From Minwuia sp. (GTDB lineage: Bacteria; Pseudomonadota; Alphaproteobacteria; Minwuiales; Minwuiaceae), in contig JARGPL010000026.1 of the NCBI GenBank assembly GCA_029210175.1, positions 1 to 38,042 of the forward strand: a stretch of DNA of 38,042 nucleotides, written 5' to 3'. Numbering within the stretch: position 1 is the stretch's first letter; every line of letters begins with the position of its first letter. Below the pieces are notes generated by a model. That model had not been told where the DNA came from. It searched no databases and saw only the letters and a list, made by a program, of their open reading frames with translations. Both the position numbers and the translations under genes were made by a program. This document shows, piece after piece, positions 1 through 38,042 of this stretch.

Positions 1-74
1 ACCACCAGCGGATCGCCATGTTCACTCAGGCGCTCAAGATGTTCGGAAAGACCGAAAAGATTCATTGGGTTCAT
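1..74 (-). CDS. IS5-family transposase, N-terminal part, cut by window edge
   Basis: The minus strand reads from an ATG at 74 to the window edge and gives MNPMNLFGLSEHLERLSEHG followed by DPLVV, which resembles the opening of IS5-superfamily DDE transposases (an LxxHGDPL-type start). A good ribosome site (GGAGGATGCGCG) lies just before the ATG. The catalytic domain lies outside the window, so activity cannot be judged. The leader at about 75-118 is probably the end of this element, but I could not define its inverted repeat. It abuts the broken IS3-type orfA, so it may have inserted into it or been joined by deletion. Confidence 0.6.
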   Translation of the reverse strand, partial: MNPMNLFGLSEHLERLSEHGDPLV

Positions 75-112
75 CGCGCATCCTCCATGGAACCAATGAA
101 TCACAACCAGCC

Positions 113-298
113 TCAAATCGCGAGGTTAATGCGGGTGTCCATCTCGTCGGGTAGCAAGCCCGCGTACTTCTTCTTCCAATTGAAATACGTCGCCTGACTG
201 ATTCCTGCCTTCCGACAGATCTCAGCAACCGGCGTTCCCTCTTCGCCCTGCTTCAAAATGTACGCCTTCTGCACATCAGAAAACTTCGATGCCTTCAT
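113..298 (-). pseudogene. IS3-family transposase orfA, truncated
   Basis: The 61-residue product starts MKASKFSDVQKAYILKQGEE and continues with the helix-turn-helix GTPVAEICRKAGISQATYFNW followed by KKKYAGLLPDEM, typical of IS3-family OrfA, the DNA-binding half of the programmed-frameshift transposase. Intact OrfA proteins of this group are nearer 85-100 residues and carry a leucine-zipper-like segment after the DEM. Here the sequence changes abruptly to DTRINLAI and stops, so the zipper region is lost. A ribosome site (AGAAGGAGTGGAAGAGC) lies before the ATG at 298. The protein is probably non-functional in transposition. Confidence 0.75.
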
Positions 299-383
299 GC
301 TCTTCCACTCCTTCTACCCAGCCAGGGTTCAGGCGGAAAACTCTAACTCAGAACGATCCAGTTTTCAGGGGGCAGAGCAGTCA
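113..383 (-). mobile_element. IS3-family insertion sequence, left-end fragment
   Basis: This fragment holds the 5' part of an IS3-type element read on the minus strand. Its end is seen on the plus strand near 353-383 as a CCAGTTTTCAGGGGGCAGAG stretch, which resembles the terminal repeats of IS407-group IS3 elements. Next come a leader and the start of orfA. Only the first part of orfA survives; orfB and the other end are not in the window. The outer end lies inside the coding region of the IS5-type transposase remnant at 384-555, which shows that the IS3 element inserted into that older element. The inner boundary (about 113-145) is uncertain. Confidence 0.6.
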
Positions 384-555
384 CGTCAATGACCTCACGC
401 ATGTCCGTGGTCCGTGGCCGACCGCCGGTCCGGGCCGGTGGCACGAATGGGGAAAGAACAGACCACTCAAGGTCCGTCAAATCGGTTGGATAGCGCTCAA
501 AATCGCGTCTATGCTCGATCCGGGTGATATCAGTCTAGGGCATCGTGGCCTCCAT
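384..555 (-). pseudogene. IS5-family transposase N-terminus, interrupted
   Basis: Read on the minus strand, the frame gives MEATMP, a TAG stop at 535-537, then TDITRIEHRRDFERYPTDL and TDLEWSVLSPFVPPARTGG followed by RPRTTDMREVID. The LTDLEWSVLSP and RTTDMRE motifs are typical of the N-terminal domain of IS427-group IS5 transposases. Coding stops being recognisable at the IS3 junction near 384. The TAG could be a nonsense mutation, or the original start may differ; either way the gene is broken. Confidence 0.65.
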
Positions 556-622
556 CGAATCTTTGACAATCCGACGGAATCACATCCCACTGATATCACT
601 CAACAACTTTCAAATCAGGCTC
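536..622. repeat. 87-bp IS terminal repeat, copy 1
   Basis: This segment matches 1374-1460 in direct orientation at about 81 of 87 positions by eye. It contains the IS5-type terminal sequence and the transposase leader up to the ATGCCCTA start region. It marks two independent copies, or a duplication, of the same IS end about 840 bp apart, which could recombine and delete the AT-rich island between them. Confidence 0.8.
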
Positions 623-957
623 TCACAGAAACTGAAATCGACATCTAATTTTCAATCCATGTCAAAACAAAATTAACCGCAATGAATAAACATCCGATCA
701 TAACGCAAATTCTAGTATAACGCACACTTCTCTTCAATCTATCTTCAATATTTTTCTCTCATACAAAAAATGGATAAAGAAAAATATATATCAATTTGTC
801 TCGGGCCATCAGAAATCCAGATACATAAAAATACGTAGCGGCAACAAGACAAATTGACACCACCAAAAACGCACATCCACCTCCCCAAAACTCATCACAG
901 TTCAACAAAATTCGAAAATATCCTAGAGCCAAAAATTACCTCAAATGCCGTCCCTTA
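623..957. other. AT-rich non-coding island between IS remnants
   Basis: About 335 bases with no convincing gene on either strand. The composition is strongly AT-rich (runs such as AAAAATATATATCAATTTGT), unlike the GC-rich flanks. It contains a perfect 11-bp inverted repeat (792-802 and 847-857). This is probably foreign DNA carried in with mobile elements or the remains of a deleted region. Confidence 0.6.
792..857. repeat. 11-bp inverted repeat in AT-rich island
   Basis: TCAATTTGTCT at 792-802 and AGACAAATTGA at 847-857 are exact reverse complements separated by 44 bases. The span could form a long stem-loop or be a pair of protein-binding half sites. There is no adjacent T tract, so a simple terminator is unlikely. 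Confidence 0.5.
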
Positions 958-977
958 GAGCCTGATTCAAAAGTCTG

Positions 978-1393
978 TCAGACATCACAGTATCTTGCCA
1001 GTCGCCTGACGAGGATGCGGATGTGGGCGAAGGGTCCATGCTGTTGAGCTTTCGATGGATGTCTCCCAATCCCTGGCCAGTCTGCGGCATCTGCCGAGCC
1101 AGGCAAAGGTGCGCTCGACCACCCGGCGTCGTGGCAGCACCTTGAAGCCCCTGGTGGTGTCGCTGCGACGGATGACGTCGATGGTCCAGCCGCCATTGTT
1201 GCTCAACGCCCGTCTCAACTTGTCGCCGCCGTAACCTCCATCGGCAAGGACATGACGCAGGAACGGATAGAAGCGACGGATCGATTGCAGCGTTGGCACG
1301 GCACCGTCGCGATCCTGAACGACAGCGCTGTGAACAACGAGACCGACCATGAAGCCGTTGGGATCTGTCACGATAGGGCATCGTGGCCTCCAT
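978..1393 (-). pseudogene. IS5-family transposase, start fused to C-terminus, frameshifted
   Basis: ATG GAG GCC ACG ATG CCC TA at 1393 onward is the start region. It is joined out of frame to a recognisable C-terminal domain: IVTDPNGFMVGLVVHSA, then HVLADGGYGGDKLRRAL (second DDE Asp region) and LPRRRVVERTFAWLGRCRRL (the E-containing RWVVERTFAWL-type motif). A further frameshift near 1036 separates this frame from the natural end FAHIRILVRRLARY, which lies in another frame and stops at 978. At least two lesions make it a pseudogene. Confidence 0.75.
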
Positions 1394-1460
1394 CGAATCC
1401 TTGATAATCCGAAGGAATCACATCCCGCTGATATCACTCAGCAACTTTCAAGTCAGGCTC
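1374..1460. repeat. 87-bp IS terminal repeat, copy 2
   Basis: Direct repeat of 536-622 with about six substitutions, forming the 5' terminus of the 503-bp deleted element. Identity to copy 1 is high through the terminus and leader and ends exactly at the transposase start region, where copy 2 is fused to C-terminal sequence. Confidence 0.8.
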
Positions 1461-1531
1461 CAAGAGCAAGACCCGGGCACGGTCGTTTCAAATTTCGCCG
1501 ACAGAGTTCTCTCGACCTGTATGAAATTTCT

Positions 1532-2695
1532 TCACCCAAGCGCTGAATCGATCTCCGCCAGCAGGTCCTCGACGTTCTCCACACCGACGGAGAAGCGGAT
1601 CAGCGTGTCCGAGATGCCCAGTTCGGCGCGGACGTCCGGGGGCACGGAGGCGTGGGTCATGATGGCCGGGTGCTCGATCAGGCTTTCGACGCCGCCCAGA
1701 CTTTCGGCCAGGGCGAAGATCTCGCAGCGTTCCAGGAACTTCCGCGCATCATTGATGTCGCCCTTGATGAAGGCCGTGATCATGCCGCCAAAGGCATCCA
1801 TCTGGCTGCTGGCCAGGTCATGTTGCGGATGGCTTTCCAGGCCGGGGTAGATCACGCGGTCGATCTTCGGATGCGCCTCCAGATGGCGGGCAACCTTCAT
1901 CGCGCTCTCGCAATGCTGGCGCATGCGCAGGGCCAGGGTCTTCAGGCCGCGCAGGGCGAGGAAACTGTCGAAGGGGCCGAGGATGCTGCCGACGGCGTTC
2001 TGCAGATAGAACAGCCGTTCCTTCAGGTCCGGATTGTCACCGATGACGACGACGCCGCCCACCACATCCGAATGGCCGTTCAGGTACTTGGTGATCGAAT
2101 GCACCACGATGTCGGCACCGAAATCCAGCGGGCGCTGGCAGTAAGGAGTGGCAAAGGTATTGTCGCAGACCATCAGGATATTGCGGGCCTTGGCGATGCG
2201 GCTGATGGCGGACAGATCCACCAGTTTCAGCAGCGGGTTGGTCGGGCTTTCAACCCAGACCATGCGGGTCTTCGGCGTGATGGCAGATTCGAACTTCGCC
2301 GGATCGGCCAGATCGACGAAGCTGAAGTCCAGCGCCGCCGAGCGCTTCCGCACGTTTTCGAACAGGCGATAACTGCCGCCATACAGGTCATCCATCGCAA
2401 TGACATGATCGCCACTGTCCAGCAGTTCCAGCACCGTCCCCATGGACGCGAGGCCGGAGGCGAAGGCCAGGCCGTGCGCGCCATTCTCCAGATCCGCAAT
2501 GCAGGCTTCCAGCGCCTGCCGGGTCGGATTCTGGCTGCGGCTGTATTCATAGCCCTTGTGGACGCCCGGACTTTCCTGAACGTAGGTGGATGTGGCGTAG
2601 ATCGGCATCATCACCGCACCGGTGGTCGGGTCCGGGCGCTGACCGGCGTGGATGGCGCGGGTGGAAAAGCCCTGCCGGTTCTTCAGGTCAGCCAT
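1532..2695 (-). CDS. Cystathionine gamma-lyase/gamma-synthase family PLP enzyme
   Basis: A 387-residue cytosolic enzyme of the Cys/Met-metabolism PLP family. Family hallmarks are FSTRAIHAGQRPDPTTGAV near the N-terminus, YEYSRSQNPTR (about 50-59), the phosphate-binding FASGLASMGT region, the PLP ring-stacking DLYGGSYRLF segment, and SITKYLNGHSD with the PLP lysine at about residue 203. The C-terminus carries AESLGGVESLIEHPAIMTHA, common to cystathionine gamma-lyases and synthases. Length is normal. The reaction (gamma-lyase, gamma-synthase or beta-lyase) cannot be assigned from motifs. The ATG at 2695 has an AGGAG ribosome site. It lies 23 bases after the dioxygenase stop, so the two are probably co-transcribed, hinting at elimination chemistry on a related substrate. 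The IS remnants begin about 70 bases past its end. Confidence 0.9.
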   Translation of the reverse strand: MADLKNRQGFSTRAIHAGQRPDPTTGAVMMPIYATSTYVQESPGVHKGYEYSRSQNPTRQALEACIADLENGAHGLAFASGLASMGTVLELLDSGDHVIAMDDLYGGSYRLFENVRKRSAALDFSFVDLADPAKFESAITPKTRMVWVESPTNPLLKLVDLSAISRIAKARNILMVCDNTFATPYCQRPLDFGADIVVHSITKYLNGHSDVVGGVVVIGDNPDLKERLFYLQNAVGSILGPFDSFLALRGLKTLALRMRQHCESAMKVARHLEAHPKIDRVIYPGLESHPQHDLASSQMDAFGGMITAFIKGDINDARKFLERCEIFALAESLGGVESLIEHPAIMTHASVPPDVRAELGISDTLIRFSVGVENVEDLLAEIDSALG

Positions 2696-2718
2696 GGGCC
2701 GGACTCCTCAGGTGTGCT

Positions 2719-3924
2719 TCAGGTATTTGCCCCGGTGCGGCGGCGACGGGCGGCCATGCGCAGGGCGGATTCCAGTTCTTCCCTTTCCAGATAGCAGCCT
2801 CTCAGCCAGCGTCTACCCTCTGCGGCATCAAACGCTTTCCGCCCGTGCAGGATGCGGCGGTTGTCGAACAGCATCAGGTCGCCGGGCAGATAATCGAACA
2901 GCATCCGGTACTGCGGATCCATCAGCCGGGCATGCAGCAGCCGATCGGCGGCATACAGGTCCTCCACCAGGTCGAAGGGAGCATTCAACGGGCCGCGCAG
3001 GAAATAGATCGACCGCACCTCCACTATGGCCCCCGCCGCGTCCAGCACGATGGCCGGCGCATTCCAGCGATAGTCGGTATCGGTGGCGCGGTTCGACAGG
3101 TGCCAGGGAACGGTCGCCAGCAGGTGAAACGCATCCGGCTCCTCCGTCCGCAGATCCTCTGCCACGCGGAATCCGTCAATCATCATGGCCCGTCCGCCGC
3201 GGGTGGTGTTCTCCACGCAATGCAGCACCTGCAGGCCGGGCTGATATTCGCGCGTGGCCAGATCGACATGCGGGGCCAGTTCCAGCGATGTATAGGCATT
3301 GCTGCCCGACCCCGGTTCCACCCGCACGTTCCAGATGCGCCCGAAGTTGTTGTCACGAATGACACCGATGTGCGACGCCAGCTGCTCCGCGAAGCCCGGT
3401 TCTGCCGGTGTGCCGCGCAGACGTGCCAGGCCATGGCTGGCAACAGCGGTCAGGAAGGCCGCGAAGGTGTCCCGATCGTTCAGGATGTCGGAGCCATCGA
3501 AGCTTGGCGGTTCCGGGCATTCAGCTGTGGTCCAGAAGACCTTTTCCACCGCCGCGTCGTCCTGACGGCCACCATTCGAGTAGTCATGCAGACGCAGCCA
3601 GGCCGCATCGAACCGTGCGTCATGCCCCTCCGGCGCGAACCGCACGGCGATCACGTCGTCAGCCGCCAGTTCACACGTTGCAATGCGGATGTCTTCCGGC
3701 AGGTCGAGGGGGCTGAGAGCAATCTCCCGCGTGTCCAGATTGAAGGTCACGGGGTCGCAGGCATTGTTACGCAGCCAGATCGCGTGGTAGCGACTGACCC
3801 GACCGTCTGACCAGTCGACGGTCAGGATGCGTCCGTCACTGTCCACAGCGGAAACGGTTTCGGCCACTTGATAGCTCTCGAAATCCGGTGTCAGAACTTC
3901 AGTCGCTGTCTCGTCGGACGCCAT
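2719..3924 (-). CDS. Gamma-butyrobetaine hydroxylase-like Fe(II)/2-oxoglutarate dioxygenase
   Basis: A 401-residue protein with the two-part layout of gamma-butyrobetaine/trimethyllysine dioxygenases: an N-terminal DUF971-like domain (about 18-120, with the AIWLRNNAC motif) and a TauD/TfdA catalytic domain. The iron ligands are the H-x-D of APHVDLATREYQPGLQ (about residue 215) and the late histidine in LFDNRRILHGRKAF; the RGCYLER arginine probably binds 2-oxoglutarate. The Cys cluster that binds zinc in gamma-butyrobetaine hydroxylase is reduced to one Cys (residue 56). The start at 3924 is preferred over an upstream in-frame extension because GGAGGTGGCGGG precedes the ATG and homology begins there. 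It may hydroxylate a betaine-like or carboxylate substrate; carnitine synthesis is possible but unproven. Divergent from the aldolase gene. Confidence 0.85.
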   Translation of the reverse strand: MASDETATEVLTPDFESYQVAETVSAVDSDGRILTVDWSDGRVSRYHAIWLRNNACDPVTFNLDTREIALSPLDLPEDIRIATCELAADDVIAVRFAPEGHDARFDAAWLRLHDYSNGGRQDDAAVEKVFWTTAECPEPPSFDGSDILNDRDTFAAFLTAVASHGLARLRGTPAEPGFAEQLASHIGVIRDNNFGRIWNVRVEPGSGSNAYTSLELAPHVDLATREYQPGLQVLHCVENTTRGGRAMMIDGFRVAEDLRTEEPDAFHLLATVPWHLSNRATDTDYRWNAPAIVLDAAGAIVEVRSIYFLRGPLNAPFDLVEDLYAADRLLHARLMDPQYRMLFDYLPGDLMLFDNRRILHGRKAFDAAEGRRWLRGCYLEREELESALRMAARRRRTGANT

Positions 3925-4108
3925 CCCGCCACCTCCGAAGTCATCACCACCGCAAGGGATCAGAGTCCCGTGTCCGGCAGTACCATTGAAGCCCTGATCA
4001 CGACGCCGCATGTCGCCATCGGGCCGTTCATGTCGCAAGGCTGGTTTCCGCAGCCGCCTGTTTGCGGCAGTATGGGTGGCTATCGCTCGGCTGGAAGGGG
4101 ATGATGTC
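3925..4108. other. Divergent intergenic region, dioxygenase / aldolase
   Basis: 184 bases between two divergent operons of the metabolic locus. It must hold both promoters, but I see no strong -35/-10 pair, sigma-54 motif or clear operator palindrome. GGAAGGGG before 4109 serves as the ribosome site of the aldolase gene. Confidence 0.4.
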
Positions 4109-4855
4109 ATGAGCCAGACAATGCTGGAGATGCGGCAGGATCTTGCCTGTGCGCTGCGCTGGGCCGCACGACTGAACCTGCATGAAGGGGTCTGCAACCA
4201 TTTCTCCCTCGCCGTGCCGGACGATGATGGCGTCGTGCGCGGCAACCGCTTCCTGATCAATCCCTACGGCTGGCACTGGTCGGAGATCACGGCATCCTCT
4301 CTGGTCCTGCTCGACGACAAGGGCACGGTGCTGGAAGGGGAGCATGATGTGGAGACGTCCGCATTTACCATCCATCGTGGCATCCATGTCGCCGCGCCGA
4401 ATGCGGTCTGCGTGATGCACACCCACATGCCGCACGCCACGGCACTGACCCTGCTGGAAGATGGCGAGTTGAAGATGTGTGAGCAGAACGCCCTGAACTT
4501 CCATGACCGCATCGCCTACGACGACGACTACAACGGCCTGTCGGTGGATACCGATGAGGGCGACCGGATTGCATCGAAGCTGGGCAATCGCGCGGTTCTG
4601 ATGATGGCAAGCCATGGCGTGACGATGACCGGCAGATCGGTGGAAGAAGCCTTCACCGATCTCTACTATCTGGAACGCGCTGCCATGTTTCAGGTACTCG
4701 CCCGGTCCACTGGCGGCACGCTGCGTACGGTTTCGCCGGACGTGCAGCAGAAGACCGCGCAGCAGATGGCCGAAGAACGCCCGGCGCTGGCGGCCCGGCA
4801 TTTTGGCGCGCTGCGCCGCATCCTGCAACGCGAGGAACAGGAATACATGAACTGA
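4109..4855 (+). CDS. Class II aldolase/adducin family protein
   Basis: A 248-residue protein of the class II aldolase/adducin fold, which uses a divalent metal to cleave or decarboxylate sugar phosphates and hydroxy-keto acids. Visible motifs are NHFSLAVPD near the N-terminus, ITASSLVLLDDKG, the metal-site histidines in VMHTHMPHATAL, and MASHGVTMTGRSVEEAF carrying the later histidine. Length matches the family. ATG 4109 is chosen because homology (MLEMRQDLACALRWAARLNL) starts there and GGAAGGGG lies upstream; the longer upstream frame has no family likeness. Class II aldolases differ widely in substrate, so only the class is assigned. First gene of a probable four-gene operon reaching 7807. 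Confidence 0.88.
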   Translation: MSQTMLEMRQDLACALRWAARLNLHEGVCNHFSLAVPDDDGVVRGNRFLINPYGWHWSEITASSLVLLDDKGTVLEGEHDVETSAFTIHRGIHVAAPNAVCVMHTHMPHATALTLLEDGELKMCEQNALNFHDRIAYDDDYNGLSVDTDEGDRIASKLGNRAVLMMASHGVTMTGRSVEEAFTDLYYLERAAMFQVLARSTGGTLRTVSPDVQQKTAQQMAEERPALAARHFGALRRILQREEQEYMN

Positions 4856-4895
4856 GCCGCCACGTGCCGGACGCCACTGAAAGCACTGAACGCCC

Positions 4896-5183
4896 ATGAT
4901 CGTGATGGATCGTCCCCGACGGCTGCCGGACGGTCGGATCACAGCTCACCTGTTGTCTGATCTGGACGGGGACGCGGCCTACCGGGAACTGCTGCCGGTA
5001 GCGCTGGCGCTCGGCTGTCACCCGGTCTTCTACCAGTACCCGGGGCGCTACAAGGCCCACTTCGATCTGATCGGGCCACGCCGCATCAATGCGGCACTGG
5101 CTCATCCGGCGATCACAACCGTACCCCGCCGTCAGATCGCGGAGATCCTGCGCCGGCGCAAGCGCCACGAGATGGGGCGGTGA
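4896..5183 (+). CDS. DUF4031-like small protein
   Basis: A 95-residue basic protein starting MIVMDRPRRLPDGRITAHLL with LSDLDGDAAYRELLPVALAL, resembling DUF4031 proteins (a short family with an MIxVDxPxW...GRxxxHLxSD opening and an aspartate-rich N-terminus). Its function is unknown. Its stop overlaps the GTG start of the next gene (GTGA at 5180-5183), so translation of the two is probably coupled. The conserved Asp/His residues near the start suggest a small metal or nucleotide binding site, but this is inference. The upstream gap of 40 bases fits co-transcription with the aldolase. Confidence 0.7.
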   Translation: MIVMDRPRRLPDGRITAHLLSDLDGDAAYRELLPVALALGCHPVFYQYPGRYKAHFDLIGPRRINAALAHPAITTVPRRQIAEILRRRKRHEMGR

Positions 5184-6376
5184 ACCCACCTGCGCCGCCG
5201 TCAACCGACATTGCCATCATCGGTGGCGGGATCGTCGGATCGTCCGTCGCCTGGTGGCTGAAGGGGCATTTCCAGTTTCCCGGGTCCGTCACGGTGATCG
5301 AACCGGACCCGACCTATGCGGATGGCGCGACCAGCCGGTCCCTGGGGTCAATCCGCCAGCAGTTCTCCACACCAGAGAACATCATGCTGTCGCGTTTCGG
5401 CCTGAACTTCACGCGCGATATTGCCGAATGGATCGACCTGCCTGCCGACACGATGCCGGATGTGCAGTTTCATGCCGGGCACTATCTGTTGCTGGCGACA
5501 GACGCTGGCGCGGATGCCCTGCAAGCCAATGTCCGCGTGCAGCAGGGCATCGACGCGCCGGTGGCGCTGCTGTCCCCGAATGATGTCCGGGACCGCTTCC
5601 CCTGGATCAACACTGCCGACATATCCTGCGCCGCCCTGGGCCTGCGTGATGAGGGCTGGGTGGACCCTTACGCACTGTTGCAGACCTTTCGCCGTGCCGC
5701 CCGCGCCGCTGAAGTGACCTATGTTCAGGATCGGGTGTCGGGCATCACGCGGGATGACCATCGCATCACGGCAATGACACTCGGCGACGGATCGCGCCTG
5801 ACTGTCGGGGCGGTGGTCAACGCCACCGGCCCCTGGGCGGGTGCTGTGGCCGCGCTGGCCGGGATTGATCTGCCGGTCGTGCCGCGCAAGCGCACCGTGT
5901 TCCATGTGACGACACCGACGCCCCCTGCCGATCCTGTCCTTATCGTGGACCCGAGCGGCGTCTATGTCCGCCCGGAGGGCAATGGATTCCTGACCGGATC
6001 GTCGCCCCTGCCGGGCGCGCCGGATCCGGACGGGGGCACCCTCGACCCGGATTACGACCAGTTCGAAGGTGTCTGCTGGCCAGCCCTGGCGCACCGGTCA
6101 CCCGCTTTCGAGGCCCTGCGCATGACCAGTGCCTGGGGCGGTTTCTACGACTACAACACCTTCGATCAGAACGCGGTGCTGGGGCCACATGCCGACATCA
6201 GCAACTTCTATTTCGCCAACGGGTTTTCGGGTCACGGCGTGCAGCAGGCACCTGCGGTCGGACGGGCGCTGGCCGAATGGCTGTTGCAGGGACGCAGCAT
6301 CAGCCTGCCGCTGGACCTGTTCCGCCATGTCAGGATCGCTGCCGGTCAGCCCGTGGTGGAACGGGGCATCATCTGA
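5180..6376 (+). CDS. FAD-dependent oxidoreductase, DAO family
   Basis: A 398-residue D-amino-acid-oxidase-fold flavoprotein, the class of sarcosine oxidase, dimethylglycine dehydrogenase and FOXRED1. The FAD dinucleotide motif is IAIIGGGIVGSSVAWWLKGH at about 12-31; DGATSRSLGSIRQQFS follows, with a family-typical Ser/Arg segment. VVNATGPWAG (near 215) and the C-terminal YFANGFSGHGVQQAPAVGR close the FAD fold. It would oxidise a secondary or tertiary amine or an amino acid. It starts with GTG inside the stop of the small upstream gene; no better ATG is present near the N-terminus. Together with the aminotransferase and aldolase it points to amine or amino acid breakdown. Confidence 0.88.
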   Translation: MNPPAPPSTDIAIIGGGIVGSSVAWWLKGHFQFPGSVTVIEPDPTYADGATSRSLGSIRQQFSTPENIMLSRFGLNFTRDIAEWIDLPADTMPDVQFHAGHYLLLATDAGADALQANVRVQQGIDAPVALLSPNDVRDRFPWINTADISCAALGLRDEGWVDPYALLQTFRRAARAAEVTYVQDRVSGITRDDHRITAMTLGDGSRLTVGAVVNATGPWAGAVAALAGIDLPVVPRKRTVFHVTTPTPPADPVLIVDPSGVYVRPEGNGFLTGSSPLPGAPDPDGGTLDPDYDQFEGVCWPALAHRSPAFEALRMTSAWGGFYDYNTFDQNAVLGPHADISNFYFANGFSGHGVQQAPAVGRALAEWLLQGRSISLPLDLFRHVRIAAGQPVVERGII

Positions 6377-6475
6377 GCATTCGGTCGGGCTTACAGGTCT
6401 GGGCTGCGTCGGCGATGCTTGCGGAAACAGCCGGGCTGTCGAAAACTGTCAGCAGCCGAATGACAGGAGAGCGCG

Positions 6476-7807
6476 ATGTACCCTGATCCGGAGTCCAGAT
6501 CTGCCAAACTGACCCAGCGGGCCATGGCTGTCCTGCCCGATGGCGGCAGCCGGTCCACCACCCGCCTTTCCCCGCACGCGATCTACGTGCAGAAGGGTTT
6601 CGGGTCCCGCGTGACCGACGTCGATGGCAATGAACTGGTCGATTTCAACAACAACTACACTTCGCTGATCCACGGCCATTCCCACCCTGATGTGGTGGCG
6701 GCCCTGCACGAACAGGTGGAGCGAGGCACCGCGTTCGCGTTCGCAACGGAGGCCGAGATCGAACTGGCCGAGATGCTGACCGCCCGGGTCGATGGTTTCG
6801 ACCGTATCCGGTTCTGCAATTCGGGATCGGAAGCGGTGATGAACGCCATCAAGGCCGCACGGGCCTTCACCGGTCGGCCAAAGATCGCCAAGTGCGAAGG
6901 GGCCTATCACGGATCCTATGACTTTGCGGAGGTGTCGCTGTCGACCGGACCGGAAGTCTGGGGCCCCGAGGATCAGCCCAACAGCGTTCCCTACAGCCAC
7001 GGCACACCACAGGGCGTGCTGTCGGACGTGATCGTGATCCCGTTCAATGAACCGGAGAAGGCCGAGGCCATTCTGGATGCCCACGCCCATGAACTGGCGG
7101 GCGTGCTGTTCGATCCGGTTTCGACCCAGGTCGGCTTGCTGTCACCCACCCCGGCATTCCTCGACATGCTGTCGCGGTTTCGGGAGCGGTCCGGCGCGCT
7201 GCTGATCTTCGATGAGGTCATTGCGTTCCGTCAGGCATACAACGGCAGTCAGGCCATCATGGGCATTCGCCCCGACATTTCGTCGCTCGGCAAGATCATC
7301 GGCGGTGGCCTGCCGGTGGGCGCCATCGCCGGACGCAAGGAAGTGATGCAGGTCTTTGAAGTCGATGGGAAGAAGGCGCGCCTGCCCCACGGTGGCACCT
7401 TCAATGCCAATCCGATGACGATGGTCGCCGGACGCGCCGCCATGGCGGCCTGGACAGAGGACGCTGTCGAGGATCTGAACCGGATGGGTGCCTGCTGTCG
7501 GGAAAAACTGCAGGAGGCGATCCGCATTGCCAACGTGCCGGGCCAGGTGACCGGCAGCGGCTCCCTGTTCCGGTTCCACACCCATGGCCGGTCAATGAAC
7601 AGCTATCGCGATACCCATCCACAGGGCCAGGAATCGGACCGCAACGAGGCGCTGTTCCGCCATCTGATCGGCGCCGGGCTTTATTCCACACCCTATGGGC
7701 TGGGCTGTGTTTCGACGGCGACAGGCACCGCAGATGTCGATCGGCTGGCCGAGGAGACGACGGTCGGGCTGCGCGCCATGCGGGAAGCAGGACTGTTTGA
7801 CGCCTGA
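6476..7807 (+). CDS. Class III aminotransferase, glutamate-1-semialdehyde aminomutase-like
   Basis: A 443-residue PLP enzyme of class III. Motifs are VDFNNNYTSLIHGHSHP near 55-71, the phosphate-cup NSGSEAVMNAIKAARAFTG (115-133), YHGSYDFAEV, the PLP-ring Asp in LLIFDEVIAFR (D246), and the Schiff-base lysine K273 in SSLGKIIGGGLPVGA, followed by HGGTFNANPMTM. The last segment is typical of the glutamate-1-semialdehyde 2,1-aminomutase subgroup, which also contains catabolic beta-amino acid and other aminotransferases. Context favours a catabolic enzyme over tetrapyrrole synthesis. AGGAGAGCGCG precedes the ATG. Separated by 99 bases from the FAD gene and followed at once by a short terminator-like hairpin, so it is probably the last gene of this operon. 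Confidence 0.88.
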   Translation: MYPDPESRSAKLTQRAMAVLPDGGSRSTTRLSPHAIYVQKGFGSRVTDVDGNELVDFNNNYTSLIHGHSHPDVVAALHEQVERGTAFAFATEAEIELAEMLTARVDGFDRIRFCNSGSEAVMNAIKAARAFTGRPKIAKCEGAYHGSYDFAEVSLSTGPEVWGPEDQPNSVPYSHGTPQGVLSDVIVIPFNEPEKAEAILDAHAHELAGVLFDPVSTQVGLLSPTPAFLDMLSRFRERSGALLIFDEVIAFRQAYNGSQAIMGIRPDISSLGKIIGGGLPVGAIAGRKEVMQVFEVDGKKARLPHGGTFNANPMTMVAGRAAMAAWTEDAVEDLNRMGACCREKLQEAIRIANVPGQVTGSGSLFRFHTHGRSMNSYRDTHPQGQESDRNEALFRHLIGAGLYSTPYGLGCVSTATGTADVDRLAEETTVGLRAMREAGLFDA

Positions 7808-7825
7808 ACCGGGCATCCCGGTTTT
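7807..7825 (+). terminator. Short terminator-like hairpin after the aminotransferase gene
   Basis: AACCGGG-CAT-CCCGGTT is a perfect 7-bp stem with a 3-base loop, followed by only four T in all. It starts within the stop codon of the aminotransferase gene. The T tract is short, so termination may be partial. Confidence 0.5.
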
Positions 7826-7852
7826 GAAACGTACTCAGAAGTATGCGACTAT
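7824..7852 (+). promoter_or_regulatory. Candidate promoter with operator palindrome for the TetR gene
   Basis: TTGAAA (7824-7829) and GACTAT (7847-7852) sit 17 bases apart. The spacer begins with an imperfect palindrome CGTACT-CAGA-AGTATG (7830-7845), whose arms match at five of six positions. A regulator bound there would block RNA polymerase, fitting autoregulation by the TetR protein encoded 80 bases downstream. The -10 box is weak. Confidence 0.45.
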
Positions 7853-7933
7853 ACCTTGACGTAACAACGTGGTGAGGCAAATCACCCGAGGGTCCTTTTC
7901 GTCTGGTCCCTTTTTCGGCAGGGGGTACTTCCG

Positions 7934-8563
7934 ATGCGATCGGGCATGCGGGACGAAATTGCAAGACTCAAGCGAGAGCGGATTCTGGAAGAAGCCAGGC
8001 AGCTCTTCTTTGAACAGGGCTACCAGGGCACGACACTCGATCAGGTGGCACGGCGTCTGGATGTCACCAAACCGTTCATTTATTCGCATTTCGACAACAA
8101 GGCGGCCCTGCTGGGCGACATTGCCGAACAGGGCACGCGCCAGTCGCTGAAGGCGGTGGCCGATGCGCATGACCGCAGTGGAGACCCGGCAGAGCGCCTG
8201 AGTTCCGCGATCCGTGAATTCAGCCATGTCGTGATGAACCATCAGGCCAATATTGCGGTCTATTTCCGCGAGGACAAATACGTGCCACCTGTTGCCAGCA
8301 AGCGCATCGACGAGATGCGCAGTGAATTCGACGAAAAGCTGTCGGCCCTGATCGAGGAAGGGGTTGCCAAGGGCATGTTCCAGACCGGGGATGTCCGTCT
8401 GGCGACCCTGGCGATTGGCGGCATGATCTCCTGGATGTTCACCTGGTACAGAACGGGTGGCAGGTTGAGCGACGATCACATTGCCGACCAGATGACCGAA
8501 CTGGCCATGCGGATGCTGGGTGCCGAGGATGTCGCCGCCCGGAACGCCAATGCCGCCGGATAG
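7934..8563 (+). CDS. TetR/AcrR family transcriptional regulator
   Basis: A 209-residue one-domain-plus-ligand-pocket regulator. Residues about 10-60 form the TetR DNA-binding domain: RERILEEARQLFFEQGYQGT then TLDQVARRLDVTKPFIYSHF and DNKAALLGDI. The rest is helical and carries the effector pocket. It lies 35 bases before the acyl-CoA ligase in the same direction, an arrangement common for repressors of acyl-CoA catabolic genes, so a CoA ester or its acid is a plausible ligand. The ATG at 7934 follows GGCAGGGGGTACTTCCG; a second ATG four codons later is also possible. A palindrome in its own promoter suggests autoregulation. Confidence 0.9.
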   Translation: MRSGMRDEIARLKRERILEEARQLFFEQGYQGTTLDQVARRLDVTKPFIYSHFDNKAALLGDIAEQGTRQSLKAVADAHDRSGDPAERLSSAIREFSHVVMNHQANIAVYFREDKYVPPVASKRIDEMRSEFDEKLSALIEEGVAKGMFQTGDVRLATLAIGGMISWMFTWYRTGGRLSDDHIADQMTELAMRMLGAEDVAARNANAAG

Positions 8564-8598
8564 CACCAACCACAACAGAACTTCGGGAGAGAGCTGAC

Positions 8599-10113
8599 AT
8601 GTCCGTCCCCGCCTATGACTGGATCGCGCATCACACTGCCTATCAGCCGAATGCGCAGGCAATCATCGATCTGCATTCCGGACGCAGGTTCACCTATGCG
8701 CAGATGGACGCCCGCGTGAACCAGTGCGCGCTTTTCCTGTCGGCGGGCTGTGGTGTCGGCCCTGGTGATCGGGTGGCGATGCTGGCGCACAACTCCAGCG
8801 ACCATTACGAGGTGGAGTTCGCCTGCCGCCGTCTGGGAGCGATCTTCCTGCCGCTGAACTGGCGTCTGGCGGTGCCGGAGCTTGAGTTCATTGTCGGGGA
8901 TGCGGCACCCCAGGTACTGATCACCGGGTCGGAATTCATGGAACAGGGTCGGGCAATTGCGCGGACCTGCGAGACTGCGCACCTGATCGAATGCGATGAC
9001 GGTGCCGACAGCGCCTATGAGCAGGGTCTGGCCAACACCCATGGTCGATCAGGGATTGCTGACCTGACCCATGATGATACCTGGGCGCTGGTCTACACCT
9101 CCGGCACCACCGGTCGGCCAAAGGGTGCCCGGGTCACGCATGGCCAGGCGTTCTTCAATGCCGTGAATTCCACCATGAAATGCGAACTGACGACGCATTC
9201 GGTCAACCTGGCATTCCTGCCGATCTTCCACATTGGCGGGCTGCAGCTGTTTGCCAACGGGATCTTCCACATCGGTGGCACCAACATCGTGATGCGGACG
9301 TTCGATCCGCTGGATTTCCTCAATCTGCTGTCGGACCCGGAACTGGCAATCAGCCATGGTTTCGGCGTGCCAACGAATTTCCTGTTCGCGAGCCAGTTGC
9401 CTGAATTCGCCACCGCCGATCTTTCCCGGCTGGTCACCATCGGTGTCGGTGGCGCCGCGTGCCCGCGCACGCTGCTGGAAACCTATGCGGAGCGGGGGGT
9501 GATGCTGCAGAACGGTTGGGGCATGACTGAAACCTGCACGATGGGAACCCTGTTGTCGAAGGACCGTGCCCTGGACAAGATCGGTTCCACAGGAAAACCC
9601 GTCATGCACACGTCCATCCGCATTGTGGACGACAGTGGCACGGACCTGCCAGCTGGCGAGACAGGTGAACTCTGGATCAAGGGACCAACCATCACCCCCG
9701 GATACTGGAACCGCCCGGACGCCAACGAACAATCGTTCACCGATGGCTGGTTTCACACCGGTGACGCCGCATGCATGGATGATGAGGGCTTCGTCAGCAT
9801 CGTCGATCGCTACAAGGACATGTTCATCTCTGGCGGCGAAAACGTCTATCCGGCTGAGGTCGAGAACGTGTTGTACCAGCTGGATGGCATTGCCGAGACT
9901 GCTGTCATTGGCGTGCCCGATAACCGTTGGGGCGAAGTCGGGCGGGCCTTCGTCGTCGCCAAGACTGGTTCGAATCTGACCGAAGAAGCCATCACGGCGC
10001 ACTGCCTGGACAATCTTGCCCGTTTCAAGGTGCCGAAATCCGTTCGCTTCACTGATGAACTGCCCCACAATGCCACCGGCAAGGTCACGAAACATCTGCT
10101 GCCGCGCGACTGA
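8599..10113 (+). CDS. AMP-forming acyl-CoA ligase (fatty-acyl-CoA synthetase-like)
   Basis: A 504-residue ANL-superfamily enzyme that would activate a carboxylic acid with ATP and join it to CoA. The P-loop YTSGTTGRPKGA is at 166-177, the adenine-binding NGWGMTETCTMG near 305, the hinge region YKDMFISGGENVYPAEVENV near 410-430, and the catalytic lysine is K495 in HNATGKV. Length and motifs are complete. The substrate pocket does not reveal the acid; medium-chain, aromatic and carnitine-type acids are all handled by close relatives. GGGAGAGAG precedes ATG 8599. Probably co-transcribed with the TetR gene and regulated by it. The VWA gene follows after 30 bases and may share the transcript. Confidence 0.92.
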   Translation: MSVPAYDWIAHHTAYQPNAQAIIDLHSGRRFTYAQMDARVNQCALFLSAGCGVGPGDRVAMLAHNSSDHYEVEFACRRLGAIFLPLNWRLAVPELEFIVGDAAPQVLITGSEFMEQGRAIARTCETAHLIECDDGADSAYEQGLANTHGRSGIADLTHDDTWALVYTSGTTGRPKGARVTHGQAFFNAVNSTMKCELTTHSVNLAFLPIFHIGGLQLFANGIFHIGGTNIVMRTFDPLDFLNLLSDPELAISHGFGVPTNFLFASQLPEFATADLSRLVTIGVGGAACPRTLLETYAERGVMLQNGWGMTETCTMGTLLSKDRALDKIGSTGKPVMHTSIRIVDDSGTDLPAGETGELWIKGPTITPGYWNRPDANEQSFTDGWFHTGDAACMDDEGFVSIVDRYKDMFISGGENVYPAEVENVLYQLDGIAETAVIGVPDNRWGEVGRAFVVAKTGSNLTEEAITAHCLDNLARFKVPKSVRFTDELPHNATGKVTKHLLPRD

Positions 10114-10143
10114 GCCGGTTCAACCGATACCCGAGGTCCGAAA

Positions 10144-11634
10144 ATGATTACCCCGATGCTGGCCGACTTCCTGAAAGCACTCAGGGAAGCGGATCTGAAG
10201 ATCTCGCCTGCCGAAACGCTGGAAGCGCACAAGGCGATTGATCTGGTGGGATTTGGTGACCGGGACCTGTTGAAAGACAGTCTGGCGATCACGCTTGCCA
10301 AGTCGGAACTGGAAAAGGAATCCTTCGACGATTGCTTTGATCGGTTCTTCGCTGTCCAGGACTTCGATGACGAAACCGCCGCATCCAATGATGACGAAGC
10401 ACCTGAAACATCTGATCGTGATGCGGATGCGCCGTCCGATGACGCGCCCGGTGGCGATGGCATGCAGGGCGGTGAAGGCGGTGAAGGTGGACAGGGTGAC
10501 GGCGGTGGCGGCGGCACAGGCGGCGCGCCCGGGGCGGCGGAAAGCACCGCCGATCCGTCCGCCCTTTCCGAACTGTCGCGCATGCTGCTGGAAAATGACC
10601 GCGCCGGTCTCGAGACCCGGTTGGCCGAAGCGGCTGAGGAATCAGGTGTGCGGGAAATCGTGCTGTTCACCCAGATCGGCCTGTTCACCCGGCGCATCGC
10701 GGAAGGCATGGGCCTGGACGAACTGGACGATGATCTGGCCGACCTGCGCGACGCCGGGCTTGCAGGCGACGGAATGGCGGAAGCGCTGGGCCAGCGGCTG
10801 AACCAGGCGCGGGGCCGGATGATGGATCGCCTGCGTGATTACGTCGAGAAACAGCTCGCCCTGCAGGCAGCCGGCCAGAGCCGCCGCATCCGTGAGGAGA
10901 TGCTGCAGAAGATGCGGCTGACCAACGTCGAACGCCGCGATTTCGTGCAGATGCAGGAACTGGTGCGCAAGATGGCGAAGAAGCTGGTGGTGCAGCATTC
11001 CCGCAGGCGCAAGAAATCGAACCGGGGCCAGCTGGATATCCGGCGCACCCTGCGCGACAACCAGGCCTATGACGGGCTGATCATGGAACCGAAGTGGCGG
11101 CGTACCAAGATCGACCGGCCTGACGTGCATGTGCTGTGCGACGTGTCCGGTTCGGTCGCCAACGTCTCCCGCTTCCTGCTGATGTTCCTCTATTCACTGC
11201 AGGAGGTTCTGCCCAAGGTCCGCGCCTATGCCTTCGCCGGGGAATTGCGGGAGGTGACGCGACTTTTCGAGACCAGGGGCATCGAGGAAGCGGTGACCAC
11301 CGTGCTGGAAGACTTTGCCCACATGTCGACCGACTATGGTCGCGCGCTGCTGGATTTCCGCGACATCGCGCTCGACGACGTGGATTACAAGACAACGGTG
11401 ATCATTCTCGGCGACGCCCGCACCAACTATGGTGAACCGCGTGCCGAGATCGTGCGGACCATCTATGACCGGTCGAAACGACTGATCTGGCTGAATCCGG
11501 AGGGACGGCTGCAGTGGGGCACCGGCGATTCGGAGATGCCGCGCTACGCCGCAAGCTGTCATCAGGTGGAAGTCTGCAACTCCCTGCGTCATCTGGAACG
11601 GATCGTGGATCGGGTATTGCGCGCCGCCATGTAA
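10144..11634 (+). CDS. CoxE-like VWA domain protein
   Basis: A 496-residue protein of the CoxE/VWA family. The N-terminal helical part (about 1-80) is followed by an acidic, then very glycine-rich linker (about 80-135), a basic helical segment (RRRKKSNRGQLDIRRTLR), and a C-terminal von Willebrand A domain whose metal site begins DVSGSVANVSRFLL. MIDAS motif DxSxS is intact. CoxE-type proteins usually work with a MoxR AAA+ ATPase in inserting metal cofactors or remodelling enzymes; no such ATPase lies next to it here. It follows the acyl-CoA ligase by 30 bases on the same strand, so it may act on an enzyme of that pathway, but that is inference. Confidence 0.85.
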   Translation: MITPMLADFLKALREADLKISPAETLEAHKAIDLVGFGDRDLLKDSLAITLAKSELEKESFDDCFDRFFAVQDFDDETAASNDDEAPETSDRDADAPSDDAPGGDGMQGGEGGEGGQGDGGGGGTGGAPGAAESTADPSALSELSRMLLENDRAGLETRLAEAAEESGVREIVLFTQIGLFTRRIAEGMGLDELDDDLADLRDAGLAGDGMAEALGQRLNQARGRMMDRLRDYVEKQLALQAAGQSRRIREEMLQKMRLTNVERRDFVQMQELVRKMAKKLVVQHSRRRKKSNRGQLDIRRTLRDNQAYDGLIMEPKWRRTKIDRPDVHVLCDVSGSVANVSRFLLMFLYSLQEVLPKVRAYAFAGELREVTRLFETRGIEEAVTTVLEDFAHMSTDYGRALLDFRDIALDDVDYKTTVIILGDARTNYGEPRAEIVRTIYDRSKRLIWLNPEGRLQWGTGDSEMPRYAASCHQVEVCNSLRHLERIVDRVLRAAM

Positions 11635-11661
11635 TCATGCGCGAAAAGCCGCTACGCAAGA

Positions 11662-12018
11662 TCAGGCGAGAGCGTCAGCCACCTTCAGGATGATCTCGTC
11701 CACGGTGAATGGCTTGACCACGATGTCGTGGATCAGCAGATCCAGATTGTGCGCCCGATCGCGTTCGTTGGCATATCCGGTCATCATCAGGATGCGCATG
11801 TCAGGCCAGGTCTTGCCCGCCTTCAGGGCCAGGGCCACCCCATCCATGATCGGCATGACAATGTCAGTCAGCAGCAGGTCATAGCTTTCCTGCCTCAGGC
11901 GCTCGAGGGCGGCAGCACCATCGGCGGCAACATCGACATCATGACCCGCGTGGCGCAATGCCCGCGAGACAATGTCCCTGATATGCGGTTCGTCATCGAC
12001 GACGAGAACCTTAGCCAT
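11662..12018 (-). CDS. cpdR: CpdR-like single-domain response regulator
   Basis: A 118-residue stand-alone receiver domain. The acidic pocket is VVDDE, the phosphoacceptor is D52 in LLLTDIVMPIMDG, and the conserved lysine is K102 in VVKPF. The stretch DIVMPIMDGVALALKA plus MMTGYANERDRA and LIHDIVVKPF is typical of CpdR, which in Caulobacter and other alphaproteobacteria controls ClpXP proteolysis of cell-cycle proteins when unphosphorylated. The ATG at 12018 follows AGGAAATTCAGGGC. It converges with the VWA gene (27-base gap) and follows the zinc-ribbon gene by 71 bases on the same strand. Another stand-alone receiver cannot be excluded, but the CpdR likeness is strong. Confidence 0.8.
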   Translation of the reverse strand: MAKVLVVDDEPHIRDIVSRALRHAGHDVDVAADGAAALERLRQESYDLLLTDIVMPIMDGVALALKAGKTWPDMRILMMTGYANERDRAHNLDLLIHDIVVKPFTVDEIILKVADALA

Positions 12019-12089
12019 GCCCTGAATTTCCTGCGATCAACGATGCACCATGATAGCCGCGGCCCGGATTGCTGCAAACCCGCCGTGAT

Positions 12090-13073
12090 TCAGTGGTCCC
12101 CGGTGGTTTCAGCCTCAGCGGTCGCACCTGTCACGCTGGCGGGAACATCGCTCAGCCGCAGTGCCATGACCCGGCTCTCCTTCGGTGCCAGGGGCTGGTC
12201 TGACGGCAGGCGGATCCGCTCGCTCTTCTCGGTCGCACCGTCCGCCCTGACCAGATGCACCACGGCGATGGGCAGCGCCTGTTGTTCAGCCGTGGTGTTG
12301 GTCAGCCGGATCAGGATGTTCAGTTGCCGCTGACCGCCGTTCTCGATCAATTCCGAACTCTCGATGGCCAGTTCCACTCCGGGTTTTTCAGCGTGGACCG
12401 CCGCGTCGCCGGAAACCGCACCCGTCATGTCGCCGATGGTCTGGTAGAGACGGTCCAGCGGCGGCCAGGCCTCTGTCAATGGCTGACGCATGAATGTCAG
12501 TGCCGCGGCAAGCCCGGCCATGCAAAGCAGCAGCACAATCCAGCCGACCCAGACCCAGGCTGGCGTTCGACGCCGAGGCGCCTTGCCCTTGCCCTTGCCC
12601 GCCATCTGTTTCGATCCGCCTGATTTCTGCCGATCCTTCTTGCTGCGCTCGGCATCATGAAATGAGCCCGCGTCCGGTTCGGCCTGTGCTTCAAGAACCG
12701 GTGCTTCAAGAACCGGTGCTTCAAGCGCCGATGCTTCGTCCAAGACATCATCGGCCTTGTCGTCAGGGGCAGCATCGTGGGCGGCACTGCCCAGACCCGG
12801 CATGTCGTCCAGCCCGAAGCCAACCTGATCGTCCGGCACCTGCTCAGCGGCTGATTCGGAAGGGACCGGCGGTTCGGCCACAGCCGATTCGGCTTCAGGT
12901 GTGGTGTCTGGTCTGGTGGATTCGCTGCGTGCATCGACTTCGTCCACAGCATCGCTGCCGTCCGACGTCCAGCGATGGCTGCACTTCACGCAGCGTACTT
13001 CGCGGGCGCCGGCCTGGAATACATCGTCGCCAATCACATAGCGCGTTGCACAGGCTGGACAGGTCAATATCAT
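12090..13073 (-). CDS. Zinc-ribbon (MJ0042-type) membrane protein with DUF3426-like C-terminus
   Basis: A protein of about 327 residues. The N-terminus is an MJ0042/zinc_ribbon_5 finger, MILTCPACATRYVIGDDVF with the second pair at VRCVKCSHRW. A long acidic, proline-containing linker with repeated LEAPV units follows, then a basic stretch, one membrane segment (WVWVGWIVLLLCMAGLAAAL) and an outside domain resembling DUF3426 (ESSELIENGGQRQLNILIRL, then PKESRVMALRLSDVP). ATG 13073 is chosen because the finger starts at once; a TTG further upstream would add nine residues. Its role is unknown. It sits divergently from ftsE, a neighbourhood often conserved in alphaproteobacteria, hinting at an envelope or division-linked job. 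Confidence 0.8.
   Translation of the reverse strand: MILTCPACATRYVIGDDVFQAGAREVRCVKCSHRWTSDGSDAVDEVDARSESTRPDTTPEAESAVAEPPVPSESAAEQVPDDQVGFGLDDMPGLGSAAHDAAPDDKADDVLDEASALEAPVLEAPVLEAQAEPDAGSFHDAERSKKDRQKSGGSKQMAGKGKGKAPRRRTPAWVWVGWIVLLLCMAGLAAALTFMRQPLTEAWPPLDRLYQTIGDMTGAVSGDAAVHAEKPGVELAIESSELIENGGQRQLNILIRLTNTTAEQQALPIAVVHLVRADGATEKSERIRLPSDQPLAPKESRVMALRLSDVPASVTGATAEAETTGDH
12688..12732. repeat. Three tandem 15-bp units inside the zinc-ribbon gene
   Basis: GCTTCAAGAACCGGT occurs twice exactly, followed by GCTTCAAGCGCCGAT. On the coding (minus) strand it gives LEAPV-type pentapeptides in the linker. The unit is a multiple of three, so copy-number change would lengthen the linker without a frameshift. 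Confidence 0.75.
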
Positions 13074-13203
13074 TCGCGGGCTCGTCTGCCGGTCGGCCAA
13101 CCCGGTCGACAGCCGGGTGATGAGGCCATATAGGCACTGAATGACGCGCCGTTCAAGGCGGCGCCTCCCTTTACGGTTCCACTTCAGGCAAGGCGATACA
13201 GAC
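13074..13203. other. Divergent region, zinc-ribbon gene / ftsE
   Basis: 130 bases holding the start signals of both directions. It contains a GC hairpin GCGCCG-TTCAAGG-CGGCGC at 13146-13164 and a weaker CCCGG/CCGGG pair near 13104-13120. AGGCAAGG before 13204 may be the ftsE ribosome site. No clear promoter boxes were recognised. Confidence 0.4.
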
Positions 13204-13944
13204 GTGCAACAGCAGGGGATGGACGGTCAGGGCGAGCCATTGATCACCATGCGCAACGTCGGGCTGCGATATGGCACCGGGCCGGAAGTGCTGCGCGACC
13301 TGGATCTGGAGCTTGCGGAGGGTTCATTTCATTTCCTCACCGGCCGATCCGGTGCCGGAAAATCGTCCCTGTTGAGTCTGCTGCATCTCAGCCGCAGGCC
13401 GAGCCGCGGTCTGATGCAGGTCTTCGGGCACGACACGAACGATCTGCCATTGCGGGAACTGCCGATGCTGCGCCGACGCATCGGCGTCGTGTTCCAGGAT
13501 TTCCGTCTGCTCGACCATCTGACAGCGCAGGAAAACATCGCCCTGCCCCTGAAAGTGGCGAACGCCATGGAAGGTGCCCGGATCGACGAGATCGTGGGTG
13601 AACTGATCGACTGGGTCGGACTGACGAAACAGGCACAGGCCCGGCCACCAACCCTGTCCGGTGGTGAGAAGCAGCGTGTCGCCATCGCCCGGGCGGTCAT
13701 TTCCAGCCCCCGCCTGCTGCTGGCCGACGAACCGACCGGTAACGTCGATGACGAGATGGGCGAGCGACTGATGCGGCTGTTCGTGAAGCTCAATTCCCTC
13801 GGCACCACAATCATGATCGCTACGCATGATCGCAGCCTGCCGGTACGTTATGGCTATCCGCTGCTGCATCTGGAAGATGGTCGGCTCAGTCGTGAAATCG
13901 TGTCGGACGAACCAACGGGAGGGATGAAGGATGGCAGCGTCTGA
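13204..13944 (+). CDS. ftsE: Cell-division ABC transporter ATPase FtsE
   Basis: A 246-residue ATPase that pairs with FtsX at the division site to control cell-wall hydrolases. Walker A is GRSGAGKSS (about 47-55), the Q loop is VVFQDFRLL, the signature is LSGGEKQRVAIARA, Walker B is LLLADEPTGNVD, and the switch histidine is in MIATHD. LADEPTGNVD and DFRLL are typical of FtsE. I place the start at GTG 13204 because AGGCAAGG lies about ten bases upstream; ATG 13219 is the alternative and still keeps the whole domain. The end overlaps ftsX by 14 bases. Confidence 0.9.
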   Translation: MQQQGMDGQGEPLITMRNVGLRYGTGPEVLRDLDLELAEGSFHFLTGRSGAGKSSLLSLLHLSRRPSRGLMQVFGHDTNDLPLRELPMLRRRIGVVFQDFRLLDHLTAQENIALPLKVANAMEGARIDEIVGELIDWVGLTKQAQARPPTLSGGEKQRVAIARAVISSPRLLLADEPTGNVDDEMGERLMRLFVKLNSLGTTIMIATHDRSLPVRYGYPLLHLEDGRLSREIVSDEPTGGMKDGSV

Positions 13945-14785
13945 GCTTTCCCTCGACCGTGACCCGTCCAGCCGCTTCGTGCCCTGGATTGTTGCTGCCC
14001 TTTCCCTGATGTGCGCCATCGCCCTGGGCACGGCCTTCGCCCTTGCATCGATGACGGAGGGCTGGAGCCGTTCTGCCGCCGACCAGGTGACCCTGCGCGT
14101 GGCGACCGGCAGCACCGATGTACCCGCCCTCGTCGACCAGGTATCGCGCCTGTCGGCAGTCAGCCGGATCGAAAGGCTGCCCCGCGATCGGGTGGCCGCC
14201 ATGCTGCAGCCATGGCTGGGCGATCTGGCCGCGTCCGACAATGACCTGCTGCCGTTGCCCGAACTGATCGACGTCCGCCTGAACCCTGGTGCCGACCTGC
14301 AGCCCCTGTCGGCAATCATCGCCGACTTGCCGGAAGTCACCCTGGATAGCGCCGATGCATGGCTTGCCCCGCTGCAGGACCTGACAAGCCTGGCGCGCAT
14401 GGTGGCCTGGGCGCTGGCCGCCGTGGCCGTGGGTGCAATCATGCTCGTGACCGTCTTTGCCACACGTTCGGCCCTGGTGAACCAGCGCCCGACGGTCGAT
14501 CTGCTGCGTCTGATTGGCGCTGCGGACGGATATATCGCCCGCCGGTTCCAGCGCCACGGCCTGCGCCTGGCGCTGGTCGGTGGCATTGCCGGAACCGTGC
14601 CCGGACTGATCGTCATCTTTTTCGCCACCGCCGCAGCACGGTTGCAGGGCGCCACATTGCTGAACGGTCTCAGCCCGTCGCTGGCAGGCTGGATCGCCAT
14701 TGCCGCCCTGCCCCTGATCGTTGCCGTGGTGGCGACCTTCACGGCGCGGATCACGGTCCTGAAGCTGTTGCGCGCGAGCTGGTGA
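13931..14785 (+). CDS. ftsX: Cell-division protein FtsX (permease-like)
   Basis: A 284-residue inner-membrane protein: one N-terminal membrane segment (about 17-42), a periplasmic domain of some 120 residues (LSAVSRIERLPRDRVAAMLQ ... LPEVTLDSADAW), then three membrane segments (about 157-180, 210-235 and 250-272). This four-segment plan is that of FtsX, which couples FtsE ATP turnover to periplasmic amidase activation. The QRPTVDLLRLIGAADGYIAR segment after the second membrane helix is the typical FtsX cytoplasmic loop (VxLLxLxGA). Overlap with ftsE and a TGATG junction with the next gene show one operon. Confidence 0.88.
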   Translation: MAASELSLDRDPSSRFVPWIVAALSLMCAIALGTAFALASMTEGWSRSAADQVTLRVATGSTDVPALVDQVSRLSAVSRIERLPRDRVAAMLQPWLGDLAASDNDLLPLPELIDVRLNPGADLQPLSAIIADLPEVTLDSADAWLAPLQDLTSLARMVAWALAAVAVGAIMLVTVFATRSALVNQRPTVDLLRLIGAADGYIARRFQRHGLRLALVGGIAGTVPGLIVIFFATAAARLQGATLLNGLSPSLAGWIAIAALPLIVAVVATFTARITVLKLLRASW

Positions 14786-15381
14786 TGTCGGGAAAGCTGC
14801 TCTTTCGCATCATCTTCGTCCTGCTGGCGCTCTGGTTTGGCGGGCTGCTGCGGTTCACGGCGGATGTGCAACTGATCCAGCCCAGTCCGACCGACGCCGA
14901 AGCCATTGTGGTGCTGACCGGTTCGGCGGGTCGGGTCACGACCGGTCTGCAGCTACTGGCACGCGATCCCACCCGAAAGATGCTGATTTCCGGCGTTGGC
15001 ACCCGGACCGACAAGCAGGCCCTTGCCAGCGCCCATCCGGATGCCCGGGCACTGCTGGATTGCTGCGTGGCGCTGGGGCCGGAAGCACAGGACACGGTCG
15101 GCAACGCCCGCGAGATTGCCCGCTGGGCCAACACCGAACAGGTTTCGTCACTGATCGTGGTCACCGCCGCCTATCACATGCCACGCAGCCTGATCGAGCT
15201 GCAGCGCAAGACCGGCACCATCCGTCTGGAACCCTGGCCCACCCGCGCAGGCAAGGACGACCCTAGCGGCTGGTGGCGGGAGGGACCGACGTTCCAGCGG
15301 GTCGTGATCGAGTATCACAAGTACGTCTTCAGCCTGATTCGCGCCCGCGTCTATGACGACATCGGCGATGTGAGCGCATGA
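14785..15381 (+). CDS. DUF218 (YdcF/SanA/ElyC-like) membrane-anchored protein
   Basis: A 198-residue protein with one N-terminal membrane anchor (about 5-24, LLFRIIFVLLALWFGGLLRF) and a DUF218 domain: EAIVVLTGSAGRVTTGLQLL, ISGVGT, the acidic DTVGNAREIARWA segment, and VVTAAYHMPRSLIELQRK. Family members such as ElyC and SanA act in envelope integrity and lipid-carrier or peptidoglycan processes, with chemistry not settled. Start ATG overlaps the ftsX stop (TGATG), and its own end overlaps plsC by 4 bases, so it is translated in the ftsEX operon. Confidence 0.88.
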   Translation: MSGKLLFRIIFVLLALWFGGLLRFTADVQLIQPSPTDAEAIVVLTGSAGRVTTGLQLLARDPTRKMLISGVGTRTDKQALASAHPDARALLDCCVALGPEAQDTVGNAREIARWANTEQVSSLIVVTAAYHMPRSLIELQRKTGTIRLEPWPTRAGKDDPSGWWREGPTFQRVVIEYHKYVFSLIRARVYDDIGDVSA

Positions 15382-16094
15382 TCATCCGCCTGATCCGCAC
15401 CGTGCTGTTCAACATCTGGTTCGTGGCCTGGACATTTGTCGCCCTGGTTGGCTTCCTGCCGACACTGGCCATGCCGCGCCAGGCAACGATGTTTGGCCAA
15501 AGGGTCTGGGCGCGGGGGATGAATTTCGGCATGCGCTGGCTGATCGGCCTGCGGTTCGAGATACGCGGCAGGCAGAACCTGGTTCCCGGTCCGACCATCA
15601 TCGCCTCGAAGCATCAGTCGGCCTGGGACACGATGATCTGGCATCTGGAAGTCCCGGACCCTGCCGTGGTGATGAAACGCGAACTGCTGAGCATCCCGAT
15701 CTATGGCTGGTACTGTCGCCACACCCGCCAGATCCCGATCGACCGGGGTGCCGGTGCCAGCGCCCTGAAGAACATGCTGCAGACGGCGGGCGAGGCGCGC
15801 GCCATGTCCCGGCACCTGATCATCTTCCCGGAAGGGACCCGTGTCGCGCCCGGCCAGACCGGCGACTATCACCCGGGCGTTGCCGCACTCTATCGCCACC
15901 TGGAGCTGCCGGTCGTGCCCGTGGCGGTGAATTCCGGCCTGTTCTGGGGTCGCAACGCCTTCATGAAACGCCCTGGCACCATCGTTCTGCAATATCTGGA
16001 ACCCATTCCGCCGGGTCTCGACAGGAAGGTGTTTCAACAGCGTCTGAAGGACAGCATAGAAACTGCAAGCGCGCGACTGCTCACCGACACCTGA
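15378..16094 (+). CDS. plsC: 1-acyl-sn-glycerol-3-phosphate acyltransferase
   Basis: A 238-residue PlsC-family enzyme that makes phosphatidic acid from lysophosphatidic acid at the inner membrane. There is an N-terminal hydrophobic segment (about 8-30), the HX4D catalytic motif as KHQSAWDT (about 78-85), RQIPIDRG (substrate contact), and FPEGTR (about 153-158). Length is typical. ATGA overlap with the preceding gene shows coupling to the ftsEX-DUF218 operon. A short CGTCG-GAC-CGACG hairpin at 16099-16111 lies just beyond the stop and may mark the transcript end. Another glycerolipid acyltransferase of the same family is the main alternative. Confidence 0.88.
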   Translation: MIIRLIRTVLFNIWFVAWTFVALVGFLPTLAMPRQATMFGQRVWARGMNFGMRWLIGLRFEIRGRQNLVPGPTIIASKHQSAWDTMIWHLEVPDPAVVMKRELLSIPIYGWYCRHTRQIPIDRGAGASALKNMLQTAGEARAMSRHLIIFPEGTRVAPGQTGDYHPGVAALYRHLELPVVPVAVNSGLFWGRNAFMKRPGTIVLQYLEPIPPGLDRKVFQQRLKDSIETASARLLTDT

Positions 16095-16098
16095 CTGA

Positions 16099-16111
16099 CG
16101 TCGGACCGACG
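16099..16111. terminator. Weak hairpin between convergent genes
   Basis: CGTCG-GAC-CGACG, a 5-bp stem with a 3-base loop, lies in the 36-base gap between plsC and the methyltransferase gene. It is followed by ATTTCG only, so it is at best a weak bidirectional terminator. Confidence 0.3.
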
Positions 16112-16130
16112 ATTTCGACAGCCGCCGGGT

Positions 16131-16967
16131 TCAGGGCATGCGGGCGGTGACGCACCAGATCGCCGCACCCAGCCGGATGCCGTCCGGTTTCGCGTAGGTC
16201 GCAAGCTTTTCCGCCATGGCCTTGTTCAGCGCAGCGCGGGTATCGGTGTCGGCTTCATTGGCCGCTGTGCCCACAGGACCCACTTCCATCGCGGTCTGAA
16301 TCGCCTGCTCGACAGTTTCACCCATGACCATCTCATGATCGTGCGGCGTGAATTCGATATCGCTGAAGCCGCCGCTGGTCAGAATGCGGCGCACGCGCTC
16401 GGGATTGGCAAAGGAAAACGGTCCCGGCTCCTCCGGTCCCGGCCTGGGCGGCAGATCAATGAAATCCTTCGCCACCAGCACGGGCTGCAGCATCCACGGA
16501 TTCTCGGACAGGGGGCGCCAGCAGGCAAAGGACAGGCGGCCACCGGGATTCATGGCACGCCCGATGTGGGCGAAAGCGGCGTCAGGATCGGCGAAGAACA
16601 TGACCCCGAAACGCGAGAAAAGCAGGTCAAACCGATTCGCACCGAAATCGTGCGCTGCGGCATCCGCCTCGACGAATGACACCGGCAGATCCGTCTGCCT
16701 GCCCCGGGCAACATCCAGCATCGGGCGGGACACATCGACACCGACGACCTGGCCCGACGGGCCAACGTGCGCCGCCAGCGCATGACTGGTGGCACCACAG
16801 CCGCAGCCAATATCCAGCACCCGCTCCCCGGGTCCGATATCGGCCTGGCGCATCGCGAAATCGCTGAACGCACCGAGCATCCGATCCATGCGCTGCTGGT
16901 TGGTGACCCACTTGTCGCTGCTGGGGCCATTCCAGTACTCGATCTGGTCCGCGTTGCTTTCTGCCAT
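16131..16967 (-). CDS. Class I SAM-dependent methyltransferase
   Basis: A 278-residue Rossmann-fold methyltransferase. Motif I is VLDIGCGCGATSHAL, motif II the acidic GVDVSRPML, then FVEADAAAHDF and FDLLFSRFGVMFF with LxxxxMxPGGRLSF-type motif VI. This subgroup covers UbiE/arsenite/small-molecule methyltransferases; the substrate is unknown. I prefer ATG 16967 because GGGGAGACGGCA precedes it; ATG 17006, overlapping the polymerase stop as ATGA, would add 13 residues and allow translational coupling. It is downstream of an O-antigen-ligase-type gene, so methylation of a sugar or carrier is thinkable but unsupported by motif. Confidence 0.85.
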   Translation of the reverse strand: MAESNADQIEYWNGPSSDKWVTNQQRMDRMLGAFSDFAMRQADIGPGERVLDIGCGCGATSHALAAHVGPSGQVVGVDVSRPMLDVARGRQTDLPVSFVEADAAAHDFGANRFDLLFSRFGVMFFADPDAAFAHIGRAMNPGGRLSFACWRPLSENPWMLQPVLVAKDFIDLPPRPGPEEPGPFSFANPERVRRILTSGGFSDIEFTPHDHEMVMGETVEQAIQTAMEVGPVGTAANEADTDTRAALNKAMAEKLATYAKPDGIRLGAAIWCVTARMP

Positions 16968-17002
16968 TGCCGTCTCCCCGTTTGCGTGGGCCAGCGGGAT
17001 GG

Positions 17003-18331
17003 TCATATCCAGCCGTCCCGATCAGCCAGCGCTTCTTCCATCTGCTGGCGTCGTCGGCTCTTCGCCTGCGCCGCCCGCGCCTGCGCGCGCTGCGCCTGCT
17101 GCATCATGGCCCAGACCGCGATGGACACCGCAATGAAAAACATCATGAAGGGCATCGGTCGCAGCGAAATGCCGTTCCCGATCATCCCCGTGACGAAAAC
17201 CGGGGCAAACAGGCATATGCCGGTTCGCCCGAGCGCCATCATCATCATGATCAACGCCCCCCAATAGGCGAAGAAGCCGATTATACCGTTCTCGATCAGC
17301 ATGGTCAGATAGGTGTTGTGGGACGTCGTTTCCTTCAGACGCCAGATGATGGAGGACATGTTGTCGGACCCGATGCCGGTCCCCAGCCAGATCTCGCTTG
17401 CCGGACGCGCACTGATGATCTCGACCCGTTCGATCCACGTGCCAAGGCGACCGGAACCCAGTTCCTCGATCTTCACGTTGGTGTCGACGCGAACCTCTGC
17501 CTTGCGCTGTTCGTTCTCGACGATGATGAACAGCATGCCGCCAATGCCGGCCGCAACAACGATCACCTTCAGAGGCTTCGATATGCGACGGGTGAACATG
17601 CCGTAGGCACCAAAATAGGCAACGGCACCGACAAGCACCTGGGTGGAGAAGCAGCCGATGATGTAGAGCATCGCCAGCCCGACGAACCCGACCATGACCT
17701 GCCACCGCAGCAAGCCAGCGAGCCAGGACTGATGCACGACCATCATGAACGCCAGCGTCATGTAGCCACTGGAATGCGGGTTGTCGAAACCACCATGATA
17801 GGGTGCCAGGCGGCCATTGCCGAACAGGGACGCCCACCAGCCGGGCACGGGTTCGGTCACACCGGTTTCACCTGCATGCAGATAAAGCGGCTGCGTGAAC
17901 GACCAGAACATGACCCAGAATATGGCTCCGCAAGCCAGCCAGGCGATCATCCGAACCGGAAAACGGTCGGCATGACCAAGGACCAGGACCCCGAGGTAGA
18001 AACCGCCCAGATAACGCAGCATCTGCGGAAAATCGATCTCCTGCTGCAGCACGAGATGTGCCGTCATCCAGACAAAGGGCAGGACGGTGATGATGAAGAA
18101 CAACCGCCAGCGCCACCAGTTCGGGCGTGCCAGAACACTGATGCCGGCGAGCATCGTCTGGCCGCCGAACAGCGCCGCCGCAATGGGCGTCAGAAGGCCT
18201 TCCGGCAGGCTGTTGTAGAACGCGCCGTAGAAGAAATTGAGCACGACGAAGACAGGCATGGCGAGTTCGACAAGATCGATCCGTGTCGATCCGCCCCGGC
18301 CTGCGCCTGTCCCTGCGTAGCTCACTGCCAT
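17003..18331 (-). CDS. O-antigen ligase/polymerase-like membrane protein
   Basis: A 442-residue protein with about ten hydrophobic segments and a large extracytoplasmic loop (about 265-345: NEQRKAEVRVDTNVKIEELG ... SARPASEIWLGTGIGSDNMS). The loop plus the SHNTYLTMLIENGIIGFFAY motif is the Wzy_C signature of WaaL/Wzy proteins, which join or polymerise lipid-linked glycans. The C-terminus ends in a long charged Arg/Gln/Ala-rich tail that is likely coiled. The ATG 18331 is the first Met of the frame after MAVSYAGTGAG. It ends in an ATGA overlap with a possible start of the methyltransferase. The ligand sugar is unknown. Confidence 0.82.
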   Translation of the reverse strand: MAVSYAGTGAGRGGSTRIDLVELAMPVFVVLNFFYGAFYNSLPEGLLTPIAAALFGGQTMLAGISVLARPNWWRWRLFFIITVLPFVWMTAHLVLQQEIDFPQMLRYLGGFYLGVLVLGHADRFPVRMIAWLACGAIFWVMFWSFTQPLYLHAGETGVTEPVPGWWASLFGNGRLAPYHGGFDNPHSSGYMTLAFMMVVHQSWLAGLLRWQVMVGFVGLAMLYIIGCFSTQVLVGAVAYFGAYGMFTRRISKPLKVIVVAAGIGGMLFIIVENEQRKAEVRVDTNVKIEELGSGRLGTWIERVEIISARPASEIWLGTGIGSDNMSSIIWRLKETTSHNTYLTMLIENGIIGFFAYWGALIMMMMALGRTGICLFAPVFVTGMIGNGISLRPMPFMMFFIAVSIAVWAMMQQAQRAQARAAQAKSRRRQQMEEALADRDGWI

Positions 18332-18454
18332 TTCAGCGCTTCTCTGATCCAGAATGAAGCAAGTGCCGATTCATGTTCGAATCATAGCAAATACCGCACC
18401 ACTCGCTGACACGGCGGTCCGCATTGCCGCCCCGACCCCCGGCAGGGTTGGGCA
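18332..18454. other. Intergenic region upstream of the polymerase gene
   Basis: 123 bases between the phosphatase stop and the polymerase start on the same strand. The composition is less GC-rich near 18355-18410 (for example AATCATAGCAAATACC), as expected for a promoter, but no consensus boxes could be fixed. Confidence 0.3.
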
Positions 18455-19231
18455 TCATGTGGACAGGAAACGTCGCTCCGCCCCCTGCAGCACCAGCGCA
18501 GTCAGATGTCCGCTGAAGAATGCGCCGGTATCGATGCTGATACGGTTGTGATGCACTTCCGGCTGCAACACCGGTGTATGTCCGTGGACGATCACCTTGC
18601 CGAAATCCGCCCTGGACTCCAGGAAGGTCTTGCGGATCCAGATCATGTCATTGCCGTCCTGGCGATCCAGCGCTATGCCCGGTCGCACGCCCGCATGGAC
18701 AAACATGTAATCACCAATCCAGTAGTTCAGGCGCAGGCTGCGCAGGAACGCCAGATGCTCCGGTGGCATGTTGCGTTGCAGAATGGCCTTGGCTTCCAGC
18801 AACGCGTCGATGGACAGGCCCGAGCGCGGCAAACGCACGCCATAGGACGCCAGGGTCGTGTCGCCACCGAACTTGATCCAGTCACGTGCGATCTCCGCGT
18901 CCTGCAGGAACTGGAGCAGCACGGCCTCGTGATTTCCGATCAGATGGATGGTCCGGAAACCCGTCAATGGCGCATGGATCAGCGTATCCAGGACTTCGCG
19001 ATTGTGCATGCCGCGATCGATATAGTCGCCCAGGTAGACAATGATCCTGTCCCCATCCCAGCCTGCCGCATCATCGCTGATCATCCGATGCAGTTCGTCC
19101 AGCATGTCGGCACGACCGTGGATATCCCCGATTGCGTAGACCCGCATGTCATGGGGAACGGAAGGGGGAAGCGTTTCAGTGCTGGTTTCCGGTTTCCCGG
19201 GTTCTTCCGAACGCTTCATCCAGGGTAGCAT
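18455..19231 (-). CDS. PPP-family metallophosphoesterase (Ser/Thr protein phosphatase-like)
   Basis: A protein of about 258 residues with all metallophosphatase motifs in order: GDIHGR, LGDYIDRG, GNHE, and HGHTPV near the end, plus the FVHAGV-type motif. This is the dinuclear-metal PPP fold of bacterial Ser/Thr or symmetrical Ap4A phosphatases. The homologous part begins at DMRVYAIGDIHGRADML; the frame is open further upstream, and I choose ATG 19231 since the upstream part would overlap the divergent Sel1 gene promoter. ATG 19219 is an alternative. A role in reversing protein phosphorylation in the polysaccharide region is a guess from position only. Confidence 0.82.
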   Translation of the reverse strand: MLPWMKRSEEPGKPETSTETLPPSVPHDMRVYAIGDIHGRADMLDELHRMISDDAAGWDGDRIIVYLGDYIDRGMHNREVLDTLIHAPLTGFRTIHLIGNHEAVLLQFLQDAEIARDWIKFGGDTTLASYGVRLPRSGLSIDALLEAKAILQRNMPPEHLAFLRSLRLNYWIGDYMFVHAGVRPGIALDRQDGNDMIWIRKTFLESRADFGKVIVHGHTPVLQPEVHHNRISIDTGAFFSGHLTALVLQGAERRFLST

Positions 19232-19406
19232 GAGGCTTGCATCCGTTCCGGCGAGGCTGGTTTTCCTTGATGGCCCGCCACGTTCGTGGACAGGCGACCC
19301 GCTTTTCGTATCGCATCTTGCGATTGGCAGGGAAAGGGAAATTGGAATGCGTGCGGTGACGGACAACAAGCAGTGCGTTTGAGTTTGCCCGGATAGGAGC
19401 GTCGAA
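19232..19406. other. Divergent region, phosphatase / Sel1 protein
   Basis: 175 bases containing both start regions. GGATAGGAGCG precedes the Sel1 gene start. I see no sigma-54 motif, strong palindrome or clear -35/-10 pair. Confidence 0.3.
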
Positions 19407-20417
19407 ATGTCTGAAAATCGGTTCCCAGGATTCATGCTGGCGCTGGCAACCACGCTGACGCTTGGTCTGCTTGGTCAGGGCGAGACCCAGGCACAGACTG
19501 TGGAAGAGGAAAAGGTCAAGTTCGACAGGCTGTCGCCGCTGGCCAGGGAAGGCATGGCGGACGCTCAGTTCGGTCTTGGCGTCCAGTATCAGCAAGGTAT
19601 CGCGGTCAAGAAGAGTTCCCTGCGGGCGACGCTCTGGCTGCAGAAGGCCGTCGATCAGGGGCATGCGCAGGCCACGAACCGGCTTGCCTGGCACTACCGC
19701 AACGGTATCGGCGTGGTGCAAAGCTCGCCGCAAGCAGAGGAACTGTATCTGAAAGCCTACGACCTGGGTGTCGTCGGCGCATCGATACCATTGGGGGCGA
19801 TCTATCGATCCGGTGAACCGGGCGTGAAGGAAAACCACGCCAAGGCCGTGAAATGGGCCCGCATTGGCGCCGAGGCCAAGATCGACACGGGCGAGAACCT
19901 GCTGGGTGAGCTCTATCGCGATGGCAAGGGCGTCAAACAGAATTTCGCGACTGCCCTGTTCTGGTTCGAAAAGGCGGCGGCTCAAGGCCTGCATCTTGCC
20001 TATTTCAATGCATCGGTGATCCTGCGCAACGGCGTGGGCGTCAAGAAGGACATGGAACGCGGCATGGAATATCTCCGCACCGCAGCCGATCTGGGGCATG
20101 CTGGTGCCATGAACGATCTGGCCCTGGCCTATGCGGAAGGCGTCGGCGTCCCGCAGAGCTATCAGGAAGCGCTGGGCTGGTTCGCGAAGGCGGCCCGCCG
20201 CAACCGGAACGGCGCGATCCGCCTCGCCAAGGCCTACGAACGGGGCGTTCTGGGGGAGACGGATTATGCGCGTGCCTTCATGTGGTATCACATTGCCGCC
20301 CAGCAGGGTCTGATCGAAGGCAACGTCGGCATGGCGTCCATGAGCCCGCGCATCAGCGAAGCCGAGAAGGCCAAGGCATTGAACGATGGTAACACCTGGC
20401 TGAATGCATCGTCCTGA
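19407..20417 (+). CDS. Secreted Sel1-repeat protein
   Basis: A 336-residue protein with a Sec signal peptide (MLALATTLTLGLLGQGETQA) and seven or so Sel1-like repeats of about 36 residues. Each repeat carries AQxxLGxxYxxGxGVxxxxxxA-type spacing, for example ADAQFGLGVQYQQGIAVKKS and AGAMNDLALAYAEGVGVPQS. Such solenoids act as periplasmic or surface scaffolds binding other proteins, often in envelope stress, polysaccharide or motility contexts. The specific partner is unknown. GGATAGGAGCG lies before ATG 19407. It is divergent from the phosphatase and runs in the same direction as the sugar transferase gene. Confidence 0.85.
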   Translation: MSENRFPGFMLALATTLTLGLLGQGETQAQTVEEEKVKFDRLSPLAREGMADAQFGLGVQYQQGIAVKKSSLRATLWLQKAVDQGHAQATNRLAWHYRNGIGVVQSSPQAEELYLKAYDLGVVGASIPLGAIYRSGEPGVKENHAKAVKWARIGAEAKIDTGENLLGELYRDGKGVKQNFATALFWFEKAAAQGLHLAYFNASVILRNGVGVKKDMERGMEYLRTAADLGHAGAMNDLALAYAEGVGVPQSYQEALGWFAKAARRNRNGAIRLAKAYERGVLGETDYARAFMWYHIAAQQGLIEGNVGMASMSPRISEAEKAKALNDGNTWLNASS

Positions 20418-20535
20418 TGCGCCCGGTGATGGTGATCCACATTGGTTCGCACGCACGAATAAAACTCCCACATCGCGCCATGACAGGCGGTATGTTGCCA
20501 ACCTCCAGACATGTTCGCAGTGAGTACCGTTCCGA

Positions 20536-21972
20536 ATGACCGCACGTACCAGCAACAGGGACCGGCGATTGCGCATGGTGGCGACCTCACCATCGGTGAT
20601 GCTCGGCTCCACGCGGATCATGGACCTGCTCATCCTGCTGGTTGTCGGCTGGGCGGCGTACTGGCTGAGGCACGGCACGCCCTTGCCGCCGGTGATCTAT
20701 TTCTCGGCGATCGGTCTGTCGATGTTCTTCGCGGCCAACATCTTCCATTTCGCGGGCCTGTACCGGCTGGAAACCATCCGCAACGTGGGCTGGCAACTGA
20801 CCCGGCTTCTCGGATCGTGGCTGGGCGTGGCTGTCTTGTTGCTGGTCATCGGCTTCTTCTCGAAGACGTCCGCTGAGTATTCGCGTATCTGGCTGGCGAC
20901 CTGGCTCGCACTGTCCTTCGTCGGCCTGGCGCTGTTCCGTATCTGGCTGACCTGGCAGGTGCTGGCCTGGCAGAGGTCGGGGCTGCTGCAGCGAAATCTG
21001 GTGGTCGTTGGCGTCGGCAACTCGGCCCGGCGGCTGATCAGGCATGTCAGGGAAAGCGGCGCCAACAGCGGCGTGAACCTGGTCGGTGCCTTCGCTGTCG
21101 ACGCCGAGGAAACCGCGAGGGAGGTCGAGGGCCTGCCGGTGCTGGGCGATCTGAGCGACCTGCTGCTCTACGTGCGCGGCAATTCGGTCGATGAGATCGT
21201 GGTGGCGATTTCCTGGGCTCGCGAAGAACGGATTGGCGGCGTGCTCGACCGTCTGCGCGAAGCGCCCGTCGACGTCTCGCTGGCGCCGGAACCCCTCGCC
21301 TATCGTCTCGCCGACCGCCGGGTCGATGACATCGGTGGCCTGCCCCTGACTGTCGTGCAGGAACGCCCGCTGTCGGGATGGAGCTATGTGGTCAAGGGCA
21401 TAGAGGACCGGGTCCTGGCCCTGCTGATACTGATCCTGATCGCGCCGATCCTGCTGCTCATCGCCATCATCATTCGCCTCGACAGCCCAGGCCCGGCCCT
21501 GTTCCGCCAGCAACGCTATGGCTTCAACAACAATGTCTTCACGGTCTACAAGTTCCGCAGCATGCGCACGGACGCGGGTGATACACGCGGCGGCAAGCAG
21601 GCAACCCGCGACGACCCGCGGATCACGCGGATCGGTGCCTTCATCCGCAGGACCAGCCTCGACGAACTGCCGCAGCTGTTAAACGTCCTGCAGGGGGACA
21701 TGTCCCTTGTCGGCCCCCGTCCCCACGCAGTGGCACACAACGAGGAATATGAAGGCATCATCGATCAGTACCTTGGTCGCCACAAGGTGAAGCCCGGCAT
21801 CACAGGCTGGGCGCAGATCCATGGTCTGCGCGGCGAGACAGACACACCCGACAAGATGGAGATGCGGGTTCAGTACGACCTGTACTACATCGACAACTGG
21901 TCCCTCTGGCTGGACATCAAGATCCTGTTCCGCACGCTGCTCGTGGGGTTCGTCAATCCAAATGCATACTGA
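20536..21972 (+). CDS. Undecaprenyl-phosphate sugar-1-phosphate transferase (WcaJ-type)
   Basis: A 478-residue polyisoprenyl-phosphate hexose-1-phosphate transferase that starts polysaccharide repeat-unit synthesis on the lipid carrier. Order: four N-terminal membrane helices (about 28-140), a CoA-binding-like Rossmann domain ([20 protein letters not shown], near 155-240), a fifth membrane segment (about 293-318), and the C-terminal catalytic domain with [11 protein letters not shown], the [20 protein letters not shown] core and LVGPRPHA. All motifs are intact. The transferred sugar, usually glucose or galactose, cannot be told. The ribosome site before ATG 20536 is weak; ATG 20578 is an alternative. 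Likely co-transcribed with the polymerase 30 bases downstream. Confidence 0.9.
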
Positions 21973-22002
21973 CCCGAACAACGGGACGGGCGGTCTCCGG
22001 CC

Positions 22003-23382
22003 ATGGTGATGATCCTGTTCGACAGGTTCATCCTGTTCAGTCTGATGCTGGTGACCGCATTGGCGCCGCTGCCCCTTGGCAGCAACCGGCCCGCAAGCTG
22101 GAGCCTGCTTGCCCTGGTGGTGGGTGGGCTGGTGGTGCTCTGGGGTCTGCTTGCGTCCGTAAGGCCCACGCTTTTCCGGCTGCAGGGTCGGGATGCCATC
22201 TGGCCGGCTGCGCTCTGGGCCGTCCTCATCGGCTGGCTGCTGTTGCAGGGCAGCGGGCCGGAGGCCATCTGGCATCCGCTCTGGGACATTGCCAGTTCAG
22301 GCCTCGACGGCCGGATCAACGGTGCAATCTCCGTCGCCCCGTTCGATACGGGTACAGCCGCGATGCGCCTGCTGACCTATGGCGGCATCTTCTGGCTGGC
22401 CGTGCAGACCGGTCGCGACAGCAGCAACGCGCATGTCCTCAGCCTTGGCGTCCTGCTGACCGGACTGTTCTATGCCATCTGGGGCCTGCTGAACGAGACC
22501 CTGGGGACAGACAGCATTCTCTGGTTCGAGAAATGGGCCTACCTGGATGCCCTGACGTCCACTTTCGTCAACCGCAACAGCTTCGCCACATTCGCCGGCT
22601 TGTCCATGGTCACCGGGCTTGGCATGGCCCTGCGGATATTGCGCCGCGAGGAAGGCAATGAAATCATCCGGAAACAGGCGACGGATCTGTCACGGGTTGG
22701 CGCTTTTCTGATCCTTGCCGCTGTTGCCACCATCGGCGTCGCACTTGTGCTGACGCACTCACGCGCAGGCCTGATGGCAACGGGTGTCGGCCTTGGCACC
22801 CTGCTGGCGGCACACATGTGGCGCTGGAATCGGCTGCCAAGCTGGGGGATGGTCGTCGCGGGTGTGGTACTGGCCGCGTCCGTGCTGCTGTTCGCGGCAG
22901 GCACCGGCACATTCGAACGCAAGGTCGATGACGCCGACGGTGCAGAGTTGGGGGGTCGTGCCTGGCTGTTCCAGCGCACGATCAGCGCCATCGCCGACCA
23001 GCCGATCACCGGCCATGGTGCCGGTGCATTCGAGAGTTATTTCCAGCAGTACAAGAATGCCGATTTCGGCGGCGTCTATTCCATCAACAAGGCCCACAAC
23101 AGCTATCTCGAATTCGCCGCCGACGCAGGCATTCCGGCACTTCTGCTGGTCCTGGCAGTGATCGGCGGCATCGCGGTGTCGAGCCTGGCCGGCATGCGGA
23201 GACGCAAGCAGGATGCATCCTATCCAGCCATCGGCTTCTCGGCGACGGCCCTTGTCGCGCTGCATTCGCTCGTGGACTTCAGCCTGCAGATTCCTGCAGT
23301 CGCAACGCTTTATGCGGTCATCCTCGGGATCGGTTATGCGCAGGCGTTTCCCACCGGCGGCGGACGCCACAACCGGCTCTGA
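22003..23382 (+). CDS. O-antigen ligase/polymerase family membrane protein
   Basis: A 459-residue protein with about eleven hydrophobic segments. It contains the Wzy_C features: TSTFVNRNSFATFAGLSMVT, LVLTHSRAGLMA, the large outside loop (about 300-370), and INKAHNSYLEFAADAGIPAL, a typical H-N-x-x-L-E motif. It probably polymerises or ligates the glycan initiated by the upstream sugar transferase. This is the second such protein in the window, unrelated in order to the one at 17003-18331. The stop codon falls in the first copy of a 15-bp tandem repeat. Confidence 0.85.
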   Translation: MVMILFDRFILFSLMLVTALAPLPLGSNRPASWSLLALVVGGLVVLWGLLASVRPTLFRLQGRDAIWPAALWAVLIGWLLLQGSGPEAIWHPLWDIASSGLDGRINGAISVAPFDTGTAAMRLLTYGGIFWLAVQTGRDSSNAHVLSLGVLLTGLFYAIWGLLNETLGTDSILWFEKWAYLDALTSTFVNRNSFATFAGLSMVTGLGMALRILRREEGNEIIRKQATDLSRVGAFLILAAVATIGVALVLTHSRAGLMATGVGLGTLLAAHMWRWNRLPSWGMVVAGVVLAASVLLFAAGTGTFERKVDDADGAELGGRAWLFQRTISAIADQPITGHGAGAFESYFQQYKNADFGGVYSINKAHNSYLEFAADAGIPALLLVLAVIGGIAVSSLAGMRRRKQDASYPAIGFSATALVALHSLVDFSLQIPAVATLYAVILGIGYAQAFPTGGGRHNRL

Positions 23383-23403
23383 CGCAATCGGCTCTGACGC
23401 AAT
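23374..23403. repeat. 15-bp tandem repeat overlapping a stop codon
   Basis: CGGCTCTGACGCAAT occurs twice in tandem at 23374-23388 and 23389-23403. The first copy contains the TGA stop of the polymerase gene. The second holds another in-frame TGA, so the repeat looks like a slippage duplication of the gene end with no effect on the protein. Confidence 0.8.
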
Positions 23404-23450
23404 CGGCGCGGTCAATGACTGCGGCGTTGACGTGCCACGAAGCCGACGCG

Positions 23451-24194
23451 TCAAAGTGGCGGGCGATACCCCGGCGTACGGCGTCGCAGATAAACGCTCA
23501 GGAAGGCTTTCATCAGTTCCGGTTCATCGGCCAGTGCCCTGCGCACCAGCGGCAAGGCTGGGCGATTGAGCACGGTCTCGGCCAGCAGGCGCGCATTGTA
23601 GCGCGCCAGGCCCTTGATCTGGGCCAGTACCCGTTCCTGCTGGCGATCATCCAGAACCGGCCAGAGTATGAGGCCCAGCACCACACGCGGCTGCATCAGG
23701 TCAATGACTTGCGGCCCGGTTTCCAGCGACATGGCGAAGGCGAAGGCCGCGCGAACGCCGATCCCCTCATGCATCAGCTCGGCCTGCGCCAGACGCAGCC
23801 AGACATACGGCTGGGCGGGATTGTTGGCGAGCGACCGACGGCCAGCAGCAATCGAACTCTCGACCGCCTGCTTGCGCATGTCGCTGCCTATCGGAGCGGA
23901 CGTGGCCGCAACCAGTTCGATCAGGGCCAGGTCACGGGGCGAGCGATAGTCGCGCGGAATGGACTTCTCTGCGGTCAGGAACGCCTTGCGCGCGCGATCG
24001 ATCGCCGGGTCGCCGATCTGTTCGCCGCGTCGCAGTTTCTCGATCGCCGGTTCGCCGGCCGTGGCGTTGATGGCACCGATCAGGCGCGGTCCGCTCAAGG
24101 CAAGAATCAGAATTCCGGCGGCCATGATGGCAAGGCCGCCTGTGGAAGACCCGAAGTGTATGCCGCTCCACCGTCTCCGGCGATTACGTCCCAT
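23451..24194 (-). CDS. Unknown membrane-anchored protein overlapping the Wzc gene
   Basis: A 247-residue protein I do not recognise. It has a basic start (MGRNRRRRWSG), one membrane segment (about 20-40, GLAIMAAGILILALSGPRLI) and a helical periplasmic part with a TPR-like stretch (SPRDLALIELVAATSAP; NPAQPYVWLRLAQAEL; GVRAAFAFAMSLETGP). The ATG at 24194 lies inside the last codons of the tyrosine kinase gene, an 11-base overlap, and is chosen over upstream in-frame codons because homology to a membrane protein starts there. Translation is thus coupled to the kinase. A role in polysaccharide assembly is suggested by position only. Confidence 0.72.
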   Translation of the reverse strand: MGRNRRRRWSGIHFGSSTGGLAIMAAGILILALSGPRLIGAINATAGEPAIEKLRRGEQIGDPAIDRARKAFLTAEKSIPRDYRSPRDLALIELVAATSAPIGSDMRKQAVESSIAAGRRSLANNPAQPYVWLRLAQAELMHEGIGVRAAFAFAMSLETGPQVIDLMQPRVVLGLILWPVLDDRQQERVLAQIKGLARYNARLLAETVLNRPALPLVRRALADEPELMKAFLSVYLRRRTPGYRPPL

Positions 24195-26520
24195 AATACT
24201 TTCCGTAACCCCGGTAATAATAATAGGAGTCACTGTAATTGTACTTCTGATGGCGACGGATATCGACCCGCGTCATCACGACACCTGCCAGGTCGCCGTT
24301 GGCTTCCTGCACCTGCCGGATACCTGCAAGCACCGCCTCACGACGGGTGGAACCCCAGCGCACCAGGAACACGGACTTGTCGACATGGCGCAGCAGTACC
24401 AGCGCATCGGAAACCGGCAGCACCGGCGGTGTGTCCAGGACGACCAGGTCATAGCGACGGGTCAGTTCCTCGATCAGCTGGCGCATGGCGTTGGAGCCCA
24501 GTGCGTCCGGCGGGTTCGGAACCTTGGCACCGGCGGTGATGTAATGCAGGCCCGATTTCAGATCGATCTCCACCGCATCATCGATTTCGGTCGCGCCGGT
24601 CAGTATCTCGGCCACGCCCTTGCCGTTCGGCACGCCGAGGGATTCATTGACCGACGGCTTCCGCAAGTCGCAGTCGATCAGGATCGTGCGCTGGCCCGCC
24701 TTGGCGGAGGCACGCGCGACCGACACGGCCGTCGATGTCTTGCCCTCTGCCGGCACCGATGACGTGAACATGACGGATCTCGGGCGTTGATCGACACTGG
24801 ACAGCATCAATGATGTCCTGATTGTTCGTATCGCCTCCGAATAGAGCGAATTCGGTTCATCTATGACAAAGTCTTCCGGTGTGGAGCGGCGACCGTCCAG
24901 GATCGACAGGCGCGGCACCAGGCCAAGCGCCGGAACATAGGCCAGTTGCTGCAACTGCTGCAGCGACCGGAACCCGGTGTCCATGTATTCGATCAGGAAG
25001 ACAACCAGCACACCAAGAATTGCCGAACCGACAAGGGCGGCAGCAATTGTCAGGCTGCGACGGGGAAAGCTCGGCTCCAGCGGTGTGCTGGCGCTGTTGA
25101 TGACCCGGGCGCTTGCCTGCTGGGGGCTGCGCTCCTGCAGGTCGACTTCCTTGAAGCGGCTGAGGATCGTGTCGTAGAGCTGCTTTGCGGCGTTCCGCTC
25201 CGATTCCAGGGACCGCAGCGTGACTTCCGAGTCAGTCTGCTCGGCAACCTGCAACGCCAGCGCTTCGATCTCCGTATTCAGGTTCTCTGTCTTGATCCGC
25301 GTCAGTTCCAGCTTGTTGTCCAGGGCCACGACGATCTTGGTGATCTCGGAACGAATGGCACTCTGCAGATCCTGGAGTTCGGCACGTTTCAACTGCAGGC
25401 GGGGATGCTGTTCGCGCAGCTGTGTGCGCAATTCCGCGATCTCGCGCAGAACCTCGGTTTCCTGCTCACGCAGGCGCACGATCAGAGTGGAGTCGAGCAC
25501 CGCCGTCACGCTTTCGATGCCATCGGCACCTTCGCTCAACAACCGCTTCACCTGTGACACGCGGGCAGCGGCTTCCGCTTCCAGCTCGCGGGCTTCGAAA
25601 CGCTGGCGTGTCAGTTCGGCCAGTTGCTCCTGCAGCAGCGTGGTCTGATTGCGATAGTCCACGACGCCATTGTCCCGGCGGAACTGTTCCAGCGCCTTCT
25701 CGGATGCCAGATAGGCCGACTTCAGGCTTTCTGCCTCACCACCCAGGAAGGAGGACGCGTTGGATGTTGCCTCGCTTTTCTCAGTCCGCGTCGAGTCGAC
25801 ATAGACCTCGGCAAAGGCATTGGCGACTTCCCGGGCGAAGGCCGGCTTGTCGGACACGAAACTGATCGAGATCGTCCGCGCACGCTCGGAAGGGTCAACG
25901 CCCAGGTTGCCGAGCAGCCCCTTCACGATGGACTGGCGTTCAAAATCCGCACGCTCTTCAGCGGTCATGGATTCCAGCACGGACACCTGCGGGCTCTCCT
26001 GGGAGCCGCCACGCAGGGTGTTCAGTGCGCCGCGCACCCCGTCCACGACCGGGTCAGGCAGTACACTCTTGATCGCTGCCTTCACGCTGCCCAGAAGGGA
26101 AGCCTTGTTCTGATCCCCCCACCAGAGCGCAGACGGATCGTCGAACAGACCCAGGCGTTCCGCCACCTCTTCCGCCGCGAAGGAGGACGAGATGATCGCG
26201 GCCTGCGTCTCGTTGAAATAGAAGTCCTGTTGTCCCTGCTGCAACACATCCTGGATATTGACGACGCGCTGGTCCTGAATGCCGATCTCGACCTCGGCAG
26301 AGGCAACGTACAGCGGGATTCGGGTCGTCACCCAGTAATAGGCGATGGCGGTCATGAGCATCATGATGGCGACGATGATGAACTTCCGGCGCCAGATCAC
26401 GCCGAACACATGGCGGAAGCTGATCAGCGACTGGTCGTTTCCGGACTGCGCCATGAACGGCGGCAGTTCTGAAGAGTCATCCATCGACTGTGCCTGCTGC
26501 AAATAACTTACGCTCGCCAT
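24184..26520 (-). CDS. Wzc-type polysaccharide co-polymerase and tyrosine autokinase
   Basis: A 778-residue fused polysaccharide co-polymerase/BY-kinase that controls chain length and export. An N-terminal Wzz domain has membrane helix 1 in RRKFIIVAIMMLMTAIAYYW. Long coiled coils (about 255-430) lead to a second membrane helix (LTIAAALVGSAILGVLVVFL) and a cytoplasmic kinase with Walker A SSVPAEGKTSTAVSV, Walker A' RTILIDCDLRKPSV, and Walker B DLVVLDTPPV. The C-terminus is a tyrosine cluster (YNYSDSYYYYRGYGKYYGT), the autophosphorylation tail. Start ATG 26520 is preferred; a GTG 16 codons upstream and an ATG 12 codons inside are alternatives. A full-match sigma-54 promoter lies about 240 bases upstream. 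Confidence 0.92.
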   Translation of the reverse strand: MASVSYLQQAQSMDDSSELPPFMAQSGNDQSLISFRHVFGVIWRRKFIIVAIMMLMTAIAYYWVTTRIPLYVASAEVEIGIQDQRVVNIQDVLQQGQQDFYFNETQAAIISSSFAAEEVAERLGLFDDPSALWWGDQNKASLLGSVKAAIKSVLPDPVVDGVRGALNTLRGGSQESPQVSVLESMTAEERADFERQSIVKGLLGNLGVDPSERARTISISFVSDKPAFAREVANAFAEVYVDSTRTEKSEATSNASSFLGGEAESLKSAYLASEKALEQFRRDNGVVDYRNQTTLLQEQLAELTRQRFEARELEAEAAARVSQVKRLLSEGADGIESVTAVLDSTLIVRLREQETEVLREIAELRTQLREQHPRLQLKRAELQDLQSAIRSEITKIVVALDNKLELTRIKTENLNTEIEALALQVAEQTDSEVTLRSLESERNAAKQLYDTILSRFKEVDLQERSPQQASARVINSASTPLEPSFPRRSLTIAAALVGSAILGVLVVFLIEYMDTGFRSLQQLQQLAYVPALGLVPRLSILDGRRSTPEDFVIDEPNSLYSEAIRTIRTSLMLSSVDQRPRSVMFTSSVPAEGKTSTAVSVARASAKAGQRTILIDCDLRKPSVNESLGVPNGKGVAEILTGATEIDDAVEIDLKSGLHYITAGAKVPNPPDALGSNAMRQLIEELTRRYDLVVLDTPPVLPVSDALVLLRHVDKSVFLVRWGSTRREAVLAGIRQVQEANGDLAGVVMTRVDIRRHQKYNYSDSYYYYRGYGKYYGT

Positions 26521-26726
26521 GATGCTTGCCCGCCACTCTCGTTCCGTTGCGGGTTCCAAACGAATCACAAATTACGACCATCTAATCGAAATCACAATTC
26601 TTTCAGAACCTTATCAGATCATCCTGACATCTGGCAGCAGGTTCAGAAGTGCGCGGTGTTTGCAATTTGCATCCAACCGGCCTGATTACCCAACATGTAG
26701 ATGCAGCAAGTGCACCCACACACCAG

Positions 26727-26746
26727 ATACCGGGACATCCCGATAT
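26727..26746. promoter_or_regulatory. 20-bp palindrome in the Wzc-gene leader
   Basis: ATACCGGGACATCCCGATAT is a near-perfect palindrome (arms match at 8 of 9 with a 2-base centre). On the transcript predicted from the sigma-54 site it would occupy about +5 to +24, so it could be an operator or an RNA hairpin. Confidence 0.5.
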
Positions 26747-26762
26747 TCTGGCATGGTAACAA

Positions 26763-26777
26763 GCAACCACTGTGCCA
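26763..26777 (-). promoter_or_regulatory. Sigma-54 promoter of the Wzc-type kinase gene
   Basis: On the minus strand the sequence is TGGCAC-AGTGG-TTGC, matching the sigma-54 consensus TGGCAC-N5-TTGC at every defined base, with the correct GG/GC spacing and TT after it. Predicted start of transcription is about 26751. Sigma-54 promoters need an ATPase activator, so the kinase would be under regulated on/off control. No upstream activator site was identified. Confidence 0.75.
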
Positions 26778-26905
26778 GACGCGCCAAAGCGCACATCCTG
26801 CGGCCTTTGGAAGGTCGGGAAGGCAGTCAGGCACCTCGGAACTGGCTTGATTCGCAACAGGTTTCGCAGAATTCAGGGCCAGGCAGGCCGGTTTCGGGAC
26901 ACGCC

Positions 26906-29872
26906 TCAGTTGATTGCGCTCAATGGCCGATCACGTAACCTGTCACGATATGACGTCATGAAGGCCTCGAACTGATCGACCTGGGCGATCTCCGCAGCCA
27001 GATTGCGGAATTCGGCGCTGTCGCGACGGTCTTCCGCAGTGACGACCTGGAATGCGGGCCATTCGGGCTGCCCCTTCATCCGGTCCGCAAACGAACGCCG
27101 CAGTTCGAGCAACGCCGTGCGGTCGCCGGCCAGGGAACTGGCGATGGCGAAGCGCAGGATATCGCGGCGGGCGTCCTGGGCAAGCGGGTTGGCGTCCTGC
27201 CGCAGGGCCACCAGCTTCGGTGCGAGGGATACCGCAGCACGTCCCCACTTCCGGGCCCGCCAGAGGATTTCCGTGCGAACGTCCGCCACGTCCTGTCCCT
27301 GCAACCCGGAAATCAGGACCAGCGCCCGATCATACTTCCCGACCTCTGTCAGTGCACGGGATTCCAGCAGCAGTCTCTCCCGCTGCAGATCTTCACGCAT
27401 CGACAGCGTCCTGGTGTTGCGCAGGGCCTCTATTGCATCGTCGGGCCGTCCGTCCAGCAGGTTCAGCACGGCCAGACGCGTGCCGACCCGTGCCTTCTCC
27501 TCCCCCCGCAGCCGGTGCAGGACCTGATGTTCCAGCAGCTTGGAAGCTTCACCCAGCAGTTCGACCGCAGCCAGCCGGTCCGCCAGACGCCGGATCATCC
27601 TGTCGCCCCTGGCCCCGTCCGGGGTCAGTTCACGGAACTCGTAATAGAGTGCCATGGCAGTGACCGGTGACATCTCCGACGATTGCCCTTCTTCGAACAG
27701 GCTCGCGAAGACTTCCTTCATTTCGCCGGCCAGTGCCTGGGCCTCAGGCATGTCAGGGAACCGCTCCACCGTCTGGCGCATGGACATCATGCCCTTGCGA
27801 TACTGTCCGGCCTCGACGTACAGGCTGGCCAGGCGCTGCATCAGTTCGAACTCGAACACGTCGCCACGCCAGGCGAAGCGCAGCCGCTCCAGCCTCTCGA
27901 TGGCCTCATCGGTCTCGATGCGTTTCTCATCCAGCAACAGGTTGGTTTCCGCGAAGACCGCCTGGGCGCGAACCGGGCGATAGGGACTTTCGGCAAGCTC
28001 CGCGAACAGGGCGGCTGCATCCTCGACATCCCCGGTCAGGGCATGGATGCGTGCGGCCAGCAGCTTGGCTTCCTCGCGACGCGACTCCGTGCCTGCATGC
28101 TTCAGCAACGCAGAGATCTGCTCCCCGGCCATCTTCGGGTCATTCTGGGCCAGTGCCGTCTCTGCAAAGGCCAACCTCAGGTCAGGCTGCATTTCGGCAG
28201 GCATCTTCGACAAGGTTGGCAGGCCAGCCAGAAACTCGCGCCGGGCTTCCTGGTACTCACGTCGTTTCACGGCCAGCAGGCCACGGAACAGGGCAACATC
28301 CTGCGCCCCGGCCAGCTTGGGATGACGCAGGTCGCCTGCGGCCTCACCCAGCTTTCCGGCAAACAGGCGCGCGACACCGCGCAAGGCCCGATAGGCCGGA
28401 TCCGTGTCGGCGTACTTGTCTTCCGCCTCGATCCGATGCATGACGCCCAGCGCCTCCTGCGCCAGCCTGTGGCCGACCAGGAACCGCGCAAGCGCCAGGC
28501 GTTCGCCATTCCGTGCGGCCGGCGTTGCCACCGCGATCCGGTACATCAGGTCCTGTCGCGTCTCATCAACATCGACATCTTCCTGCCACATGGACAGATC
28601 GAAGACGCTGTAAGGCGCATCGCTGTTGTCCCCCCCGGTGATGCCCGGCGGGCCACCCGTGCCCTGCCCCTTGCCGCCGCTGCTTTCAGACGCAAGGAAC
28701 AGCGTGTCCCGACCACCGATCGCGAGCCCGCGGTCATCGACCACGATCTTCAGTGCCTCCGCATGGAAGCGAACGGCAATGCCTTGCTGGGTAGGCGGCA
28801 GATCGAACAGGACGTAGCGGCGGGCCGGATGCACACCCAGACCCGCCTCCATGACAGGCACCAGGGCCAGGCGATCGCCCACAACGGGATCATCGATCAG
28901 GATTGGTTCTGCTGCATTGGCAATCGCCGCGAAGACCCGGGGGCCTGATGGCGCATCGGCCTGCGCTTCCAGCCAGACAGCGGTCTCGGCACGCCCCCGT
29001 CCACCACCGATATCAACGACCCAGTCGTTGCCATCCACAGTGACGGAGAGTGCCGCGCCCGCTGCAACATCGATCCGCACCACCGATCCCGTGGCTGAAG
29101 GTTCCGTCACGACACGTTCGACCGGTCCCTGTGCTGTCTCTCCTTCAGGCCCCGGATCGACAGTCAGGTCATCGCCAAATGCCAGCCAGACATGTTCGCC
29201 CCGGTGCACCGCGACCGCTGGCACGCGCCTTGGCCAGTGAAACCGCATGATCGTGCGCCCTGGCCGCAGGTCGTAGGACACGGGAACCATATCGCCCTGC
29301 GCCCTGGCCACGTTTGCCCTTGCAGTGCCGGACTTGACGGTTCGTGACGCTGTGGGGCGTTCGGCCTGCTTGGCCGGCTCACGCAAGGACGGGCGCGGTT
29401 TGGCTTGCGCCGTGGTCCGGGTCTGGGCCGGGGGCGGTTTCGTCGACGGCGCAGTCACCGGCTTCCGGGTTGGGGCGGGCACGCTGCCCGCCAGCACCTT
29501 CAGGTCCAGGACGACCTTGCCGCCAGCCACGAAATGCTTGCCCAGCCGTGCGTTGGCCAGTTCCAGCCGCACGATACGTCCGCTTTGCAGCACGTCGACG
29601 GAGCTTATCGCCCGCGCGCCCACCGTCTGGAATGCTGTCAGATCGAAATCGCCGGGCCGGTCAAAGACAATGTCGACAACATCGCCCTTGTCGTTCACTG
29701 CATAGCCAGACGGTTCCGGCCAGTCGAAGACCATGCGGCTGAACCCCGGATGATCACCGAACCGCACACGGACTTCCTCCGCCCCGACGCCATTGCCCAC
29801 GGAGAGAAGGCTGAACGACAAGGCAACCAGCACCGTCGCCAGACAGGTACGCTGCAACAGGGTTCGGATCAT
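26906..29872 (-). CDS. Large secreted AMIN/TPR-like protein of the motor operon
   Basis: A 988-residue protein with a Sec signal peptide (ATVLVALSFSLLSVGNGVGA). Residues about 32-130 look like an AMIN domain (VRVRFGDHPGFSRMVFDWPE ... VVLDLKVLAG), a fold found in cell-wall binding and secretin-linked proteins. A Pro/Thr/Ala-rich linker follows (about 130-190), then a second beta-rich region (about 195-400) and a long helical TPR-like part (about 440-970: ALARFLVGHRLAQEALGVMH; AETALAQNDPKMAGEQISAL; AEIDYxx-like spacing repeats). The precise function is unknown. The start overlaps the MotB-like gene stop (ATGA), so it is translated with the motor proteins and may be a periplasmic motor or envelope scaffold. 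Confidence 0.75.
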   Translation of the reverse strand: MIRTLLQRTCLATVLVALSFSLLSVGNGVGAEEVRVRFGDHPGFSRMVFDWPEPSGYAVNDKGDVVDIVFDRPGDFDLTAFQTVGARAISSVDVLQSGRIVRLELANARLGKHFVAGGKVVLDLKVLAGSVPAPTRKPVTAPSTKPPPAQTRTTAQAKPRPSLREPAKQAERPTASRTVKSGTARANVARAQGDMVPVSYDLRPGRTIMRFHWPRRVPAVAVHRGEHVWLAFGDDLTVDPGPEGETAQGPVERVVTEPSATGSVVRIDVAAGAALSVTVDGNDWVVDIGGGRGRAETAVWLEAQADAPSGPRVFAAIANAAEPILIDDPVVGDRLALVPVMEAGLGVHPARRYVLFDLPPTQQGIAVRFHAEALKIVVDDRGLAIGGRDTLFLASESSGGKGQGTGGPPGITGGDNSDAPYSVFDLSMWQEDVDVDETRQDLMYRIAVATPAARNGERLALARFLVGHRLAQEALGVMHRIEAEDKYADTDPAYRALRGVARLFAGKLGEAAGDLRHPKLAGAQDVALFRGLLAVKRREYQEARREFLAGLPTLSKMPAEMQPDLRLAFAETALAQNDPKMAGEQISALLKHAGTESRREEAKLLAARIHALTGDVEDAAALFAELAESPYRPVRAQAVFAETNLLLDEKRIETDEAIERLERLRFAWRGDVFEFELMQRLASLYVEAGQYRKGMMSMRQTVERFPDMPEAQALAGEMKEVFASLFEEGQSSEMSPVTAMALYYEFRELTPDGARGDRMIRRLADRLAAVELLGEASKLLEHQVLHRLRGEEKARVGTRLAVLNLLDGRPDDAIEALRNTRTLSMREDLQRERLLLESRALTEVGKYDRALVLISGLQGQDVADVRTEILWRARKWGRAAVSLAPKLVALRQDANPLAQDARRDILRFAIASSLAGDRTALLELRRSFADRMKGQPEWPAFQVVTAEDRRDSAEFRNLAAEIAQVDQFEAFMTSYRDRLRDRPLSAIN

Positions 29873-30465
29873 CGGGTCAGCTCCAGCGCTTGTCGCACCA
29901 CGATCTCCAGTCGAAACGTGTCCAGATCGGATGCAATGCGGCTTTCAATGGGAAGGGGACCAGGCAGACCACCGGTGACCAGCGCCGTGGCAACGGTCTC
30001 CGCGCGTGCCAGCCCCACGTCATAGACGCCAAAACCTGTTGCACGGGCTGTCGCGCTGTCGGGAAAGACGGCGCGGATCGAGACAGCCAGACCGGATCCG
30101 GCCAGGTAATCGCCCAGGGTCAGCAGGAAGGAATCAGCCACATCGGCATTGGGGCGCAGGACAACACCCTGATCGGTTGCCCGCACTTTCAGTGGCCAGT
30201 CCGCCGCACGCGCGTCGCCGCGAATGACGGTCGCGAGATAGCTGGTGTCCGTCGGCAGGTCCTGAAGATCGCGCAGCACCCCGGCCGCCGGCGGCGCAAC
30301 AGTCGGGCTCGGCTTGCTCCAGGCACCCTGCACCGGACCCAGGTCATCCAGCAGATCCTCGATGCGCGGTGTATCGAATTCGGACATCGACAGCATCAGG
30401 ACGAAGAAACCGGTCAGCACTGCCGCGAGGTCAGCAAACGCGATCATCCAGGAAGACTGGCTCAT
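29869..30465 (-). CDS. MotB-like membrane protein carrying the stator Asp motif
   Basis: A 198-residue protein. The N-terminus SSWMIAFADLAAVLTGFFVL is the MotB transmembrane helix, with an Asp at residue 12 in the position of the proton-channel Asp of MotB (W-x-x-x-FAD). The rest is a short, degenerate OmpA/MotB-like domain (DVGLARAETVATALVTGGLP). It is shorter than normal MotB (about 250-350 residues), and the plug region is not obvious. Overlaps both neighbours as ATGA. It may be an accessory motor protein, or a divergent MotB whose MotA lies elsewhere. Confidence 0.72.
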   Translation of the reverse strand: MSQSSWMIAFADLAAVLTGFFVLMLSMSEFDTPRIEDLLDDLGPVQGAWSKPSPTVAPPAAGVLRDLQDLPTDTSYLATVIRGDARAADWPLKVRATDQGVVLRPNADVADSFLLTLGDYLAGSGLAVSIRAVFPDSATARATGFGVYDVGLARAETVATALVTGGLPGPLPIESRIASDLDTFRLEIVVRQALELTR

Positions 30466-31178
30466 GATCGTTCATCCCGGACACGGGCGAGCGCGAAACG
30501 CAGCTGGCCAGATGTCTTCTCCGGATCGATCCGAATGGTGAAATCCGCCGGGTCGATGCCATTGCGCACCAGATCACGGCCCAGTGCGGCCGCCTGCCGG
30601 ATCGCCAGATCCGGTTGCGTTCCGCGCGGCACCTGCAGCGCCACAGCCAATGATTCACGCTTCCCCAGTTCCCCCAGGACTTCCGCCAGACGCCGCATCA
30701 TCGACAATCGCTGCGGGCGCAAGACCGCCGTGTCACCATCGAACACGCGGTGCATCGGCAGGCTGACGACCATCCGGCCATCGCCTGAACTGATCACCGT
30801 GAAGGTGGAGGCGAATTCATGCCGGAAGAGTGTGCCCAGCCTCTGTTCCAGTTCATCGGCAACAAGCGCCATGGGTCGCGGTTCGACGACCGGACTTACG
30901 TCGACGGGCAGTCCCAGACCGGCAATCACGGCCTTTGTCCGCACGCTCGAGACTTCGGCACGGGCGTTCAGCATGATGAAGAAGGCAAGCAGGATCAGGT
31001 AAAGTGAAAGGAAGAGCACGCTGTTGCCCGCCTTCCGCCGTTCCGCAGGGTCCTTCGCATCCGCCAGGGACGGCATCGGCTCTGGCAACCACTGGGAAAC
31101 CAGCGGCACAGCATCTGCGCCATCAACGGCGCCCGCTTGTACGTCCTGGTCTGTCACGGCGGTGGTGGAAAGCGCCAT
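30462..31178 (-). CDS. Second MotB/OmpA-like membrane protein, lacking the channel Asp
   Basis: A 238-residue protein with an acidic cytoplasmic start, one membrane helix (about 51-70, NSVLFLSLYLILLAFFIMLN) and a periplasmic domain with OmpA/MotB-like features (VVSLPMHRVFDGDTAVLRPQ; LAIRQAAALGRDLVRNGIDP). Unlike the neighbouring gene, the membrane helix has no Asp, so it should not conduct ions. The two genes share an ATGA overlap and may form a hetero-pair that replaces or assists MotB. No close known relative can be named from reading. Start ATG 31178. Confidence 0.68.
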   Translation of the reverse strand: MALSTTAVTDQDVQAGAVDGADAVPLVSQWLPEPMPSLADAKDPAERRKAGNSVLFLSLYLILLAFFIMLNARAEVSSVRTKAVIAGLGLPVDVSPVVEPRPMALVADELEQRLGTLFRHEFASTFTVISSGDGRMVVSLPMHRVFDGDTAVLRPQRLSMMRRLAEVLGELGKRESLAVALQVPRGTQPDLAIRQAAALGRDLVRNGIDPADFTIRIDPEKTSGQLRFALARVRDERS

Positions 31179-31272
31179 CTGAACTGTCCGGCCCTGTGTA
31201 AGTGTTCACGGTCATCTTCGGACAACATGGTTAAGAACGGGTGAAGCGCTGTCGGCCCGCATGAACGGTTGG
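31179..31272. other. Short gap between motE-like and MotB-like genes
   Basis: 94 bases, the only sizeable gap in the minus-strand flagellar series besides that at 33484-33545. No terminator hairpin or promoter boxes seen, so one long operon is possible. Confidence 0.3.
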
Positions 31273-31959
31273 TCAATCCTGGTTGATGACCGTCTCGATC
31301 GCCTTCCGATCCGCCAGTTCGATGGTCAGTTCCTGGGCGCGCTGCGGTGTCATGTCGGCCATCACTGCGGCGATCTTGTTCTCCTTCATGCCACTGACCA
31401 CGTCCAGCAGCACTTCCATGTCGATCTTGTCGAAGATGCGGGCGGCATCCTTTGGCTTCATGCTCTCGTAGACCTTGACCAGCCGTTTCATCTGCTCGGT
31501 TTCGGCGGCGTCATGGCGTTCCACGAATGCCGCGATGCGCTGTTCCAGCGACTGCAGGGTCGCAATCTTCTCGTCGATCCGGTTCTCGGTCGCTTCCAGC
31601 AGGTTCTCCCGCACGTCCAGTGCGCGGGCACGGGATTCAATCTCGTCGCGGCGACGGGCGAGGTTTTCAAGCAATGCGATTTCCGGCGGGGAGAATGTGG
31701 ACGGATCCCGGTTGGCCAGACTGTCCGGCGGATAGGGCGACGCCTGCGCCTCGTCCCCGGACTTCTCCATTTCCGGCGTGGCGGCGGCAAGCTGCACCTC
31801 TTCTGCAGGTGCAGGATCGCCTGCCGCAATCGCCTGTGGCAGGCTGATCGCAGGCGACAGCGTGCCATCGCTGTCCACCAGGTAAGTCACCTTCAGACCC
31901 AGAACCAGGATTGCGGCGACGAGCGTCGCGGGCAGCAGACGAATGCCGGGGATGCGCAT
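31273..31959 (-). CDS. motE: MotE-like flagellar protein (MgtE_N domain)
   Basis: A 228-residue protein with a signal-anchor helix (about 7-27, RLLPATLVAAILVLGLKVTY), a long coiled coil (about 105-160: LLENLARRRDEIESRARALD ... RIAAFVERHD), and a C-terminal MgtE-N-like repeat domain (MKPKDAARIFDKIDMEVLLD; MKENKIAAVMADMTPQRAQE). This is the layout of MotE family proteins, which in Sinorhizobium serve as a periplasmic chaperone for motor proteins. AAGGTAATCCC precedes the ATG. Four bases separate it from the DUF6468 gene. Name by family layout only. Confidence 0.78.
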   Translation of the reverse strand: MRIPGIRLLPATLVAAILVLGLKVTYLVDSDGTLSPAISLPQAIAAGDPAPAEEVQLAAATPEMEKSGDEAQASPYPPDSLANRDPSTFSPPEIALLENLARRRDEIESRARALDVRENLLEATENRIDEKIATLQSLEQRIAAFVERHDAAETEQMKRLVKVYESMKPKDAARIFDKIDMEVLLDVVSGMKENKIAAVMADMTPQRAQELTIELADRKAIETVINQD

Positions 31960-31963
31960 GGGA

Positions 31964-32413
31964 TTACCTTACCTGCCTCAGGGCTTTCAGAAGTTTGGAC
32001 TCCGCCTCACCACGGCCTTCGCGCGGGGCGCGCCTGACCGGATCAGCGGGTTTGGGGTCTGTGACCTGCTTGGCGCTGGTGCCGGCCTTGCGGTGGTCAA
32101 CGCCCTTTTCGATCCGGTCCGCGACCCGCTCACCGGATGTGGTCACGAGTTGCAGTTCATCCAGCATGGCCCGGGCCTTGCCGACCCGGCCTTCCAGTTC
32201 CAGGCCGACGGCACCTGCGGTCTGCTTCAATTCATCAATGCTCGAACGCGCCCGTTCCGTGGACTGATCGAAGGAACGGACCAGATTCGCCATCTCGCCC
32301 TGCGCGTTGCGCAGTTGGCCGAGCCGACGGTTGAGCACGAAGCAATAGATCACCGTGGCGGTCAGAAGCACCACCAGCAGCACATCCAGCAACAGGTTCA
32401 GGTCCAGACTCAT
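31964..32413 (-). CDS. DUF6468 flagellar-region protein
   Basis: A 149-residue protein with one N-terminal membrane helix (about 5-25, LNLLLDVLLVVLLTATVIYC), a coiled coil (about 28-95), and a basic, disordered tail. This matches DUF6468, a family found almost only between fliM and motE in alphaproteobacterial flagellar operons. Its function is unknown; a small membrane-tied coiled-coil factor in C-ring or motor assembly is plausible. Overlaps the fliM stop as ATGA. Confidence 0.82.
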   Translation of the reverse strand: MSLDLNLLLDVLLVVLLTATVIYCFVLNRRLGQLRNAQGEMANLVRSFDQSTERARSSIDELKQTAGAVGLELEGRVGKARAMLDELQLVTTSGERVADRIEKGVDHRKAGTSAKQVTDPKPADPVRRAPREGRGEAESKLLKALRQVR

Positions 32414-33483
32414 GCCCCGTCTCCCTGCTGGCGATATGCCTTGTCGATCTTCACGGAAATGTTCTGCCCCCGCCGCCCCATGTGGCCTGCGGCCATGGGT
32501 ATCCCGCCACAGTTCAGACGCACGGCGCTGTCGGGCGACGCATTCAGCATCATCGTGTCACCGACCTTCATCCGCATGACCTTGGACAGGGGCAAGGTCT
32601 GCTCGTCCAGCACGGCGACCAGATCGACATCCGTCTTCCAGAGTTCGGTTGCCAGATGGTTTTCCCAGATCGAGTCGCGACCGAACTTCTCACCCATGAA
32701 CATCTGCAGCAGCAGTTCGCGGATCGGTTCCAGCGTCGCATAGGGCAGCAACACATCCAGACGCCCGCCGCGGTCTTCCATGTCGATGCGCAGCTTGATG
32801 ACGATGGCTGCATTCGCCGGTCGGGCGATGGTGGCGAAGCGCGGGTTGGTCTCAACCCGGTCGAAGTTGAAGGCGACAGGCGACAGCGGCTCGAAAGCGG
32901 CAGACATGTCAGCCAGCACAACAGCCACCATGCGCTCCACCAGGTTGCGTTCGATGGTGGTATAGGGCCGACCCTCGATCCGCATCGCGGCTGTACCGCG
33001 ACGCCCGCCGAGCAGGACATCCACGATGGAGTAGATCAGGGATGAGTCGACCGTGATCAGGCCATAGTTGTCCCACTCCACGGCCCGGAACACCGACAGG
33101 ATGGCCGGCAGGGGAATGGAGTTCAGATAATCACCAAACCGCACGGACGTGATGTTGTCGAGGGCTACCTCGACATTGTCGGATGTGAAATTGCGCAGGC
33201 TGGTTGTCATCATGCGCACCAGCCGGTCGAAAACGACCTCGAGCATCGGAAGGCGTTCGTAGTTGACCAGGGCGGAATTGATGATCGCCTTGATGCCGGA
33301 TTTCTCGCCATCGTCGTCACCGTCCGCGTCGAAGCCCAGCAGACTGTCGATCTCATCCTGATTCAGGATGCGGTTGTTGGCACCGAACGAACTCTCCATC
33401 TCCTCATCGGAGCCTTCGGCAGCATCTGCCTCGCTTGCCTGATCCGGCATATCCACTTCCATGGGCTTGTCTTCTTCAGCCAT
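32410..33483 (-). CDS. fliM: Flagellar motor switch protein FliM
   Basis: A 357-residue C-ring protein that receives CheY-P and sets rotor direction. The CheY-binding motif LNQDEIDSLLGF is at about 40-51 after an acidic leader, followed by the middle domain (INSALVNYERLPMLEVVFDR ... TSVRFGDYLNSIPLPA) and the C-terminal SpoA-like domain (LPLSKVMRMKVGDTMMLNAS). The conserved GGRRG-type segment and the ERNLVERMV helix are present. Length is slightly longer than usual owing to the acidic start. Followed by DUF6468 with ATGA overlap. Confidence 0.95.
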   Translation of the reverse strand: MAEEDKPMEVDMPDQASEADAAEGSDEEMESSFGANNRILNQDEIDSLLGFDADGDDDGEKSGIKAIINSALVNYERLPMLEVVFDRLVRMMTTSLRNFTSDNVEVALDNITSVRFGDYLNSIPLPAILSVFRAVEWDNYGLITVDSSLIYSIVDVLLGGRRGTAAMRIEGRPYTTIERNLVERMVAVVLADMSAAFEPLSPVAFNFDRVETNPRFATIARPANAAIVIKLRIDMEDRGGRLDVLLPYATLEPIRELLLQMFMGEKFGRDSIWENHLATELWKTDVDLVAVLDEQTLPLSKVMRMKVGDTMMLNASPDSAVRLNCGGIPMAAGHMGRRGQNISVKIDKAYRQQGDGA

Positions 33484-33545
33484 CTAAAAACGCCTTCTGC
33501 ATTTTCTGGTTTCAGCCTGTCCGCACATCCGGCCCATCGACCGGA

Positions 33546-34157
33546 TCACTGGATCAGCATTTCCTTGAACAACACGTCACGTACCCGGGCGGGCCGAACG
33601 GACTGGTTCACACGGATCATCAGTTCTTCCTTCAGGCGATAGACGCCTGCCGAACCCTGCAGGTCTTCGCGACGCAGTTCGCGCAGGTAGACCTGGAAAT
33701 GATCAACGATGCGGGGCATGACCCGCTCGATCCGCTTGACGATCGACTTGTCGCCGAATTCCAGCGCAACGCGGATCTTCAGGAACCGGGGCTGGCGACC
33801 GTCAGAATTCAGATTCACCAGCATGTCGGGCAGCTCGTAGAAGATCAGGTCGCTGCCGGCATAGTTGACCCGACCATAGACCGGGGCGCTGCCACCAACG
33901 TGACTGTCATCCTCGACCTTCTCTTCGGCATGGCTCTCGTCAGCCACGGGCTCGCGGCTGGTGCTTGCCGCCTGTGCCTCACCGGAGTTGCCCCCGCCAA
34001 GCATCATGAATGCCGCGCCGCCGCCGCCCAGCAGCACCAGCACGGGCAGGGCGATGAAGAGCACCAGCACCTTGCCACTCAGTTTCCGCTTCCTCGGCTG
34101 GCCGGAATCCGCGTCGGCAGCATCAGCGACATCAGCCTCTTCACTCTCTTCAGCCAT
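33546..34157 (-). CDS. fliL: Flagellar basal body-associated protein FliL
   Basis: A 203-residue single-pass membrane protein that rings the stator and tunes motor torque. An acidic cytoplasmic N-terminus is followed by a membrane helix (about 30-52, VLVLFIALPVLVLLGGGGAA) and a periplasmic domain with the FliL hallmark VNLNSDGRQPRFLKIRVALE and the ending RVRDVLFKEMLIQ. Length is usual for alphaproteobacteria. It starts the minus-strand series and is 62 bases upstream of fliM. Divergent from flgF, with a 232-base shared control region. Confidence 0.92.
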   Translation of the reverse strand: MAEESEEADVADAADADSGQPRKRKLSGKVLVLFIALPVLVLLGGGGAAFMMLGGGNSGEAQAASTSREPVADESHAEEKVEDDSHVGGSAPVYGRVNYAGSDLIFYELPDMLVNLNSDGRQPRFLKIRVALEFGDKSIVKRIERVMPRIVDHFQVYLRELRREDLQGSAGVYRLKEELMIRVNQSVRPARVRDVLFKEMLIQ

Positions 34158-34389
34158 GACGGGGAACCTCGTCCACAGGTGGTTTCAATTGCGCAGAGGC
34201 TAGGCCGTCTCGGTTAACAAAGTGTTGGGATCGGGCATCCCCGGCAGAAATTGCCGCCCTGGCCCGCCGGTTCTTGCCGGGCGGAGAACGCTTTCAGAAT
34301 TTTTCCCTTTATTTTCATATGGTTGAATTTGGCATGGGCGATGCACTGCCCTTGGCCAGCAACCGTTTCAGGAGCTTTCGAGAAGCACC
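34158..34389. other. Divergent flagellar control region, fliL / flgF
   Basis: 232 bases. The sigma-54-like box for flgF is at 34330-34344. A low-GC stretch (TTTTTCCCTTTATTTTCATATG, 34302-34323) sits just upstream of it and could be an IHF or bending site. For fliL I see only a poor sigma-54-like match (CGGCCTAGCCTCTGC on the minus strand, 34193-34207). GAGAAGCACC precedes the flgF ATG. Confidence 0.5.
34330..34344 (+). promoter_or_regulatory. Sigma-54-like promoter of the flgF-G-A-H operon
   Basis: TGGCAT-GGGCG-ATGC differs from the sigma-54 consensus TGGCAC-N5-TTGC at two positions and keeps the essential GG and GC at correct spacing. Predicted start of transcription is near 34356, about 34 bases before the flgF ATG. 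Sigma-54 control of rod and ring genes is known in other alphaproteobacteria such as Caulobacter. Confidence 0.65.
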
Positions 34390-35115
34390 ATGGGTATCGA
34401 GAACGCAATTTTGGTAGGACTTTCCCGTCAGGTGGCCCTGCGCCGCCAGATGGACATCGTCGCCAACAACATCGCGAACATGAACACCGTCGGCTTCCGT
34501 GCCGAACAGGTCATGTTCCGCGAGTTTCTGGTGGACACCAAGGAAGGCGACAAGATCTCCTACGTGCAGGACTTCGGTGTCGCCATGGATGTTGCCGATG
34601 GCCCGCTGCAGTCAACGTCCAACCCGCTTGATGTGGCCATCTCCGGCCCCGGTTACCTGACCGTGCAGACCGCCGACGGCGAGAAGTACACCCGCAACGG
34701 TCACCTGCGCCTGGATGATCAGGGGCGGCTGGTGACCCAGGATGGCAACCCGGTCCTGGACGTGGAAGGCAAGGAAATCGAATTCGCCGACCCGACCGTC
34801 CGCCTCGACATCTCCCGCGACGGCACTATCACTGCAGCCGACGGCGAGACATTCCGCCTGCAGGTCGTCGGCTTCGACAATCAGCAGGATCTGGATAAGG
34901 CGGAGGGCGGCCTCTACGAAACCGACCAGGCACCTTTCGAGATCGAAGACCCGCAGGTCCTGCAGGGCATGCTGGAATCCAGCAACGTCAACGCCATCAC
35001 CGAAATGACCCGGATGATCACCGTGCAGCGGTCCTATGAGGCCATGCAGCAGATGGTGAAATCCGACCATGACATACAGCGGGACGCAATTGGCCGTCTT
35101 GGCCAGGTCGTCTGA
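34390..35115 (+). CDS. flgF: Flagellar proximal rod protein FlgF
   Basis: A 241-residue axial protein of the rod between the MS-ring and the distal rod. The flagellar rod N-terminal motif MDIVANNIANMNTVGFRAEQ is at about 19-38, and the C-terminal SSNVNAITEMTRMITVQRSY followed by EAMQQMVKSDHD is the shared rod/hook ending. The start MGIENAILVGLSRQ is FlgF-type. Exported by the flagellar type III system without a cleaved signal. First gene of the flgF-flgG-flgA-flgH operon, 24 bases before flgG. Confidence 0.95.
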   Translation: MGIENAILVGLSRQVALRRQMDIVANNIANMNTVGFRAEQVMFREFLVDTKEGDKISYVQDFGVAMDVADGPLQSTSNPLDVAISGPGYLTVQTADGEKYTRNGHLRLDDQGRLVTQDGNPVLDVEGKEIEFADPTVRLDISRDGTITAADGETFRLQVVGFDNQQDLDKAEGGLYETDQAPFEIEDPQVLQGMLESSNVNAITEMTRMITVQRSYEAMQQMVKSDHDIQRDAIGRLGQVV

Positions 35116-35139
35116 GCAGTCCCCGAGGAGTATCGAGCA

Positions 35140-35925
35140 ATGCGTAGTCTTTCCATCGCTTCCACCGGCATGCTGGCCCAGCAGCTGAATGTCGAGGTCA
35201 TTTCCAACAACATCGCCAACATGAACACCACGGGGTTCAAGCGTCAGCGCGCCGCCTTCCAGGATCTGCTGTACCAGAACGTCCGCCGTGTGGGTTCCAG
35301 CTCCTCCGACGCGGGCAACATCGTGCCTTCCGGCGTGCAGATCGGTGTTGGCGTGAAGGCCGGATCGGTCTATCGCATCACCGAACAGGGTGACATCGCG
35401 ATCACCGACAACCCGCTGGATCTGGCCATCAACGGTCGCGGTTTCTTCCGTGTGACGCTGCCGACGGGTGAAGATTCCTACACTCGCTCAGGCAACTTCT
35501 CGGTCGGCGCCGATGGCCAGCTGGTCACGCAGGACGGCTTCGTCGTCGCCCCCGGCATCACGGTGCCGAACAATGCGCAGGACCTGTCGATCAACGCGAA
35601 CGGCGAGGTCCTGGCAAAGATTGCCGGACAGACCGAATTCCAGAACCTGGGCCAGTTCGAGCTGGTCACTTTCTTCAACGACGCGGGCCTGGAAGCCATC
35701 GGTGACAACCTGTTTCTTGAAAGCCCGGCATCCGGCGCGGCAACCACGGGCGTTCCCGGTCAGGCCGGTTTCGGGTCGATACAGCAGGGGTTCCTGGAAA
35801 CATCCAACGTGAACCCGGTGCAGGAAATCACGGACCTGATCACGGCCCAGCGCGCCTACGAAATGAACTCCAAGGTCATCACCGCATCCGACGAGATGAT
35901 GGCCGCCATCAACACCCTGAGGTGA
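35140..35925 (+). CDS. flgG: Flagellar distal rod protein FlgG
   Basis: A 261-residue distal rod subunit. The start MRSLSIASTGMLAQQLNVEV with VISNNIANMNTTGFKRQRAA is a classic FlgG N-terminus. The middle has INGRGFFRVTLPTGEDSYTR, and the end QGFLETSNVNPVQEITDLIT then AQRAYEMNSKVITASDEMM is complete. Length matches the usual 260-262. CCGAGGAGTATCGAGCA gives the ribosome site. The stop overlaps no gene; flgA begins five bases later. Confidence 0.96.
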   Translation: MRSLSIASTGMLAQQLNVEVISNNIANMNTTGFKRQRAAFQDLLYQNVRRVGSSSSDAGNIVPSGVQIGVGVKAGSVYRITEQGDIAITDNPLDLAINGRGFFRVTLPTGEDSYTRSGNFSVGADGQLVTQDGFVVAPGITVPNNAQDLSINANGEVLAKIAGQTEFQNLGQFELVTFFNDAGLEAIGDNLFLESPASGAATTGVPGQAGFGSIQQGFLETSNVNPVQEITDLITAQRAYEMNSKVITASDEMMAAINTLR

Positions 35926-35930
35926 TCCCC

Positions 35931-36926
35931 ATGAACCGTTCGCTGAAGAATCTGCTGGGCGTGGGCATCGTTGCGGCCAGCCTTGCCACCGCAACCCTGG
36001 GCGTCCCGACATCCACCGCCGACGCGCAGGCCATGATGGCCACGCTGAAGCAGAGCATCATCATCGATCGTCCGGTGATCACGTTGAGCGACCTGCTGGA
36101 CGGGGCCGAAACCGCCGAAGAGGTGGTGGTTGCCCATGCCCCCGCCCCCGGCGACCGCCTGGCCCTGAACCCCATCGCCATTGCCCGCATTGCCGCCAGC
36201 CGGGGCATTCGCTGGATGCCGCCCGCCGGCATGCACCGCATCACCGTGACCCGCGCGAGCGCAATCGTGCCCATGGCCGACATCATGGCGGAGATCGAAC
36301 TGGCCCTGTCCGACCGCACCAACGGCAAGGACATGGAGATCGAGGTCGCCGGCAATCGCTCCACCCTGCACGTCGCCACTGACCAGTTGCCGACGGTGGA
36401 AGTGATCAGCATGGATTTCGCGCCACGCACCGGCCGTTTCAGCGTCATCGTCTCTGCCCCCGCCGGTGATCCGTCGGCCCGCCGGGAGCGCCTGCATGGC
36501 CGCGCCTGGGCCATGGCTGACATCCCGGTGCTGTCGCGCACCGTGCGTCCGGGTGATGAGATCACCGAAGCGGATGTGGCCTGGCAACGGGTTCGCGAGA
36601 CCCGCGTGCGTCGCCAGACGGTGGTCGACGCCGCCGAACTGATCGGCATGAGCCCGAAGCGCCATATCTCCGCCAACCGCTCGATCCGCATCAGCGACCT
36701 GCAATCCCCGATCATGATCCCCAAGGGATCCAACGTGACCATGGTCTACCGCCACGGCGGGCTGCTGCTGAAGGCGTCGGGCCGGGCCATGGAGAACGGC
36801 GGCCGCAACGACGTCATCCGCGTCATGAATGACCGCAGCCGCCTGACGATCGAGGCCCGCGTGACCGCCCCCGGACAGGTGAACGTGTTGCCCGCTGGCA
36901 CCCGTGTCTCGCAACTGACCCGCTGA
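35931..36926 (+). CDS. flgA: Flagellar P-ring assembly protein FlgA
   Basis: A 331-residue periplasmic chaperone for the P-ring protein FlgI. It has a signal peptide (GVGIVAASLATATLGVPTST followed by ADAQA), an N-terminal region of FlgA type (IITLSDLLDGAETAEEVVVA-like), and the C-terminal SAF/ChapFlgA domain (VLSRTVRPGDEITEADVAWQ; ANRSIRISDLQSPIMIPKGS; VTAPGQVNVLPAGTRV). ATG 35931 is chosen over GTG 35922 since GAGGTGATCCCC gives spacing for it. Longer than enterobacterial FlgA (about 220) as usual in alphaproteobacteria. Confidence 0.9.
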   Translation: MNRSLKNLLGVGIVAASLATATLGVPTSTADAQAMMATLKQSIIIDRPVITLSDLLDGAETAEEVVVAHAPAPGDRLALNPIAIARIAASRGIRWMPPAGMHRITVTRASAIVPMADIMAEIELALSDRTNGKDMEIEVAGNRSTLHVATDQLPTVEVISMDFAPRTGRFSVIVSAPAGDPSARRERLHGRAWAMADIPVLSRTVRPGDEITEADVAWQRVRETRVRRQTVVDAAELIGMSPKRHISANRSIRISDLQSPIMIPKGSNVTMVYRHGGLLLKASGRAMENGGRNDVIRVMNDRSRLTIEARVTAPGQVNVLPAGTRVSQLTR

Positions 36927-36949
36927 ACCTGATCGACCGAATGCACAGG

Positions 36950-36966
36950 GCGGCAAAAAATGCCGC
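36950..36966 (+). promoter_or_regulatory. Hairpin between flgA and flgH
   Basis: GCGGCA-AAAAA-TGCCGC is a perfect 6-bp stem with a 5-A loop in the 83-base gap between flgA and flgH. It lacks a T tract, so it is more likely an mRNA-stability or attenuation element than a terminator. Confidence 0.45.
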
Positions 36967-37009
36967 TCAAGCGAACCGCAGCCCCCTGCGACCTGAAGGA
37001 CAAAATGTC

Positions 37010-37759
37010 ATGAAACGCTCCCTGCTCCGCACACTCGCGATCATCGTCGCCGCAACCACCCTGACCGCCTGCGCCGCAGTAGACCGGGTGCAGAACATCG
37101 GCAAGGCCCCGGACCTGACGGAGATCAAGGACCCGCGGGCGGAAACCAATTACCGCACTGTCAGCCTGCCGATGCCACGCCCGGAGCCGACGATCCGGCA
37201 GGCCAACTCGCTCTGGCGTCCCGGTGCGCGGGCGTTCTTCAAGGACCAGCGCGCGTCCCAGATCGGCGACATCCTGACAGTCCAGGTCCAGATCAACGAT
37301 CAGGCGCAGCTGAACAATTCCACGTCCCGGTCACGTCAGGCGTCTGAAGACACCGATGCCACGTCGTTCCTCGGTTTCCAGAGCAATCTGGGCAACTTCC
37401 TGCCTGACGCCGTGGACCCGACCAGCCTGGTGAGCGTCGGCAACACCAGCAACCACAATGGCACTGGCACGGTGGACCGCGATGAGACCATCAACCTGCA
37501 GGTCGCAGCCCTGATCGTCGACCGGCTGCCCAACGGCAACCTTGTCATCGCCGGGCGTCAGGAAGTGCGGGTGAACTTCGAAGTCCGCGAACTGCTGATC
37601 TCCGGCGTTGTCCGCCCCCAGGACATCACCGCCACCAACACGATCAGCCACAGCCAGATCGCCGAAGCCCGTATCGCCTACGGCGGACGTGGCCAGCTCA
37701 CCGACGTGCAGCAGCCCCGCTATGGCCAGCAGCTGCTCGACGTCATCCTGCCCTTCTGA
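37010..37759 (+). CDS. flgH: Flagellar L-ring lipoprotein FlgH
   Basis: A 249-residue outer-membrane L-ring subunit. It has a lipoprotein signal with lipobox LTAC (MKRSLLRTLAIIVAATTLTA then CAAVD). Conserved FlgH segments are SLWRPGARAFFKDQRASQIG with DILTVQVQINDQAQ, and the ending LVIAGRQEVRVNFEVRELLI ... GRGQLTDVQQPRYGQQLLDV. Length is normal. ATG 37010 follows GAAGGACAAAATGTC; an upstream in-frame ATG would put the lipobox too far in. Last gene of the operon, ending before a strong terminator. Confidence 0.95.
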   Translation: MKRSLLRTLAIIVAATTLTACAAVDRVQNIGKAPDLTEIKDPRAETNYRTVSLPMPRPEPTIRQANSLWRPGARAFFKDQRASQIGDILTVQVQINDQAQLNNSTSRSRQASEDTDATSFLGFQSNLGNFLPDAVDPTSLVSVGNTSNHNGTGTVDRDETINLQVAALIVDRLPNGNLVIAGRQEVRVNFEVRELLISGVVRPQDITATNTISHSQIAEARIAYGGRGQLTDVQQPRYGQQLLDVILPF

Positions 37760-37856
37760 TCGGGATCACCCGCCAGGAACGAGCAACACGAACAACAGAA
37801 ACACACCAATCCCTCCGTCCAGACCATCCCCCAAAGGATCTGAAGACAGGGAACTT

Positions 37857-37892
37857 GGCCGGCGCCCCGACAGGGTGCCGGCCTCTTTTTTT
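37857..37892 (+). terminator. Strong intrinsic terminator of the flgF-G-A-H operon
   Basis: GGCCGGCGCCC (37857-37867), loop CGACA, then GGGTGCCGGCC (37873-37883) makes an 11-bp stem with one G-T pair, followed by TC and seven T (37886-37892). This is a textbook intrinsic terminator about 100 bases after the flgH stop. Eight G follow the T tract. Confidence 0.9.
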
Positions 37893-37900
37893 GGGGGGGG

Positions 37901-38042
37901 TGATTAGGGTTGAGACTCAATCATAGCCAGAATGCGACGAGGACGGCGATGGCGACAGCGGACAGGAAGTTTCTCGCCAGCTTGTCGTAGCGTGTGTGGA
38001 TACGCCGGAAGTCCTTGATGCGGCAGAAAGCGTTTTCGATGA
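37901..38042 (-). mobile_element. IS5-family element, end fragment, cut by window edge
   Basis: Just past the terminator begins sequence reading into an IS5-type transposase on the minus strand. The probable terminal segment contains TTGAGACTCAA (37911-37921), a small perfect palindrome. The rest of the element lies outside the window, so its ends and target duplication cannot be checked. It differs from the left-edge IS fragments. Confidence 0.6.
37921..38042 (-). CDS. IS5-family transposase C-terminus, partial
   Basis: The minus strand gives IENAFCRIKDFRRIHTRYDK then LARNFLSAVAIAVLVAFWL and a TGA stop at 37921-37923. The ExxFCRIKxFRRIxTRYDKLAxNFLSAV motif is the E-containing end of IS5-family DDE transposases. 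The frame is intact in the visible 40 codons; the N-terminal two-thirds are outside the window. Confidence 0.8.
   Translation of the reverse strand, partial: IENAFCRIKDFRRIHTRYDKLARNFLSAVAIAVLVAFWL

Follow-up and report, generated by a model that had tools for sequence, protein, structure and literature searches.

The Wzc-type tyrosine kinase gene (wzc) of Minwuia sp., a marine bacterium, is preceded by a sigma-54 promoter that we consider, with high confidence, to be genuine, and we find it reasonably likely that this promoter is driven by a LuxO/SypG-like activator working from a downstream enhancer. The window, that is, the whole stretch of DNA analysed (38,042 nucleotides), is contig C12 of a 4.09 Mb genome that is 99.99% complete (G000). 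The comparison set comprised seven Minwuia genomes, namely G000 and six others marked as belonging to the same genus (G001 to G006).

Results

The wzc gene occupies positions 24184..26520 of the minus strand and encodes a polysaccharide co-polymerase/tyrosine autokinase of 778 aa. Its identification as a Wzc-type tyrosine kinase in the initial annotation was borne out by the Pfam domains Wzz, GNVR and AAA_31 and by a match to the TIGR01007 autokinase family above cut-off (143.5 bits, cut-off 108). The protein has the architecture of a Wzc-type autokinase, with the Wzz domain joined to the BY-kinase domain. Membership of the PEP-CTERM/XrtA group was rejected, as the protein scored below the cut-offs of both TIGR03018 (117 vs 231 bits) and TIGR03007 (106 vs 279 bits). 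Each of the seven genomes carries an orthologue, with identities of 91-92% in four relatives and 69% in G001 and G005. Outside the genus, G008 carries a distant wzc homologue (40%) without a strict box in locus L091, and no wzc of this kind was among the matches of G007. Immediately after wzc lies a conserved ORF (23451..24194, minus strand; 260 aa) that had no family hit and shows one hydrophobic stretch by eye. This gene order was unchanged in L021, L022, L036 and L037, and the ORF is probably co-transcribed with wzc.

On the minus strand, wzc comes after fliL, fliM, two more ORFs, an ORF without any hit, a gene for a MotB-plug protein and a 988-aa ORF whose TPR matches all fell below cut-off. 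On the plus strand, wzc is flanked on one side by flgF, flgG, flgA and flgH and on the other by genes for a sugar transferase of the WcaJ type and a protein of the O-antigen ligase type. The pair formed by the MotB-plug protein and the TPR-like ORF (26906-31178, minus strand), placed between flagellar motor genes and wzc, was also seen in L021 and L022; in G001 and G005 it does not stand immediately before wzc. There, the TPR-like ORF is replaced upstream of wzc by another gene, the end of whose ORF looks wza-like by eye.

The sigma-54 (-24/-12) promoter box, TGGCACAGTGGTTGC, lies at 26763..26777 on the minus strand. As first described, it is an exact match to the full consensus TGGCAC-N5-TTGC, with the invariant GG and GC present. 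It is the sole exact match within the 38-kb window, where 0.19 would be expected by chance and 15 of 100 shuffles contained at least one; boxes with up to two mismatches numbered 59, against 52 expected. Genome-wide, G000 contained 11 exact boxes and 11 matches to the reversed-pattern control, and a stricter pattern, TGGCAYRNNNNTTGCW, gave 24 hits over the seven genomes vs 18 with its reversed control. Because exact matches are this common in shuffles and in the reversed control, the string alone is weak evidence, and bare box counts, showing no excess over shuffles or reversed controls, were rejected as proof of a promoter.

Non-conservation among close relatives had been named at the outset as an outcome that would speak against the promoter. 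When this comparison was run, the box was found at the same place in all seven genomes, reading TGGCAC in five and TGGCAT in two (a C to T change at box position 6) and continuing with N5-TTGCTT. The distance from the box start to the wzc ATG was 257 bp in G000 and 251, 256 or 257 bp across the set. In the aligned region up to the ATG, the box constituted the best-conserved 16-column block, with 12 invariant columns and 10 in the next block. Identity to the window was 81-88% over the 16 columns of the box and 31-45% over the 120 bp upstream of it. The box was retained in G001 and G005 despite the different upstream gene, and the leader there is just 41-42% identical. Conservation at a fixed place in every genome of the set is therefore strong evidence for a functional promoter, and sigma-54 itself presumably uses the box.

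From the geometry of sigma-54 promoters, transcription is predicted to start at 26750..26754 (minus strand), some 12 nt beyond the GC of the -12 element. With a predicted start at about 26752, roughly 230 nt would separate it from the ATG, in agreement with the leader of about 230 bases estimated initially. A 20-bp palindrome had also been reported just past the start. It is indeed present at 26727..26746 (minus strand), but it is imperfect (16/20 against its own complement) and, by eye, absent from the six relatives; as it is not kept in relatives, it was rejected as an operator or regulatory element. In G000, a 29-nt hairpin that takes in this palindrome would form the 5' end of the transcript.

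Further into the leader, the block TATCTGGTGT (26720..26729, minus strand) was found as TATCKGGTRT in all seven genomes at +48 or +49. A leader stem-loop at 26695..26721 (minus strand), taken from the G000 fold, displayed compensatory changes: 4 of its 11 pairs were changed on both sides, as counted in four of the seven genomes that were chosen as folding alike, and 10 of 500 shuffles reached as high a value. At the same position G004 has a different hairpin, and G001 and G005 have none of that kind. Folding the whole leader gave z-scores of -2.7, -1.5, -2.3, -1.9 and -2.9 in five genomes; those of G001 and G005 were close to 0. Without the ATG, the G000 leader scored -3.4. We regard this evidence of leader RNA structure as suggestive only. 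A riboswitch in the wzc leader was rejected, since 26300-27000 matched no Rfam family at E-values up to 1. Near the wzc ATG (26521-26640, minus strand), a second conserved leader block with repeated AATTGTGATTTCG / AATTTGTGATTCG was observed in five genomes.

Downstream of the promoter, at 26660..26672 on the minus strand, we identified an enhancer-like site of the LuxO type, ATGCAAATTGCAA. The LuxO site is given as TTGCAWWWTGCAA in the available text of PMC10162802 and PMC11443567, and the wzc site agrees with it at 12/13 positions in G000, G002 and G004, at 10/13 in G003 and G006 and, counted by hand, at 8/13 in G001 and G005. In all seven genomes its core, GCA-WWW-YGC, has the same offset of +107 from where the box begins; this spacing is fixed while the box-to-ATG distance and the position of the intervening TATC block (48 or 49) vary. 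The probability of a 12/13 match in 400 bp was 0.0005 on window composition and 0.005 on leader composition, values that have to be read in the light of the motif having been picked after the conserved core had been seen. In none of the seven genomes did the 400 bp before the wzc box contain a LuxO-type site of at least 10/13, nor did a search of wzc in these genomes, allowing up to one mismatch to the IHF consensus, reveal an IHF-like site for looping.

The initial annotation had suggested an activator-gated switch. Alongside the box conserved in all seven genomes, G000 was found to encode RpoN (one match to its DNA-binding domain, 234 bits) and, among ten Sigma54_activat matches, six full-length activators (176-244 bits), all of which sustains the proposal of an activator-gated sigma-54 promoter before wzc. 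The other four matches scored 20-27 bits and were, by eye, two of Clp type, one of ComM type and one of no clear type. By our reading, the six activators are NtrC, NtrX, a FlbD-like protein, a response regulator on contig C20 and two LuxO-like proteins, A (on C11) and B (on C3). A (G000:C11:27072-28520) is a LuxO-family response regulator in which the receiver, an AAA+ domain with GAFTGA and a FIS-type HTH are all present. Orthologues of A and B, assigned by identity, occur in 7/7 genomes each, B of G003 being split in two pieces, and G002 has a further LuxO-like protein (49%). The best PDB match of both proteins was LuxO 5ep0 (447 bits for A and 468 for B), the best non-LuxO structure reaching 324 and 308 bits. 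The HTH of A equals that of V. cholerae LuxO at 17 of 22 residues. When scored on the list in the available text of PMC11407668, the DNA-critical LuxO residues of the HTH were kept at 10/11 in A of all seven genomes, at 8/11 in B and at 4-6 of 11 in the other four activators of G000. The luxO-A and luxO-B genes lie on other contigs than wzc in G000; G001 and G002 are each a single contig, and there too the two genes are far from wzc. A or its paralogue B would bind 26660-26672. That the activator of the wzc promoter is of the LuxO family we judge to be slightly favoured, and we give even chances to an activator working through the downstream site, whose role as an enhancer is putative.

Sites with up to one mismatch to TTGCAWWWTGCAA numbered 24 (distinct) in the seven genomes, three of them at wzc. 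Two lie upstream of luxO-A itself (in G001 and G005), 89 bp before its ATG; upstream of luxO-A in the other five genomes no such site was found, the best reaching 7-9 of 13. Among the remaining 19 sites, 11 had, no more than 300 bp away, a sigma-54 box of up to one mismatch, the background being 0.07 per 600-bp stretch; collapsed to independent loci, 5/11 had a near-exact box. None of the boxes at these 11 sites is exact, and several point away from the site or sit in coding sequence. As 8/19 sites had no box of up to one mismatch within 300 bp and none had an exact one, LuxO sites were rejected as a clean genome-wide marker of a regulon. At two other loci the site is downstream of the box. 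On G000:C23 it lies about 51 bp downstream, at the gene start, and at a Sel1 gene (four genomes) it lies 42 bp downstream, inside the coding start, where coding explains its conservation as well. The one-mismatch sigma-54 box of this Sel1-repeat gene (L141 1700-1840; orthologues L127, L143 and L144) is conserved in four genomes. Just upstream there is a palindrome, GGAAACGCTGCGTTTCC, which is perfect in three of them and changed at two positions in G002.

Other sigma-54 boxes in the genus were inspected as well. In G000, G002, G003, G004 and G006, a strict box stands upstream of a PilZ-domain gene that neighbours a second wzc (Pfam assignment on the G002 protein). Upstream of this gene (G000:C3:20252, L069; orthologues L068, L071, L083 and L086), dyads of the form TGTYA-N7-RAAACA were seen by eye; as this is another type of dyad, a different activator may serve the PilZ promoters. 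A diguanylate cyclase gene of the GGDEF type likewise has a strict box before it in G002, G003 and G006; its G000 counterpart (C20:99799, L057), assigned by Pfam, has an exact box followed by G (relatives L073, L075 and L077). The PilZ and diguanylate cyclase boxes suggest a sigma-54 regulon linking polysaccharide export and c-di-GMP. At G001:C1:1221020 (L067) and G005:C14:57983 (L072), a strong intrinsic terminator comes no more than about 140 nt after a sigma-54 box, and no ORF of at least 60 aa was called in between, which makes these loci candidates for a sigma-54-dependent small RNA. No LuxO-type site of at least 11/13 was found near either candidate.

The flgF operon had been credited with a sigma-54-like box in this window, and such a box is present at 34330..34344 (plus strand), with two mismatches and conserved in the three relatives examined out of six. 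About 75 bp upstream of it there is a conserved GGCA-N5-TGCC dyad (34243..34255, plus strand), which we take to be FlbD/ftr-like. Dyads of this kind occur in the window at 33418, 34243, 35613 and 36952 only. The dyad of flgF is missing at wzc, so the idea that wzc shares its control with flagellar genes, beyond sigma-54 itself, did not hold. Sharing through FlbD was accordingly rejected, there being no ftr-like dyad near wzc.

We then looked beyond the genus, in a sample of 385 alphaproteobacterial genomes that included four of the seven genus genomes. Four of the 385 had a sigma-54 box preceded, at 50-80 bp, by a LuxO-type site; the reversed control gave no hit. In G252 the hit is next to a luxO-like gene; in G114 two sites precede a gene for a sugar-nucleotide epimerase; in G152 the gene behind the hit is, by eye, presumed to be flgA; and in G040 it is an ORF of no assigned function. 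Relatives of A were 52-53% identical in G114 and G252, the G252 match spanning one stop codon, and 35-43% identical in G152 and G040. In G114 and G252 the 52-53% LuxO relative is within about 5 kb of the site, and one of the two lies in a wza/kinase locus. When the site was sought downstream of the box instead, at a gap of 76-106 bp and with TGCAWWWTGCA matched exactly, 2/385 genomes had one, in both cases at Minwuia wzc. Locus L173 (G114:C65:4000-18837) encodes a Wza-like exporter, a P-loop kinase-like protein, two STAS proteins, a hybrid kinase, a HATPase-receiver-SpoIIE protein and a LuxO-like activator, and has two sigma-54 boxes; it resembles syp.

Discussion

According to the model that we favour, RNA polymerase carrying RpoN would be held on the box in a closed complex. 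In response to a presumed signal, an activator of the NtrC type, for which the LuxO-family protein A is the likeliest candidate, would be phosphorylated and would then bind the LuxO-type site, which lies about 85 bp downstream from where transcription is predicted to begin. From there it could loop back and open the complex, permitting transcription of wzc and probably also of the ORF behind it.

Such a circuit has close counterparts. The initial annotation had called sigma-54 control of polysaccharide genes uncommon; as far as the available texts go, it is already documented for syp and scv (PMC3162934, PMC8941931, PMC10162802), sigma-54 control of the cell exterior, including exopolysaccharide, being the thesis of Francke 2011 (PMC3162934). 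In syp of V. fischeri (SypF/SypG) and scv of V. parahaemolyticus (ScvE), a LuxO-type regulator acts on sigma-54 polysaccharide promoters (PMC10162802, PMC8941931 and PMC12369376, in the parts available), and scv/syp loci are on record in two alphaproteobacterial genera in the accessible text of PMC8941931. As in syp, the LuxO-B gene of G000 is a divergent neighbour of a PAS-HisKA-HATPase-REC-Hpt kinase gene. Unlike in syp and scv, the Minwuia wzc is not in one locus with its activator, and the site is downstream and of the LuxO type rather than the published SypG motif. The working would thus be syp-like with two features missing, the linked locus and the upstream sites, and we therefore regard it as a variant of syp-type control. 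The wzc promoter shares with the Vibrio LuxO/Qrr promoters a site resembling TTGCAWWWTGCAA, RpoN and a similar reading head (PMC11443567, PMC11407668, as far as their available text goes). It differs from them in that the target is a polysaccharide kinase and in having a single site, placed downstream, where those promoters have one or two on the upstream side; the known LuxO sites are upstream, two per gene in three of the four qrr genes, in the available part of PMC11443567. An enhancer about 85 bp downstream is a geometry that goes unmentioned for LuxO or SypG in the portions of the literature compared. Downstream enhancers, the ftr sites, are known for flagellar sigma-54 promoters of Caulobacter (works cited in PMC3096577), but the Minwuia wzc has neither an ftr-like dyad nor an IHF-like site. 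In the PEP-CTERM/XrtA regulon (PrsR), sigma-54 boxes are tied to exopolysaccharide (PMC1569441, available text); the Minwuia wzc differs by falling below the TIGR03018 and TIGR03007 cut-offs. In open-licence literature, no title among the matches listed concerned this wzc promoter.

Several other explanations have to be weighed. The sigma-54 promoter may be real and served by another activator, such as the C20 regulator or LuxO-B via a different site, with GCAAATTGC being the site of an unrelated regulator or a part of the leader. The degeneracy of the LuxO-type site in two genomes would fit this, as would the TGTYA-N7-RAAACA dyads of the PilZ promoters, which indicate that more than one activator may serve such promoters, and the poor alignment upstream of the wzc box could hide a diverged enhancer. 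Against this, no conserved dyad was seen by eye in that upstream region, the +107 spacing is fixed and A has a LuxO reading head, so that we consider another activator rather unlikely, if a serious contender. That the activator is instead the flagellar FlbD, shared with flagellar genes, is quite improbable: wzc does stand behind flagellar genes, a FlbD-like protein is encoded and the sigma-54 box of flgF is conserved, but wzc has a GCA-N3-YGC core and no GGCA-N5-TGCC dyad, and in G001 and G005, where wzc follows a gene that is wza-like by eye, the box is retained.

The leader might also act mainly as RNA, its conserved stem-loop controlling wzc after initiation and the GCAAATTGC core forming part of that stem-loop. 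The four compensatory pairs of the stem-loop at 26695-26721 (four genomes) and the z-scores of -1.5 to -2.9 in five genomes are in line with such a role; yet those four genomes were selected for folding alike, the z-scores of G001 and G005 are about 0, no Rfam match appeared up to E=1 and the core lies outside the stem-loop, which leaves this explanation improbable. Finally, the box could be fortuitous and wzc transcribed by sigma-70 from a conserved AT-rich part of the leader, given that exact boxes are no commoner than in the reversed control (24 vs 18 with the stricter pattern) and that another conserved block lies near the ATG in five of the seven genomes. Conservation of the box in 7/7 genomes, above that of any other block and including the two genomes whose leader is 41-42% identical, makes a chance origin very improbable indeed.

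More broadly, we propose, as a tentative reading, that an alphaproteobacterial LuxO-family regulator might govern scattered polysaccharide genes, and perhaps c-di-GMP genes, via sigma-54, with an enhancer at wzc about 85 bp downstream of the start. If the model is true, the circuit leading from LuxO/SypG through sigma-54 to exopolysaccharide, best known in vibrios, would also operate in an alphaproteobacterial genus, where its targets would be unlinked to the activator and one enhancer would lie inside the transcribed leader at a conserved spacing. A testable activator and a testable site are thereby named for the timing of extracellular polysaccharide production.
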